A DNA stretch of 64,000 nucleotides from an uncultured Paracoccaceae bacterium (GTDB lineage: Bacteria > Pseudomonadota > Alphaproteobacteria > Rhodobacterales > Rhodobacteraceae): the NCBI GenBank assembly GCA_905182355.1, contig CAJJBH010000026.1:1-64000 (forward strand), in the 5' to 3' direction. The first letter of the stretch is position 1, and each line of letters starts with the position of its first letter. Shown here in pieces: positions 1 to 64,000 of the stretch. The notes under the pieces were generated by a model. That model was given only the letters and a program-made list of their open reading frames with translations. It ran no database searches and was not told the DNA's origin. Made by a program: the position numbers and the translations under genes.

Positions 1-702
1 GATGCGCCCTTTTGGTGTGGTGACAGTACAGGGTTGCCCGTGGTCGATTGAATTCGCACGGGTGCCTTCATATATCCGAGCACCTGCGTCGATGGCTGCT
101 TTGGCAAGGCCGATCGCAAGGCGTAGGGGGTGAAGATGGGCAGCATCCCTGTCGATAATCCCACCTTTGTAGTCAGGCGAAGGGCATAGATCATGCATGG
201 CAGCCGCATCCAGCGTTTGAATGTCATAGCCATATTTTTGCCCCATGTGATCTGCGTAGCGATGTAATTCATCCACATCGCCCTTTGAAGACGCAGACCA
301 CGCAACACCGGGTCGCAAATAGCAGTCAATGTTGTGCCGTTTGATCAGGTTTTTTACCAAGGCTTTAGAGTCTTCGCCCAAATGCCACAACTTCATCGCA
401 TCATCATCGCCAAGCATCTTTTCCAGATACGGTTGTTCAACCCGCTGGCCGCTGCCAAGCTGTCCGCCATTGCGTCCAGATGCCCCAAAACCCACACGTT
501 GTGCATCGATTAGGACAACATCGCGTCCTGCTTCAGCTAAGTGAAGGGCGGCTGACAATCCAGTAAACCCTGCACCAATAACACAAACATCAGCGCGCGT
601 GTCGCCAACCAAGGCTGGGCTGGGTGGCATGGCGTCTGTCGACGCGGTGTACCAGCTTTCTGGATAGGTCCCCGCAACGTCATTGGCATCAAGTAGGTTC
701 AT
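1..702 (-). CDS. FAD-dependent oxidoreductase, PuuB-like (3' end outside window)
   Basis: Only the first 234 codons lie inside the window. The protein begins MNLLDANDVAGTYPESWY and has a dinucleotide-binding motif (GAGFTGLSAALHLAE) near residues 43-57, followed by GFGASGRNGGQ, where the flavin is commonly anchored in the DAO/glycine oxidase fold. Relatives include gamma-glutamylputrescine oxidase (PuuB), which oxidises the free amine of a gamma-glutamylated polyamine. The ATG is 8 nt after the stop of the upstream glutamine-synthetase-like gene, so the two are very likely co-transcribed. The family is clear. The exact substrate is inferred from the neighbours only. Confidence 0.85.
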   Translation of the reverse strand, partial: MNLLDANDVAGTYPESWYTASTDAMPPSPALVGDTRADVCVIGAGFTGLSAALHLAEAGRDVVLIDAQRVGFGASGRNGGQLGSGQRVEQPYLEKMLGDDDAMKLWHLGEDSKALVKNLIKRHNIDCYLRPGVAWSASSKGDVDELHRYADHMGQKYGYDIQTLDAAAMHDLCPSPDYKGGIIDRDAAHLHPLRLAIGLAKAAIDAGARIYEGTRANSIDHGQPCTVTTPKGRI

Positions 703-710
703 CAATCTGC

Positions 711-2072
711 CTAAACGTTCAGCAACAGGTGTTCACGTTCCCAAGGGGAAATAACCTGTAGAAACTCGTCATATTCAGCCCGTTTGATGATGGAGTAAAC
801 ACGGGCAAATTCTGGCCCGAGGACGTCGTGCAAATCTGTTGCCGCTTCAAACAAATCTAGTGCCTCACCCAAGACACGTGGGATATCTTCTTCCCCCGCA
901 TAGGCGTCACCTTCAAATTGGTTGTCGGGTTGTTTCTTCTCCATCAGTCCAAGGTAACCACAGGCAAGCGATGCGGCGATGCAAAGGTAGGGATTGCAAT
1001 CCATACCAGCCAGTCGGTTTTCAACGCGGCGTGCGGCTGGGGACGACAGTGGGATACGGATGCCAGTTGTTCGATTGTCCCGCGCCCAGGATAGATTGAT
1101 CGGGGCAGCGTGGTCTTTGACGTAGCGGCGATAGCTGTTCACATATGGGGCCATCACGGCCAATGCGGATGGCATGTGGTTTTGCAAGCCCGCGATAAAG
1201 TGGAAGAACTCTTCTGTTTCGCCGTCGTCAGCATCTGAAAAGATATTGGCCCCTGTTTTGACATCAAGGATCGAGTGGTGGATGTGCATGGCAGATCCCG
1301 GTTCATCCGCAATCGGCTTGGCCATAAAGGTTGCGTAGCAATCGTGGCGCAATGCGGCCTCGCGAATTAGGCGTTTGAAATAGAACACCTCGTCCGCCAG
1401 CTTCACAGGATCGCCGTGCAACAAATTGATCTCTAGTTGACCTGCGCCGCCCTCTTGGGTGATGCCATCAATCTCAAACCCCTGCGCTTCAGCGAAATCA
1501 TAGATGTCGTCGATCACCGGACCAAATTCGTCTACGGCGGTCATGGAATAGGCCTGACGCGCAGCCGCAGGACGGCCTGAGCGGCCCATCATTGGCTTGA
1601 TTTCTTGGGCGGGGTCTATGTTGCGCGCAACCAAGAAGAATTCCATCTCAGGGGCCACAACGGGTTCCCATCCTTTGTCACGATACATTTGCACCACACG
1701 TTTCAAAACGTTGCGTGGTGAAAAGGGTACGGGTTCTCCGTTGCGATCAAATGCGTCGTGGATCACCTGTAACGTCCAGTCACCTGTCCAAGGCGCTGCG
1801 GTTGCCGTGCTCATATCCGGACGCAGGATCATGTCCTTTTCGGTGAACCCTTCGTCGCCAGCAGCTTCGCCCCAACCGCCTGTGATGGTTTGATAAAAGA
1901 TGCTGTCAGGTAGGTGAAAATAGTCCTGACGCATGAATTTTTTGGCAGGAACGGCTTTGCCACGTGCGATGCCCGGAAGGTCCGAAATTATGCATTCGAC
2001 TTCGTCCAACCGACGATCTTTCAAGTACTCTTGTGCCGCTTCGGGCAAGCTGTCATTCCATTCGGTGGCCAT
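711..2072 (-). CDS. glutamine synthetase family ligase (gamma-glutamylpolyamine synthetase-like), copy 1
   Basis: A 453-residue protein of the GlnA/PuuA superfamily, which joins glutamate to an amine with ATP. The landmarks are in order: EMEFF near residue 142, GGAGQLEINLLHG, KPIADEPGSAMHIHHS (metal and ATP loop) and NRTTGIRIP (glutamate-binding arginines). It is shorter and more divergent than assimilatory GlnA and shows no adenylylation-type tail, which fits the PuuA-like branch. It overlaps the amidotransferase gene upstream by one base and is followed 8 nt later by the FAD oxidoreductase. Ligase plus oxidase is the core of the Puu pathway. The amine substrate cannot be read from the sequence. 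Confidence 0.9.
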   Translation of the reverse strand: MATEWNDSLPEAAQEYLKDRRLDEVECIISDLPGIARGKAVPAKKFMRQDYFHLPDSIFYQTITGGWGEAAGDEGFTEKDMILRPDMSTATAAPWTGDWTLQVIHDAFDRNGEPVPFSPRNVLKRVVQMYRDKGWEPVVAPEMEFFLVARNIDPAQEIKPMMGRSGRPAAARQAYSMTAVDEFGPVIDDIYDFAEAQGFEIDGITQEGGAGQLEINLLHGDPVKLADEVFYFKRLIREAALRHDCYATFMAKPIADEPGSAMHIHHSILDVKTGANIFSDADDGETEEFFHFIAGLQNHMPSALAVMAPYVNSYRRYVKDHAAPINLSWARDNRTTGIRIPLSSPAARRVENRLAGMDCNPYLCIAASLACGYLGLMEKKQPDNQFEGDAYAGEEDIPRVLGEALDLFEAATDLHDVLGPEFARVYSIIKRAEYDEFLQVISPWEREHLLLNV

Positions 2073-2755
2073 CAGGCCCTCTCTTTCATAAAGAACGCAG
2101 CCATCTTTTGGCCGATGTCTGAATTGTTATTTGCGGCAGGCAGTTGGGCCTTTGCGTGGGCCAAACGATCAGTTTGAACAGAGTCACCCTTTAAACGGAT
2201 CAACCCATCTATTGCAGCGCTTTCAAACTCTGGATGTGGCTGCATGGTCCAAATTTTATCACCGTACGCCAGTGCCGCGTGGGCACAAAACGACGACGAG
2301 CCGATTGTTTTTGCGCTGTTGGGCGCTGTGACAACCTGATCCTGATGCCACGCGTTTAGGGCAAATGTCTGCCCCTCCATCTCATATTCTACACGTCCCA
2401 CAGACCAACCATTGTCGAATTTTTCGACCTTACCACCCAAAGCTTGGGCGATGATTTGGTGGCCAAAGCAAATGCCAATCAATGGTTTGCCTGAGGCGTG
2501 AATGGCGTGGATCAATTCCTCGAGTGGAGGAATAAACGGGTGATCCTCATAGGCACCGTGTTTGGACCCGCTGATCAACCAACCATCGGCAGCTTCTGGC
2601 CCATCGGGAAACTTCATATCCACAACGCTGAATGTCTCAAATCCAAAGTCATGGCCGTGGCCATTCAGTAGGCGGCCATAAAGGGCAGTATAATCACCCA
2701 GTTCTGATTGCAGTTCAGGGACAAAGTGGCCCGCTTGCAGTATTCCGATTTTCAT
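2072..2755 (-). CDS. class I glutamine amidotransferase
   Basis: A 227-residue stand-alone GATase1 domain. The nucleophile elbow GICFGHQ places Cys96, and MQPHPEF supplies His174 and Glu176, so the catalytic triad is intact. Overall it resembles the GMP-synthase-type amidotransferase domain (COG0518) more than the larger PuuD/peptidase C26 gamma-glutamyl-GABA hydrolase. In this operon, between two glutamine-synthetase-like ligases, it could hydrolyse a gamma-glutamyl intermediate in PuuD's place. That role is inference. Its stop overlaps the next gene's start by one base, which indicates translational coupling. Confidence 0.85.
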   Translation of the reverse strand: MKIGILQAGHFVPELQSELGDYTALYGRLLNGHGHDFGFETFSVVDMKFPDGPEAADGWLISGSKHGAYEDHPFIPPLEELIHAIHASGKPLIGICFGHQIIAQALGGKVEKFDNGWSVGRVEYEMEGQTFALNAWHQDQVVTAPNSAKTIGSSSFCAHAALAYGDKIWTMQPHPEFESAAIDGLIRLKGDSVQTDRLAHAKAQLPAANNNSDIGQKMAAFFMKERA

Positions 2756-2809
2756 AGATCACCAATTTATTGCGCCCCCAGTGCATAGGGTTAGGGGCGA
2801 TAAGCAATG

Positions 2810-4129
2810 TTAAACACGCTCTAACAAGGTTCGCCAATGGGTTTCAGCAGAAATATGATCAAATTTTTTGATTTCTTGTCGTTTGCACCGCACGAAGTTG
2901 TCGACCAGCAACGGATCAAAGATGCGACCGATCAATGGATCGTGTTCAAACAAGTCAACAGCACTTGTCCAGTTGGACGCCAAAGTTGGTAGGTCGTCGG
3001 TATCATAAGCGTTGCCGGTGACCGGCGCTGAGGGTGTCATTTTGTCGGTGACACCAATCATTGCAGAACCTAAGACAGCGCTCAACAGTAGGTACGGATT
3101 GATGTCCCCGCCAGCTGTACGGTGTTCGATCCGGCGCGCAATATTTGGACCACCTGGGATACGAATGGCGACGGTTCGGTTTTCATAACCCCATGCAGCT
3201 GAAGTTGGTGCGTGTGCTCCTTCAACCAACCGTTCATAAGAATTGCCGTTGGGTGCGAAAATTAGGCTGCTGCCAGGCATTGCAGCAAGGCACCCAGCCA
3301 CAGCATAGCGTAGAATGTCAGTACCTTCAGGGCCGCCATTGTCGAAAACATTTTGTCCTTCAGCGTCGAGCACTGAAAAATGCACATGCATTCCATTGCC
3401 AGAATCGTCGCTGTAAGGTTTGGCCATAAAGGTTGCAGCCATGCCATGTTTACGGGCTAATCCACGCACTAAGGTTTTGAACAACCACGCATTGTCGGCT
3501 GCTTGCAGCGCAGGGCCGTGTTGCATGGTGACTTCAAATTGACCAACGCCTGCCTCTGAAATGGCGGTTTCCGCAGGGATGCCCATAGCAATTGCACCTG
3601 CATAAAGATCGTCAAAGAAGGCGGCGAATGCATCCATCTGGGACATCGACAAAATTTCCGACCCATCCAAGGGCAGCCCATTACGTGGATCATTTGGGGG
3701 GCAAAGGGTTTCGCCGTTGCCACTGACCAGCGTGAATTCCATCTCGGTCGCAGCAACAACCTGCCAGCCATAAGCATCATACTGCTTCAATACACGGGTC
3801 AATGCATGACGCGGATCACCCGCAAACGGGGTGCCGTCGTCATTGTTTAGCGTCATGGGAACCAACGCTGACGGCGTGTCCAACCAAGGTGTCGGCATCG
3901 GGCCGCGTTCGGTTGGAAAAAGCATGCCATCAGCGTCGCCTGTTTCAAACACCAGCGGACTGCCATCAACATCAGCGCCCCAAAGATCAACGTTCAACAC
4001 GGACAGCGGCATACGCACCGCGCCAGATGCCAACTTATCCGCAAATGAACCCGGAACAATTTTACCACGCATCTGACCGTTTAAATCACAAGCAACGACA
4101 CGAAATGTCGGAAGATCGGTTAAGTCCAT
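2810..4129 (-). CDS. glutamine synthetase family ligase, copy 2
   Basis: A second GlnA/PuuA-type ligase, about 439 residues from the ATG at 4129. That start has a good AAAGGA Shine-Dalgarno 8 nt upstream; a longer frame upstream lacks one. Motifs are ATEMEFTLV, EAGVGQFEV, KPYSDDSGNGMHVHFS and NRTVAIRIP. It differs throughout from copy 1, so it is not a recent duplicate and may act on another substrate or partner with copy 1. It follows the permease gene by 63 nt and precedes the amidotransferase by 54 nt in the same operon. A GC-rich hairpin in the latter gap lacks a U-tract. Confidence 0.88.
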   Translation of the reverse strand: MDLTDLPTFRVVACDLNGQMRGKIVPGSFADKLASGAVRMPLSVLNVDLWGADVDGSPLVFETGDADGMLFPTERGPMPTPWLDTPSALVPMTLNNDDGTPFAGDPRHALTRVLKQYDAYGWQVVAATEMEFTLVSGNGETLCPPNDPRNGLPLDGSEILSMSQMDAFAAFFDDLYAGAIAMGIPAETAISEAGVGQFEVTMQHGPALQAADNAWLFKTLVRGLARKHGMAATFMAKPYSDDSGNGMHVHFSVLDAEGQNVFDNGGPEGTDILRYAVAGCLAAMPGSSLIFAPNGNSYERLVEGAHAPTSAAWGYENRTVAIRIPGGPNIARRIEHRTAGGDINPYLLLSAVLGSAMIGVTDKMTPSAPVTGNAYDTDDLPTLASNWTSAVDLFEHDPLIGRIFDPLLVDNFVRCKRQEIKKFDHISAETHWRTLLERV

Positions 4130-4192
4130 GTGAATGGTCCTTTGTTCATTTTGAAAAGACAACGCGCACCGGAGGCACGTCAACGAATGACG

Positions 4193-5002
4193 CTACCGAA
4201 TTAAGTTTGGGCGAATACGTAATCTTTGCCGCGTGTTAGAAGGTAGATGACTGTTTAAACGGCGGTTAATAAAGCCAAATAACCCGATCACACAAAGGGT
4301 TAATATGATGAAGTAGCCAGCCAAAATCGGGTAGGGAATGAACGGATTGAAAGTCTTATCCGCAAAATAGCTGGCATAATACAGCGCGTCGCCGCGTTGT
4401 TGCCAGGCAGGGAACCCACTGAAAAAGACCAACGTTGTGGCGTGGAATAAGAAGATCGCTTCGTTGGTATAGGCAGGCCATGCAAGGCGCAGCATCGTGG
4501 GCCAGATGACGCGTTTGAAACGGGACCAGCCTGACAGGCCGTAGGCATCTGCAGCCTCAACGTCGCCTTTGGGGATGGATTTTAACGCACCATAAAAAAT
4601 CTCGGCCGAATAGGCAGAGGTGTTCAGGAACAAAACGACCAGGGCCCCAAGCCATGCGGCTGTGAACGGCGCGAAGATCGGGAATACCGTTTTGAGTTTG
4701 AGAAACAAAAAATACCCAAAGAAAAATTGGATAAACAGTGGCGATCCCCGAAACAAAAAGATGAACCACTCGGCGGGTTTGCGGAAAACTCGCTGTCGGG
4801 ATGCTTTGCCCACGGCCAAAAGTGTAGCGAACATAAAGCCAAATATCAGCGCAACGATCCCGAAATACACGTTCCAGATCATGCCCGATCCAATCAGAGT
4901 AAACTGTTGGCACAGTGTAAAATCATCACGGGGCAGCAGCCGCTCGCCGATGCCAACGGCCCGCAGGCCATAGTCCGTTATCGTTTGGGTGCAGGCGCTC
5001 AT
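4193..5002 (-). CDS. polar amino acid ABC transporter permease (HisM/GlnP type), second permease
   Basis: A 269-residue inner-membrane protein with about five hydrophobic segments and the EAA loop that contacts the ATPase (EAADAYGLSGWSRFKRVIWP). It forms a heteromeric pore with the preceding permease. Its start overlaps that gene's stop by 4 bases, so translation is coupled. It is followed by the glutamine-synthetase-like genes, which links the transported solute to gamma-glutamyl metabolism. The closest known types are basic amino acid, opine or polyamine-related HAAT importers. Specificity depends on the binding protein and is not assigned. Confidence 0.9.
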   Translation of the reverse strand: MSACTQTITDYGLRAVGIGERLLPRDDFTLCQQFTLIGSGMIWNVYFGIVALIFGFMFATLLAVGKASRQRVFRKPAEWFIFLFRGSPLFIQFFFGYFLFLKLKTVFPIFAPFTAAWLGALVVLFLNTSAYSAEIFYGALKSIPKGDVEAADAYGLSGWSRFKRVIWPTMLRLAWPAYTNEAIFLFHATTLVFFSGFPAWQQRGDALYYASYFADKTFNPFIPYPILAGYFIILTLCVIGLFGFINRRLNSHLPSNTRQRLRIRPNLIR

Positions 5003-5886
5003 GTTAGACCCACTTTGCGCTGTGCTTCGCCACCTGTGGTCGCTTGACCACGTGTCAAACGAGACATCAATCGGTCCAATGCAATTTCAGAAATGCGGGT
5101 GAAGATAAGATAGAAAACTAGCAAGGCAAGGAAGTACCACATGCGCCAATCACCGTGCGGATAGTCCGTGAATCTCGAGGTTTTTATGCCCCCTAATTCA
5201 CGTGCCCAGTACACGATATCTTCAATCCCCAACAGGAATAACAACGGTGTTGCTTTGATCAAAACCATCCATAGATTAGACAAACCAGGCAATGCATAGA
5301 CCCACATTTGTGGAACAAGTATGCGCCAAAATGTTTGGCGGTGGGTCATGCCATAGCTTTCGCCAGTTTCAATTTGCCCACGCGGAACGGCGCTCATGGC
5401 ACCATGTAAAACGTTGGCGGCAAAAGCCCCAAACACGATCGCGAATGTAAAGACGGCAATGGCAAAGCCATAGCTTTCGTGGACCCATTGCGGGGCATTG
5501 CCCAGTGGCATTTTGGCAGCCTGACACACCACAAAATCACTGCCTTGGCGGACGGGTTCCGGCCAGTCAGGGCAAATCGCACGATGGCGGACGTATTCGA
5601 TGATTTGGTCAAGGGCGATGACAAAGAAAAGAAAGAACGCAATATCTGGAACGCCGCGCACTAGGGCGATGTAGCCACGTCCCAACCAAGAAACTGGGGC
5701 CACGCGTGACCGGGCCGCAGAAGCGCCAGCAAAGCCAAAAGCAAGTGCGGTGGGTGCCGTGATAGCAAGCAGCAACAGAACAGTCAGCACAGACCAATAA
5801 ATCGACATATGTTTGCCGGTTGTCAGGTAACAGGCCATCCATTGCCAATCTGGCAAGAGGCTAGGATCTGTGCAAAATTCGAAAAT
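4999..5886 (-). CDS. polar amino acid ABC transporter permease (HisQ/GlnP type), probable AUU start
   Basis: Inner-membrane permease with the EAA-type loop (ETGESYGMTHRQTFWRILVP). The frame stays open upstream of the only conventional candidate, a TTG at 5856. That TTG has no Shine-Dalgarno and would cut off a conserved-looking FCTDPSLLPDW segment. An ATT codon at 5886 lies 7 nt after GAGG (5894-5897) and gives a 295-residue product starting MFEFCTDP. I chose ATT; no ATG or GTG exists in frame. AUU initiation is rare but documented, for example for infC. An ATG-to-ATT mutation or a base-call error would look the same. Protein identity is firm; the start is not. Confidence 0.85.
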   Translation of the reverse strand: MFEFCTDPSLLPDWQWMACYLTTGKHMSIYWSVLTVLLLLAITAPTALAFGFAGASAARSRVAPVSWLGRGYIALVRGVPDIAFFLFFVIALDQIIEYVRHRAICPDWPEPVRQGSDFVVCQAAKMPLGNAPQWVHESYGFAIAVFTFAIVFGAFAANVLHGAMSAVPRGQIETGESYGMTHRQTFWRILVPQMWVYALPGLSNLWMVLIKATPLLFLLGIEDIVYWARELGGIKTSRFTDYPHGDWRMWYFLALLVFYLIFTRISEIALDRLMSRLTRGQATTGGEAQRKVGLT

Positions 5887-5931
5887 TGTGGGACCTCGTT
5901 GAGGGCGGTGTTTAGTTATTTTCAGATCAAC

Positions 5932-5965
5932 AAAAGGGGGAAGCGCGTGCGCCGCCCCCTTTTTT
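5932..5965 (-). terminator. intrinsic terminator/attenuator between binding-protein and permease genes
   Basis: Nine-base arms AAAAGGGGG and CCCCCTTTT enclose a GC-rich loop. Read on the minus strand, the structure follows the binding-protein stop by about 17 nt and ends in a T-run. It lies inside the operon, so partial termination would keep binding-protein mRNA in excess over permease mRNA. Confidence 0.8.
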
Positions 5966-5981
5966 GGTTTAAGTGGTCAGC

Positions 5982-6704
5982 TTAGAAGCTGCCGCCGATT
6001 TCCCATTTTGCAAGCAAGGCATTTAGTGTGCCGTCTGATTTCATGGACGTGATTGCAGCGTCGAATTTGGCTTTCAATTCGCCGTCGCTTTCGCGAACAC
6101 CCATGCCAACGCCGCCGCCAATCATCTCTTGTTGTGCGAGAAGTTGAAGGTCTGCGTCTTCGTCAGCGATTGGACGAAGATATGCGTCATCTGCAAGAAC
6201 GGCGTCTGCTTCGCCGTTCTTCACTGCAGCAACTGTTTCTTCTGGTGTGGAAAATTCAACCAAAGTTGCGCCGGACGCTGCGATAAATGAAGCCTGGATC
6301 GTGCCTGTTTGTGCTGCGATTACGCCGCCCTTCAGGTCTACGTCCGCAGAGGCTGCTAGGTAGCTAGATGGGTCAGGTAGCGTGTAACCTTGTGTGAAAT
6401 CAATAACTTCATCACGCTCGTCTGTGATCGACATGCCTGCGATGATTGTGTCGTAGTTGCCAGAAACAAGGTTCGGGATAATGCTGTCCCATTCGTTTGT
6501 GACCCATTCGCAAGTCAGTTCGGCGCGCAGACATAGTTCATCACCAAGTTCACGCTCAAAACCATCAACGTCGCCAGCATCATTGATAAAGTTGTATGGA
6601 GGGTACGCGCCCTCGGTGCCCATGCGCACAACCGAGTGGCCGTCTGCAAATGCCATGCCTGCCGTGATCGCCAACGCGGCTGTCGTAAGGATAAGATTTT
6701 TCAT
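5982..6704 (-). CDS. periplasmic amino-acid-type substrate-binding protein of ABC transporter
   Basis: A 240-residue SBP_bac_3 protein. It has a cleavable signal peptide (MKNLILTTAALAITAGMAFA, then DGHSVVRMGTEGAYPPYNF). The lobe-2 signature GFERELGDELC and the DTIIAGMSITDERDEVIDF segment are typical of polar amino acid and opine binders. It should capture the solute in the periplasm and deliver it to the two permeases encoded downstream. The gene sits 32 nt after the ATPase gene and is followed by an intrinsic terminator. Two cysteines (ELCLRAELTCEW) may form a disulphide. The ligand is unknown. Confidence 0.93.
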   Translation of the reverse strand: MKNLILTTAALAITAGMAFADGHSVVRMGTEGAYPPYNFINDAGDVDGFERELGDELCLRAELTCEWVTNEWDSIIPNLVSGNYDTIIAGMSITDERDEVIDFTQGYTLPDPSSYLAASADVDLKGGVIAAQTGTIQASFIAASGATLVEFSTPEETVAAVKNGEADAVLADDAYLRPIADEDADLQLLAQQEMIGGGVGMGVRESDGELKAKFDAAITSMKSDGTLNALLAKWEIGGSF

Positions 6705-6736
6705 TTGTGTTCTCCCGTTGAGTTTTTTTGTTTTAT

Positions 6737-7522
6737 TTACGCGTGTTGGGTCGCTGATAGAAACCCACGTAGACGTTCGGATTTGGGCGCGCCAAAAAAC
6801 GTTTCAGGCGGCCCTTGTTCTTCAATCAACCCTTGGTGCAGGAACACGGTGTGATCCGAAACATCGGCGGCCAATTTCATGTCATGTGTGACGATCATCA
6901 TGGTGCGCCCTTCGGCGGCCAAATCTTTGATCACCTTCACAACTTCTTGTTCTAACTCTGGATCCAACGCTGACGTTGGTTCATCAAACAACAGCGCCTC
7001 GGGTTCCATGCACAGCGCACGCGCGATGGCGGCACGTTGTTGTTGGCCACCAGACAATTGCGCTGGGAATGCATCGCATTTGTCGCCGATACCAACCTTG
7101 TCTAAGTAACGTCGTGCGGATGCTTCGACCTCATCACGATCCCGTTTCAAAACGGTCAATGGGGCTTCCATCACGTTCTGAAGGATGCTCATGTGGGCCC
7201 ACAAATTGAACTGTTGAAAGACCATCGATAGATTTGTGCGAATACGCTGCACCTGCTTGTTTTCAGCAGGGCGGCGGTTGTGGCCTGTTCCACGCCACGT
7301 GACGGGTTCGCCCTTGAATAGTATTTGGCCTTGTTGGCTATCTTCCAAAAGGTTGCAACAGCGCAGTAACGTAGACTTACCTGATCCGGATGAACCGATC
7401 AACGATACGACATCCCCGCGTTTCGCTGAAATATCAACACCTTTCAGGACCTCCAAAGCACCATAGGCTTTGTGAAGGTTTTGAATCTCTATGACGGGTT
7501 GATCTAACTGTGTCGCTGTCAT
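6737..7522 (-). CDS. polar amino acid ABC transporter ATP-binding protein (HisP/GlnQ type)
   Basis: A 261-residue ATPase with Walker A GSSGSGKST, signature LSGGQQQR, Walker B LLFDEPTSAL and the switch histidine in VTHDM. The insert after Walker A (GEPVTWRGTGHNRRPAENKQVQRIRTN) is the feature seen in HisP/OccP-type ATPases. It is the first gene of the operon that continues through binding protein, two permeases, two ligases, amidotransferase and oxidoreductase. The 119-nt region upstream probably holds the promoter, but I cannot place the boxes. Confidence 0.95.
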   Translation of the reverse strand: MTATQLDQPVIEIQNLHKAYGALEVLKGVDISAKRGDVVSLIGSSGSGKSTLLRCCNLLEDSQQGQILFKGEPVTWRGTGHNRRPAENKQVQRIRTNLSMVFQQFNLWAHMSILQNVMEAPLTVLKRDRDEVEASARRYLDKVGIGDKCDAFPAQLSGGQQQRAAIARALCMEPEALLFDEPTSALDPELEQEVVKVIKDLAAEGRTMMIVTHDMKLAADVSDHTVFLHQGLIEEQGPPETFFGAPKSERLRGFLSATQHA

Positions 7523-7641
7523 GGTCTACTTCGATAAACTGTTCAGACGTGATAGGAGGCGAATTTTAGCCCCTTTGCAACTTACAATGTGAATGCGCGC
7601 CCTGATTTTCTGTGAAAAATAAGGTGACGTTGCAGTAACCG

Positions 7642-8391
7642 TTAAGGCAAAGGCGGAATCGGGATTTCAAGATACGCGCTGGACGGGAGTTGCACCAAAC
7701 CATTCAGTAAAAGCGCATCACGGGTCACTGCTGGCAGGGCCGCGATTGCATGTTCAACTGCCGTTGCAATTGCGTCCGAATCTTGACGCAGCGACGTGAT
7801 GAAAGGCAGGGCGGGTGTTGGTGCAGTTTTTGCAATAACTCTAAGCTGTTGCGCGGTTTCCCGGTCATCAATTTGTAGCATTTCCCAAGTTACAGCATCA
7901 ATGGCGGTAAAGTCGGCTTTACCAATTGCCACAGCCTGTGCCGAGGCTTTGTGACCTCCAGTGCAGGGGCCTATTTTAAATGCTACACCAGCCGTTTTCA
8001 TGTGCGCGTAAGGTGCCGCCCAGCCTGATTGGGACAACCCGTCATTGTAGGCAATTCGCATATTGTTCAGCGCGTGGATGTTTTGGAGAACCGAGGTGTT
8101 TTGCACCACAATTACACTGCAATAATATCCAGCAGGGCAACCGTTGATCCCATAGTCGGGGGTGCCCACAAGTTGAACCTTGTCGTGAAGTTTAGCACGA
8201 TATGGTAGGCCACAGGTCTGGGAGAAAACCAAGTCAGGGCTTTGCCAAATGTCCCACGCATCCTTGTCGCGGGTTAAGTGGCCTGGTCCGTATCCCAGAT
8301 GGTTTCGGGCCAATTCCCAAAGCGTATCGTTGGCCGCAGATGTGTGTGGATAATCGTACATACCAAGGGATGCAAATCCGCCTTGGATCAA
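7642..8391 (-). CDS. PhnD-like substrate-binding-fold protein without signal peptide
   Basis: A 249-residue protein of the phosphate/phosphite/phosphonate binding-protein fold (PF12974-like). It shows WQSPDLVFSQTCGLPYRAKL, then GCPAGYYCSVIVV, NMRIAYNDGLSQSGW and ADFTAIDAVTWEML, in the order expected for the two lobes. No signal peptide is present at its start (MIQGGFASLGMYDYP), and no permease or ATPase adjoins it. It may therefore be a cytoplasmic sensor or unlinked binder. Its start overlaps the stop of the TerB-like gene by 4 bases. Function unassigned. Confidence 0.75.
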   Translation of the reverse strand: MIQGGFASLGMYDYPHTSAANDTLWELARNHLGYGPGHLTRDKDAWDIWQSPDLVFSQTCGLPYRAKLHDKVQLVGTPDYGINGCPAGYYCSVIVVQNTSVLQNIHALNNMRIAYNDGLSQSGWAAPYAHMKTAGVAFKIGPCTGGHKASAQAVAIGKADFTAIDAVTWEMLQIDDRETAQQLRVIAKTAPTPALPFITSLRQDSDAIATAVEHAIAALPAVTRDALLLNGLVQLPSSAYLEIPIPPLP

Positions 8392-8822
8392 GATGTAACT
8401 CTTTGACGTGCAAGGGCACTATCACGATCACTGACGCCCAAAAGGTGGGAGACAAGACGCAAAACGGTATCTTCATCGTCGGTGCGTTCACCATCGGCCA
8501 AAGCAACTTGCCATAAGGCTTCTATCACATCGACACGATCATCATAGGCAACCGTATCTTTGATCGCGCGAGTGAACCGGACGGTGTCTGGCGCTTCGGT
8601 TTCAAGTTGTTCGGCGTTGTTGCGCAGGGATGTAACCGCCGCCGCGTCTAGTTCGTAACGGGTGGCCGTGATTGTATCAATCCGTGCCTTTTCGTCGGCA
8701 TCATATTCACCGTCCGTGCGGGCGACCCGAACAAGCAATGCTGTCAACGCAAGCCGTGCATCAGTTTCGGGCAATTGGGTGGGGGCGGGAGCGGTCAAGC
8801 GCTTAAGGAAATCTGCAAACAT
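8388..8822 (-). CDS. TerB-like (tellurite resistance TerB / DjlA N-terminal fold) protein
   Basis: A 144-residue all-helical soluble protein. Two similar acidic helix-turn motifs, RTDGEYDADEKARI and LADGERTDDEDTVL, are the hallmark of TerB-family metal-binding repeats. The surrounding ALTALLVRVA and VIEALWQVA helices also fit. The family is associated with membranes and metal stress, but many members have no known role, and no other ter genes are nearby. It is coupled by a 4-base overlap to the PhnD-like gene downstream. Confidence 0.8.
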   Translation of the reverse strand: MFADFLKRLTAPAPTQLPETDARLALTALLVRVARTDGEYDADEKARIDTITATRYELDAAAVTSLRNNAEQLETEAPDTVRFTRAIKDTVAYDDRVDVIEALWQVALADGERTDDEDTVLRLVSHLLGVSDRDSALARQRVTS

Positions 8823-9181
8823 GAGGTCAATATAGCAACGATTAGACGCCGCGCCAATGGGTTAGCTTCAGTTGCGGGCTGATCAAAGCGAATGTTATCA
8901 ATCACCAACCCTTGTGGGCCTGAATTCATCAACACAAATCCGGCGATATCTGGAACGCCATCTTTGGGCTGAAACCCGACGGCATATTCGCCTAACTTGA
9001 GTGCCGGAAGTTGCGCGATGACACTGCCATCGCGAGGCAGGAACTGAACCTGTGCTGATCTGTGGGAGGGTTAGGCTGTCAGGATTGACCAGACAAACGG
9101 AAGTTTCACAGGCTCCAGCAAGCGTGGCAGTGGCAAGGTAGATGAAAATGGCCGAACGTACCGTCCAAACAGTTTAGCACG
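8795..9181 (-). pseudogene. decayed exported-protein gene: signal-peptide end joined out of frame to a C-terminal fragment
   Basis: On the minus strand one frame reads FIYLATATLAGACETSVCLVNPDSLTL, a lipoprotein-like leader. It has no start codon in frame (a TAA lies just upstream). About 10 codons later the coherent sequence moves to another frame: AQVQFLPRDGSVIAQLP, then GVPDIAGFVLMNSGPQG and LVIDNIRFDQP, ending at a TGA at 8795 inside the TerB-like gene. The lost start, the frame change and the shortness point to a gene that lost its middle by deletion. The C-terminal piece looks like a beta-sandwich extracellular domain. Family not named. Confidence 0.65.
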
Positions 9182-9182
9182 A

Positions 9183-9479
9183 TTAGCCCAAATAACCTTC
9201 GACAATTATGATATTGGCCTCGGACACCGGATCGCGAAGGGCCTTAGCAGATTGATATCCTTCACTTTTATAGCAAGCCAAAGCATCAGCGTAACTGGGA
9301 AATTCGATGACCACGGTGCGTGGGCTCCATTCGCCCTCAACCAGCTCTTGATCTCCGCCCCGAACAAGAAATTTACCGCCATGCGCCGCCAATGATGGCC
9401 CGTTGGCTTTGCGATATTTCTCATAGATTTCAGGGTCATGCACGGTAGCGTGGGCTATCCAGTATCCTTTGGAGGTCAT
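9183..9479 (-). CDS. DUF1330 family protein
   Basis: A 98-residue protein with the ferredoxin-like DUF1330 pattern: YWIAHATVHDPEIYEKYRK, GGKFLVRGGDQELVEG, RTVVIEFPSYADALACYKSEGYQSAK. Members are small dimeric alpha-beta barrel proteins of unclear function, sometimes linked to antibiotic-monooxygenase-like folds. It lies 14 nt upstream of nothing else on its strand except the decayed gene and follows rlmJ by 14 nt, so it may be read from the rlmJ promoter. Confidence 0.88.
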   Translation of the reverse strand: MTSKGYWIAHATVHDPEIYEKYRKANGPSLAAHGGKFLVRGGDQELVEGEWSPRTVVIEFPSYADALACYKSEGYQSAKALRDPVSEANIIIVEGYLG

Positions 9480-9493
9480 GGCTTTTCCTCTGC

Positions 9494-10267
9494 TTAAAGT
9501 GGCGCAAAAATCTTGTTAAGATGTTTGGTTTCTGCGTCCGTCCCGTAGGGCGCGTTGATGACGAACATGCCTGATCCGACCATGCCGTGATTTGCCTTTA
9601 CAGGCGCAAATTTCACTTCATGACTTAAGGCTTCTGGATGATTAATCCGCAATGTTCTCAGCATGTTATCGTGTCGATAGTCCGTCAAAATCGGATACCA
9701 AAGCGCGATAACCCCGACGTTCCAAGACCGTGCAATTTTGCGAATGTGGTTTGGAATGTCATCGTAGTCGGTTTTGACCTCGTAACTGGGGTCGATCAGC
9801 ATCATGCCACGGCGCGGAGTGGGCGGCAAAAGGCTGTGTGCAGTTTCGAAACCGTCGCGAAAATGACAGGTCACGGGGTAGGGCGACATAGCGTAATCAA
9901 GGGCTGCATGTTCACCAGGGTGCAATTCGCACAGGTGGATTTTATCCATATCGCGCAGCAATGTGGCCGCAATTAAGGGCGACCCCGGATATGAGTTTTC
10001 TCCATGTGTTTCAAGCGTCTGCGTCAGGACATCACCGTAAGGGTGGCCTTTGAATTTGTCGCGCAGGCGGGCAATACCCTTTGCGGCTTCACCCGTCTTC
10101 ACAGCCTCGTCTGCCGTCAAATCATAGACGGCACGACCAGCGTGGGTTTCGAAATAGGTGAGCGGTTTTTCCTTGGCCGTCATGTACCGCAACATCGCCG
10201 CAAGCAGCGCATGTTTGTGGACGTCGGCGAGGTTTCCCGCATGATATATATGTTGATAACTAAGCAT
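9494..10267 (-). CDS. rlmJ: 23S rRNA (adenine-N6)-methyltransferase RlmJ
   Basis: A 257-residue SAM-dependent methyltransferase that modifies A2030 (E. coli numbering) of 23S rRNA. The N-terminal MLSYQHIYHAGNLADVHKH motif is diagnostic. The catalytic N6-adenine motif appears as DPSYE at residues 159-163, where E. coli has DPPYE. The GMMLIDPSYE strand and the FETHAG SAM-binding segment are both present. Length is slightly below the E. coli enzyme. The gene is divergent from the ACT-domain gene across a 325-nt regulatory-looking spacer. Confidence 0.92.
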   Translation of the reverse strand: MLSYQHIYHAGNLADVHKHALLAAMLRYMTAKEKPLTYFETHAGRAVYDLTADEAVKTGEAAKGIARLRDKFKGHPYGDVLTQTLETHGENSYPGSPLIAATLLRDMDKIHLCELHPGEHAALDYAMSPYPVTCHFRDGFETAHSLLPPTPRRGMMLIDPSYEVKTDYDDIPNHIRKIARSWNVGVIALWYPILTDYRHDNMLRTLRINHPEALSHEVKFAPVKANHGMVGSGMFVINAPYGTDAETKHLNKIFAPL

Positions 10268-10340
10268 CCGCGGTTATGACGGCATGTGACGCAAGGGTGC
10301 AATGGTAAAGGCTGCGTTCGGCGGCATTGTGGACGTCATT

Positions 10341-10441
10341 TGTACATTTGACCCCCATAAATTGCACAATCACAGCGGCACGAAATTTCAGTTTTTGGAT
10401 GGAAACTGGAAAAATGTACAATTTGACTCGCCAAATGTACA
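10341..10441. promoter_or_regulatory. three TGTACA palindromes, two followed by TTTGAC
   Basis: TGTACA occurs at 10341-10346, 10415-10420 and 10436-10441. The first two are followed by TTTGAC or ATTTGAC, a possible -35-like TTGAC element. Repetition of a 6-bp palindrome in 101 nt suggests binding sites for a dimeric regulator. No regulator is identified, and short palindromes can recur by chance. Confidence 0.35.
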
Positions 10442-10487
10442 TTTTCTGCCACAGATATCAGGTTAGGTTTTGATAAGGTTTTGCCGG

Positions 10488-10515
10488 CGTTAACATTTGG
10501 CTAGCCTTGTTAACG
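10488..10515. promoter_or_regulatory. 28-nt dyad, candidate operator of the ACT-domain gene
   Basis: The arms CGTTAACA and TGTTAACG are perfect inverted repeats. They flank GGCTAGCC, itself a palindrome, with TTT and T as spacers. The dyad lies 78 nt before the ACT-domain start. Such symmetry usually marks a dimer-binding operator. Confidence 0.5.
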
Positions 10516-10592
10516 CGGGCTTAAGGTTTGGGATGGTGGGACAACAATCTGGCAACTAGAGTGTCGATTGAAAAACAAGGTAAGGACAAACC

Positions 10593-10955
10593 ATGAGTGG
10601 TGAATTGAATTTGGATACATTGCTGAAAACGCTGTCTACAAAGTTGATTGAAGGCGTGTTCGTGTTTGTGACAGTCCCCTTTGGCGAAGTGCCGGTGGGC
10701 CTTGCCCCTCGAATGTTGTTTCAAGAATCAGAAGCTGAGGCGCATGGTTTGGCTCATGAATTTCCCAGCCGCATGATCACGCTAAATGTACATTCATCAT
10801 TAGAGGCCGTTGGGTTTATGGCCGTTATCGCCACCGCGCTTGCTAGGCAGGGAATGGGTGTAAATCCGGTCGCGGGTTTTTATCACGACCATCTTTTTAT
10901 TCCTGAGGATCGCGTACAGGATGCGCTGGATGTTTTGGCCCAATTGGCGGCTTGA
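10593..10955 (+). CDS. ACT-domain protein
   Basis: A 120-residue protein matching small stand-alone ACT-domain proteins (ACT_7/DUF-type). It has ITLNVHSSLEAVGFMAVIATALARQGMGVNPVAGFYHDHLFIP, the beta-alpha-beta core that binds amino acids as an allosteric sensor. The ATG follows AAGG at good spacing. It stands alone as a single gene behind the dyad operator candidate. Ligand and target enzyme are unknown. Confidence 0.82.
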   Translation: MSGELNLDTLLKTLSTKLIEGVFVFVTVPFGEVPVGLAPRMLFQESEAEAHGLAHEFPSRMITLNVHSSLEAVGFMAVIATALARQGMGVNPVAGFYHDHLFIPEDRVQDALDVLAQLAA

Positions 10956-11014
10956 CCCTATCGCGCGCGAACCATAAATAGCGCCTTTTGATTGATCATC
11001 TTGAGGGTTTGGGC

Positions 11015-12301
11015 ATGGCAACAGACAGCACTGATTTAAGCCCAGTTTTAGGCCCAGTTTTAGGCCCGGTATTGGGTATCGACTTTGGCACTTCAAATTC
11101 TGCGGCCGGATACGTCCGCGATGGCAAGCCGCAGTTGATCAAATTGGACGGTGAAAAGACCACACTGCCCACCACATTCTTCTTTGATTTTGAGACCCGC
11201 AAAACCATGATTGGGGAACCAGCCAATCAGGCGTTGTTGGATGGTATGGACGGACGATTTATGCGCGCGTTGAAACGTGTGTTGGGCACCAACCTAATGC
11301 ACGAGAAACGCCAGATTCTGAACAAGCGCGTGACCTTTGTTGATATCATTGCGGGTTTTTTGCGCGAAATCAAACAACGGGCCGAAGCCGACACCGGCCT
11401 AACCTTTGACAGCGTGATCTCTGGCCGCCCTGTTGTGTTTCACGGGGTCAATGATCCGCGCGAACAGCAGGCCGAAGATGATTTGCGCACCTGCTATTTG
11501 GCGGCGGGTTTCAAAGAGGTTTCGTTTATGGCCGAACCCGAGGCAGCTGCGATTGCCAGTGGTGCGCTTGAGCAGTCGGGCGAGATTGGGTTGATCGTTG
11601 ATATTGGCGGTGGAACGTCGGACTTTTCATTGTTCCGCTCAGGCAATGATGGTGTTGATATTTTGGCCAATCACGGTGTGCGGATTGGGGGAACGGATTT
11701 TGACCGCGCCATCAATATTGATCGCGTCATGCCGCTGATGGGCAAAGGCGGTAGCCTGCGCAAGTGGATCGGCGATGGCGCGTCCCCTGTGCCACACGCG
11801 ATTTTTAACGACATGGCAACGTGGGAAAAAATCCCGTTTCTGTATACGGCCCAAAATCGTCGCATGGTAGAAGAGATGCTAAATTTGGCGCACGAGCCTG
11901 AGAAATTAGGCCGCTTGGCCACAATTTTGGAAGACGAACTGGGCCATGAATTGTCGTTTGCGGTTGAGCGCGGTAAGATCGCTGCGAATTCGGGTGATGC
12001 GTCATCGGTGATTGAACTGGGCCTTATTGAACGTGGCTTGTCCGTGCCACTGCCCACAGATGCTTTGGCATCCGTGTTGGCGACATATTCCAAAGCCTTG
12101 CATGTCGGGGCGCAAGAAACCCTTGAGTTGGCTGGGTTGGAAACAGCAGATGTGAGCAGTGTAATTTATGTGGGTGGATCAAGTCTGTTGAGCATGGTGT
12201 CGGGCACGATGAAGGCGCAGTTTCCGGAGGCGGAGCATTCGTTTACGGAAGTGTTTACCGCGGTGACCGATGGCTTGGCCTTGGCGGCTGGGCGCGGGTA
12301 G
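11015..12301 (+). CDS. Hsp70-family (YegD-like) ATPase
   Basis: About 428 residues from the ATG at 11015, preceded by GAGGG; an upstream TTG in frame is less likely. It has the actin/Hsp70 ATPase fold: GIDFGTSNS (phosphate 1) near residue 21, LIVDIGGGTSDFSLF (phosphate 2) and VIYVGGSSLLSMV (adenosine). It lacks the substrate-binding C-terminal domain and EEVD tail of DnaK, as does E. coli YegD, so it is not a general chaperone. The N-terminus carries a three-unit VLGP repeat. Client and function are unknown. Confidence 0.88.
   Translation: MATDSTDLSPVLGPVLGPVLGIDFGTSNSAAGYVRDGKPQLIKLDGEKTTLPTTFFFDFETRKTMIGEPANQALLDGMDGRFMRALKRVLGTNLMHEKRQILNKRVTFVDIIAGFLREIKQRAEADTGLTFDSVISGRPVVFHGVNDPREQQAEDDLRTCYLAAGFKEVSFMAEPEAAAIASGALEQSGEIGLIVDIGGGTSDFSLFRSGNDGVDILANHGVRIGGTDFDRAINIDRVMPLMGKGGSLRKWIGDGASPVPHAIFNDMATWEKIPFLYTAQNRRMVEEMLNLAHEPEKLGRLATILEDELGHELSFAVERGKIAANSGDASSVIELGLIERGLSVPLPTDALASVLATYSKALHVGAQETLELAGLETADVSSVIYVGGSSLLSMVSGTMKAQFPEAEHSFTEVFTAVTDGLALAAGRG
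11041..11076 (+). repeat. three tandem 12-bp units in the Hsp70-like gene
   Basis: Two identical CCCAGTTTTAGG units and one diverged CCCGGTATTGGG encode PVLGPVLGPVLG just before the phosphate-1 loop. Units of four codons keep frame, so slippage would change only the length of the N-terminal extension. Confidence 0.85.
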
Positions 12302-12349
12302 GGGATCCGCCCTCTCGCCATGTTAGATCACTTGCTTTAAGAGATGCTT

Positions 12350-12970
12350 ATGTCAGATATAAAATCACTTTTCGTCACCCGTCTTTATCGCGCTCAACTG
12401 TCCGAAATGGGCAAACCTGTTGACCGCGATGAACTTGAAAACTCTTGCTGGTCCATCGCCAATGACGATGAAGCCGGTCAGGAATGGTGTGAGGAAAACG
12501 GGTTTCCCGGCTATACCAGCTATGCCTCCCTCACCGATCTGGGTTGGCGGTTCCCGATCTTTGCCGATTTGGTCAAGGTGTTGGACAAACACGTCGCGGC
12601 CTTCGTTGCCGATCTTGATTTTGATCTGGATGGGAAGAAGATTACGCTTGATTCTCTTTGGATCAATATTCTGCCCCAAGGCGGTGTTCATACCTCCCAC
12701 ATTCATCCCCATAGTGTGATCAGTGGCACGACCTATGTGAACATGCCAGTGGATGCCAGCGCGATCAAGTTTGAAGACCCGCGATCCGGACTGATGATGG
12801 CCGCGCCCACGCGTAATAAGGAGGCGCGTGACGAGATGCGCAGTTTCTTTTACGTGGCCCCTGATGTGGGAGATGTGTTGTTGTGGGAAAGCTGGCTGCG
12901 TCACGAGGTGCCGGTGAACATGGCCGAAGATGAACGGATCAGCGTGAGCTTTAACTACGGGTGGGGCTGA
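12350..12970 (+). CDS. 2OG-Fe(II) oxygenase-like protein (TIGR02466-type)
   Basis: About 206 residues. The ATG at 12350 has AAGAG at better spacing than an ATG two codons earlier. The body matches the TIGR02466 group of putative 2-oxoglutarate/iron oxygenases. It has HTSHIHPHSVISGTTYVNMP with candidate metal histidines, a later WESWLRHEVP with the distal histidine, and ERISVSFNYGW with the arginine that would bind 2-oxoglutarate. Substrate unknown. It follows the Hsp70-like gene by 48 nt on the same strand, so the two may be expressed together. Confidence 0.8.
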   Translation: MSDIKSLFVTRLYRAQLSEMGKPVDRDELENSCWSIANDDEAGQEWCEENGFPGYTSYASLTDLGWRFPIFADLVKVLDKHVAAFVADLDFDLDGKKITLDSLWINILPQGGVHTSHIHPHSVISGTTYVNMPVDASAIKFEDPRSGLMMAAPTRNKEARDEMRSFFYVAPDVGDVLLWESWLRHEVPVNMAEDERISVSFNYGWG

Positions 12971-13036
12971 ATTTCCTTTGGTCAACGCCGCTTTTAACCT
13001 AAGGTTGATTTCTTATCAATTCTTAGGAGCGATATG

Positions 13037-13219
13037 ATGGCAAGTGATCAAAAAAACGATAAGACTAAAAGTGATTTAGAACAAAGCTCTATGGACCCTT
13101 CATCGTCTGGGTGCCGGCGATGTGACTGCCCTAGTTTCGTCCAAAGGGCGGGTGGTGGAGTGGTGTGTGATCGTCCAGCTTGTCATCACACGAAGGCTAA
13201 TCATGGTTCGATCAACTAG
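13037..13219 (+). CDS. small Cys/His-rich putative zinc-binding protein
   Basis: A 60-residue protein (MASDQKNDKTKSDLEQ...). A strong TAGGAG lies 7 nt before this ATG; an ATG one codon earlier is possible. The first half is polar. The second half has CRRCDCPSF, VCDRPACHH and a late His, a pattern of clustered Cys and His that could bind one zinc ion. No family recognised. The strong ribosome site, the ordered Cys spacing and the lack of an antisense gene support real coding. Confidence 0.6.
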   Translation: MASDQKNDKTKSDLEQSSMDPSSSGCRRCDCPSFVQRAGGGVVCDRPACHHTKANHGSIN

Positions 13220-13240
13220 CCGATAAATTGCAAATAAGAT

Positions 13241-13266
13241 AAAAGTTGGAGCTTTTCAGCTCCAAC
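13241..13266 (-). terminator. intrinsic terminator of pyrG
   Basis: Perfect 8-bp stem GTTGGAGC/GCTCCAAC with a six-base loop, followed on the minus strand by TTTTAT, 10 nt after the pyrG stop. Confidence 0.85.
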
Positions 13267-13275
13267 CCAACTGTT

Positions 13276-14925
13276 TTAAACCAGCCGTGAATTTTCCTTG
13301 GCCGCCCGTACAAAATCTTTGAACAACGGATGTGGGTCGAATGGCTTGGATTTGAGTTCGGGATGGAATTGCACGCCAATAAACCACGGATGGTCTGGCC
13401 ATTCGATGATTTCTGGCAGTGATCCGTCTGGTGACATGCCCGAGAACACCAATCCAACGTCTTCAAGCTGTTTGCGGTATTTGGTGTCCACCTCATAGCG
13501 GTGGCGGTGGCGTTCGTCGATGGATGTGGTGCCGTAGATGTTGGCCACTTTGCTGCCCTCGACCAGTGTCGCGTCGTAAGCGCCAAGGCGCATGGTGCCG
13601 CCTTTGTCGTCACCCACTTTGCGGCTGACCTTGTCGCTGCCCTGTACCCATTCTTTTAGGTGGTAAACAACTGGTTCAAAACGCTTTTTGCCTTTGGATT
13701 CGTGGTCGAATTCTTCGGATCCCGCATCAGGGATGCCTGCAACATTACGCGCGGCTTCAATCACTGCCATTTGCATACCCAAGCATATGCCAAGGTAGGG
13801 CACTTTGTGTTCGCGGGCGTATTGCGCAGCTTTAATCTTACCTTCGGTGCCGCGTTCGCCAAATCCACCTGGGACAAGGATGGCGTGGAACCCTTCAAGT
13901 TGGGTGGCAACATCGTCTGATTTGTCGAACACTTCTGCGTCGACCCATTCGACGTTGACCTTGACCCGATTGGCCATGCCGCCGTGGGTTAAAGCCTCTT
14001 TGATAGATTTATAAGCGTCTTCCAACTGGGTGTATTTTCCCACGATGGCGACATTCACTTCGCCTTCGGGTTGGTTCACGCGTTGAGATACATCGCGCCA
14101 AACGGTCAAATCAGGCTTGGGCGCGGGGGAAATTTGGAACGCGTCCAACACAGCCTGATCAAGGCCTTGTGCGTGATAGGCCAGCGGAGCGTCGTAGATT
14201 GTTTCAAGATCATAGGCGGCGACAACCGCGTCTTTGCGCACGTTACAGAACAGCGCGATTTTCTCGCGTTCCTTTTCGGGGATGGGATGTTCCGAGCGGC
14301 AGACCAGAATGTCTGGTGCAATGCCAATGCTTTGCAATTCTTTGACGCTGTGCTGTGTGGGTTTGGTTTTCAACTCACCCGATGCCGCCAGATAGGGCAG
14401 CAACGTCAGGTGCATGAATATGGATTGGCCGCGGGGAAGGTCGTGATTGAATTGGCGGATTGCCTCGAAAAACGGCAGACCTTCGATGTCACCAACGGTG
14501 CCACCGATTTCGCACAGCATAAAATCAACATCATCTTCACCGATGTGAAGGAATTCTTTGATTTCATTGGTCACGTGGGGGACCACTTGGATGGTTTTGC
14601 CCAAATAATCACCACGGCGTTCTTTTTCCAAAACTGTGGAATAAATACGGCCCGAACTAACGGAATCGGTGTTGCTGGCGGGCACACCAGTGAAGCGTTC
14701 GTAGTGGCCCAGATCAAGGTCGGTTTCAGCACCGTCATCGGTCACAAACACTTCGCCGTGTTCAAAGGGCGACATGGTTCCAGGATCGACGTTCAGGTAG
14801 GGATCAAGTTTGCGCAGGCGCACCGAAAAGCCACGGGCTTGCAGCAATGCGCCTAAAGCCGCGGATGCAAGACCCTTGCCAAGCGAGGACACAACACCAC
14901 CGGTGATAAAAATATAGCGCGCCAT
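13276..14925 (-). CDS. pyrG: CTP synthase
   Basis: Makes CTP from UTP, ATP and glutamine in the cytosol. The 549-residue product from ATG 14925 starts [18 protein letters not shown], the standard CTP synthase N-terminus with its P-loop. It then has the ammonia-ligase domain ([27 protein letters not shown]) and a C-terminal glutamine amidotransferase domain with nucleophile elbow GICLGMQ and [10 protein letters not shown]. Length matches the family (about 545). A longer frame adds 14 codons with no homology. secG lies upstream on the same strand 162 nt away. Confidence 0.98.
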
Positions 14926-15087
14926 TATAAGGACTTCCCGTCGTAATTTAGGGGTGTGATAGACCACCAGAATCGTCTGCGAAACTCACAGTACCACGGG
15001 ATTAAAGTCTAACAGGATTTGGGTAGGTCTGGCAAGCGAGGCGCAACATGATGTTGCTCTTTTTCCGCTTACCTCTAAGACTTGATT

Positions 15088-15453
15088 TTAGTCAGCTGAT
15101 GGAACCAGCGGTGCATTGTCGCCTTCAGCTGGCGGCAATAGGCTCCCATCCAATGAAGGTAGCCCAGCTGGTGCGCTGTTTTCAGTTGGTGCAGCCCCGC
15201 CGAAGCGGTCCAAAACTGACGCGCCTGCAGATTTTTGTGCAGCAATGATCGTCAGCGAAATCGAAGTGATGATAAAGCCGATGGCCAGTATCCAAGTCAC
15301 TTTGCCAAGGGCCGTTGCTGGGGCCCGACCGCTGTTTGCGCCGCCACCGCCGCCGCCCATTCCAAGGCCGCCACCTTCAGAACGTTGCATCAGCACAATG
15401 GCGATGAGTCCCAAGGCGAGAATTAGGTGGATGATTAGGACGACGTTTTCCAT
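15088..15453 (-). CDS. secG: preprotein translocase subunit SecG
   Basis: A 121-residue two-helix membrane protein of the SecYEG channel. It starts MENVVLIIHLILALGLIAIVLMQRSEGGGLGMGGGG, with the conserved VLMQRSEGGGLG cytosolic loop, then a second helix (VTWILAIGFIITSISLTII). The tail is low-complexity and rich in Ala/Pro, usual for alphaproteobacterial SecG. An ATG four codons earlier is an alternative start. pyrG follows downstream on the same strand, a common alphaproteobacterial arrangement. Confidence 0.93.
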   Translation of the reverse strand: MENVVLIIHLILALGLIAIVLMQRSEGGGLGMGGGGGGANSGRAPATALGKVTWILAIGFIITSISLTIIAAQKSAGASVLDRFGGAAPTENSAPAGLPSLDGSLLPPAEGDNAPLVPSAD

Positions 15454-15602
15454 AGATACCTGCATGGTGTGAGCGCTTCGAGGGGTATCTATGCAAGTTT
15501 GTCGTAGGGGGCAAGTGGGCTGGTTGCGCTAATTGTTGTTTGGACCAAACTAGGTGCGATCTTTGCTGGACAACAAGGTCAATCCCCTTGCATGATCTGA
15601 AA

Positions 15603-16232
15603 ATGCCCCATGACCATGCTGATCACGACAGTCCAAACGGACACCCGCACACCCTTTTGCCTTCTGACCCCGCATTGCGGGTTAAGGCCCTTGAAACCAT
15701 CCTGACCCAAAAAGGGTTGATTGAGCCTGCGGCTTTGGATGAAATCATCGAGACCTACGAGACCAAGATTGGTCCGCGCAATGGCGCCCGTGTGGTGGCC
15801 AAAGCGTGGCTTGATCCTGCGTTTATGGCAGCATTGCGGGCGGATGCGACGGCTGTTGTGTCCGAACTGGGGTATTATGGTCGCCAAGGCGAACACATGA
15901 TTGCAGTTGAAAACACGGACACGGTTCACAACATGGTCGTTTGTACATTGTGCAGTTGTTATCCTTGGCCACTGCTTGGCATCCCGCCTACATGGTACAA
16001 ATCCGACGCGTACCGCGCCCGCGCCGTACGTGAACCGCGTAAGGTTTTGGCTGAATTTGGCGTTGTATTGCCCGACGGTATGGCCGTACGCGTCTGGGAT
16101 TCCACAGCAGAGACCCGATATCTAGTGATCCCGCAGCGCCCCGTCGGAACCGAAGGGTTGGACGAGGCTGCGTTGATGGACCTGATTACCCGTGACAGCA
16201 TGATTGGCACAGGCTTGGCGGTCACACCATGA
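15603..16232 (+). CDS. nthA: nitrile hydratase alpha subunit, cobalt type
   Basis: Hydrates nitriles to amides as an alpha-beta heterotetramer. The 209-residue product carries the metal claw VCTLCSC, with Cys114, Cys117 and Cys119; a Thr in the second position marks the Co(III) rather than Fe(III) class. The downstream [15 protein letters not shown] and [17 protein letters not shown] blocks are typical. ATG 15603 is used because the upstream in-frame stretch lacks family features. The gene overlaps nthB by 4 bases. The substrate in this organism is unknown; aldoximes or plant nitriles are possible. Confidence 0.95.
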
Positions 16233-16909
16233 GCCGTGTGCATGACATGGGGGGCCGGTTTGGCGATGGTCCGATTGTGCCAGAGGCCGAAGATGGTGCG
16301 GTGTTTCATGAAGATTGGCATGGCCGCGCATTGGCTGTGACATTGGCCGCAGGTGCGCTTGGCAAGTGGAACATTGATATTTCGCGCCATGGCCGCGAAT
16401 GTTTGCCGCCCGTCGACTATGCGTCGATGTCTTATTACGAAAAATGGATGGCGGGATTGGCTGGCCTATTGGTCGATGCCAATGTGCTGAGCCGTGAAGA
16501 ATTAGCCTCAGGGGAGGCGATTGGTGCCAGTGATTTGGCTGACAAGCGCATGGACGTCGCAAAAGTGGCCAGTGTGTTGGCTGCGGGTGGACCAGCAGAT
16601 CGCCCTTGTGATGTTGCGGTGGCGTTTGGTGTCAGTGATATTGTGCGCACACGTCGCATAAACGGCAATCGGTTGGTGGCGGGTGGTCACACACGTCTCC
16701 CGACGTATGCAGTTGGGGCGACGGGGCGGATACTGCGGGTTCACGGGACGCATGTTTTGCCTGACAGTTCTGCGCATCATTTGGGCGACGGCGCGGAACC
16801 CCTTTATGCGGTGGCATTTGCCGCATCCGAATTATGGGCAAATCCAGAGCACCCGGGTGATGAGGTCGTATTGGACCTGTGGCAAAGCTATCTGGAACGC
16901 ACAGCATGA
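16229..16909 (+). CDS. nthB: nitrile hydratase beta subunit
   Basis: A 226-residue partner of the alpha subunit. The N-terminus [37 protein letters not shown] and [15 protein letters not shown] are family signatures. The C-terminal barrel contains [31 protein letters not shown] and [18 protein letters not shown] overlaps with nthA before it and the accessory gene after it imply tight translational coupling of all three. Confidence 0.95.
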
Positions 16910-17217
16910 GCGCCCCTGAACCTGTTTTTCTAGAACCGTGGCACGCGCAGCTTTTTGCGCTGACTGTCCATTTGAATGAAGCGGGTCGTTTCATTTGGTC
17001 TGATTGGGCGCATCGTTTTGGTGCAACTTTGAAGCGTCGCGGTGTCGATAAAGATTTGAACGGGGGGGACGATTATTTCGCTGCGTGGCTTGAGACGCTT
17101 GAGGCATATTTGGCCGAGACTGGTGCGGCTTTGCCTGAAGATGTTGCGCTGGTGCGCGATGCTTGGGAGCAGGCGTATCTACGCACACCCCACGGCGATC
17201 CTGTGTCGTTGGGGTAG
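16906..17217 (+). CDS. nitrile hydratase accessory (activator) protein
   Basis: A 103-residue homologue of the P14K/NhlE-type activator that delivers or incorporates the metal into the alpha subunit. It contains EPWHAQLFALTVHLNEAGRFIWSDWAHRFGATL and YFAAWLETLEAYL, as in beta-subunit N-termini, to which this family is related. The start overlaps the nthB stop (ATGA). No cobalt transporter gene is present next to it. Confidence 0.9.
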   Translation: MSAPEPVFLEPWHAQLFALTVHLNEAGRFIWSDWAHRFGATLKRRGVDKDLNGGDDYFAAWLETLEAYLAETGAALPEDVALVRDAWEQAYLRTPHGDPVSLG

Positions 17218-17221
17218 TTTA

Positions 17222-17271
17222 TTGAGGCTCTGCCTCAAACTCCGGAATATTTTTGGCCAAAAGAAATGGGG
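17222..17271 (+). repeat. dispersed hairpin repeat, copy A
   Basis: Hairpin TTGAGGC-TCT-GCCTCAA, then AACTCCGGAATATTTTTGG and CCAAAAGAAATGGGG. The tail matches copy B at 40352-40412 and, in inverse orientation, copies C and D. It directly follows the nitrile hydratase operon and may also act as its terminator. Confidence 0.65.
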
Positions 17272-17279
17272 ACTTAAAT

Positions 17280-17675
17280 CTATTGGTCGACGTCGTCCAT
17301 GTCTGCCTGACCTGAAAGGGTGCGCCGCACGTGGCTCCAACTAAGGCCAACGCCTAGGACCAGTGACAGGGCGATAAGGCCGAGCCACACGTTTAGACCC
17401 GCATTGTCGAGTTTAAGAACGCCAAAATCATATAGAACCCACAACAGGGTGCCGACAAATGCCAAGACAAGCATCATCCCGAATCCACCGATCGATCGTA
17501 ACGTGGCGCGTAGGTAGATGATGTAACCGATCGACAGCAATAATCCCGCCAATACCATCAGTGAAACTGACCCGTCGTTGGGCCCCATCACCCATTTCAC
17601 AAAGCTGTATTGCGTAGGGTTATAGGTGGCTGCAAGCAGCGCGAGTGCGGTAAGCCAACGTAAAATAAATCCCAT
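17280..17675 (-). CDS. four-helix membrane protein, DUF6524-like
   Basis: A 131-residue inner-membrane protein with four hydrophobic helices (about residues 3-20, 38-57, 64-84, 95-113) and a charged C-terminal tail (RRTLSGQADMDDVDQ). It resembles the DUF6524 group common in Rhodobacteraceae. No enzymatic motif is visible. It is divergent from purA and stands alone on its strand. Confidence 0.75.
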   Translation of the reverse strand: MGFILRWLTALALLAATYNPTQYSFVKWVMGPNDGSVSLMVLAGLLLSIGYIIYLRATLRSIGGFGMMLVLAFVGTLLWVLYDFGVLKLDNAGLNVWLGLIALSLVLGVGLSWSHVRRTLSGQADMDDVDQ

Positions 17676-17806
17676 AACTGTCGTCCTTCATCTCTTGTGC
17701 GACGAAATGAACATCATGGAATGGGCAGAAAGGCAAGAATCAGGTTTCGCCCGCGCACTCACGAGGCTATATGGTCACGGGTTTGCATGAAAAAAGGACC
17801 GAGATC

Positions 17807-19102
17807 ATGGCCAATGTAGTAGTTGTCGGCGCTCAATGGGGCGACGAAGGTAAAGGCAAAATCGTCGATTGGCTGTCTGAACGTGCGGACGTTATTGCCC
17901 GCTTTCAGGGTGGTCACAATGCTGGCCATACGCTTGTCATCGACGGTAAAGTTTACAAATTATCGCTGCTGCCCTCAGGGATCGTGCGCGGTGGGAAACT
18001 GTCTGTCATTGGCAACGGTGTTGTTTTGGACCCGTGGCATTTGAAAGAAGAGATCGCTTTGCTGAAAAGCCAAGGCGTTGAAATTAATCCCGAAAACCTG
18101 ATGATTGCTGAAAATACGCCGCTGATCCTGCCGGTGCACGGTGAATTGGACCGCGCCCGTGAAGAGGCTGCCAATCCGGGCACAAAGATCGGGACAACCG
18201 GCCGTGGTATTGGGCCAGCTTACGAAGATAAAGTGGGCCGTCGTGCCATTCGCGTGGCTGATTTGGCGGATCGCGAAACGCTGGAAACCCGCGTTGATCG
18301 CATGCTGGAGCATCACAACACGCTGCGCCGTGGCATGGGCATTGATCCCGTGGACCGCGCGGCCCTGTTGGCCAAGCTGGAAGAAATCGCTGATTCCGTT
18401 CTGCAATTTGCTGCCCCTGTTTGGAAGGTGCTGGCCGAAAAGCGCAAAGCGGGCAAACGTATTCTGTTTGAAGGGGCGCAAGGCGCGCTTTTGGATATCG
18501 ACTTTGGCACCTATCCGTTTGTGACGTCTTCAAACGTCATTGCGGGTCAAGCAGCGACTGGGACTGGCGTTGGACCGGGCGCGATTGATTTTGTTTTGGG
18601 GATCGTCAAAGCCTACACCACCCGTGTGGGTGAGGGACCGTTTCCATGTGAATTAGACGACGATGATGGTCAGCGTTTGGGTGAACGGGGCCATGAATTT
18701 GGTACTGTTACCGGGCGCAAGCGTCGCTGTGGTTGGTTTGATGCGGTTTTGGTGCGTCAAACTTGCGCAACATCTGGCGTGTCTGGGATTGCTTTCACCA
18801 AGCTGGACGTATTGGACGGTTTTGAAGAACTGAAAATCTGTGTGGCGTACGAATTGGACGGCAAACGGATCGATTACTTACCCACCGCTTCTAGCCAGCA
18901 GGCCCGTTGCACACCAATCTATGAAACGATGCCGGGGTGGTCACAATCGACTGAGGGTGCGCGGTCTTGGGCCGATCTACCAGCGGAAGCGATCAAATAT
19001 GTGCGTCGTGTGGAAGAGTTGATTGATTGCCCCGTTGCAATGCTTTCGACCTCGCCAGAGCGCGAGGACACCATCCTTGTAACTGACCCGTTTTCTGACT
19101 GA
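17807..19102 (+). CDS. purA: adenylosuccinate synthetase
   Basis: Converts IMP and aspartate to adenylosuccinate with GTP, the first step from IMP to AMP. The 431-residue product starts [23 protein letters not shown], with the GTP-binding GDEGKGK loop, then [30 protein letters not shown] and [14 protein letters not shown] 17807 has AGGA 9 nt upstream; the longer frame lacks homology. Its stop overlaps the DUF2842 gene by one base. Confidence 0.98.
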
Positions 19103-19326
19103 TGGCCCTTAGCTATAAAGCCCGCCGTCGTTGGTCATTGGTCGTTTTGTTGGTCGGATTACCGATCTACATCATCGCCGCAGTATGGGTGATGTCGTTT
19201 TTCGAAACGCGCCCCCATATTGTGATCGAGGTACTAATATACCTTGGCTTGGGTGTGGTTTGGGCATTTCCGCTTAAGTCTCTTTTCAAAGGCGTGGGGC
19301 AGGCTGATCCTGATCAGAAAGACTGA
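19102..19326 (+). CDS. DUF2842 membrane protein
   Basis: A 74-residue protein with two transmembrane helices (WSLVVLLVGLPIYIIAAVWVM and IVIEVLIYLGLGVVWAFPL) ending in an acidic tail. This matches DUF2842, found after purA in many alphaproteobacteria. Translation is coupled to purA through TGATG. Function unknown. Its 3' end overlaps the convergent MFS gene by 41 nt. Confidence 0.85.
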   Translation: MALSYKARRRWSLVVLLVGLPIYIIAAVWVMSFFETRPHIVIEVLIYLGLGVVWAFPLKSLFKGVGQADPDQKD

Positions 19327-20566
19327 AACCGCGATTTAACGACTGCCATCCTAAAATGCCTAAAATCAAAGCCCCTGCACTTGCGGTGAAAATCGGCAGG
19401 TTCAGGGCTTGGCTGCGTCCGATGATTGGCTCTGCATAACGTACGATCAGGCCGGATAAAATCAATCCTATGGGCATCAATCCCCATGCCAGTAGGCGGT
19501 AAAGGCTGTTAACCCGTCCCAACATCGCGTCTGGGATTTTACGTTGGCGATAGGACACGGATACGGTGTTCCACGTCAGACCTGCAAATTCGAATATCGC
19601 GATTGTAAGGGCAAGGGTCAGCCAATTTGAGGCCATTGCCATAAGCAGGAAACTGGGCGCTGAAACCATTAGGCTGACTTGGGCTGTGCGTTTTGGACCA
19701 AAGCGTTTGATGATCGCTTCGGCCATAAATCCTGCAGTGATCCCACCAAGGGCCCCTGCGGCCAAAAGTAGGCCATAGGCTACGGCCCCAAGGTTTAAGT
19801 TTTCCTGGACGTGCAGGACCAAGGCGATGGCTGACATTTGGAATACAAGGTTCCAACCGCCTGTAATCAAAGCCAAAGATCGCAATAGGGGGGATGATTT
19901 GAGGAAGCGATAAGCTTCTGATAGCTCGGACCGCCAATTTGGCGCAGCCTCGCTTGGTCTGGGTTTGAAGCTGCCTTTTAGGGACATGACGCAGACCAAG
20001 GCTACGGCATAGGCAATGCTGTTTAAGGCAAAGGGCGCAGGTGCGAAGGCAGCGATTAAAAAGGCACCAAGCGCTGGGCCGACAAGGGAATTGCCGATCA
20101 GTTCGGCGCTCCATAACCGCCCATTTGCACGTTCAAGCGCGTCATGGGTCACAAGGCTGGGCAACATGGTTTGGGCAGCATTGTCACGAAACACTTCGGC
20201 CCCGCCGACCAAAAGCGCTGTGGCCATAAGGATGAAGAAAACTGTGGGTTGGACAAGCCCAGTCACGGAAGGCGTTGCAAGTGGTAGCGCCTGCCAGATC
20301 ACAACGGTGGCGATTGCAAAAGCCACGGCGCGTATCACATCCATCCACAAAATCAGTATGCGACGATCAATACGGTCCGTTACGATTCCTGCAGGGATCG
20401 CAAAGATAAACCACGGCAGGCGCAAGGCGACGGGCATCAAAGCCACAAGCAACGGATCACGTGTTAAAAGGGATGCCATCCATGCCCATGCCACCACTGC
20501 TATTCCGTCTGCCAGATTGGTCAGACCAGAGGCGGCAACAAAACGGGTGAACGAGGTGTTTGTCAC
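19286..20566 (-). CDS. MFS transporter (enterobactin-exporter/MdtH-like)
   Basis: About 426 residues with roughly twelve hydrophobic helices. The helix 2-3 loop ITDRIDRRILILWMDVIRA is the MFS signature. I chose the GTG at 20566 (MTNTSFTRFVAASGLTN), which has AGGA 8 nt upstream, over the TTG at 20593. The sequence resembles EntS-like drug/siderophore exporters (PF05977), though no siderophore genes are near. The 3' end overlaps DUF2842 tail to tail. Confidence 0.85.
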   Translation of the reverse strand: MTNTSFTRFVAASGLTNLADGIAVVAWAWMASLLTRDPLLVALMPVALRLPWFIFAIPAGIVTDRIDRRILILWMDVIRAVAFAIATVVIWQALPLATPSVTGLVQPTVFFILMATALLVGGAEVFRDNAAQTMLPSLVTHDALERANGRLWSAELIGNSLVGPALGAFLIAAFAPAPFALNSIAYAVALVCVMSLKGSFKPRPSEAAPNWRSELSEAYRFLKSSPLLRSLALITGGWNLVFQMSAIALVLHVQENLNLGAVAYGLLLAAGALGGITAGFMAEAIIKRFGPKRTAQVSLMVSAPSFLLMAMASNWLTLALTIAIFEFAGLTWNTVSVSYRQRKIPDAMLGRVNSLYRLLAWGLMPIGLILSGLIVRYAEPIIGRSQALNLPIFTASAGALILGILGWQSLNRGFSLSDQDQPAPRL

Positions 20567-20643
20567 CAACAATATCCTAAATATTTCCCGCAAGTTGGAG
20601 CGGCCTGGCGGTGCAAGGTCAAGGCGATTGTTGGGGCAGATAC

Positions 20644-20677
20644 AAAAAGGGCGGCGCTGTCCAGCACCGCCCTTTTG
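20644..20677 (-). terminator. strong intrinsic terminator of the acidic-protein gene
   Basis: Stem AAAAGGGCGG-C-GCTG paired with CAGC-A-CCGCCCTTTT around a 2-nt loop, 19 nt past the stop and ending in TTTTT on the minus strand. Its AT-flanked symmetry allows function on both strands. Confidence 0.9.
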
Positions 20678-20695
20678 AAATGTTGTGCTTCGGGA

Positions 20696-22762
20696 TTAGC
20701 CTGCAGCGCGTGCATCAGGGCGGTAACCGATGTCACCAGTAACGGTGAAACGACCTCCTTTGATCTTTTCGATTTTGCCTGCGCGTAGCAATTTTCCGAA
20801 AGACCTTAATCCATCTTCGCGGCTGAAGTTTTCTTTTTCAGCGGAACGGACTTTGCTCATCAATTGTGGCTGGGAAAATTGCTCAAGGCCCTCAACGAAG
20901 GACATGTAGGCAGCGGCGGCTTCCAGAAGATCGGGCAGTTCAGTTGCACCCATGTCTTCTGCAAATTCAAGAAAGTTGTCGGCCTCGTTGTTTACTGCAG
21001 CGTCTTGCAAAGTAACGCGGCGTGGGCGCACAGGACCACGTGTATCCACTTCGTCACGATCAACGCGTTGCTCTGCAACCAATTTCAGTGGGGCAGTGGG
21101 TTCGGTTGTTGTTGGGCGTTCCGAGCGACCTGCACCAGCTGCTGGACGGCGCGGTTTTACAGCTGTCGCCAGATCACTGCGGTAGGCCACTTCTTCTTCT
21201 TCAGCTGAGGGTTCGGCCAGTCTTGCATCTGCATTTTTGGCGGCAACGGCGGCCCGTAGATGTGAAAATGCGTCACGGCTTTGTTTGCCTTCTTCATAGT
21301 CCATTTGCTGGTCAGCCTCTGCAAGTAGACGCGACAGATCGTCATCGCCATCTTCGCCAATGGCGGGCAAGGCTTGCGGCGTTACCGCTTCGTATTCAAA
21401 CATGGCGTCTTCGAACAAGGTGTCATCGTCTAGATTATCAAGGCCAGATTCAACCTCGGCAAGATCGCGCGCCAACTCATCCTCGTCCTCGTCAGACAGG
21501 GAACTGTCTATGACACCACTGTCTTCGGAACGATCATCTTCATCATCGATTTCTTCCAGGTCACCTTGTGCTATTGCAGCTTCAAGGTCTGCATGTTTGA
21601 TCTTGATCACACGTGCGATGCGCGCGGGTGGGGTGCTTTCTTCGAAGTCGTCATTAAGGGGCGCATCATCTTCGGCAGAATCAGTTCCGTCTCCAAGGGT
21701 GTCATCAAAAAGGTTTTCTTCGTCCTCAATGTCATCAACCGCTTCTTCCACGGGTTCGCTAACATCATCGCCACCTTCAAGACGGGCCAGGATAGCAGAC
21801 ATTTCGTCATCATCCATGTCATCTTGTGCATCTGCAAAAGCATCGGCTTGGCTTGCGGCCTGAATGTCGGCAATCGCATCGGCTTGCACGTCAGTTTTTA
21901 CGTGTATTTCATCATATGTCTCGACGCTGAAATCTGTAATATCGAAATCATCGGTGGCATCTGCCGTCAGGTCTGGCTTGGCAGCGATTTTACCAACAAA
22001 GTTTTCGGCGTGCTGATCCTCGGAAAAGTCTTCATCGTCGCTGGCATGATCCGCGCTTGAGACCACGGCGCGAATACGCTGCAGCTTTGCAGCAATGCTG
22101 TCGTCCAATGGTGTTTCGGTAATTTCTGGTTCGGCAATTTCTAATTCTTGTTTGGCTGCTGCACTGGCGGCAAAGAAAGCTTCGGCGTCCGGCAATTCGG
22201 CTGCAAGGTCACGTGGTGTTGTTGATGCGGGAGCTTCGTTTAGGTCTTTCGCTTCGGCTGCTGCACGTTCTGCAGCTAGACGAGCTGTTTCTAGGCGTGC
22301 GTCTTCCAATCGGGCGGCTTCATCGTCAGCGGCTGCTTTTGCATCTGCTTTGGCCTGAACGCGGGCGATTTCTGCCTGTTCTTCGACTTGCGCCTGCTTC
22401 TCTATTTGTGCTTGCGCGGCACGAGCAGCTTCTGCTGCGATCAGTGCTTCGGCTTTTACGTTTGTCTCTGGCGCGGTAAGGGTTGGAGTGTCAGCCTGTT
22501 CGGCGTCATCTTTCGCGCTGAGGACAATATTGCAGTCTTGTTCACGTACTTCAACACGGCGCGAAATTTCTTTTTGGGCGATACGCGTCAACATTTCTAC
22601 ATCGGGTTGCGGGGGTTCCGCGCCAAAGCATCTGTCGTCTGATGCCAAGCCGCGGAAATATTCTGCGATTGCTTTCATCGTACCGAATGAATCGTCAAAC
22701 CCTTCCAAAGTACACGAAAACGTACCGTAGGAGACTGTTAAAACTTTATTGTTACTCATCAT
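20696..22762 (-). CDS. large acidic protein of unknown function (roseobacter-type)
   Basis: A 688-residue soluble protein with three parts. Residues 1-95 form a compact domain (KVLTVSYGTFSCTLEGFDD, AIAEYFRGLASDDRCFGAE). Residues about 100-190 are an Ala/Glu/Arg-rich probable coiled coil (AAEAARAAQAQIEKQAQVE). Residues 190-590 are a disordered, Asp/Glu-rich linker. The last 80 residues (SYMSFVEGLEQFSQPQLM region to RSFGKLLRAGKIEKIKGGRFTV) look like a winged helix. Relatives are sometimes annotated as CheA, but no His kinase, HPt or CheW domain is visible here. It is a single gene with its own terminator. Function unknown. Confidence 0.85.
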   Translation of the reverse strand: MMSNNKVLTVSYGTFSCTLEGFDDSFGTMKAIAEYFRGLASDDRCFGAEPPQPDVEMLTRIAQKEISRRVEVREQDCNIVLSAKDDAEQADTPTLTAPETNVKAEALIAAEAARAAQAQIEKQAQVEEQAEIARVQAKADAKAAADDEAARLEDARLETARLAAERAAAEAKDLNEAPASTTPRDLAAELPDAEAFFAASAAAKQELEIAEPEITETPLDDSIAAKLQRIRAVVSSADHASDDEDFSEDQHAENFVGKIAAKPDLTADATDDFDITDFSVETYDEIHVKTDVQADAIADIQAASQADAFADAQDDMDDDEMSAILARLEGGDDVSEPVEEAVDDIEDEENLFDDTLGDGTDSAEDDAPLNDDFEESTPPARIARVIKIKHADLEAAIAQGDLEEIDDEDDRSEDSGVIDSSLSDEDEDELARDLAEVESGLDNLDDDTLFEDAMFEYEAVTPQALPAIGEDGDDDLSRLLAEADQQMDYEEGKQSRDAFSHLRAAVAAKNADARLAEPSAEEEEVAYRSDLATAVKPRRPAAGAGRSERPTTTEPTAPLKLVAEQRVDRDEVDTRGPVRPRRVTLQDAAVNNEADNFLEFAEDMGATELPDLLEAAAAYMSFVEGLEQFSQPQLMSKVRSAEKENFSREDGLRSFGKLLRAGKIEKIKGGRFTVTGDIGYRPDARAAG

Positions 22763-22904
22763 AGGATGCTCGTCCTCTGCGGTTTTGCAGGTTCTTGTTT
22801 ACCCTGTTACTAAGGGCGAAAGCGGCCCGAATCTGTGCCAATGACGGTATTTTTTCAAGGCAAAATTGTGTTGGTTCTCTTAAAATGTGTTTAATAACCC
22901 CCAA

Positions 22905-23597
22905 ATGACTTCAATTGTACACAGTTTCAACCCAATCACCCTTATAGGTGGTGGAGAGGTCGGCCCTAAAGATTTGGACCTTGCCCTTCGTATTGCCCCC
23001 CGATGTGTGGCGGCAGATGGTGGCGCAAGTGTGGCGTTGGCGGCTGGTATTGACCTTGATGCGGTCATTGGCGATTTTGATTCACTGGACGCTGACGTCT
23101 TGGCGCAAATCCCTGTGCACCGACGCCATCATATCTCAGAACAAAACAGTACCGACTTTGACAAATGCCTGCGCAATATCACAGCGCCTGTTGTGGTGGC
23201 TGTTGGTTTTAGTGGAGGGCGGTTGGATCATCAGATGGCCGCCATGCACACATTGGTTGCCTGTGTGGATCGTCCTTGTATAATTTTGGGTGCGCAAGAA
23301 GTGGTGTTCCATTGCCCGCCCCAGATTACGTTGCCCACGCAGGCAGGTGATGTGGTATCGCTGTTCCCACTTTCGCATGTCGCAGGCACGTCGATGGGCC
23401 TTGAATGGCCTATTGATGGTTTGAAGTTCGCGCCTGATCGCTACGTTGGCACGTCTAATCGTGCTGTTGGTCGGCTGACATTAACCATGTCAGGAACAGG
23501 CATGCTGTGTATTGTTCCACGTCGTTTATTCGGGGCTGTTATACAGGCGCTGGGTTCACTTGAAGCGCACGAGATGTGGCCCGTTCCCGCAAAATAA
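22905..23597 (+). CDS. thiamine pyrophosphokinase
   Basis: About 230 residues. Transfers pyrophosphate from ATP to thiamine to form ThDP. Motifs are CVAADGGASVALAAG, DAVIGDFDSLD, QNSTDFDKCLRN and GFSGGRLDHQMAAM, the metal and substrate residues of the family. A GTG six codons earlier is an alternative start; neither has a convincing Shine-Dalgarno. No TPP riboswitch is visible upstream. Its 3' end overlaps the convergent EamA gene by 59 nt. It would salvage thiamine; no de novo thi genes are in the window. Confidence 0.93.
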   Translation: MTSIVHSFNPITLIGGGEVGPKDLDLALRIAPRCVAADGGASVALAAGIDLDAVIGDFDSLDADVLAQIPVHRRHHISEQNSTDFDKCLRNITAPVVVAVGFSGGRLDHQMAAMHTLVACVDRPCIILGAQEVVFHCPPQITLPTQAGDVVSLFPLSHVAGTSMGLEWPIDGLKFAPDRYVGTSNRAVGRLTLTMSGTGMLCIVPRRLFGAVIQALGSLEAHEMWPVPAK

Positions 23598-24456
23598 TGT
23601 ACACGCTTGCGCCAATTGTGATCGCAATGCCAACAGCAGCCAAACCGTTTGGTAGGTCCTGGAACACCAAAAAGCCGATGATCGTTGCAATTGGGATTTC
23701 CAGATATTGCATTGGGGCCAAGGTCGCAGAGGGGGCAAAGCGCAGCGACCATGTCATAAGCAGATGTGCCAAAGTGCCAAGGATGCCGATGGCCCATAAC
23801 AACCCCCATTCAAACCCGCTGGGCGCAATAAGCGTTAGGACGTTAATGTCCATGCCAGAGGTAACTAGCAGCAGCGGCAACATGATCCCCACGGCCATCA
23901 CACCGCTGACTGCTTGTAGGCCGATGGGATCGGTTTCTTTTGCAATCTGGCGGGTGATCAGCATGAAGAACGAGAAATTGACCGCAACGCCAAGGGGCAG
24001 CAACGCGGGCCATCCAACCTGTACAAAACTAGGTTGCACCACAAGCAATGTTCCGATGAAGCCCGCGATACAGGCGATCAATCGACGGCTGCCGACTTCT
24101 TCGCCCAGCACATACTTGCCCAACAAAAGCATAATAAAAGGCATGACAAAGGCGATGGCAACGGCGTCCGCGAGTGGTAGGTATTGTAAGGCTGTGAACA
24201 TCATGCCAATCCCAAAAATATGCAGGATGGTGCGGACGACTGTAAGTTTCATAACCCTTCCGTGCATCCGCCATGTTCGTTTGGTGGCCCAAACAAGGGG
24301 GATTAAAATGACGGCTTGGATTGCAAACCGGACCAAAAGCAACTGACCAAGTGGCACAGACTGTCCCAACACTTTTGCTAGCGCGTCCCCCATAGGGGCA
24401 ACGATGCAAAAGCCAAGCATAAGTATTATGCCAAGGAGAGGTTTGTCTTGGGTCAT
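23539..24456 (-). CDS. EamA/DMT family transporter, copy 1
   Basis: A 305-residue membrane protein with ten predicted helices in two five-helix EamA repeats. The second repeat ends MQYLEIPIATIIGFLVFQDLPNGLAAVGIAITIGASVYI. Members export amino acids, metabolites or drugs. The sequence runs parallel to the next gene upstream (QYLEI, GKYVLGEEVGSRRLIACI against GAWILKETVGARRIIACI), so the two are related paralogues. The substrate cannot be told. An 80-nt gap separates them. Confidence 0.9.
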   Translation of the reverse strand: MTQDKPLLGIILMLGFCIVAPMGDALAKVLGQSVPLGQLLLVRFAIQAVILIPLVWATKRTWRMHGRVMKLTVVRTILHIFGIGMMFTALQYLPLADAVAIAFVMPFIMLLLGKYVLGEEVGSRRLIACIAGFIGTLLVVQPSFVQVGWPALLPLGVAVNFSFFMLITRQIAKETDPIGLQAVSGVMAVGIMLPLLLVTSGMDINVLTLIAPSGFEWGLLWAIGILGTLAHLLMTWSLRFAPSATLAPMQYLEIPIATIIGFLVFQDLPNGLAAVGIAITIGASVYIILRERATSRALQVNPAPV

Positions 24457-24536
24457 GCACGAAAGGTACTGTTAGGAAATGACAACCGCAACTTTTTCAG
24501 GGTCTTGAGGCAGTGTTTTTTGCGTCGTATCTGGCT

Positions 24537-25457
24537 CTAGTTGGCGTCAGTTGTGGGTGTGGTGATGGCATTGGTTTTGCGTTCACGCGCGAGAACATAA
24601 AGCCCAGATGCTATGATGATCAACACGCCGAATAAGGTTGTAGGGGTTGGAAGGTCATCAAAGATCATAAACCCCAATATGGTTGCTGCCACGATTTCCA
24701 GATATTGTAGGGGGGCAAGCGTGCTTGCAGGGGCGTAGACCATTGCAAAACTGATAAGCAGATGTGCTATGGTCGCCATAACGCCAACCCCGAACATCAT
24801 TTGAACGGCAAAGATGCTGGGCCAAGCAGGATCAAGGCCCGCGATGTTTGACCCGTCGGCAAAGAGTAGGATCGGCACTGACAGGGCCACTGCGGCCAGC
24901 GCAGTGTAAGATTGCATCGCAATAGGGTGCATTTTCTGCGCCATTTGCCGTGTCAGGATCATGTAGACTGCAAAACACGCAGCAGTCCCTAGGGGAAGCA
25001 AGGCGACGGAACCAGTGTCGGCAAAGCTGGGTTGGATCACAAACAGCGCCCCGACAAATCCGACGATGCAGGCGATGATGCGTCGCGCTCCTACAGTTTC
25101 TTTCAAAATCCATGCGCCAAGCAACGTCAGGATAAACGGTTCTACAAAGAACACAGCGATGGCGTCCGCTATGGGCATGGCCCGCAGGGCGGTAAAGAAA
25201 AGGCCTGTCGCAACCATGATGAGGATGGCGCGGATCAAGTGAAGTCCGATTTCTGCGCGATTGGGCCGATGCAGAACTGACATAAAGGCAGCAATCGGCA
25301 GCAACAGGCTGGATTGCACAATAAACCGTCCAGCCGTTACCTGCGCTACTGGAATTTCATGCGGCACCAGTTTGGCGAAGACATCGATCCCCGGGGCAAG
25401 TGCGGCACCTGCCGCCATCAATAAGACGCCGGTCAGGGGGGACGTCGCCCGTTTCAT
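24537..25457 (-). CDS. EamA/DMT family transporter, copy 2
   Basis: 306 residues, ten helices, two EamA repeats. The ATG at 25457 shares its A with the TGA of the serine dehydratase gene, so translation is coupled. Coupling to a serine-degrading enzyme suggests, but does not prove, a role in amino acid export. It is paralogous to copy 1 downstream. Confidence 0.9.
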   Translation of the reverse strand: MKRATSPLTGVLLMAAGAALAPGIDVFAKLVPHEIPVAQVTAGRFIVQSSLLLPIAAFMSVLHRPNRAEIGLHLIRAILIMVATGLFFTALRAMPIADAIAVFFVEPFILTLLGAWILKETVGARRIIACIVGFVGALFVIQPSFADTGSVALLPLGTAACFAVYMILTRQMAQKMHPIAMQSYTALAAVALSVPILLFADGSNIAGLDPAWPSIFAVQMMFGVGVMATIAHLLISFAMVYAPASTLAPLQYLEIVAATILGFMIFDDLPTPTTLFGVLIIIASGLYVLARERKTNAITTPTTDAN

Positions 25458-26830
25458 CAACAGTTGGGCACGTTTACAGCCAGCCCGCCAAGAGAGGTTT
25501 CTTTGTATTTTGCCGACATGTCCTCGCCCGTTTGGCGCATGGTTTCGATACAGGCATCAAGGGGGACAAGATGTGTGCCGTCGCCGCGCAGGGCAAGGGA
25601 TGCTGCAGACACGGCTTTGATCGCGCCAAGGCCATTACGTTCAATACATGGCACTTGCACCAACCCCCTGACGGGGTCACAGGTCATGCCAAGGTGGTGT
25701 TCCAACGCGATTTCGGCGGCGTTTTCTACTTGTTCAGGGCTACCACCCATAACAGCACACAAGGCGGCGGCGGACATGGCGGCGGCGGACCCAACTTCGG
25801 CCTGACAGCCCGCTTCGGCCCCAGAGATAGAGGCGTTGTATTTCACAAGCCCCCCGATAGCGGCTGCAGTCAGCAAGAAGTCCTCGATATGGGATTCAGA
25901 TGCGCCCGGAACGTGATCAAGGTAGTAGCGCAACGTTGCGGGCAGAACGCCCGCGGCCCCGTTTGTGGGGGCGGTGACAACTTGCCCACCCGCGGCGTTT
26001 TCTTCGTTCACGGCCATAGCGTAGACGCTCATCCAGTCGTTGATGGTGTGGGGTGCGGATTGGTTTAGGCCCCGTTCTGCCAGCAATGCGTCATGGATGC
26101 CTTTGGCGCGACGTTTCACGTTCAGACCACCGGGTAAGATGCCGTCGATGACAAGCCCGCGGTTGATGCAGTCATTCATCACCTGCCACAAGCGGGCGGA
26201 GCCTTTTTTAAGGTTTTCGGAGCCGCCGCGGGATTCTTCGTTGCTGCGTTTCATGGCAGCGATGGTTTTGCCTGACGCTTTGCACATCTCCAACATTTCA
26301 GCCGCTGATTTGAACGGGTAGGGGACGGGATCGCCTTCATCCGTGGCTTTTCCTGCGGCCAATTCTTCTTCAGTCATCACAAACCCGCCGCCGATAGAAT
26401 AAAACACTTGGCTTAGGATGGTGTCGCCTTGGGCGTCGGTTGCCATCAGAATCATTCCGTTGGCGTGGCCCGTCAACTGGGTATCGTAGTCAAAAATCAG
26501 GTCGGTTTTGGGGTCGAACCGCAAAGGGGGAAGGTCGTCAGGTGTAAGGGTGTGCGTGTCGTTCATGGCGGCCATCACGGCCTCGGCTTTTTCGTTGTCG
26601 TAAGATTCAGGCACAAAGCCCGCCAACCCAAGGATCGTGGCGCGGTCCGTCGCGTGGCCTATGCCTGTAAATGCAAGTGAGCCGTGTAGGGATGCTTTGA
26701 CCCCAGCGAATTCAAATGGGGAAGCCCGCATCATATCAAGGAACCGCGCGGCGGCGACCATTGGGCCCATTGTATGGGACGAGGAGGGGCCGATGCCAAC
26801 TTTGAACATCTCAAAAACGGATAGAAACAT
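25457..26830 (-). CDS. sdaA: L-serine ammonia-lyase (iron-sulfur, single chain)
   Basis: A 457-residue [4Fe-4S] enzyme that deaminates L-serine to pyruvate. The N-terminal beta domain starts [24 protein letters not shown]. The alpha domain has [21 protein letters not shown] and [18 protein letters not shown], which supply cluster cysteines. The gene abuts the GST gene (TAA then ATG) and overlaps the EamA gene, giving a GST-sdaA-EamA-EamA operon. Length matches single-chain SdaA (about 455). Confidence 0.97.
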
Positions 26831-27532
26831 TTATGTAGCACTTCCTTCGGGAGGGTTTGAAATTTCGGGCGCGGTAAATGGGGTGGCATTCATTCCCTCG
26901 GCCTTGATCAGGCCTTGGGTCACGGGCAACACTTCAAGGCGCAAGCACATATCGTGCAGGGCAGGATAGTTGGCGATGCTGTGCCAACTGTGGTCTTGGT
27001 CTGTTGGGTAGATCGCGGGCCAACGCAGGGTGGCGGCGATATAGAAATCCAACGCGCTGGGTGTTTTATGTGCGCACCATTTGCGGCCTTGGGTGGCAAG
27101 GGTGTTCAGTTTTGTATGATGGGCCATCAGGGCGTGTTGTGCACGATCCCGTAAAATCGCCTGATGCGCTGGATCTGGTCCAATGAATTGTTCGGGGTAG
27201 AACAGTTGGCGCAATGTGGGGTGCACTGTGTTGGACACAAAGAACAACCACTTTAAGAAGTCGCCCCGTTCAATGTCGCCAGGCGCGGGGCCAAGGCCGC
27301 CATGATGATCCGCGAGCCACAGCAGGATCGCGCCTGTCTCAAAAATCACACCTTGATCGGCTTCAAGCGTCGGGATCAGGCCATTGGGGTTCAGGGCTGT
27401 GTAGGCATCAGAGCGTTGCGCATTGCGACTACGGTCCACCAACGCGCACCTATACGTCACGCCAATTTGGTCCAGCGCAAGGCGGACCACCAGTGAGGCG
27501 TTGTCAGGGGCGTAATGCAATACATAAGTCAT
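26831..27532 (-). CDS. glutathione S-transferase family protein
   Basis: A 233-residue protein. The N-terminal thioredoxin-like domain contains GLIPTLEADQGVIFETGAILLWLADHHG (cis-Pro and the Glu/Thr glutathione site). The helical C-terminal domain includes ALDFYIAATLRWPAIYP. The active-site Ser/Cys/Tyr is not obvious in MTYVLHYAPDNASLVVRLALDQIG; Tyr3 or Ser14 are candidates. It heads the operon with sdaA, to which it is directly abutted. Confidence 0.88.
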   Translation of the reverse strand: MTYVLHYAPDNASLVVRLALDQIGVTYRCALVDRSRNAQRSDAYTALNPNGLIPTLEADQGVIFETGAILLWLADHHGGLGPAPGDIERGDFLKWLFFVSNTVHPTLRQLFYPEQFIGPDPAHQAILRDRAQHALMAHHTKLNTLATQGRKWCAHKTPSALDFYIAATLRWPAIYPTDQDHSWHSIANYPALHDMCLRLEVLPVTQGLIKAEGMNATPFTAPEISNPPEGSAT

Positions 27533-27715
27533 TGCGCCTTAATACGCCGTCGGGCCCCAAGCGTCCTATCAAAAGCGACATTCCAACGTGAAGAGCGGAC
27601 GTGATCTAGCAGTGCGTGCAAGTTGCAGGCGTCGCATTTGTGATTTGGCGCGTTTCTAGCTGGATTTGCACCTAAATCACCGTGCTTTATACTCGCACCT
27701 GCGCCCACACTTTCC

Positions 27716-27721
27716 TATAAT
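27716..27721 (+). promoter_or_regulatory. candidate -10 box of rpiA
   Basis: A perfect TATAAT lies 27 nt before the rpiA ATG in the 216-nt divergent spacer between the GST gene and rpiA. At 17 nt spacing no good -35 hexamer is seen, so the call is tentative. Confidence 0.35.
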
Positions 27722-27748
27722 GTGGACGATAACTGGGGAGTCGCTGCT

Positions 27749-28537
27749 ATGGCCGGAGAAATGTTGCCCATCGACAAAGCAAAGTTTGTTGCCGCCAAGC
27801 GCGCTGCGGAATACATTGAGGACGGCATGCGTGTAGGTTTAGGCACCGGCTCAACCGCGGCATGGTTGGTCAGGTGTTTGGGCGAGCAAGTGCGCAATGA
27901 TGGTCTGCGTATCAAAGGGATTCCAACATCGACACGCACTGCAGAATTGGCGCGTGAGGTCGGCATCGAAATTATCTCGCTGGACGAGGCGAAGTGGCTG
28001 GACATTACCATCGACGGTGCAGACGAGTTTGACGGCGATCTAAATCTGATCAAAGGTGGCGGCGGCGCATTGCTGCAAGAAAAGATCGTCGCAACGGCAT
28101 CCGATCAAATGGTCGTCATTGCGGACATCGGCAAAGAGGTCGAATCCCTTGGCAATTTCCCTCTCCCGATCGAGGTCATTCCCTTTGGCTGGCAGACCAC
28201 CCAAGCATTGGTTGAGGAAACCCTTATTTCTATGGATGTCTTGGGCCGCCAATCTTCACTGCGAATGAATGGAGACCGGTCGTTTATCACGGACGAAGGC
28301 AACTATATTCTGGACCTGCATTTGAACCGCATCGGTCACCCGCGTCAGTTGGCGATGGTGTTAAATCAAATGCCAGGGGTGGTTGAAAACGGTTTGTTTA
28401 TTGATATCTGTGACGCTGTTGTGATTGGATACGGCGATGGCCGTGTTGAAGTGCGCGACATCAATGAAGGCACAGTTGAACAGAATAAGATTGATTTTGT
28501 CGAAACGGACAATTTGTTCAGCGACCTTCAAGAGTGA
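27749..28537 (+). CDS. rpiA: ribose-5-phosphate isomerase A
   Basis: Interconverts ribose 5-phosphate and ribulose 5-phosphate. About 262 residues with VGLGTGSTAAWLV (phosphate site), DGADEFD (catalytic acid), LIKGGGGALLQEKIVA (catalytic Glu and Lys) and the C-terminal GYGDGRVEV. ATG 27749 has GGGGAG 8 nt upstream; a GTG nine codons earlier is rejected. Its stop overlaps a small membrane-protein frame by 4 bases. Confidence 0.97.
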   Translation: MAGEMLPIDKAKFVAAKRAAEYIEDGMRVGLGTGSTAAWLVRCLGEQVRNDGLRIKGIPTSTRTAELAREVGIEIISLDEAKWLDITIDGADEFDGDLNLIKGGGGALLQEKIVATASDQMVVIADIGKEVESLGNFPLPIEVIPFGWQTTQALVEETLISMDVLGRQSSLRMNGDRSFITDEGNYILDLHLNRIGHPRQLAMVLNQMPGVVENGLFIDICDAVVIGYGDGRVEVRDINEGTVEQNKIDFVETDNLFSDLQE

Positions 28538-28821
28538 AATTGATCAATATGATTTTCAAACGTGCGCCAAGACGGAAGATGTTTGTGACTGACAGCTTTC
28601 TAATAACGGGTGGATGCAGTGTCTACTCTCTGTATTTGGCACGTTCCAGCAATGTTATCTATGATTGGCTTTTTGGAGGTCTGTTTCTGTTGTGGTCTGT
28701 TTATATACTGTTGAATTTTATTGTGCTGCGCACGGTTGCACGGCTTGAAGATGATGGTATCGAGGTCATACGTATCACCTGCCGCGTTTGGGTAAATTGG
28801 AGCGAACTACAATGGGCCTAA
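28534..28821 (+). CDS. small two-helix membrane protein, unknown
   Basis: Up to 95 residues. It starts at GTG 28534 overlapping the rpiA stop, or at ATG 28549. Two hydrophobic segments (FVTDSFLITGGCSVYSLYLA and WLFGGLFLLWSVYILLNFIVL) are followed by a short cytosolic tail, DDGIEVIRITCRVWVNWSELQWA, which resembles a PH-like strand pair. Its position between rpiA and gor on the same strand supports it as real. No family recognised. Confidence 0.5.
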   Translation: MKLINMIFKRAPRRKMFVTDSFLITGGCSVYSLYLARSSNVIYDWLFGGLFLLWSVYILLNFIVLRTVARLEDDGIEVIRITCRVWVNWSELQWA

Positions 28822-28899
28822 CTCACACCAGATAAGCTGACGCTGATCCCTCAACCCTAAATGCCGCCTAAAACCAGCAATGAACGTGGAGTAAATACA

Positions 28900-30255
28900 A
28901 TGGCTTTTGACTATGATCTTTTTGTTATTGGCGGTGGATCTGGTGGCGTACGTGCGGCCCGTGTTGCGGCTGGCGAACATGGCGCGAAGGTCGCGTTGGC
29001 TGAAGAGGATCGTTATGGTGGCACCTGCGTTATCCGCGGCTGTGTCCCTAAAAAGCTGATGGTCTTTGCATCTGGTTATGCGGATATCGAAGCCGAGGCT
29101 GGTGCCTACGGCTGGGACATCACTTTGGGTGATTTCAACTGGGCACGCTTCAAGGGCAAGCTGCATGCTGAACTGGACCGCCTTGAAGCGATTTATCGCC
29201 GCCTGTTGGCCAACGCTGGTGTGGAAACATTTGATGCCCGCGCAACGGTGAAAGACGCGCATACGGTTACCCTGTCCACGGGTGAGGAAAAGACCGCTAA
29301 GCATATCTTGGTGGCCGTTGGGGGTCATCCAACACGTCCTGATATGCCGAATGCTGATGCGGGTATTGTATCTGACGACCTGTTTGACCTGCCAGAGCTG
29401 CCAAAATCGCTTTTGATCATTGGGGGCGGTTACATCGCGTCCGAATTCGCTGGTGTGATGAATGGTTTGGGTGTGGCTGTGACGCAGTATTATCGCGGCG
29501 AACAAATTTTGCGTGGCTTTGACAATGAAGCCCGTACATTGGTGGCCGAACAGATGGTCGAAAAAGGCATCGATCTGCAATTAAACACTGACATCGCTGA
29601 AATGGAAAAACGGGATGGCGGTGTGTGGACGAAATCTGTGGCGGGGCACGAAGCGGTCTTTGATCAAGTTTTGTTTGCGACGGGTCGCAAACCCAACACC
29701 GACGGTTTGGGCATTGAAGAAGCTGGTGCTGCGCTGGGCCGTGGTGGTGAAATCGTTGTGGATGAATACAGCCAAACGGGCGTGCCATCGATTTATGCAA
29801 TTGGCGATGTGACCAACCGCGTAAATCTGACACCTGTGGCAATTCGTGAAGGAATGGCCTTTGTGCAGACGGTATTTGTGGGCAATCCAACACCTGTGGA
29901 TCACGATTTGATCCCATCGGCGATATTTACGCAACCTGAAATGGGCACGGTGGGGTTATCTGAGGAAGACGCCCGCGCACAAGAACCAATCGAGGTTTAC
30001 GCAACCACGTTCAAACCAATGCAATCCTCGTTTGCGGGCAAACCAGATCGTGTGATGATGAAATTGATCGTATCCCAAGCCTCGCGTGTGGTACTGGGCT
30101 GTCATATTGTCGCGCCAAACGCGGGTGAAATGATCCAATTGGCGGGAATCGCGATCAAGATGGGTGCAACAAAAGAAGACTTTGACGCGACTGTGGCGGT
30201 ACATCCGACCATGTCCGAAGAAATAGTAACAATGAAAACCCCGTCACGTACGTGA
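28900..30255 (+). CDS. gor: glutathione-disulfide reductase
   Basis: A 451-residue NADPH-dependent flavoenzyme that regenerates GSH. It has FAD motif VIGGGSGGVRAARVA, redox disulphide GGTCVIRGCVPKKL (C-x4-C), NADP site LIIGGGYIASEFAGVMNGLG, and C-terminal HPTMSEEIVTM with the active-site His-Glu. ATG 28900 is preceded by GGAG at 8 nt. A palindrome encoding the last residues (PSRT and stop) begins a tandem repeat. Confidence 0.96.
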   Translation: MAFDYDLFVIGGGSGGVRAARVAAGEHGAKVALAEEDRYGGTCVIRGCVPKKLMVFASGYADIEAEAGAYGWDITLGDFNWARFKGKLHAELDRLEAIYRRLLANAGVETFDARATVKDAHTVTLSTGEEKTAKHILVAVGGHPTRPDMPNADAGIVSDDLFDLPELPKSLLIIGGGYIASEFAGVMNGLGVAVTQYYRGEQILRGFDNEARTLVAEQMVEKGIDLQLNTDIAEMEKRDGGVWTKSVAGHEAVFDQVLFATGRKPNTDGLGIEEAGAALGRGGEIVVDEYSQTGVPSIYAIGDVTNRVNLTPVAIREGMAFVQTVFVGNPTPVDHDLIPSAIFTQPEMGTVGLSEEDARAQEPIEVYATTFKPMQSSFAGKPDRVMMKLIVSQASRVVLGCHIVAPNAGEMIQLAGIAIKMGATKEDFDATVAVHPTMSEEIVTMKTPSRT

Positions 30256-30292
30256 CGGACAACTCAAACTCTGTCACGTAGGTGACGGACAA
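30241..30292 (+). repeat. two 30-bp-spaced palindromic repeats at the end of gor
   Basis: Unit 1 starts at 30241 with CCGTCACGTACGTGACGG, a perfect 18-bp palindrome. Unit 2 starts at 30271 with CTGTCACGTAGGTGACGG. Both continue GACAA. The second lies 107 nt before the hflK start. Possible roles are a pair of operator sites, an mRNA hairpin pair protecting the gor 3' end, or a local duplication. Confidence 0.75.
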
Positions 30293-30398
30293 TTTACACG
30301 AAACACTTAAACACGACGCATTGATCTTGAAATTTGGACCTGAAAGCACAGGTATGATAGCAAGAGATAAGTCTCGTAAAATAGGGAATAACGCGAAC

Positions 30399-31619
30399 AT
30401 GGCTGGCAATACAGGCGGCCCCTGGGGGGGCGGCGGCAATTCGGGCGGTAACAACGGCGGCGGCAACGGCGACGACGGTAATCGTGGGAACAATGGTAGT
30501 GGCAATAACGGCGGCGGGCGCAAGCCTGACAATGATGGTCCACAGATCTCAGAAATTGATGAACTGGTGAAAAAAGGCCAGGAGCAACTGCGCGTCCTTA
30601 TGGGCGGTCGTGGTGGCAAGGGTGGCTCCAACGGGTCTGGCAATGGCGGCGGTGGCGGCCCTGCGCTGACACGCGGCACGTTTGGCTTGGGTGCCGCTGC
30701 AGCGGTTGCTATGTGGATTTTTGCAAGTGCCTACACGGTCAAACCAGAACAACAATCGATTGAGTTGTTCCTTGGCGAATTTTCGGGTATCGGAACGGCT
30801 GGTTTCAACTTTGCGCCTTGGCCATTGGTCAAAGCTGAAGTGTTTGATGTAACAACCAACAGAACCGAAACCATCGGTGTTGCGCGTACGTCTGGCAATG
30901 ACGGTTTGATGCTGACAACGGACGAAAACATCGTCGACATCGACTTTGAAGTTGTTTGGAACGTCAAGAACGCGCGTGATTTCAAATTCTCGCTCCGTTC
31001 ACCTGAAAGTTCGGTCATCGCAATTTCCGAAGCAGCGATGCGTGAAGTTATCGCTTTATCAGAGCTTGCTCCAATTTTGAACCGTGATCGTGCCAGCGTT
31101 GAAGTCGACGTGCGTGAATTGATCCAGTTGACCTTGGACAATCGCGAGACTGGCATCAACATTCTGCGTGTGAACGTTAAGAAAGTGGATCCGCCAAGCC
31201 AAACTGTTCGCATGGTTGACGGCAGCGGTAATGTTTCAACCGTGTCTGTTGTGGATGCGTTCCGTGACGTTCAGGCTGCAGAACAAGAGCGTGACCGTTT
31301 GGAGCGTCAAGCGGATGCATATGCCAACCGAAAGACAGCTGAAGCCCGTGGTGAATCTGCGCAATTGCTTGAAGCTGCCGAAGGTTATCGTGCCCGTGTG
31401 GTCAACGATGCTGTAGGTGAATCCAGCCGTTTCTTGGCTGTGTTGACAGAATATCAAGCGGCGCCAGAAGTGACGCGCAAACGCCTGTATCTTGAAACTA
31501 TGGAAAAGGTTTTGGGTGGTGTCGACAAGATTATTCTTGAGAACAATGGCGATGGTGGACAGGGTGTTGTCCCTTACCTATCACTCAACGAATTGCGTAA
31601 AAATGGAGGGTCAAACTGA
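30399..31619 (+). CDS. hflK: FtsH protease modulator HflK
   Basis: A 406-residue inner-membrane SPFH protein that forms the HflKC cage around FtsH and limits its access to membrane substrates. ATG 30399 (MAGNTGGPWGGGGNSGG) gives the usual Gly/Asn-rich cytosolic tail, then a single helix (GLGAAAAVAMWIFASAYTV) at about residue 92. The periplasmic SPFH and coiled-coil region follow (EQERDRLERQADAYANRKTAEARGE). The stop overlaps hflC by one base. An upstream in-frame extension is non-homologous. Confidence 0.95.
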   Translation: MAGNTGGPWGGGGNSGGNNGGGNGDDGNRGNNGSGNNGGGRKPDNDGPQISEIDELVKKGQEQLRVLMGGRGGKGGSNGSGNGGGGGPALTRGTFGLGAAAAVAMWIFASAYTVKPEQQSIELFLGEFSGIGTAGFNFAPWPLVKAEVFDVTTNRTETIGVARTSGNDGLMLTTDENIVDIDFEVVWNVKNARDFKFSLRSPESSVIAISEAAMREVIALSELAPILNRDRASVEVDVRELIQLTLDNRETGINILRVNVKKVDPPSQTVRMVDGSGNVSTVSVVDAFRDVQAAEQERDRLERQADAYANRKTAEARGESAQLLEAAEGYRARVVNDAVGESSRFLAVLTEYQAAPEVTRKRLYLETMEKVLGGVDKIILENNGDGGQGVVPYLSLNELRKNGGSN

Positions 31620-32503
31620 TGCGGAACTCTAGCTATTTGATCCCTGTGGTTGCGATTTTGGTTGCAGGTATTTTGTCGTCTATGTTCATCGTGGATGAAC
31701 GTGAAAAGGTACTGATCTTGCGATTTGGTCAGATTAAACAAGAGATTACGGAACCTGGCCTTGGCTTTAAAATTCCGCTTTTGGATGAAGTTGCCCGGTA
31801 CGAAGACCGTATTCTAACAATGGAAACCGAACTGATCGAGGTCACACCGGCCGACGATCGCCGTTTGGAAGTGGATGCGTTTGTTTTGTACCGCATCACC
31901 GACGTCAAACAGTTCCGCCAAGCCCTTGGTGGGGGTGGTGAACGTGAGGCCGAAGGGCAGTTGCGCGGTATTTTGGACTCCCAGATCCGTGCAGTATTGG
32001 GTTCCGCAGGGGTGACATCAAATACCATCCTGTCGCCTGAACGTGCAGCCTTGATGGGTCTGATCCGTGATCAATCTGACAGACGTGCCCAAGCTTTGGG
32101 CCTTTCCATCGTCGATGTGCGTCTGCGTCAAACAAACCTGCCAGAGCAGAACTTTGCGGCGACCTTGCAGCGTATGATTGCTGAACGGGAACGTGAAGCA
32201 ACGGACGAACGTGCCCGCGGTCGTGAAGCGGCCCAACGTGTTACGGCCCTTGCGGATCGTACTTACGAGGAAATCTTGTCGGCAGCCCGTCGTGATGCGA
32301 GCATTGCCGAAGGTGAAGCAGACGCAGCCCGTAACAAAATCTTTGCGGATGCTTATGGTCAGGATCAGGAGTTCTTTGAATTCTACCGTTCGTTAAGAGC
32401 CTACGAAACAGCAATCAAAGGCGAAAACTCTACCATGGTTATGTCGCCTGACAGTGAGTTCTTTAACTACTTTAAGAGCGACCAAGGGGCTGCATCGCAG
32501 TGA
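31619..32503 (+). CDS. hflC: FtsH protease modulator HflC
   Basis: A 294-residue partner of HflK. It has an N-terminal anchor (YLIPVVAILVAGILSSMFIV), then the SPFH domain (VLILRFGQIKQEITEPGLGFKIP). The coiled coil carries RMIAEREREATDERARGREAAQR and EFFEFYRSLRAYE, the HflC C-terminal signature. ATG overlaps the hflK stop; the hflC stop overlaps the DUF2065 gene by 4 bases. Confidence 0.96.
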   Translation: MRNSSYLIPVVAILVAGILSSMFIVDEREKVLILRFGQIKQEITEPGLGFKIPLLDEVARYEDRILTMETELIEVTPADDRRLEVDAFVLYRITDVKQFRQALGGGGEREAEGQLRGILDSQIRAVLGSAGVTSNTILSPERAALMGLIRDQSDRRAQALGLSIVDVRLRQTNLPEQNFAATLQRMIAEREREATDERARGREAAQRVTALADRTYEEILSAARRDASIAEGEADAARNKIFADAYGQDQEFFEFYRSLRAYETAIKGENSTMVMSPDSEFFNYFKSDQGAASQ

Positions 32504-32703
32504 TTGCACTGATATTATTGGCCATCGGTTTGGTCATGATTGTCGAGGGGCTGGCATACGTGCTGGCCCCTCTCTTTATCGAACAAGTACTTGAAATGTT
32601 GCGCAGCTTATCCGAACCCAGCCGTCGTCAGATGGGGGCTTTGATCGCAGTTGGCGGATTGCTGTTTGTCTGGGCAGCTTTTCAGTTGAATGTTTCACTT
32701 TAA
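32500..32703 (+). CDS. DUF2065 membrane protein
   Basis: A 67-residue protein with two helices (LILLAIGLVMIVEGLAYVLAPLF and GALIAVGGLLFVWAAFQL), matching DUF2065 (YjeT-like), which usually follows hflC. It starts at GTG 32500, overlapping the hflC stop. Function unknown; the conserved position suggests a link to HflKC or envelope proteolysis. Confidence 0.9.
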   Translation: MIALILLAIGLVMIVEGLAYVLAPLFIEQVLEMLRSLSEPSRRQMGALIAVGGLLFVWAAFQLNVSL

Positions 32704-32881
32704 CCGCCATTTGTTACAGATATCACATCTTCCTTTCACGGTTTGTTCATAAACGGTTGAATGGGTCGCGATACTCACCATCTTTTGTATTGAAGTCTGC
32801 ACTACCTAGATGCAGGCTATGTTTGACGTGCAGTGATGCGCAAAATGGCCGATGTGGCCCGGTACTTACAGGAGACGATGA

Positions 32882-34357
32882 ATGCAGCCCAAAGCGGTAG
32901 CCTTGTCGAAAGAAATGAAACCCCTAATTCAAATGCGTGGCCTTTGGCTGGGATTTTTGGCGACAGCGCTGATTCTAGCGCAAGTTATAATGGCCAATGC
33001 CCGACCCGAAAGCCTTGCCCCACTGGCAGAGAAAATCAGCCCCTCAGTTGTGAACATCACAACTTCCACTGTTGTGGAACGTCCTACTGGTCCTCAAGGT
33101 ATCGTGCCCGAAGGCTCCCCATTTGAGGACTTTTTTAACAACCGTCGCAACAATGACGAAGGCAACGGTCAACGCCCACGCCGTTCTTCTGCGTTGGGTT
33201 CTGGTTTTGTGATCTCTGAAGATGGGTACATTGTAACCAACAACCACGTCATCGAAGGCGCGGATGAAATCCTGATTGAATTCTTTTCGGGCGAAGAACT
33301 GCCTGCGAAAGTGATCGGTACTGACCCGAACACAGACATCGCATTGTTGAAAGTTGAAACAGACGTTCCTTTGCCGTTTGTTCCGTTTGGCAACAGTGAC
33401 GGCGCGCGTGTTGGCGACTGGGTCATCGCGATGGGCAATCCATTGGGCCAAGGGTTTTCTGTTTCGGCAGGTATCGTATCAGCCCGTAACCGCGCCTTAA
33501 GCGGCACCTATGACGACTACATCCAGACAGATGCAGCGATTAATCGTGGGAACTCTGGCGGCCCCTTGTTCAATATGGACGGCGAAGTTGTTGGTGTGAA
33601 CACCGCAATCCTGTCCCCAAATGGTGGGTCTATTGGCATCGGGTTCTCTATGGCGTCCAACGTCGTATCCCGTGTTGTGGATCAATTGCGCGAGTTTGGT
33701 GAAACACGTCGCGGTTGGTTGGGTGTACGCATCCAAGACCTGACTGATGATCTGGCTGAAGGGTTCGGATTGGACAGCACTGACGGTGCATTGGTCAATT
33801 CGGTTCAGGAAGGTCCATCAAAAGACGGCGGCATGCTGGACGGCGATGTGATTGTGAATTTTGCAGGCAAGCCTGTGAAAGACACACGTGGTCTTGTGCG
33901 CAGTGTTGCCAACAGTCCAGTGGGCGAAACCGTGCGTGTGATTGTGCTGCGTGAAGGCAAATCAGTGACGTTGAAAATCACGTTGGGCCGTCGTGAAGAA
34001 GCAGAAAAAACCGTGCAAACGGCAGCGCCAGTACCTGAAGAAGAAGCCGCACCTGAGACAAAGATGCTGCTAGGCCTGACGCTTAGTGTGCTGACGGACG
34101 AGTTCCGCAGGGGGCTTGGTCTTGAGGCCAACCAAACAGGTCTGGTGATCACTGAAGTTGATGAAGCGTCTGAAGCGTTCGAAAAAGGACTGCGCGCAGG
34201 GGATGTGATCACAGAAGCGGGTCAAGAAAAGATCGAAGGTATTGCTGATCTTGATGCGCGATTGGCCGAAGTCAAAGATGCAGGTCGCAAGTCACTGCTT
34301 TTGCTGGTGCGTCGTGGTGGTGATCCACGGTTTGTGGCCCTTAGCCTCGCTGACTGA
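32882..34357 (+). CDS. Do-like periplasmic serine protease/chaperone (DegP/DegQ type)
   Basis: A 491-residue HtrA protease. The signal anchor ends around MANARPESLA. The trypsin fold has an intact triad: His in VTNNHVIEGADE, Asp in DPNTDIALLKVE and Ser in INRGNSGGPLFN. Two PDZ domains follow (about residues 270-360 and 400-485). AGGAG precedes the ATG. It degrades misfolded envelope proteins. It follows hflKC and DUF2065 with a 178-nt spacer, so it may have its own promoter. Confidence 0.95.
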   Translation: MQPKAVALSKEMKPLIQMRGLWLGFLATALILAQVIMANARPESLAPLAEKISPSVVNITTSTVVERPTGPQGIVPEGSPFEDFFNNRRNNDEGNGQRPRRSSALGSGFVISEDGYIVTNNHVIEGADEILIEFFSGEELPAKVIGTDPNTDIALLKVETDVPLPFVPFGNSDGARVGDWVIAMGNPLGQGFSVSAGIVSARNRALSGTYDDYIQTDAAINRGNSGGPLFNMDGEVVGVNTAILSPNGGSIGIGFSMASNVVSRVVDQLREFGETRRGWLGVRIQDLTDDLAEGFGLDSTDGALVNSVQEGPSKDGGMLDGDVIVNFAGKPVKDTRGLVRSVANSPVGETVRVIVLREGKSVTLKITLGRREEAEKTVQTAAPVPEEEAAPETKMLLGLTLSVLTDEFRRGLGLEANQTGLVITEVDEASEAFEKGLRAGDVITEAGQEKIEGIADLDARLAEVKDAGRKSLLLLVRRGGDPRFVALSLAD

Positions 34358-34376
34358 AACGGACCGTAATAAAAAG

Positions 34377-34406
34377 AAAAAGGCATCCCTTTGGGGGTAC
34401 CTTTTT
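34377..34406. terminator. bidirectional intrinsic terminator
   Basis: Arms AAAAAGGCATCCC and GGGGTACCTTTTT (two mismatches) enclose TTTG. It separates the convergent Do protease and lipoprotein genes and has T-runs on both strands. Confidence 0.8.
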
Positions 34407-34412
34407 GGTTGG

Positions 34413-34945
34413 TCATTCGGATTTGCGCGGTACAGCCACCAAGCCAAGTGATCGGGCCGATGCGACGGTTAGGTTCCCACTGTCAAACCCACCACCCAGC
34501 TGAAATTTGCGAATAGCGCGGCGTGCCTGATTGTCCATCAATCCTGTGGCGTCGCCCCTATAGGTTCCCCTTACCGACAGGGCGCGTTGTCGGCTTGCGA
34601 CAAAGTCTTCGGTCAGCAGATTTGGACAGATGGTTTCAAACCAAGTGTCGCGACGTGGGCGGACGATCTGCTGTATGTCTTCTTTTTTGTAAACTGCTGG
34701 AACCTGAATGCGGCCGTCTGAACTGACTTGCGCGGGTGTTATGAGGGTCTCGCGGTTTATGGTTTCGATCACTGCAGGGGACACTGTTTTTCCCCAACAC
34801 GTACCTGCGGCGGCCCCATCTGGTGCGTCTTGGGCAAACCCGATGGTCTGCGCCGAATGGGACGCCGAGGTGCCTGACCTTGCATTTCACAAGCCGCCAC
34901 AGTGCACAACACAGCTGCCATCGCGGGGAGGGTCCAATTTGTCAT
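34413..34945 (-). pseudogene. peptidoglycan-binding-type lipoprotein, disrupted by one frameshift
   Basis: From ATG 34945 the frame encodes a lipoprotein leader, MTNWTLPAMAAVLCTVAAC (lipobox VAAC), but then goes out of frame and stops at 34769. The following frame carries the expected body: SAQTIGFAQDAPDGAAAGTCWGKTV, then VIETINRETLITPAQV, WFETICPNLL and a PG_binding_1-like repeat (RQRALSVRGTYRGDATGLMDNQARRAIRKFQ). One extra A in the AAA run at 34885-34887 restores a single frame directly after the lipidated Cys. It is either a real one-base deletion or an assembly error. Confidence 0.75.
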
Positions 34946-35012
34946 TCTGGTTTGCCTGTCTGCTTGTTTTTTGCAAAGTTAATCTGTTTTGTGCGTGGTG
35001 CCTAGCGCCTGA

Positions 35013-35453
<441 letters not shown>

Positions 35454-35473
35454 TGTTGGCCAACTAGGTGGGA

Positions 35474-36217
35474 ATGGGCCCGCGGCGTGTGCTGAAACGG
35501 TATGTGCTGTGTCCTGCCCACCGTATGCTGTTGATTGGTCTGATTTTGCCAGCGTCACAAGCCGCTGCGCAATCGATCACCAGCGCCGATTATACAACCC
35601 CAACAACGCGGTATGCGCATGGCATCCTTGGCGATGCGATTGAACATGGCGCGCTGGCGTTGAAGCTTAGCAATGGTCGTGTGATTTCAGTGACATTGCC
35701 AATCTCGGATGTTTCTGAAGATACGTCACCACGTCTATCGGACATGGATGGTGACGGAAATCCAGAAGTTATCGTAGTCCAAAGCAATCGAAGCTTGGGC
35801 GCAAAATTGGCAATTTACGATGAAACTGGGCTGATTGCAGATACCCCCTTTATCGGTCGCGCCAATCGCTGGCTGGCCCCGTTGGGTGCTGCTGACCTTG
35901 ATGGTGATGGTGTGATCGAAGTTGCTTATATTGACCGTCCGCACCTTGCCAAAACCCTGCGAATTTGGCGCTTTGTGGCGGGTGAATTAATCCATGTGGC
36001 CGATCTGGGGAGCTTCACCAACCACCGTATTGGTGAACGTGACATCGCAGGTGGTATCCGCACCTGTAATGGAAGGCCTGAAATGATTGTTGCCAGTGCA
36101 GATTGGTCACAATTGGTCTCAGTTGCCTTTGATGGTGCTGAGTTTCAGGCTGAAACGCTTGGCCGCGATACATCGCGCCCAGCTTTTGCCAATGCGATGG
36201 TCTGCAAAGACAGTTAG
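35474..36217 (+). CDS. exported VCBS/FG-GAP repeat protein
   Basis: A 247-residue exported protein with a leader of about 33 residues ending ASQAAAQ. The body shows two calcium-binding-like FG-GAP blades, DMDGDGNPEVIVVQS and DLDGDGVIEVAYID, plus a degenerate third (RPEMIVASADWS), so it is probably a partial beta-propeller. Roseobacter relatives of this size are common but uncharacterised. The start has AGGTGG close upstream. Tail-to-tail 4-base overlap with purD. Confidence 0.8.
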   Translation: MGPRRVLKRYVLCPAHRMLLIGLILPASQAAAQSITSADYTTPTTRYAHGILGDAIEHGALALKLSNGRVISVTLPISDVSEDTSPRLSDMDGDGNPEVIVVQSNRSLGAKLAIYDETGLIADTPFIGRANRWLAPLGAADLDGDGVIEVAYIDRPHLAKTLRIWRFVAGELIHVADLGSFTNHRIGERDIAGGIRTCNGRPEMIVASADWSQLVSVAFDGAEFQAETLGRDTSRPAFANAMVCKDS

Positions 36218-37479
36218 CCCAACGCCCGCCACCCAATGTCACGGCGGCAAAACCCTTCGGGCCACTCAATTTTATCGACCATCGCATATGCCCGCGCCTG
36301 TGCTTCAGTCAAGCTGTCACCTCGTGCGGTCACATTCAAAACCCGACCGCCATTTGCAACGATCAAACCGTCGTGGGTTGCGGTGCCTGCGTGAAAGACC
36401 ATATTCATGCTGTCTTGGGGTAGTGCGTCCAAGCCACCGATGACACTACCTTTTTCATAGTTACCCGGGTATCCATTGGCCGCCAATACAACGGTCACCG
36501 CATGGTCATCAGCCCAGTTGGGTTTGACCTTTGCCAGTTGGCCTTTGGACGCAGCAAGGAGCAAATCCAACACCTGTGCACCCAAACGCATCATCAGAAC
36601 CTGACATTCAGGGTCGCCAAAACGCACGTTGTATTCAACCAGCCGTGATTGGCCATTTTCGATCATGAGGCCAGCGTAAAGGATACCTTGGTAGGGTGTG
36701 CCGCGGCGCACCATCTCGGCCATAGTGGGGCGGATGATCTCGTCAATCGCCTTTTGCGCAATGGCATCCGTTAGAACAGGAGCAGGGGAATAGGCACCCA
36801 TTCCCCCCGTGTTGGGGCCTGTGTCGCCGTCGCCAACGCGCTTGTGGTCTTGGGCGGTACCGATAGGGAGAACGTCCATACCATCGCACAGGATGAAATA
36901 GGATGCTTCTTCGCCGGTCATGAACTCTTCAATCACAACTTCTGCGCCCGCCGCGCCAAATGATCCGTCAAACATGTCGTCAATGGCGGCCTCGGCCTCA
37001 GCCAAAGTGTCGGCGATAATGACACCTTTGCCTGCCGCCAAGCCATCCGCTTTGACCACAATTGGTACATCTTGGCGGCGAACATATTCTTTTGCAGCCT
37101 CAGCGTCAGTAAAGTGACCATACGCCGCCGTTGGGGCTGATGCAGCATCACAAATTGCTTTGGTGAAGGCCTTCGATGCTTCTAGTTCAGCAGCCGCTTT
37201 GGACGGTCCAAAGACCAGCACACCTGAATCACGCAAACGATCGGCAACACCCGCAGCCAACGGAGCTTCTGGCCCAATCACCACAAAATCAATTGCATTC
37301 TCAACGACGAATCCCACAACTTGAGCGCCGTCGTTAATATCAAAATCAGCGCATTCAGCGATTTGGGCGATCCCGGCATTGCCGGGGGCCACGATTAAAC
37401 GATCAGATTTGGGGTTTTGCAGAATGGCCCAAGCCAGTGAATGTTCGCGTCCACCGCCGCCGAGGATAAGAATATTCAT
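36214..37479 (-). CDS. purD: phosphoribosylamine-glycine ligase
   Basis: 421 residues, ATP-grasp enzyme for step two of purine synthesis. The N-terminus [19 protein letters not shown], then [39 protein letters not shown] and the C-terminal [13 protein letters not shown] are all canonical. Single gene, divergent from xseA with a 75-nt shared promoter region. Confidence 0.98.
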
Positions 37480-37557
37480 GGGGTTGCTCCTGATGTGCTT
37501 GGCCTTAGGGTTGAGGCGTTCTAAGCTGTGGGTGAGCAGAGGTAAAGAAGACTGATG

Positions 37558-39102
37558 ATGGACCTACTTGATGATCCCGCCGAGGGTATGAATTCGCCAG
37601 AATTCAGCGTGACCGAACTTTCGGGCGCAATTAAACGCGTGATTGAGGGTGAATTCAGCCATGTGCGGATCAAGGGAGAGGTGGGGCGGGTGTCGCGCCC
37701 CCGTTCGGGCCACATCTATCTTGACCTAAAAGACGATAAATCGGTCATCAATGGGGTGATTTGGAAAGGGGTTGCAGGGCGTTTGCAAACTCAACCCGAA
37801 GAGGGGATGGAAGTTGTGGCTACGGGCCGCGTCACCACCTTTGGCGGGCAGTCCAAATATCAGATCGTAATTGAGGATATCAAACCCGCTGGCATGGGCG
37901 CACTGATGGTTTTGTTGGAAAAACGCAAAGCCCTGCTTGACGCTGAGGGACTGTTTGATCCCACGCGCAAACGTCCACTACCATATTTGCCTGACGTTAT
38001 TGGGGTCATCACTTCGCCTTCAGGTGCCGTGATTCGCGACATTTTACACCGCTTGCGGGATCGATTCCCACGCAAGGTTTTGATATGGCCTGTGGCTGTT
38101 CAGGGGGCAAAATGTGCGCCCGAGGTGTCCCGTGCGATTGAGGGGTTCAATGCATTAACGATTGGTGGTGCAATCCCACGCCCCGATTTGCTGATTGTCG
38201 CCCGCGGTGGTGGGTCTGTTGAGGACTTGTGGGGCTTTAACGAAGAAATCGTAGCGCGGGCTGCTGCGGCATCGGGCATTCCGTTGATTTCTGCCGTGGG
38301 ACACGAAACGGATACAACCCTGATCGATTTTGTCTCGGACAAACGAGCACCAACACCGACGGCTGCAGCCGAATTGGCCGTGCCTGTACGGCATGAGCTG
38401 ATGGCATGGTTGGACCAACAAGGCGCGCGGATGACCACCTCGCTGAGTGGTGGATTGCAACGGCGGTCCCAACGTCTGCGCGATCTGTCGCGGGCTTTGC
38501 CACGCCTAGAAACGCTATTGGACGGACCACGTCAGCGTTTGGATACGACCAGCGCACGGCTTGGACCTGCGCTTATGTCCGGCGTGCAGCGGCGCAAAGT
38601 GCGGCTTGCAGATGCGGCGGGCGGACTGCGTCCGGCCGCAATGCAGCGAATGATCGGAAATGAACGCCGCCGTTTGGATGGTTTGGCTGCACGTTTGCGT
38701 CCTGCGCTTGAACGGTCAATTGCCGTTAAAACAGATCGGTTTATGGCACGTGCTGGACGTTTTGATTTAGGCGTGGTTAACGGGGAATTGGAAACACGTC
38801 GTCAGTCGGTTGCTGCTTTAACCCAGCGTATCGCGGATGCAGGCCAACAGCGGGTGAGCGCTGCCCGCAACCAGATCGATGCGATGGATCGTTTGCGCCT
38901 GACTTTGGGGTATGAAGCCACTTTGACCCGTGGCTATGCAGTTGTGCGCGGTGACGGGGATGTTGTGACGACAAAGAAGGCAGCGGGCCAAGCGCAGGCT
39001 TTGGAAATCCAGTTTGCAGATGGCCGATTGATGGTTGGTGGCAAAACAGCATCCACGCGCAAAGCTGCCGCCAAACCATTGGATCAAGGATCACTGTTCT
39101 AG
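37558..39102 (+). CDS. xseA: exodeoxyribonuclease VII large subunit
   Basis: About 514 residues. An N-terminal OB fold (SVTELSGAIKRVIEGEFSHVRIKGEVGRVS) is followed by the catalytic domain with VIGVITSPSGAVIRDILHRLRDRFP, IVARGGGSVEDLWGFNEE and ISAVGHETDTTLIDFVSDKRAPTPTAAAE. A long helical C-terminal domain closes the protein. It degrades single-stranded DNA with XseB, whose gene is not in the window. ATG 37555 or 37558 are both possible. Confidence 0.97.
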   Translation: MDLLDDPAEGMNSPEFSVTELSGAIKRVIEGEFSHVRIKGEVGRVSRPRSGHIYLDLKDDKSVINGVIWKGVAGRLQTQPEEGMEVVATGRVTTFGGQSKYQIVIEDIKPAGMGALMVLLEKRKALLDAEGLFDPTRKRPLPYLPDVIGVITSPSGAVIRDILHRLRDRFPRKVLIWPVAVQGAKCAPEVSRAIEGFNALTIGGAIPRPDLLIVARGGGSVEDLWGFNEEIVARAAAASGIPLISAVGHETDTTLIDFVSDKRAPTPTAAAELAVPVRHELMAWLDQQGARMTTSLSGGLQRRSQRLRDLSRALPRLETLLDGPRQRLDTTSARLGPALMSGVQRRKVRLADAAGGLRPAAMQRMIGNERRRLDGLAARLRPALERSIAVKTDRFMARAGRFDLGVVNGELETRRQSVAALTQRIADAGQQRVSAARNQIDAMDRLRLTLGYEATLTRGYAVVRGDGDVVTTKKAAGQAQALEIQFADGRLMVGGKTASTRKAAAKPLDQGSLF

Positions 39103-39128
39103 TTAGCCACGCAATTTAGCCACCCAAT

Positions 39129-40232
39129 CTAGCCGACGTGGAACAGCGTATCGAACAGCCGTGGGTCGATGCTTGCGTTTGCAAATGTCGGACCTTGGGT
39201 AAGAATCGAAACCGCGTCGTGGCTGTGCAAGCTTTCTTGATGGCTGGCGACAATACGAAAGTCGACAACCCGTTTGTCCGCTAACAATTGTTCGCAAAAC
39301 AGCCGTGCTGCGTCTTCGACAAAGATTGGGTTTGCGGCATTGAGTTCGGCAAACGCCTGTTCGTCTTCGCGTTTCACCATGACTTGGGTCTCTGTGGGAA
39401 CTGCACGACGACAAGCCTCGATCAGGTCTTCAAACCACAAGGTATCGGTATCTTGGTCGACAACAACAGACACCCGCGCGACGGATCGTTGCGAGTGGGG
39501 CGTTGCCAATTGCCCACGTGTGGTACGGGCATGTTCGGCCAATTCCAGCGAACAGGGGCAGGTAGAGGAGTAAACATAATCGAGGTGCATGATTTTTTGG
39601 CGCACGCCGCCTTGCTCCACCAATTCAAGCGCGATGTCGTAGTATTGATAGCCCGATAGGCCGGAACGCAGGCTTTGAATTTTCATTGGATAGCTGAATC
39701 GCATCTGGATGCGAGCATCAAAGCTTTCCAAATCGGTTATGTAATCATCAAGTGCCGCTTCAATCACCTCAAAGCTAAAGGCCGCTTCGCTGTGTTTGTA
39801 AAACGAGCGCATGATACGGGACATGTTGATGCCCTTTTTATCGGCTTCAAGACTGACAGATCCTGTCACAGAAGTTTCCAACATCACGGGTGCGCCGTTG
39901 CGTGTTCCATAGTGTACGGGGAGGCGGAAGTTTGAAATGCCGACGTGCTGGATTTGCTGTTTTGCGCCTTTAATCAGGCTGGAGGGGCCATTCTGAAGAT
40001 CAGGCAGGGACGCCTTGTAAGCTGCGTCAACTTTAAATTCCGCTGGGTATTCACGGTTTAATTCTTCGGTGCCAGCCAAGTTCGATCCAGGGATCAGGTT
40101 TGCGATCGAAGGATCCAATTCCAAAATTTCTGTTTCCGTAGCCGATTCCGCCCATTGGCGTAGCACTTTCAATGCATCTTCGGCGTGGGTGCGAGCGGGT
40201 ATTGAGTGTGATTTGGGCGAATGAACATTCAT
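39129..40232 (-). CDS. folE2: GTP cyclohydrolase I type B (FolE2)
   Basis: A 367-residue metal-dependent enzyme that makes dihydroneopterin triphosphate for folate or queuosine. Features include HVGISNFRLPVHY, RSFYKHSEAAFSFE, SSTCPCSLELAEHAR (metal Cys) and PHSQRSVARVSVVV. Start ATG 40232 follows AGGGGGG. FolE2 works without zinc, which suits marine metal scarcity. folB and folP lie 20 kb away in this window. Confidence 0.95.
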   Translation of the reverse strand: MNVHSPKSHSIPARTHAEDALKVLRQWAESATETEILELDPSIANLIPGSNLAGTEELNREYPAEFKVDAAYKASLPDLQNGPSSLIKGAKQQIQHVGISNFRLPVHYGTRNGAPVMLETSVTGSVSLEADKKGINMSRIMRSFYKHSEAAFSFEVIEAALDDYITDLESFDARIQMRFSYPMKIQSLRSGLSGYQYYDIALELVEQGGVRQKIMHLDYVYSSTCPCSLELAEHARTTRGQLATPHSQRSVARVSVVVDQDTDTLWFEDLIEACRRAVPTETQVMVKREDEQAFAELNAANPIFVEDAARLFCEQLLADKRVVDFRIVASHQESLHSHDAVSILTQGPTFANASIDPRLFDTLFHVG

Positions 40233-40351
40233 TAAGTAGCCCCCCTTTGTTGCCTCATAGATTAATATATAGGGTGTCGGACGGATATTTGCCAACGTCC
40301 AAAAGGAAAAGGCGTGGTTTGGATGGCAAGATCGTAATTATGTTAGTTGGG

Positions 40352-40412
40352 TTGGGGGCGCTGCCCCCGCGCTTTGCGCTCCCCCGGGGATATTTTCGGC
40401 CAAAAGAATGGG
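40352..40412 (+). repeat. dispersed hairpin repeat, copy B
   Basis: Hairpin GGGGG-CGCTG-CCCCC, then TGCGCTCCCCCGGGGATAT and TTTCGGCCAAAAGAATGGGG. It has the same orientation and tail as copy A. It lies between folE2 and metZ and is near the metZ 3' end, where it could help terminate metZ on the minus strand. Confidence 0.65.
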
Positions 40413-40445
40413 GCTGCTTGCTCGGTTTCTCTTAACCTTAAATAC

Positions 40446-41630
40446 TCATTTTGCGACTTCAAGTGCCTGCTTTATGTCTGCGATCAGGTCATCCGTGTCT
40501 TCAATCCCGATCGAAATCCGTACCAACCCATCTGTAATTCCCAACTGGTCTTTTTGTGCCTGAGGTAGGCGTTGATGTGTTGTGGTTGCGGGATGGGTCA
40601 AAATTGTTTTTGCGTCGCCAAGATTGTTCGAGATGATAGCAATCTTCACCGCGTTCAGAAACTTGAACGCTGATTTTCGCCCGCCTTTAACATCAATGGA
40701 CAGCATCGTCCCGCCTTTGCCCATTTGGGTCGCAACCAAGTCAAATTGTGGGTGATCACTAAGTCCCGGATAAATGACTTTTTCAAGTCCAGCGTGACCT
40801 TGCAGACTTTCAGCCATCATCTGGGCGGTAGCCGTTTGTGCCCGCACGCGTAGGTCCATTGTTTCCAAGCCCTTAAGGTGAAGCCACGCCGTGAACGGGG
40901 ACATCGAACCACCTGTGTGCTTCATATAAGGTTCAACTGTTTTGCGGATAAAGTCACGAGTGCCAAGGATGATACCACCCAATGCCCGTCCCTGACCATC
41001 GATGTGTTTGGTGGTAGAATAGACAACCACGTCGGCACCTTGTCCAATGGCATCCGAATAAACAGGTGTTGCAAAGACGTTGTCGACGACAACCAATGCG
41101 CCACTTGCATGGGCGATGTCAGAAACACCTTTGATGTCGATTACTTCGAGGGTGGGGTTGGACATAGATTCAAAAAACACAGCCTTCGTTTCCGACGTAA
41201 TCGCTGCACGCCATTGATCCAGATCAGCCCCGTCAACAAAGGTAACGGTAACACCGTAACGTGTCAGAATATCTTCGAGCACATAAAGGCATGACCCAAA
41301 CAATGCACGTGATGACACCACCTTGTCGCCAGCTTTTAGCATCGACATGAGCGCGCCGGATACCGCCGCCATGCCAGAGGCGGTGGCAAAGCCATCCTCA
41401 GCCCCCTCAAGGGCCGCGATCCGATCTTCGAACATTTTGACCGTAGGATTTCCGTAGCGCGCATAAATAAACTCGTCAGGTCCAGCTTCTTCAAACCGCG
41501 CGGCGGCGTCTTCGGCTGTGTCGTATACAAACCCTTGGGTTAGGAAAATCGCCTCGGATACCTCGCCGTATTGGCTGCGGCGTGTGCCTGCATGCACGGC
41601 TGTAGTGCGTGGGTTCCAGTCGTTTGTCAT
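40446..41630 (-). CDS. metZ: O-succinylhomoserine sulfhydrylase (MetZ)
   Basis: A 394-residue PLP enzyme of the Cys/Met metabolism family that makes homocysteine from O-succinylhomoserine and sulfide. It has the YARYGNPTVKMFEDRIAALEGAE N-terminal block, PLP lysine in YSTTKHIDGQGR, and HPATTTHQRLP. ATG 41630 has GGAG 7 nt upstream. The leader holds a SAM-II riboswitch and an intrinsic terminator, so expression should fall when SAM is high. Confidence 0.95.
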   Translation of the reverse strand: MTNDWNPRTTAVHAGTRRSQYGEVSEAIFLTQGFVYDTAEDAAARFEEAGPDEFIYARYGNPTVKMFEDRIAALEGAEDGFATASGMAAVSGALMSMLKAGDKVVSSRALFGSCLYVLEDILTRYGVTVTFVDGADLDQWRAAITSETKAVFFESMSNPTLEVIDIKGVSDIAHASGALVVVDNVFATPVYSDAIGQGADVVVYSTTKHIDGQGRALGGIILGTRDFIRKTVEPYMKHTGGSMSPFTAWLHLKGLETMDLRVRAQTATAQMMAESLQGHAGLEKVIYPGLSDHPQFDLVATQMGKGGTMLSIDVKGGRKSAFKFLNAVKIAIISNNLGDAKTILTHPATTTHQRLPQAQKDQLGITDGLVRISIGIEDTDDLIADIKQALEVAK

Positions 41631-41654
41631 CATTTCTCTCCACGATGTCGCGCT

Positions 41655-41677
41655 GTGGCCAAAAAAGGGCTGGCCAC
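41655..41677 (-). promoter_or_regulatory. perfect stem-loop next to the metZ ribosome-binding site
   Basis: GTGGCCA and TGGCCAC form a perfect 7-bp stem with a 9-nt loop, ending 14 nt before GGAG. It could control translation or stabilise mRNA. Its GUGGCC could also compete with the riboswitch P1 strands. Confidence 0.45.
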
Positions 41678-41678
41678 G

Positions 41679-41717
41679 AAAAAGCCCCCGAACGCGTGGT
41701 CAAGCGAAGGGGGGCTT
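41679..41717 (-). terminator. intrinsic terminator in the metZ leader
   Basis: On the minus strand AAGCCCCC is paired with GGGGGCTTTTT across a loop of about 18 nt, 7 nt after the SAM-II aptamer and 46 nt before the metZ ATG. Placed here it makes a transcriptional attenuator likely. Confidence 0.8.
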
Positions 41718-41723
41718 CATCCT

Positions 41724-41779
41724 GACCTTTTAGCGGAATATTTTACGTGGCCCGCAATCCGGTAACAAATCGCCACAAC
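41724..41779 (-). promoter_or_regulatory. SAM-II riboswitch upstream of metZ
   Basis: Minus-strand order of elements: GUGGCGAUUUGUUACCGG, then AUUGCGGGCCACGUAAA, AUAUUCCGCUAAAAGG. These fit the SAM-II aptamer: P1 GUGGC/GCCAC, the GAUUUG loop, GUAAA, and pseudoknot strand CCGCUAAAAGG pairing with GCGG. SAM-II elements are known upstream of met genes in alphaproteobacteria. Confidence 0.88.
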
Positions 41780-41785
41780 AATTTA

Positions 41786-41804
41786 CTACGCCGCACGGGC
41801 GTAG
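41786..41804 (-). terminator. hairpin after ispZ
   Basis: CTACGCC and GGCGTAG form a perfect 7-bp stem with a 5-nt loop, 4 nt past the ispZ stop. The T-run after it is poor, so termination may be partial; it also separates ispZ from the riboswitch. Confidence 0.5.
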
Positions 41805-41807
41805 TCG

Positions 41808-42428
41808 TCAACTATCACCTTTGTCCTCTTCGATTCCGAAGGTTTGGAACAACCGGCTTTGCGTCATAAAGAAACCGAATAAGGCGAACGTCAGCCCGAA
41901 GGTTTTAAAATAGACCCAAGTTTCGGTTGTGGTATTACGCCAAACCAATTCGTTCAAGATGGCGAGGCCAAAGAAGAAAAGTGTGACGCGTTTGGTCAAA
42001 ATCATCCAACCTTCGTCTTGCAATTGCATCAACTCTTCCATCACGTATTTTAGATAAGAGGTCCCGCGCAGCAGGCCAAAACCAAGGACGCCGCCAAACA
42101 GCAGGTAAATCATCGTTGGCTTCATCTTGATGAACCGATCATCGTTAAGCCAAACGGTCATGCCCCCAAATACAACAACCAAAACAAGCGTGGCAATCTG
42201 CATTTTGGACAGTTTACCCGTCAGCATCCATAAGATGGCGTTGGTGATGATCAACAGAAAAACAAACGCAGCTGTGACGATGATAAACCCATCGTAATCC
42301 ATACCACCAAGATCAAAGACCCGATCTTTAAGCCGAATATATGCGATAAAGAATAATACGATTGGGCCCATTTCAAGCAGGGTTTTTACAAACGGGTTAA
42401 TCTCACTCTTGGATTTTTCTGTGCTCAT
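41808..42428 (-). CDS. inner membrane septation protein YciB/IspZ
   Basis: 206 residues from the ATG at 42428, with AGGAA upstream. It has about five transmembrane helices and the family signatures LEMGPIVLFFIAY, KMKPTMIYLLFGGVLGFGLL and NELVWRNTTTETWVYFKTFGL. Linked to cell-envelope synthesis and intracellular septation. It lies 19 nt downstream of the EamA gene, in a presumptive ftsY-EamA-ispZ operon. Confidence 0.95.
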   Translation of the reverse strand: MSTEKSKSEINPFVKTLLEMGPIVLFFIAYIRLKDRVFDLGGMDYDGFIIVTAAFVFLLIITNAILWMLTGKLSKMQIATLVLVVVFGGMTVWLNDDRFIKMKPTMIYLLFGGVLGFGLLRGTSYLKYVMEELMQLQDEGWMILTKRVTLFFFGLAILNELVWRNTTTETWVYFKTFGLTFALFGFFMTQSRLFQTFGIEEDKGDS

Positions 42429-42447
42429 ATCTGTTCCTGCCTTTGGT

Positions 42448-43350
42448 TTAGCCGCCCATCTCCACGATAACGGCACCTAACGCGATCAGTGCCATCAGTG
42501 CAATGCGGCGCGGGCCGACTGTTTCTTTTAACACCAGCCATCCGATAAGGGCGGCAAATACTGTTGAAGTTTCGCGCAAAACGGCGGCTTCGCCAACTTT
42601 GCCCAGACGTGTGGCCATCATTATGGCCCCGAAACTAAGGAATGCGATAATCCCGCCTGCAAGCCCACGCAGCATCAGCGGGGGCAGAGTGGGACGGTTT
42701 TCCATTTTGAGCCAACGCCTGATCGCGATGGGGGGCATGAAAATGCTATCTATCATGAAAAACCATGCCAGAAATGTGAACGGATTGGCGGTCGCCCGAA
42801 TGCCGTAAGCGTCATAGGTGGTGTAGATTGCCACGAACAGTCCTGTTAGCACAGCCAGCCCTAAGGCGGCGTGCAAAGTATCACGTTCGGATTCCAGATA
42901 GCGTAGGTTGTACAGTGCAAGGCCGAAGATGCCTGCCATCAGTGTCGCGACCCCCATCCATTGACCCATGGTAAAGCTTTCATCGAATACCAGATAAGCA
43001 CCGATCACGGCGAACAAGGGGCCTGTGCCACGCACAACTGGATAGACAACAGTGTATGCGCCTTTGGTGTAAGCCCACGCTTGCAGCACTTTATAGATAA
43101 CGTGGATCACCCAAACGGCGGCAAAGATTGGCCACATATGGGGCTCAGGCCACGGCACCACAAAGAGGGCGAAAGGCGCTGCCATAATGCCATAACTGAA
43201 ATCGACGGCACCGCGGGTCAGCCAAGGGTCATGCCGCCCTTTTTGCAGCGCCCCAAAAACGGCGTGCAAGAAGGCGGCAAGGATTGCCAGATACAACGCC
43301 AGTTGATGGCCCGCTGGCGTGCCTTCAATGCTGATCAGCCATTCAGTCAT
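42448..43350 (-). CDS. EamA/DMT family transporter
   Basis: 300 residues from MTEWLISIEGTPAGHQ; ATG 43350, 22 nt past the ftsY stop. It has ten helices. Related to EamA proteins but without close likeness to the pair at 23.5-25.5 kb. The repeat cores VRGTGPLFAVIGAYLVFDESFTMGQW and LRETSTVFAALIGWLVLKETVGPRR are visible. Its place behind ftsY is usual in this lineage. Substrate unknown. Confidence 0.88.
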   Translation of the reverse strand: MTEWLISIEGTPAGHQLALYLAILAAFLHAVFGALQKGRHDPWLTRGAVDFSYGIMAAPFALFVVPWPEPHMWPIFAAVWVIHVIYKVLQAWAYTKGAYTVVYPVVRGTGPLFAVIGAYLVFDESFTMGQWMGVATLMAGIFGLALYNLRYLESERDTLHAALGLAVLTGLFVAIYTTYDAYGIRATANPFTFLAWFFMIDSIFMPPIAIRRWLKMENRPTLPPLMLRGLAGGIIAFLSFGAIMMATRLGKVGEAAVLRETSTVFAALIGWLVLKETVGPRRIALMALIALGAVIVEMGG

Positions 43351-43372
43351 GGGTGGTGGAAACCAACACGGA

Positions 43373-44704
<1,332 letters not shown>

Positions 44705-44918
44705 GAGGGCCTCCGCATATGGTCTTAAATTCGATAACGCCCAAGCGCATCAGGGGCAACCCACACCATAGGCTTCGATAAAACCCTATAGCATACCAAA
44801 GCTAAGTATCATTCACGGGCTTACAACGACTTAGTGTGAAAGGTCACGTGGATACGGGCAATGAGCGTTTCCCCCCAAGGCCGAGGGTGATCGCAAATAG
44901 TAAAAAGGCCGAGTACTG

Positions 44919-45498
44919 ATGCTACAGATTTTGGCTGGATGTTTCTTGGTTCTGATGTTCACGAACGTCGCATTTGCCGCGTCACCAGGTACCATGTGCA
45001 GCCTAGCCCTGTCGGGACATATCGATTGTATAGGCTCCGAGCATTTTGCCTACGATCTGTGTCTCAGATTGAAAGCTCCAGCCGCAACAAAGGGATAGAC
45101 CCTGGGTTCTTTGCGCGCCTCTTTTGGCAAGAAAACCGATTTGATCCCAATGCGCTAAGCCACGCTGGGGCGTAGGGGGATCGCTCAGTTCATGCCACAA
45201 ACGGCCACGATGTGCGGGCTTTCCGACAGCTACAATCTTGCCCAAGCCGTTGAACGTTCCGCCAATAGTGTAAGATTTCAGGCCGGATGAGGACACGACG
45301 TTCCTATAAAGCTGCCTGAACTTCGCCAAAAATTGAAAGCTGACCGGGCTGGCACCACCTGCACCACGTTACAAGGCGTGGGGTGTTCAAGTTGGATTTG
45401 GCCGAAATGAAAAAGATGCAAAGGCAAATTTCAGGCGTCTGACCCAAGGGTGTCTGGGCCTTGTGACGTCAAAAAAGATGGATCACCTGTCAGTGTAA
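44919..45498 (+). pseudogene. lytic transglycosylase (SLT) pseudogene with frameshifts and deletions
   Basis: ATG 44919 begins a signal peptide (MLQILAGCFLVLMFTNVAFAAS). A shift to the next frame gives SRNKGIDPGFFARLFWQENRFDPNALSHAGA, the catalytic SLT motif with its Glu. A stop and another shift lead to GIAQFMPQTATMCGLSDSYNLAQAVERSANS. The rest of the SLT domain is missing. A last piece, AWGVQVGFGRNEKDAKANFRRLTQG, resembles the SPOR-like tail of such proteins and ends at TAA 45496-45498. At least two frameshifts and one deletion show it is dead. It fills most of the gap between ftsY and the fdsB-like gene. Confidence 0.85.
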
Positions 45499-45569
45499 TC
45501 GCGGGTGCGGGGCAAGCCAAGTTACATAATGGCGCGGATCGGGCGAAATACCAAAGACGTGGCAGATAG

Positions 45570-45600
45570 CCTGTGGCGCAGAAAAAACTCGCGCCACAGG
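45570..45600. terminator. long hairpin downstream of the FdsB-like gene
   Basis: CCTGTGGCGC and GCGCCACAGG form a perfect 10-bp stem around an 11-nt loop. It starts 35 nt past the stop of the minus-strand gene. No T-run follows, so it may act by protecting the mRNA end or with Rho. Confidence 0.5.
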
Positions 45601-45634
45601 ATGTGTTTGTCAGATTTATCAGAACAAAAGCTGA

Positions 45635-47332
45635 TTAAATTTCGTCTGCAAAATGCTGCATGGTCAGCTTAATCGGGTTTGGCGCCGCCTGACCTAAACC
45701 ACAGATCGACGCATCGGACATTGCAGTGCAAAGTTCGGTCAACAGTGGTTGATCCCATGTGTCGGCCTGCATCAATTGCACGGCTTTGCCACATCCAACG
45801 CGACATGGTGTGCACTGCCCGCAACTTTCGTCTTCAAAGAAGCGCAGCATGTTCAGCGCCGCATCACGCGCGCGATCATTTTGTGAAAGAACCACAACAG
45901 CCGCCGAGCCAATGAAAGTGCCGTGCGGTTGCAACGTATCGAAATCCAGTGGAATGTCGTTCATCGACGCGGGCAGCAGGCCAGAGGACGGGCCACCTGG
46001 TTGGTAGGCTTTGAATTCATGTCCGTCAGCCATGCCACCTGCAGCGGCGATGATGTCGGTGATTGTTGAACCCGCTGGCAGCAAATAGACGCCACCTTTT
46101 GCCACACGACCAGAAACCGAATAGCTGCGCAAACCCTTGCGATCGTTCAATTCAGTGCTGTTCAGGCATTCCGGACCTTCACGACAAATTCGCGCGACCC
46201 AGTGCAGTGTTTCAACGTTGTGGACCAGCGTTGGCTGGCCAAAGATACCAACTTGGGCCACAAATGGCGGACGATGACGTGGCATACCACGTTTGCCTTC
46301 AATGCTTTCGATCATCGCAGATTCTTCACCGCAGATATAGGCACCAGCGCCGCGACGCAGATCGATATAACCCGCTTCAACGATGCCTGCGTCTTCTAGG
46401 GCTTTGATCTCACGCGCCAAAATCTCAAGCACAGCAGGGTATTCATCGCGCATATAGATATAGGCGCGGTCTGCCTCAACAGCCCATGCGGCAATCAACA
46501 TGCCCTCAAGGAACAAGTGCGGTATACGTTCTAGATAGTAGCGGTCTTTGAACGTGCCGGGTTCGCCCTCGTCACCGTTCACAGCGATATAACGTGGCCC
46601 TGCGTTGCCGCGTACAAAGCCCCATTTGGTGCCAGAGGGGAAGCCAGCGCCGCCAAGGCCGCGCAAACCACTTTCCTTGATCTTTGCCTGAACGTCTTCC
46701 CAATTGCCGTTTTTCCGCAAATCTTTGAGCGACGCATAACCACCGTTTGCAGTGTATTCAGCATAAGTTTCGTAAGATGGAACGTGAACGTGCGTGTCAT
46801 CAGCAGCAATCGCCGCTTCAACCTTTTCGAGTGTTGCATTGTCGATATGGTTGTGGCCGATTTCCAATACAGGCGCTGTGTCGCAACGGCCCATACAAGG
46901 GGCGCGTAGAACGCGAACTTCTTCGGGGTTCAATCCATCCTCAAGCGCAGTTTTCAACGCCTGCGCACCAGCCAGTTCGCAGGACAATGAATCGCAGACG
47001 CGGATTGTCAGGGCAGGAGGTGGTGTGTCTGCTTCTTTAACCACATCGAAGTGGGCATAGAAGGTGGCAACCTCGTAGACTTCGGCCATCGACATGCGCA
47101 TTTCTTCGGCCAAAGCGCGAAGGTGTGCAGCACTTAGGTGGCCATAGGTGTCTTGGATTTTATGCAGGTGTTCTATCAACAAATCAGTGCGGCGTGGTTC
47201 AGTGCCAAGCAGGGCTTTGACTTCGTCCCACGCTTGATCCGTCAGTTGACGTCCTTTTGTGTGATGGCGGCCTTTGCCTTTACCAGATTTCCAGACGCCT
47301 TTGCCGTGTTTTTTAGGTTCATCAAGCGCCAT
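45635..47332 (-). CDS. NuoE-NuoF fusion: NAD-dependent formate dehydrogenase beta subunit (FdsB-like)
   Basis: 565 residues from ATG 47332 (GGAG 7 nt upstream). Residues about 35-170 are a NuoE-like thioredoxin fold with [2Fe-2S] Cys in RVCDSLSCELAG and APCMGRCDTAP. Residues 200-565 are NuoF: GLRGLGGAGFPSGTKW (FMN/NADH site), NGDEGEPGTFKDRY, ICGEESAMIESIEG, and [4Fe-4S] SCGQCTPCRVGC. A Lys/His-rich tail precedes the first domain. FdsB passes electrons from formate to NAD. No fdsA or fdsG adjoins it. Confidence 0.88.
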   Translation of the reverse strand: MALDEPKKHGKGVWKSGKGKGRHHTKGRQLTDQAWDEVKALLGTEPRRTDLLIEHLHKIQDTYGHLSAAHLRALAEEMRMSMAEVYEVATFYAHFDVVKEADTPPPALTIRVCDSLSCELAGAQALKTALEDGLNPEEVRVLRAPCMGRCDTAPVLEIGHNHIDNATLEKVEAAIAADDTHVHVPSYETYAEYTANGGYASLKDLRKNGNWEDVQAKIKESGLRGLGGAGFPSGTKWGFVRGNAGPRYIAVNGDEGEPGTFKDRYYLERIPHLFLEGMLIAAWAVEADRAYIYMRDEYPAVLEILAREIKALEDAGIVEAGYIDLRRGAGAYICGEESAMIESIEGKRGMPRHRPPFVAQVGIFGQPTLVHNVETLHWVARICREGPECLNSTELNDRKGLRSYSVSGRVAKGGVYLLPAGSTITDIIAAAGGMADGHEFKAYQPGGPSSGLLPASMNDIPLDFDTLQPHGTFIGSAAVVVLSQNDRARDAALNMLRFFEDESCGQCTPCRVGCGKAVQLMQADTWDQPLLTELCTAMSDASICGLGQAAPNPIKLTMQHFADEI

Positions 47333-47578
47333 GTGCTGTCTCCGCATTCAGTGTAGATCAAGATTTGGGTGATAATTATCAGGGTTTGGCTGCGCGGCTG
47401 TATTCAAAAACGACAGTTTGGGACGGGTTTTGGATCACGTCGTTGCATGAAGTCATTGCTCACAATGTATTTCTGGCAAAATGGGGCCTGGGGCCTGCGA
47501 TAATTCCAGCAAGCAAAACCTTGCCAAGATGGTTGGCTAACTCTGGCAATGGCATCAACCACGTGCCAAGTTGCTTCT

Positions 47579-47974
47579 ATGATCAAACATATCCTATTGC
47601 TAACGTCCTTATTTATCGCCCCAGTCGCGCAGGCTGAGACCATGAGCGCCGCCGAATTTGATGCCTATACCAAAGGCAAAACGCTATTCTTCGGGCGTGG
47701 TGGTGTAACCTACGGGGCTGAGACGTATTTGGACAATCGGCGGGTGCGCTGGTCGTTCCTTGACGGGGTTTGCAAAGAAGGTCGCTGGTACGAAGAGGCG
47801 GGCGAAATTTGCTTTGTTTACGAGGATCGCAGCGACCCACAGTGCTGGTCGTTCGAAAAAGGTCCAACGGGTCTGATCGCGCAATTCGAAAGCAACCCAG
47901 AATCGGTTGACCTGTACGAGGCGCAAGACAGCGATGACGAGATGATTTGCCTTGGGCCAGAGATTGGCGTTTAG
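47579..47974 (+). CDS. exported protein of unknown function
   Basis: 131 residues from the ATG at 47579. Signal peptide MIKHILLLTSLFIAPVAQA is cut before ETMSAAEF. The mature part is about 110 residues with three Cys (VCKEGRW, EICFVYED, MICLGPE; also QCWSFEK) and a compact beta pattern, FGRGGVTYGAETYLDNRRVRWSFLDG. It is a common small exported protein in Rhodobacteraceae. Divergent from the FdsB-like gene and 88 nt before trkH. Confidence 0.75.
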   Translation: MIKHILLLTSLFIAPVAQAETMSAAEFDAYTKGKTLFFGRGGVTYGAETYLDNRRVRWSFLDGVCKEGRWYEEAGEICFVYEDRSDPQCWSFEKGPTGLIAQFESNPESVDLYEAQDSDDEMICLGPEIGV

Positions 47975-48061
47975 CCGCGCCGTGACACGCGCGCCCTCGA
48001 TGCTATTTCGCAGTGACACACGGTCTTGACAGCGACGCCCTCACGGGCCAACGCTGCCGCT

Positions 48062-49513
48062 ATGTTTGACCTACGCCCTGTTGGATATGTGATCGGCCTT
48101 TTGGTGACCATGCTTGGGGCCGCTATGCTGTTGCCGTTGCTAATCGATTTAGGCGAAGGGCTGGGCCACTGGCCCGCCTTTGCCGAAAGCGCAATGATCA
48201 CAATGTTGGTTGGCGGTATCTTGTCTTTAAGCTGTGCAAATGCGGTCCGCCAAGGGCTGACAATCCAGCAAACTTTTCTTTTGACCACTGGGGTTTGGCT
48301 GATGTTGCCGGTTTTCGGGGCGTTGCCATTTGTATTTGGGGCCACCGAAGCGCGATATGTCGATGCATTCTTTGAGGCCATGTCGGGTCTGACCACCACG
48401 GGGTCCACCGTTTTTTCGGGCCTTGAAACGCTGCCCAAAGGATTGTTGCTATGGCGCGGAATTTTGCAGTGGTTGGGCGGCATCGGTATTATTGTTGTTG
48501 CGATGGTGTTCTTGCCTGAACTGCGGGTCGGTGGGATGCAAATTTTCCGATCCGAAGGGTTTGATACGTTTGGTAAAATTCTGCCCCGCGCAACAGAAAT
48601 TTCATCACGGATATCGGTGATCTACCTCACGCTCACACTGGTGTGCGCCTTTGCCTACCTGTCGTCGGGAATGGATGCATTTGATGCCACAGTGCATGCC
48701 ATGACCACAATTGCGACGGGGGGCTTCGCCACACATGATGCGTCATTTGAAGCCTTCCCAGCCGCATCCGAATACGTCGCAATTGTATTTATGCTGCTGG
48801 CCGCCTTGCCATTTGTACGCTTCGTTCAGCTTAGCGCAGGATCGGCGAGGCCTTTGATGCAAGACACACAAATTCACGCCTTCTTCGGAACTGCGATTGT
48901 TATTGCTGGCTTGATTGCCCTGTGGAACCTCACACAAGGTGGCGAAATCGTAGGCGAAATCACAGTGCGTAAGGCTTTGTTCAATGCCGTCTCGTTGCTG
49001 ACTGGAACGGGATACGCCAGCACAGACTATATGCAGTGGAGCAGCTTTGCGATCGCAGTTCTTTTCTTCACAGGATTGATCGGGGGCTGTGCGGGGTCCA
49101 CCGCGTGTTCGATCAAGATCTTCCGCTACCAGTTGTTGTTTGCATCGATCCGCTCGCAATTGCGCAAGACCCGCAGCCCGCATGGTATTTTCACACCGCG
49201 GTATGCAGGGCGGCCTGTGGGGGACGATGTTCTTCGCTCGGTCATGTCGTTCTTTATGTTCTTCATTGTAACCTTAGGGGTTGTGGCTGTGCTGCTAGGC
49301 ATGACTGGCCTTGATTTTACCACGTCCGTTTCCGGTGCAGCCGCTGCGCTTGCCAACATTGGGCCAGGTTTGGGCGATGAAATCGGGCCAGCTGGTAACT
49401 TTGCAGGTCTGAATGATACCGCCAAATGGCTACTTGCAGCTGCAATGCTAATTGGTCGGCTTGAACTGCTGGCAGTTTACGCCATTTTGACCGTCCAATT
49501 CTGGAGAACGTAA
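48062..49513 (+). CDS. trkH: Trk potassium uptake membrane subunit TrkH
   Basis: 483 residues with ten or more helices and four selectivity loops: MSGLTTTGSTVF, MTTIATGGFAT, TGTGYASTDY and ANIGPGLGDEIG. Also GCAGSTACSIK. It pumps K+ with the TrkA regulatory protein, whose gene is not in the window. The stop overlaps the ThDP enzyme gene by one base, an unexpected coupling. ATG 48062 is used; an upstream frame is non-homologous. Confidence 0.93.
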   Translation: MFDLRPVGYVIGLLVTMLGAAMLLPLLIDLGEGLGHWPAFAESAMITMLVGGILSLSCANAVRQGLTIQQTFLLTTGVWLMLPVFGALPFVFGATEARYVDAFFEAMSGLTTTGSTVFSGLETLPKGLLLWRGILQWLGGIGIIVVAMVFLPELRVGGMQIFRSEGFDTFGKILPRATEISSRISVIYLTLTLVCAFAYLSSGMDAFDATVHAMTTIATGGFATHDASFEAFPAASEYVAIVFMLLAALPFVRFVQLSAGSARPLMQDTQIHAFFGTAIVIAGLIALWNLTQGGEIVGEITVRKALFNAVSLLTGTGYASTDYMQWSSFAIAVLFFTGLIGGCAGSTACSIKIFRYQLLFASIRSQLRKTRSPHGIFTPRYAGRPVGDDVLRSVMSFFMFFIVTLGVVAVLLGMTGLDFTTSVSGAAAALANIGPGLGDEIGPAGNFAGLNDTAKWLLAAAMLIGRLELLAVYAILTVQFWRT

Positions 49514-51117
49514 TGCCTAAAACATTTGAAACCACAACACGCCCGCTCGGCGCGCAAATCTCGCATATGCTGAAAGATCGCGGTGTTGATGTGATCTTTG
49601 GCATCCCTGGCGTGCACAATCAGGAAATGTACCGCGGGATTGAAGAGGCTGGCATCAAACACGTCTTGGCACGTCACGAACAGGGCGCAGGGTTTATGGC
49701 CGACGGCTATGCCCGGGCCACTGGCAAACCTGGTGTGGCCTATGTGATCACAGGACCGGGTCTGTGTAATATAATGACGCCGATGGGGCAGGCCTATAGC
49801 GATAGCGTTCCAATGCTGGTGATATCTTCGTGTTTGGACGAGGTGTCCGCCCGCAAAGGGCAATTGCACCAGATGAAGGACCAACGCGCGGCGGCTGAGA
49901 CTGTTTGCGATTGGTCGTTTGAGGCAGGATCAGCCGAAGCTGCCTACACCCTGATTGATCGCGCGTTTGTTGAATTTGACAGTGATCGACCACGGTCCAA
50001 ACACCTACAGGTGCCAATTGCGCTGCTTGAAGGGCAGGCGGCTCCCGTCACACGCAACATTGTGGAGGCAACGCGGGCCAATCCTGATGCGGTGCAGATC
50101 GATATGGTCATTGACCAGCTTAAAGACGCGCAACGCCCGCTGTTTATCTTGGGTGGCGGTGTGGTGAAGGGGCAAAGTGATAACATTGCTGGCGTCATTA
50201 AGACCATTGGTGCCGCCAGCATGGTCAGCACTGCAGGGCGCGGATTGGTGTCCCCCTCCGATCCGCTGGCATTTGGTCCGTGTTTGGCGAGGCCCAGCAG
50301 CGTGGAAATTGCAGCCTCCGCTGACTTGATCATTGTGATCGGCTGTGAATTGGCTGAGGTTGATATCTGGCGACATAGGCTTGGGCACAACGCCCCGATG
50401 ATCCGCGTTGACCTTGATCCCGTTGTGCTGGCTGATGATCCGCTGACCAGCGTTAGCGTTCAATCGGACGGGGCAGATTTTATCAAAGGCCTTGCTGCCC
50501 GTTTGGGTGGACCACTTCAAACGCAATGGGACATCAAGCACATCGCAAAAACCCGCGCTGGTTGGCGCGCAGAAGTGATGGCTGAGCGGCCCAACATTGT
50601 GCCTGTCGTCGATGCAATACGCGAGGCCGTGTCCGCCGATACGATGATCTATTCTGACATGACACAGCTGGCTTACGCCGCTGTCGAGGTCTGGGATATG
50701 GAAATGGTAGGCCATTGGCATCACCCATCGGGGTTTGGCACACTCGGCTACGCAACACCCGCAGCAATTGGCGGAGCGATTGGTCGGCCCAACATGCCAA
50801 CGATGGCAATCATCGGGGACTATGGGTTCCACTATACCTGCCAAGAACTTGGTGTAGCAGTCGAATTGGGCCTTAGCTTGCCGATCATCCTTTGGGACAA
50901 CGGCAAATTAGGGGAAATCGAAGACAGCATGATCGCGGCACAAATTGCTCCGAATGCGGTCATCGCGCACAACCCTGATTATTGCAAATTGGCCGAAGCC
51001 TTCGGGGCAAAATCCACAGCGCCAAAATCGTTGGAAGAAATGCAAGCCGCAATCCAATCCGCGTTCAAAGCTGATGGACCGACGCTGATTTACGTCACAC
51101 CAGATATTCTGAATTAA
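49513..51117 (+). CDS. thiamine-diphosphate-dependent decarboxylase (AruI-like)
   Basis: A 534-residue enzyme of the acetolactate synthase/2-oxo acid decarboxylase family. The N-terminal domain has GIPGVHNQEMYRGIEEAG, then RHEQGAGFMADGYARATGKPG (the ThDP-activating Glu). The C-terminal ThDP fold has IIGDYGFHYTCQELGVAVELGLSLPIILWDNGKLGEI. It most resembles 5-guanidino-2-oxopentanoate decarboxylase (AruI) of arginine transamination. That is an inference from overall pattern. It ends with a terminator. Confidence 0.85.
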   Translation: MPKTFETTTRPLGAQISHMLKDRGVDVIFGIPGVHNQEMYRGIEEAGIKHVLARHEQGAGFMADGYARATGKPGVAYVITGPGLCNIMTPMGQAYSDSVPMLVISSCLDEVSARKGQLHQMKDQRAAAETVCDWSFEAGSAEAAYTLIDRAFVEFDSDRPRSKHLQVPIALLEGQAAPVTRNIVEATRANPDAVQIDMVIDQLKDAQRPLFILGGGVVKGQSDNIAGVIKTIGAASMVSTAGRGLVSPSDPLAFGPCLARPSSVEIAASADLIIVIGCELAEVDIWRHRLGHNAPMIRVDLDPVVLADDPLTSVSVQSDGADFIKGLAARLGGPLQTQWDIKHIAKTRAGWRAEVMAERPNIVPVVDAIREAVSADTMIYSDMTQLAYAAVEVWDMEMVGHWHHPSGFGTLGYATPAAIGGAIGRPNMPTMAIIGDYGFHYTCQELGVAVELGLSLPIILWDNGKLGEIEDSMIAAQIAPNAVIAHNPDYCKLAEAFGAKSTAPKSLEEMQAAIQSAFKADGPTLIYVTPDILN

Positions 51118-51124
51118 CCATCGT

Positions 51125-51167
51125 TCATCTTGCTAATTAAACTTTGGGGTTTGGGGCAAAGCCCCAA
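51125..51167 (-). repeat. dispersed hairpin repeat, copy C
   Basis: TCATCTTGCTAATTAAAC, then TTTGGGG and the hairpin TTGGGGC-AAA-GCCCCAA. In inverse orientation to A and B it shares CATCTTGC and the hairpin with copy D at 56765. It directly follows the AruI-like gene. Confidence 0.6.
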
Positions 51168-51169
51168 GT

Positions 51170-51195
51170 AAGGTGCGCATGTTGCGCACCTTTTT
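51170..51195. terminator. intrinsic terminator after the AruI-like gene
   Basis: AAGGTGCGCA and TGCGCACCTTTTT make a 10-bp stem with a 1-3-nt loop and a T-run on the plus strand; the A-rich opposite flank allows use for the minus-strand SPOR gene too. Confidence 0.85.
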
Positions 51196-51199
51196 GGTT

Positions 51200-52999
51200 T
51201 TACTTCCAGCAGCTGACCAAGACGGTCATACCACGGGCCGTTTCCGAAATATCTTGGGCTGCCATCGGCGCGTTTGATCCAGAAGTGCGACCCGTCTTGC
51301 CAGCTCCATTTAGCGCAGCTTGAACGGTATCACGGTTTAAGGAAAAGCTTACATCGCTTGGCAAGCCGGCACTGTCTTTGGCGGTGGGCAACAGCATGCC
51401 CAATACACCCCCTGTCGAATCTAGAACTGGACCACCTGCATCGCCTGGCAGCGCTGACAATGCCAAACGGTTCAACTGTTCTTCGCCGCGCAGGCCACGC
51501 AGGTCGGACAGGGTACCATAAGTCATTGATGGTGAATTCAAAACGCCCTCGTAACTGTACCCAGCAACTGCAATTTCGCTGTTCAGGCGTGGGGTTTGTG
51601 CGCTAAAGGCGGCAACATCCAAAGGCGCCAAAGCGCTTTTGGGTTCTAAAATGGCAATGCCATCTGCTGTGGTGGACACCAAATCGGCCTCATATACCTC
51701 GTCCAGGGTGATACGTGTGCAGCTGTCCACTACGTCAGAAGTGGTCACCACTGTGCCAAGATCGTCTACATAAAACCCAGACCGCGAAATCGCTGGTTGG
51801 CGAATTTTCAAGGCAGACACCAAATCGATAGCCTGATCGTCATTTGATCTGACTGCAGGGTCCAGAACATTATCCAAAAGAACCAAGGATTTGTCCATTT
51901 CGCCAACCAAGCGGCGGCGGCGTTCCTCGTCTCCTGCTCGCCACAGCAGTGTGAATCCTTTGACCTTACCATCCGCCAAACTCACACGGGTCTCACTGAC
52001 CATCGTGGCGCTTTCACCAATCAAAACAAAGCTGTTCTTTTTACGCTCGCGTGGGCCATCAATAGGCACAATTTCCAACGTCTGCATGATGTCGTACAGG
52101 CCATACAAGGTGTTTTGATCACCTGGTTGGCTGATCAGAAGAACACGGGCACCAATGTCACCAACAGATTTGTATTGTGCAAACGGGGACTCGTATTTTT
52201 CGAACGCGACTTCGATGGTTGGCAGCATGATCTCGATGCCTGCTGCATCGTCACGGACCACCTCAAAACCCAGACCATCCAATATGGAATTGTATTTTTT
52301 CAACAACTCGGCACGCTGGCTGGTGGTTAGAATACCAGTGACGGCACGATCATTGGCCTCTTGCCACGCGGCCATCGAATTGCGCGTACCGCGACCAAAA
52401 TACCCATCAATGGCTGCGTTGTAAAAGCCAGCCCATTGCAACAACCGCTGCAAGTCCTTCTTTGCTTCGCGATTAAGGGCACGTTCACTACGCTTCGCCT
52501 CAGTTGGGGTTTCGCCCGCAGGGACAACAGGTTTTGCAATAACACCTGAAACAGTAGGTGTTTCTTCAATAACTGCTTCAGGTGCCTGGACCACATCCGT
52601 CGCAGACTCAACTACCGTTTCAGGCACGGCAAGCACGCCGCGATCCAAGATATTTGCACCAATGGGCCAAAATTGCTGGCGCAGGGCAGATGATATCACA
52701 ATAAAGGAATCGCTTGGGATCACGCGGTCACGGCGATAAGCACGCAATACGGCTTCGGCATCATTGCGCGTATATGGGCCAACTGTGATTCCGTACCATC
52801 CGCTGCCAAGGGCAAATCCGTTCACATCTTCCAAACTATCTGCATATAAGCGTGCGCTTTCGGTGCCTGCACGTAGACTTGACTGTGCTTCTATCTGGAT
52901 CCAGACCACATCATCCTGTGATTGGGCGGAAACTGGCAATGTCCATGCCAAAGTCACAACGGTTAACGTAAATACTGCCTGCAAAATCTTATGAATCAT
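51200..52999 (-). CDS. exported SPOR + PG-binding + trypsin-fold pseudoprotease
   Basis: 599 residues from the ATG at 52999 with a signal peptide ending LPVSAQ. An N-terminal SPOR-like domain (WIQIEAQSSLRAG, GWYGITVGPYTRNDAEAVL, residues 30-110) is followed by a PG_binding_1 repeat (LQRLLQWAGFYNAAIDGYFGRGTRNSMAAWQ). The C-terminal chymotrypsin fold has TTSDVVDSC where TxxHVV is expected (about 422), GIAIL where D-x-A is expected (about 447), and PGDAGGPVLD where GNSGGP is expected (Ala at about 521). The His, Asp and Ser are all lost, so it should bind rather than cut. Confidence 0.85.
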   Translation of the reverse strand: MIHKILQAVFTLTVVTLAWTLPVSAQSQDDVVWIQIEAQSSLRAGTESARLYADSLEDVNGFALGSGWYGITVGPYTRNDAEAVLRAYRRDRVIPSDSFIVISSALRQQFWPIGANILDRGVLAVPETVVESATDVVQAPEAVIEETPTVSGVIAKPVVPAGETPTEAKRSERALNREAKKDLQRLLQWAGFYNAAIDGYFGRGTRNSMAAWQEANDRAVTGILTTSQRAELLKKYNSILDGLGFEVVRDDAAGIEIMLPTIEVAFEKYESPFAQYKSVGDIGARVLLISQPGDQNTLYGLYDIMQTLEIVPIDGPRERKKNSFVLIGESATMVSETRVSLADGKVKGFTLLWRAGDEERRRRLVGEMDKSLVLLDNVLDPAVRSNDDQAIDLVSALKIRQPAISRSGFYVDDLGTVVTTSDVVDSCTRITLDEVYEADLVSTTADGIAILEPKSALAPLDVAAFSAQTPRLNSEIAVAGYSYEGVLNSPSMTYGTLSDLRGLRGEEQLNRLALSALPGDAGGPVLDSTGGVLGMLLPTAKDSAGLPSDVSFSLNRDTVQAALNGAGKTGRTSGSNAPMAAQDISETARGMTVLVSCWK

Positions 53000-53200
53000 C
53001 ACACCCAAAACCCTAAACTGGTCAAATTGTGGACAAATAAACAGGAATACGATGCAAATGCTATAAGGGAACGACATAAAGGCTGCAAAAAAGAATGGCA
53101 CACGCGCAATTGACCGCAGTCGCCGCTGGGCTTAGGAAAGGCGCGCATTATACGGTTGGTTGTTAAGGCCATTTGAACCGCGTTTCGTCACAGTCAGGAC

Positions 53201-54139
53201 ATGTCCATGAACTCCACAACACCCCGTTCGTTTCAGGAAATCATACTACGCCTTCAAGCGTATTGGGCGTCCAAAGGCTGTGCTATTTTGCAACCTTATG
53301 ACATGGAAGTCGGAGCAGGGACGTTCCATCCTGCCACAACATTGCGCAGCCTTGGGTCAAACCCGTGGGCGGCAGCCTATGTCCAGCCCTCGCGCCGCCC
53401 GACAGACGGTCGATACGGCGAAAACCCGAACCGTTTACAGCACTATTACCAGTACCAAGTGTTAATCAAACCCAGCCCACCCGAACTTCAAGCATTATAC
53501 CTTGGGTCTCTGGAAGCCATCGGCGTCGATATGGACCTTCACGACATTCGCTTTGTCGAAGACGATTGGGAAAGTCCGACCCTTGGCGCATGGGGCCTTG
53601 GTTGGGAGGTCTGGTGTGACGGCATGGAAGTGTCACAATTCACCTACTTTCAACAGGTTGGGGGACATGACTGTACGCCTGTTTCTGGCGAATTAACTTA
53701 CGGGTTAGAACGCTTGGCGATGTATATCCTTGAGTGTGACCACGTTATGGACATGCCATTCAATGATCCGGACGCGACAATCCCTTTAAAATACGGCGAT
53801 ATATTCAAACAAACAGAAGAAGAATATGCACGCTGGAATTTCGACGTAGCCAACACGGACGTGTTGCTGCGCCACTTTGTGGAAGCAGAGGCAGAATGCG
53901 AAGCCATCCTGTCACACGCGTTTGACGATCCGAAGACGGGCAAACGCATCATCATGGTGCACCCCGCCTATGACCAAGCAATCAAAGCCAGCCATATCTT
54001 CAACCTGCTCGACGCACGTGGCGTGATCTCGGTCACGGAACGCCAAGCCTACATTGGACGGGTACGGACGCTGTCAAAGCAATGCGCGGATGCTTTTGTA
54101 CAAACCCGCGCTGGCGGATATATTGAGGCGGCAGAATAA
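53201..54139 (+). CDS. glyQ: glycyl-tRNA synthetase alpha subunit
   Basis: 312 residues of the alpha2-beta2 bacterial enzyme. It has [64 protein letters not shown] and [13 protein letters not shown]. The stop overlaps the next gene by one base. The upstream 100-nt spacer includes TTGACC with a 17-nt gap to TAGGAA, a weak promoter candidate. Confidence 0.98.
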
Positions 54140-54654
54140 TGGGAAAGTTTTTAGCAGTGTTACTCCTTGGAAGTGCAGTCATCGCAGGGGCGTCTATGTA
54201 TTACCTGCAAGTTTACGGGTTATATGACGAGGTCACGGAACGCGACGTGAAGCTGGTTTCAGTTGTCGACGATCTTCCCGAATCCATCAGCTTTGACAAC
54301 TTTGAGGCAATCGATTCTGAAAGCTCCCCCATCCGCTATCGGGCTTGTTTCACCACAGACCTAAGCCTGTCATTGCTGACAGAAACATACGTTGGCTTAG
54401 AAAGCGTCAAGCTGCGCAACGCACCAGAGTGGTTCGACTGCTTTGATGCAGGTGCCATCGATGCGCAACTTCTGGCAGGAACAGCCCTGCCATTCTTGGG
54501 CGAAAAGAACGTGCGCTTTGGCGTTGATCGCATCGTTGTAATCACCGACGACGGACGCGGCTATATCTGGCATGACTTGAACGACTGCGGCGACAAAGCA
54601 TACGACGGCACAATCGTTGGCGAAGAATGTCCAGGACGGGAAACAAGTGAATGA
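54139..54654 (+). CDS. DUF6446-type anchored protein between glyQ and glyS
   Basis: 171 residues. One N-terminal helix (FLAVLLLGSAVIAGASMYYLQVYG), then a soluble periplasmic domain with four Cys (YRACFTTD, WFDCFDAG, LNDCGDK, GEECPG) that may form two disulphides. It sits between glyQ and glyS with start and stop overlaps to both, as in other Rhodobacteraceae. No relation to tRNA charging is evident. Confidence 0.82.
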   Translation: MGKFLAVLLLGSAVIAGASMYYLQVYGLYDEVTERDVKLVSVVDDLPESISFDNFEAIDSESSPIRYRACFTTDLSLSLLTETYVGLESVKLRNAPEWFDCFDAGAIDAQLLAGTALPFLGEKNVRFGVDRIVVITDDGRGYIWHDLNDCGDKAYDGTIVGEECPGRETSE

Positions 54655-56759
54655 CTGATCTTCTTATTGAACTCTTCTCCGAAGAAATTCCTGCGCGTAT
54701 GCAGCTTCGTGCCGCCAATGACCTGAAAAAACTGGTCACGGATGGTATGGTCGAGGCGGGATTAACTTACGCATCGGCTGCCGCGTTCAGCACACCGCGC
54801 CGCCTGACTTTGACGGTTGAGGGGATGCTTGATGCTTCGCCTACAACGACCGAAGAACGCAAAGGCCCCAAAGCCGACGCACCGGAAAAAGCAATCGATG
54901 GCTTCTTGCGCGGCGCTGGCCTAACCCGCGACGATCTGATCGAACGTGAAACGCTCAAGGGCAATATTTTGTTTGCCAAAATCACCAAGCCGGGACGCCC
55001 AGCAGCCGACATCGTGGCCGAAGTCCTCGAAAAAACCATCCGTACTTTCCCATGGCCCAAATCCATGCGCTGGGGAAATGGGACGTTAAAATGGGTCCGT
55101 CCGCTGCACTCTATCTTGTGCATCACATCTGCCGAAGATGGGGCAACTATCGTGCCTCTCGATGTTGATGGGATCATCTCGGGCGACCAAACCCAAGGGC
55201 ACCGCTTCCTATCGCCAACGGCATTTTCCGTCACCAGTTTTGACGACTACACCACCAAATTGAAATCCGCGCATGTGGTCCTTGACCCACAGGAACGGGC
55301 CGACGCCATCTGGCATGACGCCACCACCCAAGCCTTCGCAAATGGCCTTGAAGTGGTGGAAGACGCAGGGCTGTTGGCCGAAGTTGCAGGCCTTGTTGAA
55401 TGGCCCGTCGTTCTGATGGGTACTATCGACGAAGACTTCTTGGGCCTGCCGCCCGAAGTGCTGCAAACATCGATGCGCGAACACCAGAAATTCTTCTCCG
55501 TGCGCAATCCTAAAACGGGACGGATCGAACAGTTCATCACCGTCGCCAATCGCACGACAGCGGACAATGGCGCGACGATCCTAGCTGGGAATCAAAAGGT
55601 GCTTTCAGCCCGTCTGGCTGATGCGAAATTTTTCTGGGAAAACGATCTGCGCGTGGCTAAGGCTGGCATGGATGAGTGGCTCAAGTCCCTCGAAAACGTG
55701 ACCTTCCACAACAAACTGGGCACACAAGCCGAGCTGGTAAACCGCATGGCCACACTGGCCCGCGAACTTGCACCCGCCGTTGGGGCCGACCCCGAAATGG
55801 CCGAAAAAGCGGCGCGTCTGGCCAAGGCCGACCTCAGTTCCGAAATGGTCTACGAATTTCCAGAACTTCAAGGGCTTATGGGCCGCTACTACATCGAAGC
55901 ATCAGGTGAAGACGCCGCGATTGCCTCAGCCGCCGAGGAACACTACGCCCCACTAGGCCCATCAGACGACGTGCCAACTGCGCCTGTTTCGGTTGCTGTA
56001 TCTTTGGCTGAGAAGATCGATAAGCTGACAGGGTTCTGGGCGATTGATGAGAAACCTACGGGTTCCAAAGATCCGTTTGCTTTGAGAAGGGCTGCTTTAG
56101 GGATCATTCGCATTTTGGTGGAAAACAACCAAAGTTCATCGCTATTCGCATCTGCGAGAAAAGGCTTTGAAGCACACGGTGTTGAGTTCTTTGATGAAAG
56201 AGATGATGACGATTATACTGGAATGGAGTTCTTGGCCAATCTCCTGTCCTTCATCCACGACCGCCTCAAAGTCTACCTAAAAGACCAAGGCATCCGCCAC
56301 GACATCATCGACGCCTGCATCGCCATGCCAAACAACGACGACATCAACCTCCTCGTAAAACGCGCCCGCGCCCTTAGCGAAACCCTAAAAACCGACGACG
56401 GCGAAAACTTGATCCAAGGGTTCAAACGGGCCAACAAAATGCTATCGGCGGAAGAAGAAAAAGACGGCGTCGAATACTCCTACGGGGCCGACATCAAATT
56501 CGCCGAAACGGACGAGGAACGCAGCCTATTTGCGGCCCTCGACACCGCCGAAGCAGAAATCAAACCCGCAATGGACGCCCAAGATTTTGCCACAGCCATG
56601 TCGGCAATGGCGACCCTGCGGGCACCCATCGACGCGTTTTTCGAAGCCGTACAAATCAACTCTGACAACCCCACTGTACGCAGAAACCGTCTAAACCTGC
56701 TCAGCCGTATCCGCACGATCTGCTCTTCCGTGGCCGACCTTACCAAAATCGAAGGTTGA
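54651..56759 (+). CDS. glyS: glycyl-tRNA synthetase beta subunit
   Basis: 702 residues. Begins MTDLLIELFSEEIPARMQLRA, then KGPKADAPEKAIDGFLRGAGL, TFPWPKSMRWG, HRFLSP, TSMREHQKFFSV and a C-terminal anticodon-binding DALR-like region (PTVRRNRLNLLSRIRTICSSVADLTKIEG). Needed with GlyQ to load tRNA-Gly. Overlaps the DUF6446 gene by 4 bases. Codons about 540-640 use C-ending forms more than the flanks, without changing the frame. Confidence 0.98.
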   Translation: MTDLLIELFSEEIPARMQLRAANDLKKLVTDGMVEAGLTYASAAAFSTPRRLTLTVEGMLDASPTTTEERKGPKADAPEKAIDGFLRGAGLTRDDLIERETLKGNILFAKITKPGRPAADIVAEVLEKTIRTFPWPKSMRWGNGTLKWVRPLHSILCITSAEDGATIVPLDVDGIISGDQTQGHRFLSPTAFSVTSFDDYTTKLKSAHVVLDPQERADAIWHDATTQAFANGLEVVEDAGLLAEVAGLVEWPVVLMGTIDEDFLGLPPEVLQTSMREHQKFFSVRNPKTGRIEQFITVANRTTADNGATILAGNQKVLSARLADAKFFWENDLRVAKAGMDEWLKSLENVTFHNKLGTQAELVNRMATLARELAPAVGADPEMAEKAARLAKADLSSEMVYEFPELQGLMGRYYIEASGEDAAIASAAEEHYAPLGPSDDVPTAPVSVAVSLAEKIDKLTGFWAIDEKPTGSKDPFALRRAALGIIRILVENNQSSSLFASARKGFEAHGVEFFDERDDDDYTGMEFLANLLSFIHDRLKVYLKDQGIRHDIIDACIAMPNNDDINLLVKRARALSETLKTDDGENLIQGFKRANKMLSAEEEKDGVEYSYGADIKFAETDEERSLFAALDTAEAEIKPAMDAQDFATAMSAMATLRAPIDAFFEAVQINSDNPTVRRNRLNLLSRIRTICSSVADLTKIEG

Positions 56760-56764
56760 TCCGC

Positions 56765-56840
56765 ATTCATCTTGCCAAATACACTTCGGGGGAACAGCCC
56801 AAAGGGCAGTGGGGCTGGCCCCCATACGCCGTTCCCCCAA
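56765..56840 (-). repeat. dispersed hairpin repeat, copy D
   Basis: TTCATCTTGCCAAATACAC, then TTCGGGGGAAC and a later GTTCCCCC that together make an outer 8-bp stem. Two small hairpins, CCC-AAA-GGG and GGGGC-TG-GCCCC, lie inside. Same orientation as copy C. It follows glyS directly. Confidence 0.65.
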
Positions 56841-56880
56841 GACACAACCCTAAATCCTTGATTACCTAGGATTCCCGCGT

Positions 56881-59448
56881 ATGCTGCACCTGAAACCAAT
56901 AGGTGCTGCAATGCAGAATAATCCGGATACAACGCTTGTCACGCAAACTGCCACACTGGCAGGGTCCACCCACGGTGGGCGGGCCAAGTGTCTGCAACGT
57001 TTGGTACGCCTTGACCTTCCAGTGCCAACCACAGTTGCGCTAAGTTTTAATGCGGTTTCGAAAATTGCCAAAGGCGAATTGCCTGATATCGAAGCGGTAC
57101 TGTCTCAATTCCCGAAAAACGCCCTGTTGTGTGTGCGCCCATCCTCTGAAGACGCGGATTGGGGGGGACCTAGTGCCGTGCTGAACATCGGCATGAATGA
57201 CGCTCTTTATACTGATATGTGCGATCAACTTGGCACGGATGCGGCCACCACGATCTACACACGTTTTGTGCAATCTTATTCGGTTCATGTGGCGCGTCTT
57301 GATCCCGATATGTTCGACGACGTGGTGGGAGACGGGCGCGAAGGATTAACTGAAACCTTACACGCTTATGAATCTGAAACCGACGAAAAATTCCCCTCAG
57401 ATCTGGCGACACAACTTGCCGCCGTTTTAAGGTCAATGGCGCGCGCGTGGGACGGCACGTCTGCCCGCCTACTGCGTCAAGCAAAAGGTGCACCTGCGGA
57501 TGCGGGGCTTGGGTTGGTTGTACAGCAAATGGCGTTTGGTGTTGGCAAAGCACACAGCGGATCGGGCGTGTTGCAACTGGTCAACTCGGACACAGGCCTG
57601 CCGCAAATCACAGGACGCTACCTGCGCCAAAGCCAAGGGCGTGACGCGCTGGAGGACGAGGCCGAGGCGCTGTTTCTTACTCTTGATCCACGTGGCCCGT
57701 CATTGGAAGAACTTGAACCAAAGTTATTCGAGACGCTGAAGGCCCATGCTGCCTTGGTGCGCAAGAACCTGCGTGAAGAAATGCAGTTGGAATTTACCGT
57801 CGACAACGGTGAACTGCATATTCTTGATGGCGTGCGAATTTCGCGGTCTTCGCGCGCTGCGGTGCGCATTGCTGTCGCCCTTGCCAACGACCAAATAATT
57901 TCACGTCAAGAAGCTTTGATGCGGATTGAGCCGTTCTCGTTGAACGCACTGTTGCACCGCCAAGTGGCGTCTAACGCCAAACGTGACATTATTGGTCACG
58001 GCATCGCCGCCAGTCCTGGGGCAGCAACGGGTAAATTGGTCTTCACTGCAGCAGATGCCCAAGCCAGCGCTGCACGTGATGAAGACTGCATTCTTGTACG
58101 CCGTGAAACATCACCCGAAGATATTCGTGGAATGCACGCGGCCCGTGCCGTTCTAACTGAACGCGGTGGCATGACAAGCCACGCGGCAGTGATTGGGCGC
58201 GGCATCGGACTGCCCTGTATTGTTGGCGTATCTGACATTCGCTTTCAAACCGCGAAAAAACAGTTGATGCTGCAAGACGGCCGTATCCTTGAAGAAAGTG
58301 ACGTGGTGACCGTCGATGGCACTTCTGGTCAGGTTCTTTTGGGTGTTGTGGCGATGCAAGAAGCGGCCCTTGAAGACGCCTTTCAAACATTGATGGAATG
58401 GGCGGACACCGAGCGCGATATCGAAATTCGTGCGAATGCTGATACGCCTGCAGATGCGCAAACCGCCCGTAATTTCAATGCTCAGGGCATTGGCCTGTGC
58501 CGGACCGAGCACATGTTTTTTGACGCAGGACGCCTGACCGTTATGCGCGAGATGATCTTTGCCCAAAGTTCATCTGACAGGCGTGCAGTCCTAGAACGGT
58601 TGCTGCCCATGCAGCGCGACGATTTTATTCAACTTTTCCGTATTATGGAGGGTCAACCGGTTTGCATCCGCTTTCTGGATCCTCCGTTGCATGAATTTCT
58701 GCCCCATGATCGCGATGGACAACGTGACCTGGCCGAAGCCCTGAATTTGCCGCTGTCTGACGTGACACGCCGCATTGAGTCTATGACAGAATATAACCCG
58801 ATGCTGGGTCTGCGCGGTGTGCGCCTTGGCGTCACGATGCCTGAGATTTACGAAATGCAGGCACGGGCTGTTTTTGAGGCCGCAATTGAGGTCAGTCGGG
58901 ATGGTACACAATTGGTGCCAGAAATTATGATCCCGTTGGTCAGTGCCAAACGCGAAGTTGAATTGGTGAAGACCAGCGTTGACGGTGTCGCCGCAGCGGT
59001 GCGCACTGAACAAGATGCAGATTTCGACTATCGCCTTGGTGTGATGGTGGAAACGCCACGTGCGGCCCTTAGGGCCGGTGATATTGCTCAGCACTGTGCC
59101 TTCCTTAGCTTCGGGACAAATGACTTGACGCAGATGACCTACGGTCTTAGCCGCGATGACGCTGGGCGGTTCATGTCAGATTATGTGCAACAAGAAGTAT
59201 TCGCCGAAGACCCGTTTCGTACACTTGATGTCGACGGCGTGGGCGAATTGTTGCAATTGGGTGCGGACAGGGGACGTGCGACACATCCAGACATAACCCT
59301 GTCGATTTGTGGCGAACACGGCGGCAATCCCGAATCAATCGCCTTCTGCCGTGCAGCTGGTTTTAACTATGTTTCGTGTTCTCCTTTTCGTGTTCCGGTT
59401 GCGCGTCTTGCCGCAGCCCAGTTGGCGATTAGGGACAAAACAGGGTAG
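56881..59448 (+). CDS. diverged pyruvate phosphate dikinase (PEP-utilizing enzyme)
   Basis: 855 residues in the PPDK order. The N-terminal ATP-grasp is altered: LLCVRPSSEDADWGGPSAVLNIG instead of the usual RSGA...PGMMDT loop, and LHILDGVRIS where PPDK has a QTR glutamine. The phosphohistidine domain is intact with GGMTSHAAVIGRG (His434). The C-terminal barrel has CRTEHMFFD, the conserved PVCIRFLDPPLHEFLP and the catalytic Cys810 in SICGEHGGNP. It could link PEP and pyruvate, but the ATP site needs checking. ATG 56911 is an alternative start. Confidence 0.85.
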   Translation: MLHLKPIGAAMQNNPDTTLVTQTATLAGSTHGGRAKCLQRLVRLDLPVPTTVALSFNAVSKIAKGELPDIEAVLSQFPKNALLCVRPSSEDADWGGPSAVLNIGMNDALYTDMCDQLGTDAATTIYTRFVQSYSVHVARLDPDMFDDVVGDGREGLTETLHAYESETDEKFPSDLATQLAAVLRSMARAWDGTSARLLRQAKGAPADAGLGLVVQQMAFGVGKAHSGSGVLQLVNSDTGLPQITGRYLRQSQGRDALEDEAEALFLTLDPRGPSLEELEPKLFETLKAHAALVRKNLREEMQLEFTVDNGELHILDGVRISRSSRAAVRIAVALANDQIISRQEALMRIEPFSLNALLHRQVASNAKRDIIGHGIAASPGAATGKLVFTAADAQASAARDEDCILVRRETSPEDIRGMHAARAVLTERGGMTSHAAVIGRGIGLPCIVGVSDIRFQTAKKQLMLQDGRILEESDVVTVDGTSGQVLLGVVAMQEAALEDAFQTLMEWADTERDIEIRANADTPADAQTARNFNAQGIGLCRTEHMFFDAGRLTVMREMIFAQSSSDRRAVLERLLPMQRDDFIQLFRIMEGQPVCIRFLDPPLHEFLPHDRDGQRDLAEALNLPLSDVTRRIESMTEYNPMLGLRGVRLGVTMPEIYEMQARAVFEAAIEVSRDGTQLVPEIMIPLVSAKREVELVKTSVDGVAAAVRTEQDADFDYRLGVMVETPRAALRAGDIAQHCAFLSFGTNDLTQMTYGLSRDDAGRFMSDYVQQEVFAEDPFRTLDVDGVGELLQLGADRGRATHPDITLSICGEHGGNPESIAFCRAAGFNYVSCSPFRVPVARLAAAQLAIRDKTG

Positions 59449-59600
59449 GGGGTGATCTTCCTATCCGCTACATTCAGTGTGACATCATATTTTTGTGGGC
59501 TTTTCCAAAGGCGTGCAGTTTTGACATGTCCCTACGTATACTGGACGAACACTTCCAAAACCTCTAAATGGCGGTGAACGAAACAACGCTGGAGCGCCGA

Positions 59601-60239
59601 ATGCGTGCCGCCAAAATTTTGAAACTTGCGCTTTGCGTCACTGCGACACTTGTCGTGCCATTGTCGGCCTCCGCGAATGAAGCACAGGCCAAGGCCCTGC
59701 AGAAAACCGAGAAGCGTGGTTTGTCATCTGTTTCAAAGCTAAAGTTAAATAGTCTGGTCAAAGCGCCACCTAAGGCGAAAGGGGTGCATTTTTCGCGCGT
59801 CTGGCTGGATGCACAACCCAAAGCCAAAGGCGACGCTCAATGGGCCTGCTTGTCCGAAGCTTTGTACTTTGAAGCACGTGGCGAAACGGTCAAAGGTCAA
59901 TTTGCTGTGGCCGAAGTTATTATGAACCGCGTGGCGCACTCCCGCTTTCCGCAGACACTTTGTGGCGTGATCAATCAAGGTACTGGTAAAAAGTATGGCT
60001 GCCAATTCACCTATACATGTGATGGCATTGCAGAAAAAATTAATGAACCAAGGGCATTCTCACGTGTGTCAAAGGTGGCACGTGCCGTGATTGACAGCAA
60101 AGCGCCAAAATTGACCAATGGTGCAACCCATTATCATACGACTGCTGTTAGCCCTAGTTGGGGACGGGTTTATACCAAGGTTGCTCGGATTGGCGTTCAC
60201 ATTTTTTATCGACATAACGTCCGTTCGGTGTCCAACTGA
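59601..60239 (+). CDS. SleB/CwlJ-type cell wall hydrolase
   Basis: 212 residues from the ATG at 59601, which has GGAG 6 nt upstream. Signal peptide MRAAKILKLALCVTATLVVPLSASA. The Hydrolase_2 domain starts WACLSEALYFEARGETVKGQFAVAEVIMNRVAHSRFP, with the catalytic Glu in the ARGE motif, followed by GCQFTYTCDG and ATHYHTTAVSPSWG. It cleaves peptidoglycan in the periplasm. Monocistronic. Confidence 0.92.
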   Translation: MRAAKILKLALCVTATLVVPLSASANEAQAKALQKTEKRGLSSVSKLKLNSLVKAPPKAKGVHFSRVWLDAQPKAKGDAQWACLSEALYFEARGETVKGQFAVAEVIMNRVAHSRFPQTLCGVINQGTGKKYGCQFTYTCDGIAEKINEPRAFSRVSKVARAVIDSKAPKLTNGATHYHTTAVSPSWGRVYTKVARIGVHIFYRHNVRSVSN

Positions 60240-60362
60240 TTTCACTTTGCATGTCAGCTTGGCCGTTTTTGTGCTCTGGCCTGACGGAAATCGCACTGGT
60301 ATACGCCTATTGCCTGCCTAAAAGGGGCGCATTCCAGTTGCCTGACTGAAGGGTCCGACCTT

Positions 60363-61286
60363 ATGAGTTCTGAAGTTCGCCTTGCATTTGCACACCCGTC
60401 TGAACGGGCTGATGCGACAGCCCCTAGCGGTCCGCTGGATCGTATTTCCGTGCGTGATCATATCGTAGACGTCGAAATTGGGGCATTTCAGGCCGAGCGC
60501 GGCGTCACCCAGCGCATCAGCTTCAATATTGTGGTCGAAGTCTCACCGCTGACGGGTCCCATTGATGACGATGTGGATCGTATCCTAAGCTATGACAAAG
60601 TAACCGAAGCCATTGCGTTTGAATTGGCGGATGAACGGCTAAACTTGTTGGAAACCCTGGCCGAACGGGTTGCGGATCGCATCCTTCTTGAGCCCCAAGC
60701 GATGCGGACGTTCGTGCGGATCGAAAAGCTGGACCGTGGATCTGGTGCTTTGGGTGTCGAAATCGTGCGGGCGCGTGCTGATATAGCAACCGTTGAAATG
60801 GCACCGGAAGAGGCGCAGCATCCCGAACTGGTGTACCTTTCAAATGCGGCAATCGCATCGCCAAATTTTGGTGGATGGATCGATCAATTGCAGCAAGGGG
60901 GGCGTCCACTTGTGTTGTGCGTTGGTGCCGCTGACATTGCGGCTCCGCAGACCGGGCATAAAATGACCCAGCGTCGCGTTGACTTGCTGGCCATCGAACA
61001 AAACGCATGGGTTTTGGCTGCAAACGATGATCGGTGTGTGGTTGTTGAAACCCGTACCGAATTGGAATGGGCAATGCGACACGGTCAAATTTGCGTCTGG
61101 GCACCTTCCAAGATTGTGCTTGATGCAGTGGACGGTCCGTCAGCGCAGCCAAGTGATGCGGTTGCTTTGGCGTCGTGGTTTGCGTCCACATTTGATGCTC
61201 AAGAAATGATCGTGATAGGGGCAGACCTACCTGTTGACGCCGCTGTTCCACTGCGGGCTGTTGGTATAGATCAAGCGGCGCTTTGA
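60363..61286 (+). CDS. folB: dihydroneopterin aldolase with C-terminal amino-acid-kinase-like extension
   Basis: 307 residues. Residues about 25-140 are the FolB fold (DRISVRDHIVDVEIGAFQAERGVTQRISFNIVVEV, ILSYDKVTEAIAFELADERLNLLETLAERVADRIL), the usual full length. About 165 further residues follow. GRPLVLCVGAADI, RRVDLLAIEQNAWVLAAN, GQICVWAPSKIVLDA and SDAVALASWFASTFDAQEMIVIGAD resemble the middle and end of an amino acid kinase fold. Converts dihydroneopterin to 6-hydroxymethyldihydropterin. The extension's role is unknown. Confidence 0.85.
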   Translation: MSSEVRLAFAHPSERADATAPSGPLDRISVRDHIVDVEIGAFQAERGVTQRISFNIVVEVSPLTGPIDDDVDRILSYDKVTEAIAFELADERLNLLETLAERVADRILLEPQAMRTFVRIEKLDRGSGALGVEIVRARADIATVEMAPEEAQHPELVYLSNAAIASPNFGGWIDQLQQGGRPLVLCVGAADIAAPQTGHKMTQRRVDLLAIEQNAWVLAANDDRCVVVETRTELEWAMRHGQICVWAPSKIVLDAVDGPSAQPSDAVALASWFASTFDAQEMIVIGADLPVDAAVPLRAVGIDQAAL

Positions 61287-61290
61287 ACAT

Positions 61291-62301
61291 ATGGCACGCT
61301 ATGTCCGCCCTTTGGTTCAGACCGGACTAGCCCGGCCTGATGAAGCTGAGACTTTGGCTGGTGGCTGGGGTTGGTTCACCCATGTTGAAATACTAATGCG
61401 TGACGCGGCACCTATTGTCGCCCTAGCCTCTGACCTTACAGACGGCGAACTTTCGCGTCTCACATCCCCACGTCCAGACATCGCAGGTTTATCCTTTGAT
61501 TTGCCCTGCATAATGGGAATTCTGAACGTTACACCAGACAGTTTCTCAGATGGGGGACGACACAGTGATATGGGCGATGCTATTAAATCGGCAAAACTAA
61601 TGGTAGCTCAAGGTGCTGACATAATTGACATAGGTGGCGAATCCACTCGCCCAGGTTCTATCGAAGTCGCCGCACATGACGAAATCACACGTACTGCCCC
61701 CGTTATCCAAGGGTTGCGAGACGCAGGATTTAAAACGTCCATCTCGATTGATACGCGCAAAGCGACAGTGGGGCAGGCAGCCTTGACTGCGGGCGCTGAC
61801 CTTGTGAACGATGTCTCTGGATTTATCTTTGATGCGAACCTTGCAAGGGTTTGTGCCAATCAGTTTGCACCAGTCTGTATTATGCATGCCATGGGTGACC
61901 CCGCAACGATGCAGGAAAACCCGCAGTATGATGACGTCCTGTTAGACGTTTACGATTTCCTAGACGCACGGATTGATGCGCTGACGGCGATCGGTATCCC
62001 ACGTAGTTCCATAATCGCGGACCCCGGAATCGGTTTTGGGAAAACCCAAAGTCATAACCTAGCTATTCTTAATCGGATCAGCCTGTTTCACTGTCTTGGC
62101 GTGCCAATTCTACTTGGGGCATCCCGCAAACGGTTCATTGGGACCATCGGCAAAGAACCGCAGGCCGACAAGCGTGGGGCAGGGTCAATTGGGGTAGCAT
62201 TGGCGGCAATTACGCAAGGTGTACAGGTCATGCGTGTGCATGATGTAGCAGAACATGCCCAAGCCATTGCGCTATGGCACGTTTGCGTGGCACAAGATTG
62301 A
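61291..62301 (+). CDS. folP: dihydropteroate synthase
   Basis: 336 residues. The catalytic TIM barrel starts at [19 protein letters not shown] (about residue 70), with [29 protein letters not shown] and [10 protein letters not shown]. The first 65 residues are an N-terminal extension ([30 protein letters not shown]) common in Rhodobacteraceae. Gap to folB is 4 nt; glmM starts 1 nt after the stop, giving a folB-folP-glmM operon. Confidence 0.97.
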
Positions 62302-62302
62302 T

Positions 62303-63649
62303 ATGACAAAACTTTTTGGTACCGACGGCGTGCGCGGCACAGCCAATATGCACCCTATGACCGCCGAAATGGCACTGCGCATTGGCGCGGCTGTCGGTCG
62401 ATACTTCAAACATGATGCAAAAGGTGTGCATCGTGTTGTGATTGGTAAGGATACCCGACTTTCGGGATATATGTTTGAAAGCGCGCTGACGGCGGGGCTG
62501 ACAAGCACAGGTATGAACGTGCTTTTGCTTGGCCCTGTGCCAACACCCGCAGTGGGTCTATTGACGCGATCCATGCGCGCCGATCTAGGTGTAATGATTT
62601 CTGCCAGCCACAATCCTGCCATCGACAACGGTATCAAGTTTTTTGGACCAGATGGTTTCAAACTGTCTGATGTCGTGGAGGCCGAGATTGAAGCGCTTGT
62701 AGCATCGGGCGTTGAGCCGATTGAGCCAGGAAATATTGGGCGTGCAAAACGCGTTGACGATGGTCGGTTCAGATATATCGAGCGGGTTAAATGGTCCTTC
62801 CCACGTCAAACACGACTTGATGGTCTGAAAATCGTTGTCGATTGCGCGAATGGTGCGGCCCATAAGGTTGCGCCTGATGCCCTTTGGGAGTTGGGCGCAA
62901 CGGTTGTCGCTGTTGGCAACAATCCGAACGGGACCAACATCAACGAAGGATGTGGATCAACCAATCCACAAATGGCGGCTGAAGCGGTTGTGGCCCACGG
63001 CGCAGATCTTGGGGTTTGTTTGGACGGCGATGCTGATCGCGTGATTTTGATCGATGAAAATGGTAAGATCGGCGATGGCGATCAATTTATGGCGCTGATG
63101 GCGTCGCGTTGGGGGGCCGAAGGGCGCCTAAAAGGCAATTCACTTGTGGCGACTGTGATGTCCAATCTAGGACTTGAACGGTTCCTTGAAGGCAAAGGTT
63201 TGAACCTCGAACGTACCGGAGTTGGAGACCGTTACGTGGTCGAACGGATGCGCCAGGGTGGCTTTAACCTTGGGGGCGAACAGTCGGGCCACATCGTTAT
63301 GACGGACCATGCGACGACGGGTGATGGCCTGATGGCTAGCTTGCAATTCATGGCGGAAATGATCCGAAGTGGTAAGCCTGCAAGTGAACTGCTGAACTGC
63401 TTTGAGCCTGTACCACAGCTGCTTAAAAACGTGCGCTATTGCGCCGATCAATATCCGCTTGATGATGCTTCGGTTCAGGCCGCGATTGCGCAGTCAGAGT
63501 CTGATTTGGTTGGCAACGGACGTTTGCTGATCCGCAAATCAGGTACCGAACCATTGGTGCGGGTGATGGCTGAGTCTGAAGACGAGGGTATTTTGAACCA
63601 AGCTGTGGACAGCATTGTTGCTGCGGTCGAAAACGCGGTTGCGAAGTGA
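62303..63649 (+). CDS. glmM: phosphoglucosamine mutase
   Basis: 448 residues. Interconverts glucosamine 6- and 1-phosphate for peptidoglycan. Begins [15 protein letters not shown]. Active-site Ser102 is in [14 protein letters not shown], metal loop DGDADRVI, sugar loop GEQSGHIV and phosphate loop [14 protein letters not shown]. The longer frame upstream runs through folP and is rejected. Confidence 0.98.
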
Positions 63650-63704
63650 CCAAAGTCTTGAATTAAAATAAAATCCTGTTGTGTCGTCTTGCGTAAGCCG
63701 GTTC

Positions 63705-64000
63705 CTAGTTCTTACCGAACAGCCGGCGAAATGCGCCGTATTGGGATAAGCCTACACCTGCTAGGATCAGCATCATCGCCCACAAAAGCGAGGCTGGCAG
63801 TGGCTCTCCCAACAGCACGGCACCCAAAACGACCGACCACACAGGCACCTGATAATTGGTGATGGACATAAACACGGGTCCCGCGGATCGGATAACCAAT
63901 GTGCGCAAGAAATTCGCGGCAGCCGTTGGGATCAATCCTAAAAAGATAATAACCATCAAGGTCTTAGGATCCGGCATTGGTGGGAACCCTTCAACGACCA
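63705..64000 (-). CDS. EamA/DMT transporter, C-terminal part (5' end outside window)
   Basis: The frame is open to the window edge. About 98 residues are visible: IIFLGLIPTAAANFLRTLVI, SITNYQVPVWSVVLGAVLLGEPLPASLLWAMMLILAGVGLSQY, the last three or four helices of an EamA protein. It converges on glmM with a 55-nt gap that shows no clear terminator. Confidence 0.8.
   Translation of the reverse strand, partial: VVEGFPPMPDPKTLMVIIFLGLIPTAAANFLRTLVIRSAGPVFMSITNYQVPVWSVVLGAVLLGEPLPASLLWAMMLILAGVGLSQYGAFRRLFGKN

Follow-up and report, generated by a model that had tools for sequence, protein, structure and literature searches.

The window analysed here is a stretch of 64,000 nucleotides from an uncultured Paracoccaceae bacterium. 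Towards its right-hand end, on the minus strand, lies a gene for a multidomain protein whose C-terminal domain holds the fold of trypsin-like proteases and none of their catalytic residues. The start site of this coding sequence is the one found in its orthologues. The features of the gene and of its surroundings are the following:

51200..52999, minus strand: pseudoprotease CDS, 599 aa, with its ATG at 52999 and its TAA stop at 51200-51202
52925..52999, minus strand: predicted signal peptide, residues 1-25 (MIHK...PVSA), a hydrophobic N-terminus in the sequence and a helix (2-19) in the model
52649..52918, minus strand: SPOR-like domain, residues 28-117, with Gln35 kept and the glycan-site Arg replaced by Gly70; orthologues match PF05036
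52310..52459, minus strand: PG_binding_1 domain, residues 181-230 (Pfam PF01471, E 4e-11)
51842..52288, minus strand: Mog1/PsbP-like domain, residues 238-386, from its own model and a match to CyanoP (2xb3), outside any Pfam family
51296..51802, minus strand: trypsin/HtrA-fold pseudoprotease domain, residues 400-568 (Trypsin_2, E 1e-13; DegS, Z 20.9, rmsd 2.1 A)
51734..51736, minus strand: codon of Asp422, at the catalytic His position, from alignments to intact-triad relatives and to solved structures
51659..51661, minus strand: codon of Gly447, at the catalytic Asp position, from the same alignments
51437..51439, minus strand: codon of Ala521, at the catalytic Ser position, in the loop GDAGGP (519-524), from the same alignments
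51719..51721, minus strand: Cys427, invariant by the cysteine counts in aligned orthologues, probable disulfide partner
51209..51211, minus strand: Cys597, invariant by the same counts, in a C-terminal Cys-Trp motif
54139-54654, plus strand: DUF6446 gene between glyQ and glyS, a position kept in 13 of 14 sampled genomes
59568-60239, plus strand: Hydrolase_2 gene (cell wall hydrolase, SleB/CwlJ-like), part of the block that includes glyQ, glyS and ppdK
32882-34357, plus strand: intact DegP-type protease (TNNHV, TDIALL, GNSGGP), about 17 kb from the pseudoprotease gene

The full-length protein is predicted with a mean pLDDT of 90. An earlier note, made from the DNA sequence, had described a trypsin-fold C-terminal domain, a SPOR-like domain and a PG-binding repeat. 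The first of these is borne out by Pfam, in which PF13365 (Trypsin_2) scores 52.6 bits against a cut-off of 27.6, and by the model of the domain, which superposes on the HtrA protein DegS over 161 residues. The peptidoglycan-binding part is confirmed as a single PG_binding_1 domain (43.2 against a gathering cut-off of 23), not as a repeat. The SPOR assignment comes from the relatives: the window protein itself gives no match to PF05036 in Pfam, whereas 26 of 33 orthologous N-terminal domains do, the best at 1e-8. No PDZ domain was found in the window protein by Pfam up to E 1, and 31 residues remain past the fold match.

Two features did not figure in the earlier note: a Mog1/PsbP-like domain and an invariant pair of cysteines. 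Modelled alone, residues 238-386 reach a pLDDT of 92 and match CyanoP 2xb3 (Foldseek E 1.5e-5; Z 11.7, rmsd 3.6 A, 131 residues). PsbP/CyanoP and Mog1 stand at the top of both lists of structure matches, with Z values of 10-11.7 over about 130 of 150 residues, and a Pfam scan of this domain in 96 family members returned scattered weak matches and no family. The mature part of the protein holds exactly two cysteines, C427 and C597, in all 96 full-length orthologues, and these residues probably form a disulfide. Both also occur in each of the ten relatives that keep the triad and are not of the DegP type; the DegP-type sequences have neither.

The His-Asp-Ser triad that marks an active S1 serine protease is replaced in the window protein by D422, G447 and A521. 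These are the Asp, Gly and Ala that had been read from the sequence at the three sites, and two kinds of alignment agree on them: phmmer alignment to the solved Deg1, HhoA and MarP chains, and alignment to relatives that keep the triad. The sole His of the protein, at residue 3, belongs to the signal peptide. As the mature protein has no His, a displaced or rearranged His triad is impossible, and with it the competent triad elsewhere in the domain that could have overturned the earlier reading.

The absence of the triad is a property of the whole family. Among 149 sequences of the triad-less clade, the His site holds Glu in 92, Asp in 26, Gln in 15, Ala in 8 and a few others in the remainder, and never His. 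The Asp site holds Gly in 137 and Asp in 2, and the Ser site holds Ala in 107, Val in 18, Thr and Trp in 5 each, Ser and Ile in 4 each, and others including Phe. No sequence of the clade keeps more than one catalytic residue. Given these counts, the loss of the triad in the window protein is not a matter of chance. Since the letters vary at each site (E/D/Q; G; A/V/T/W), what is fixed is the lack of a triad, and the exact Asp/Gly/Ala combination, whose fixation the earlier note had proposed to examine, is not. Trp stands in place of the catalytic Ser in L105 and in four further members of the family, where it would fill the cleft.

The loop around the lost Ser behaves differently. The GDxGGP sequence is near-invariant, with Gly193 in 147, Asp194 in 148, Gly196 in 149 and Pro198 in 147 of the 149 sequences. 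The catalytic letters are thus free within limits while the surrounding loop is constrained. Position 194 is Asp in the pseudoprotease clade, in contrast to Asn or Ser in active relatives, and residues fixed specifically in this clade include Asp520, Arg511 and Trp598.

The relatives were drawn from 61 related genomes, a scan of GTDB species (80 loci) and 296 Rhodobacteraceae genomes. The domain is matched at E 1e-3 or better in 268 of the 296, the weakest matches including some active relatives. In a careful tree of 41 domains, built without the three catalytic columns and rooted on DegP-type sequences, the triad-less sequences form one clade (100/99, in a bootstrap not fully settled), nested among proteases with an intact triad and the cysteine pair; a larger quick tree agrees, with a support of 81. 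The triad was therefore lost once, in an ancient event within active Cys-pair proteases. One active relative, L147 from genome G181, combines SPOR (E 4e-17), PG_binding (1e-17) and a weak central match (1e-3) with a trypsin domain that keeps His, Asp and Ser; an active protease bound to the wall is a plausible ancestor.

After the loss, the trypsin-like domain has remained under strong purifying selection. Its median dN/dS (at most 13 disjoint pairs) is 0.08, as for PG_binding (0.08), next to 0.05 for the SPOR and central domains and 0.28 for the linker. Mean column identity is highest in the central domain, at 68%; the alignment as a whole has 53%. The possibility that the window copy is decaying is rejected, as this copy departs at only 1 of about 101 near-invariant positions; intact close relatives depart at 0-1, and broken copies at 12 and 8. 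The earlier proposal of a fold retained without decay is hence upheld by the single ancient origin, the near-invariant GDxGGP loop and the strength of purifying selection; the envelope scaffold or regulator that the note read into the protein stays a proposal.

The broken copies, with different stops, belong to G004 (L006/L056; 12 changed positions) and G006 (L028; 8 changed positions), which are reduced genomes from the same genus. The different stops suggest separate or ongoing loss, and the gene can thus be lost. L028 carries frame breaks as well. Two further copies on the glyQ side have changed in the trypsin domain itself. In L196 (G034) the SPOR-like and central parts are kept and the trypsin domain is gone, so that this domain is not indispensable everywhere, and in L197 (G064) it is very degenerate, with two Cys retained.

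The gene occupies one fixed genomic place. In all 143 family loci in which glyQ was found, it lies adjacent and divergent; most loci without glyQ either end too early on that side or belong to active relatives. No active relative, L147 included, lies beside glyQ, and in ten glyQ regions checked in genomes without a pseudoprotease copy no relative adjoins it. A block of glyQ, DUF6446, glyS, ppdK and Hydrolase_2 is conserved in 12 of 14 sampled genomes. For the wall hydrolase, RSP_1860 is a tentative candidate counterpart in R. sphaeroides. The main text of a Tn-seq study of R. sphaeroides gives no relevant locus. In a class-wide sample of 241 genomes, a profile of the central domain matched only four members, all from the Rhodobacteraceae, besides one marginal match, and the protein thus appears to be restricted to the Rhodobacteraceae. 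The genome of the window holds five Trypsin_2 matches, among them the DegP-type protease at 32882-34357. Contig C24 of genome G000 carries at 7259-8508 two adjacent Trypsin_2 matches on the minus strand (L179, L181), the first with an in-frame TGA. As a candidate regulatory element, the CenR binding motif TGA-N8-TGA (PMC9275681) was sought between the gene and glyQ and is not enriched, with 7 of 130 regions against 7.6 expected.

With regard to location, the signal peptide and the SPOR-like and PG_binding_1 domains make a place in the envelope plausible, presumably in the periplasm, and the identity of the domains points to anchoring on peptidoglycan. Targeting to peptidoglycan or septa had been proposed earlier; the envelope part of that proposal is plausible and the septal part is weakened. 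In SPOR domains, a conserved glutamine and an arginine (FtsN Arg285, RlpA Arg309) have roles in the glycan site (PMC6895207). The glutamine, Gln35, is retained in 105 of 106 sequences, whereas 103 of 106 have Gly or Ala in the column equivalent to Arg285, which we located by means of the shared W-x-x-x-x-x-G-P motif. As the usual glycan-binding Arg is missing, targeting to the septum becomes less sure than the earlier note implied. The basic patch is built from different residues in different SPOR domains (PMC6895207). Vesicle proteomics of D. shibae names a SPOR protein as an outer-membrane lipoprotein, which is not equated with the pseudoprotease family.

Taken as a whole, we consider it fairly probable that this protein is a secreted, non-catalytic adaptor on the cell wall, whose dead domain is kept for binding. 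The SPOR-like and PG_binding_1 domains would hold it on peptidoglycan, and the Mog1/PsbP-like and dead HtrA-type domains would offer surfaces to which a further envelope protein binds. In this reading the ancestor was an active protease, alike in domain order and in its cysteines, that lost the triad once, prior to the diversification of most of the Rhodobacteraceae; its fold, the backbone of the active-site loop and the probable Cys427-Cys597 disulfide would then have been retained for binding. We infer the binding role from a domain that has lost its catalytic residues yet is preserved by selection, and that probably binds rather than cuts. That the Ser site may hold Ala, Val, Trp, Ile or Phe speaks against a single conserved ligand in the old cleft. 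Against the adaptor reading stand the loss of the trypsin domain in L196 and its degeneration in L197, the broken gene in the two reduced genomes of one genus and the missing glycan-site Arg of the SPOR domain.

Some of the same observations would fit a folded relic, in which the trypsin domain is kept only because an unfolded C-terminus would be destabilising and the function resides in the SPOR, PG_binding_1 and Mog1/PsbP-like parts. The survival of L196 without the domain, the state of L197, the freedom of the Ser-site residue and the top conservation of the central domain speak for this possibility. Nevertheless, the trypsin domain evolves at a dN/dS close to that of PG_binding, and Asp520, Arg511 and Trp598, fixed in the clade, are not obviously required for mere folding; we regard a relic as unlikely. 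Regulation of an active protease, in which the dead domain pairs or competes with a periplasmic DegP/HtrA, appears more doubtful still. Its model is MamO, which activates MamE-dependent proteolysis, a pairing of active and inactive proteins that arose three times in magnetotactic bacteria (PMC4794232), and the window also encodes an intact DegP-type protein. However, DegP is nearly universal and its co-presence tells little, activation by MamO requires a TauE transporter domain that the pseudoprotease lacks, and the latter has no PDZ match.

Even more speculative is a family-wide, disulfide-locked pseudo-HtrA on the wall whose dead domain controls a conserved protease or wall enzyme, such as the block's SleB/CwlJ-like hydrolase; if true, it would be a regulatory pseudoprotease acting in bacterial cell-wall remodelling. 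Finally, the kept glycines of the oxyanion loop speak for an active hydrolase with an unconventional site, but the mature protein has no His, the family has no conserved nucleophile and some orthologues carry bulky residues at the Ser site, which makes such an enzyme very improbable.

To judge from the open literature searched, the family is an undescribed bacterial trypsin-fold pseudoprotease, of a known kind in a new domain context; no description of it was found among open-licence PMC papers, and one may exist elsewhere. It is old, widespread in the Rhodobacteraceae, a large family of marine bacteria, and tied to one genomic place, and few bacterial pseudoproteases of the trypsin fold have a known role. 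An automatic annotation that relied on Trypsin_2 alone would label the protein a peptidase, which is misleading. Among the systems compared, the L147-type protein has the same order of SPOR, PG_binding_1 and trypsin domains and the same cysteine pair, and differs in its intact triad and in not adjoining glyQ. The existence of such a relative, together with a natural domain-loss variant, makes the retention of a dead protease directly testable. DegS and DegP offer the closest solved fold (Z 20.9 for DegS), from which the pseudoprotease differs by its lack of a triad and of a PDZ match and by a Cys pair missing from the DegP-like relatives examined. MarP (Rv3671c) has a similar fold (Z 18.9) and gives a weak family match (E 4e-7; 29.4 bits for NF033740, far below the curated cut-off of 250), but it is an active protease, and its aligned sequence has no Cys at the place equivalent to Cys427.

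The closest precedent is MamO, the main worked example found and an experimentally shown case of a repurposed bacterial trypsin-fold domain, which is no longer catalytic, holds metal with a pair of histidines and activates MamE via another domain (PMC4794232). Both proteins have a trypsin/HtrA (Trypsin_2) fold with a degenerate triad, within a single alphaproteobacterial clade and with the fold reused non-catalytically (PMC4794232), as is proposed here for the adaptor. MamO is distinguished by a residue other than Gly at position 193, by its TauE domain and by a di-histidine metal site on its surface; the pseudoprotease, in contrast, keeps Gly193, has no His in its mature form and joins its trypsin fold to SPOR, PG_binding_1 and Mog1/PsbP-like domains.
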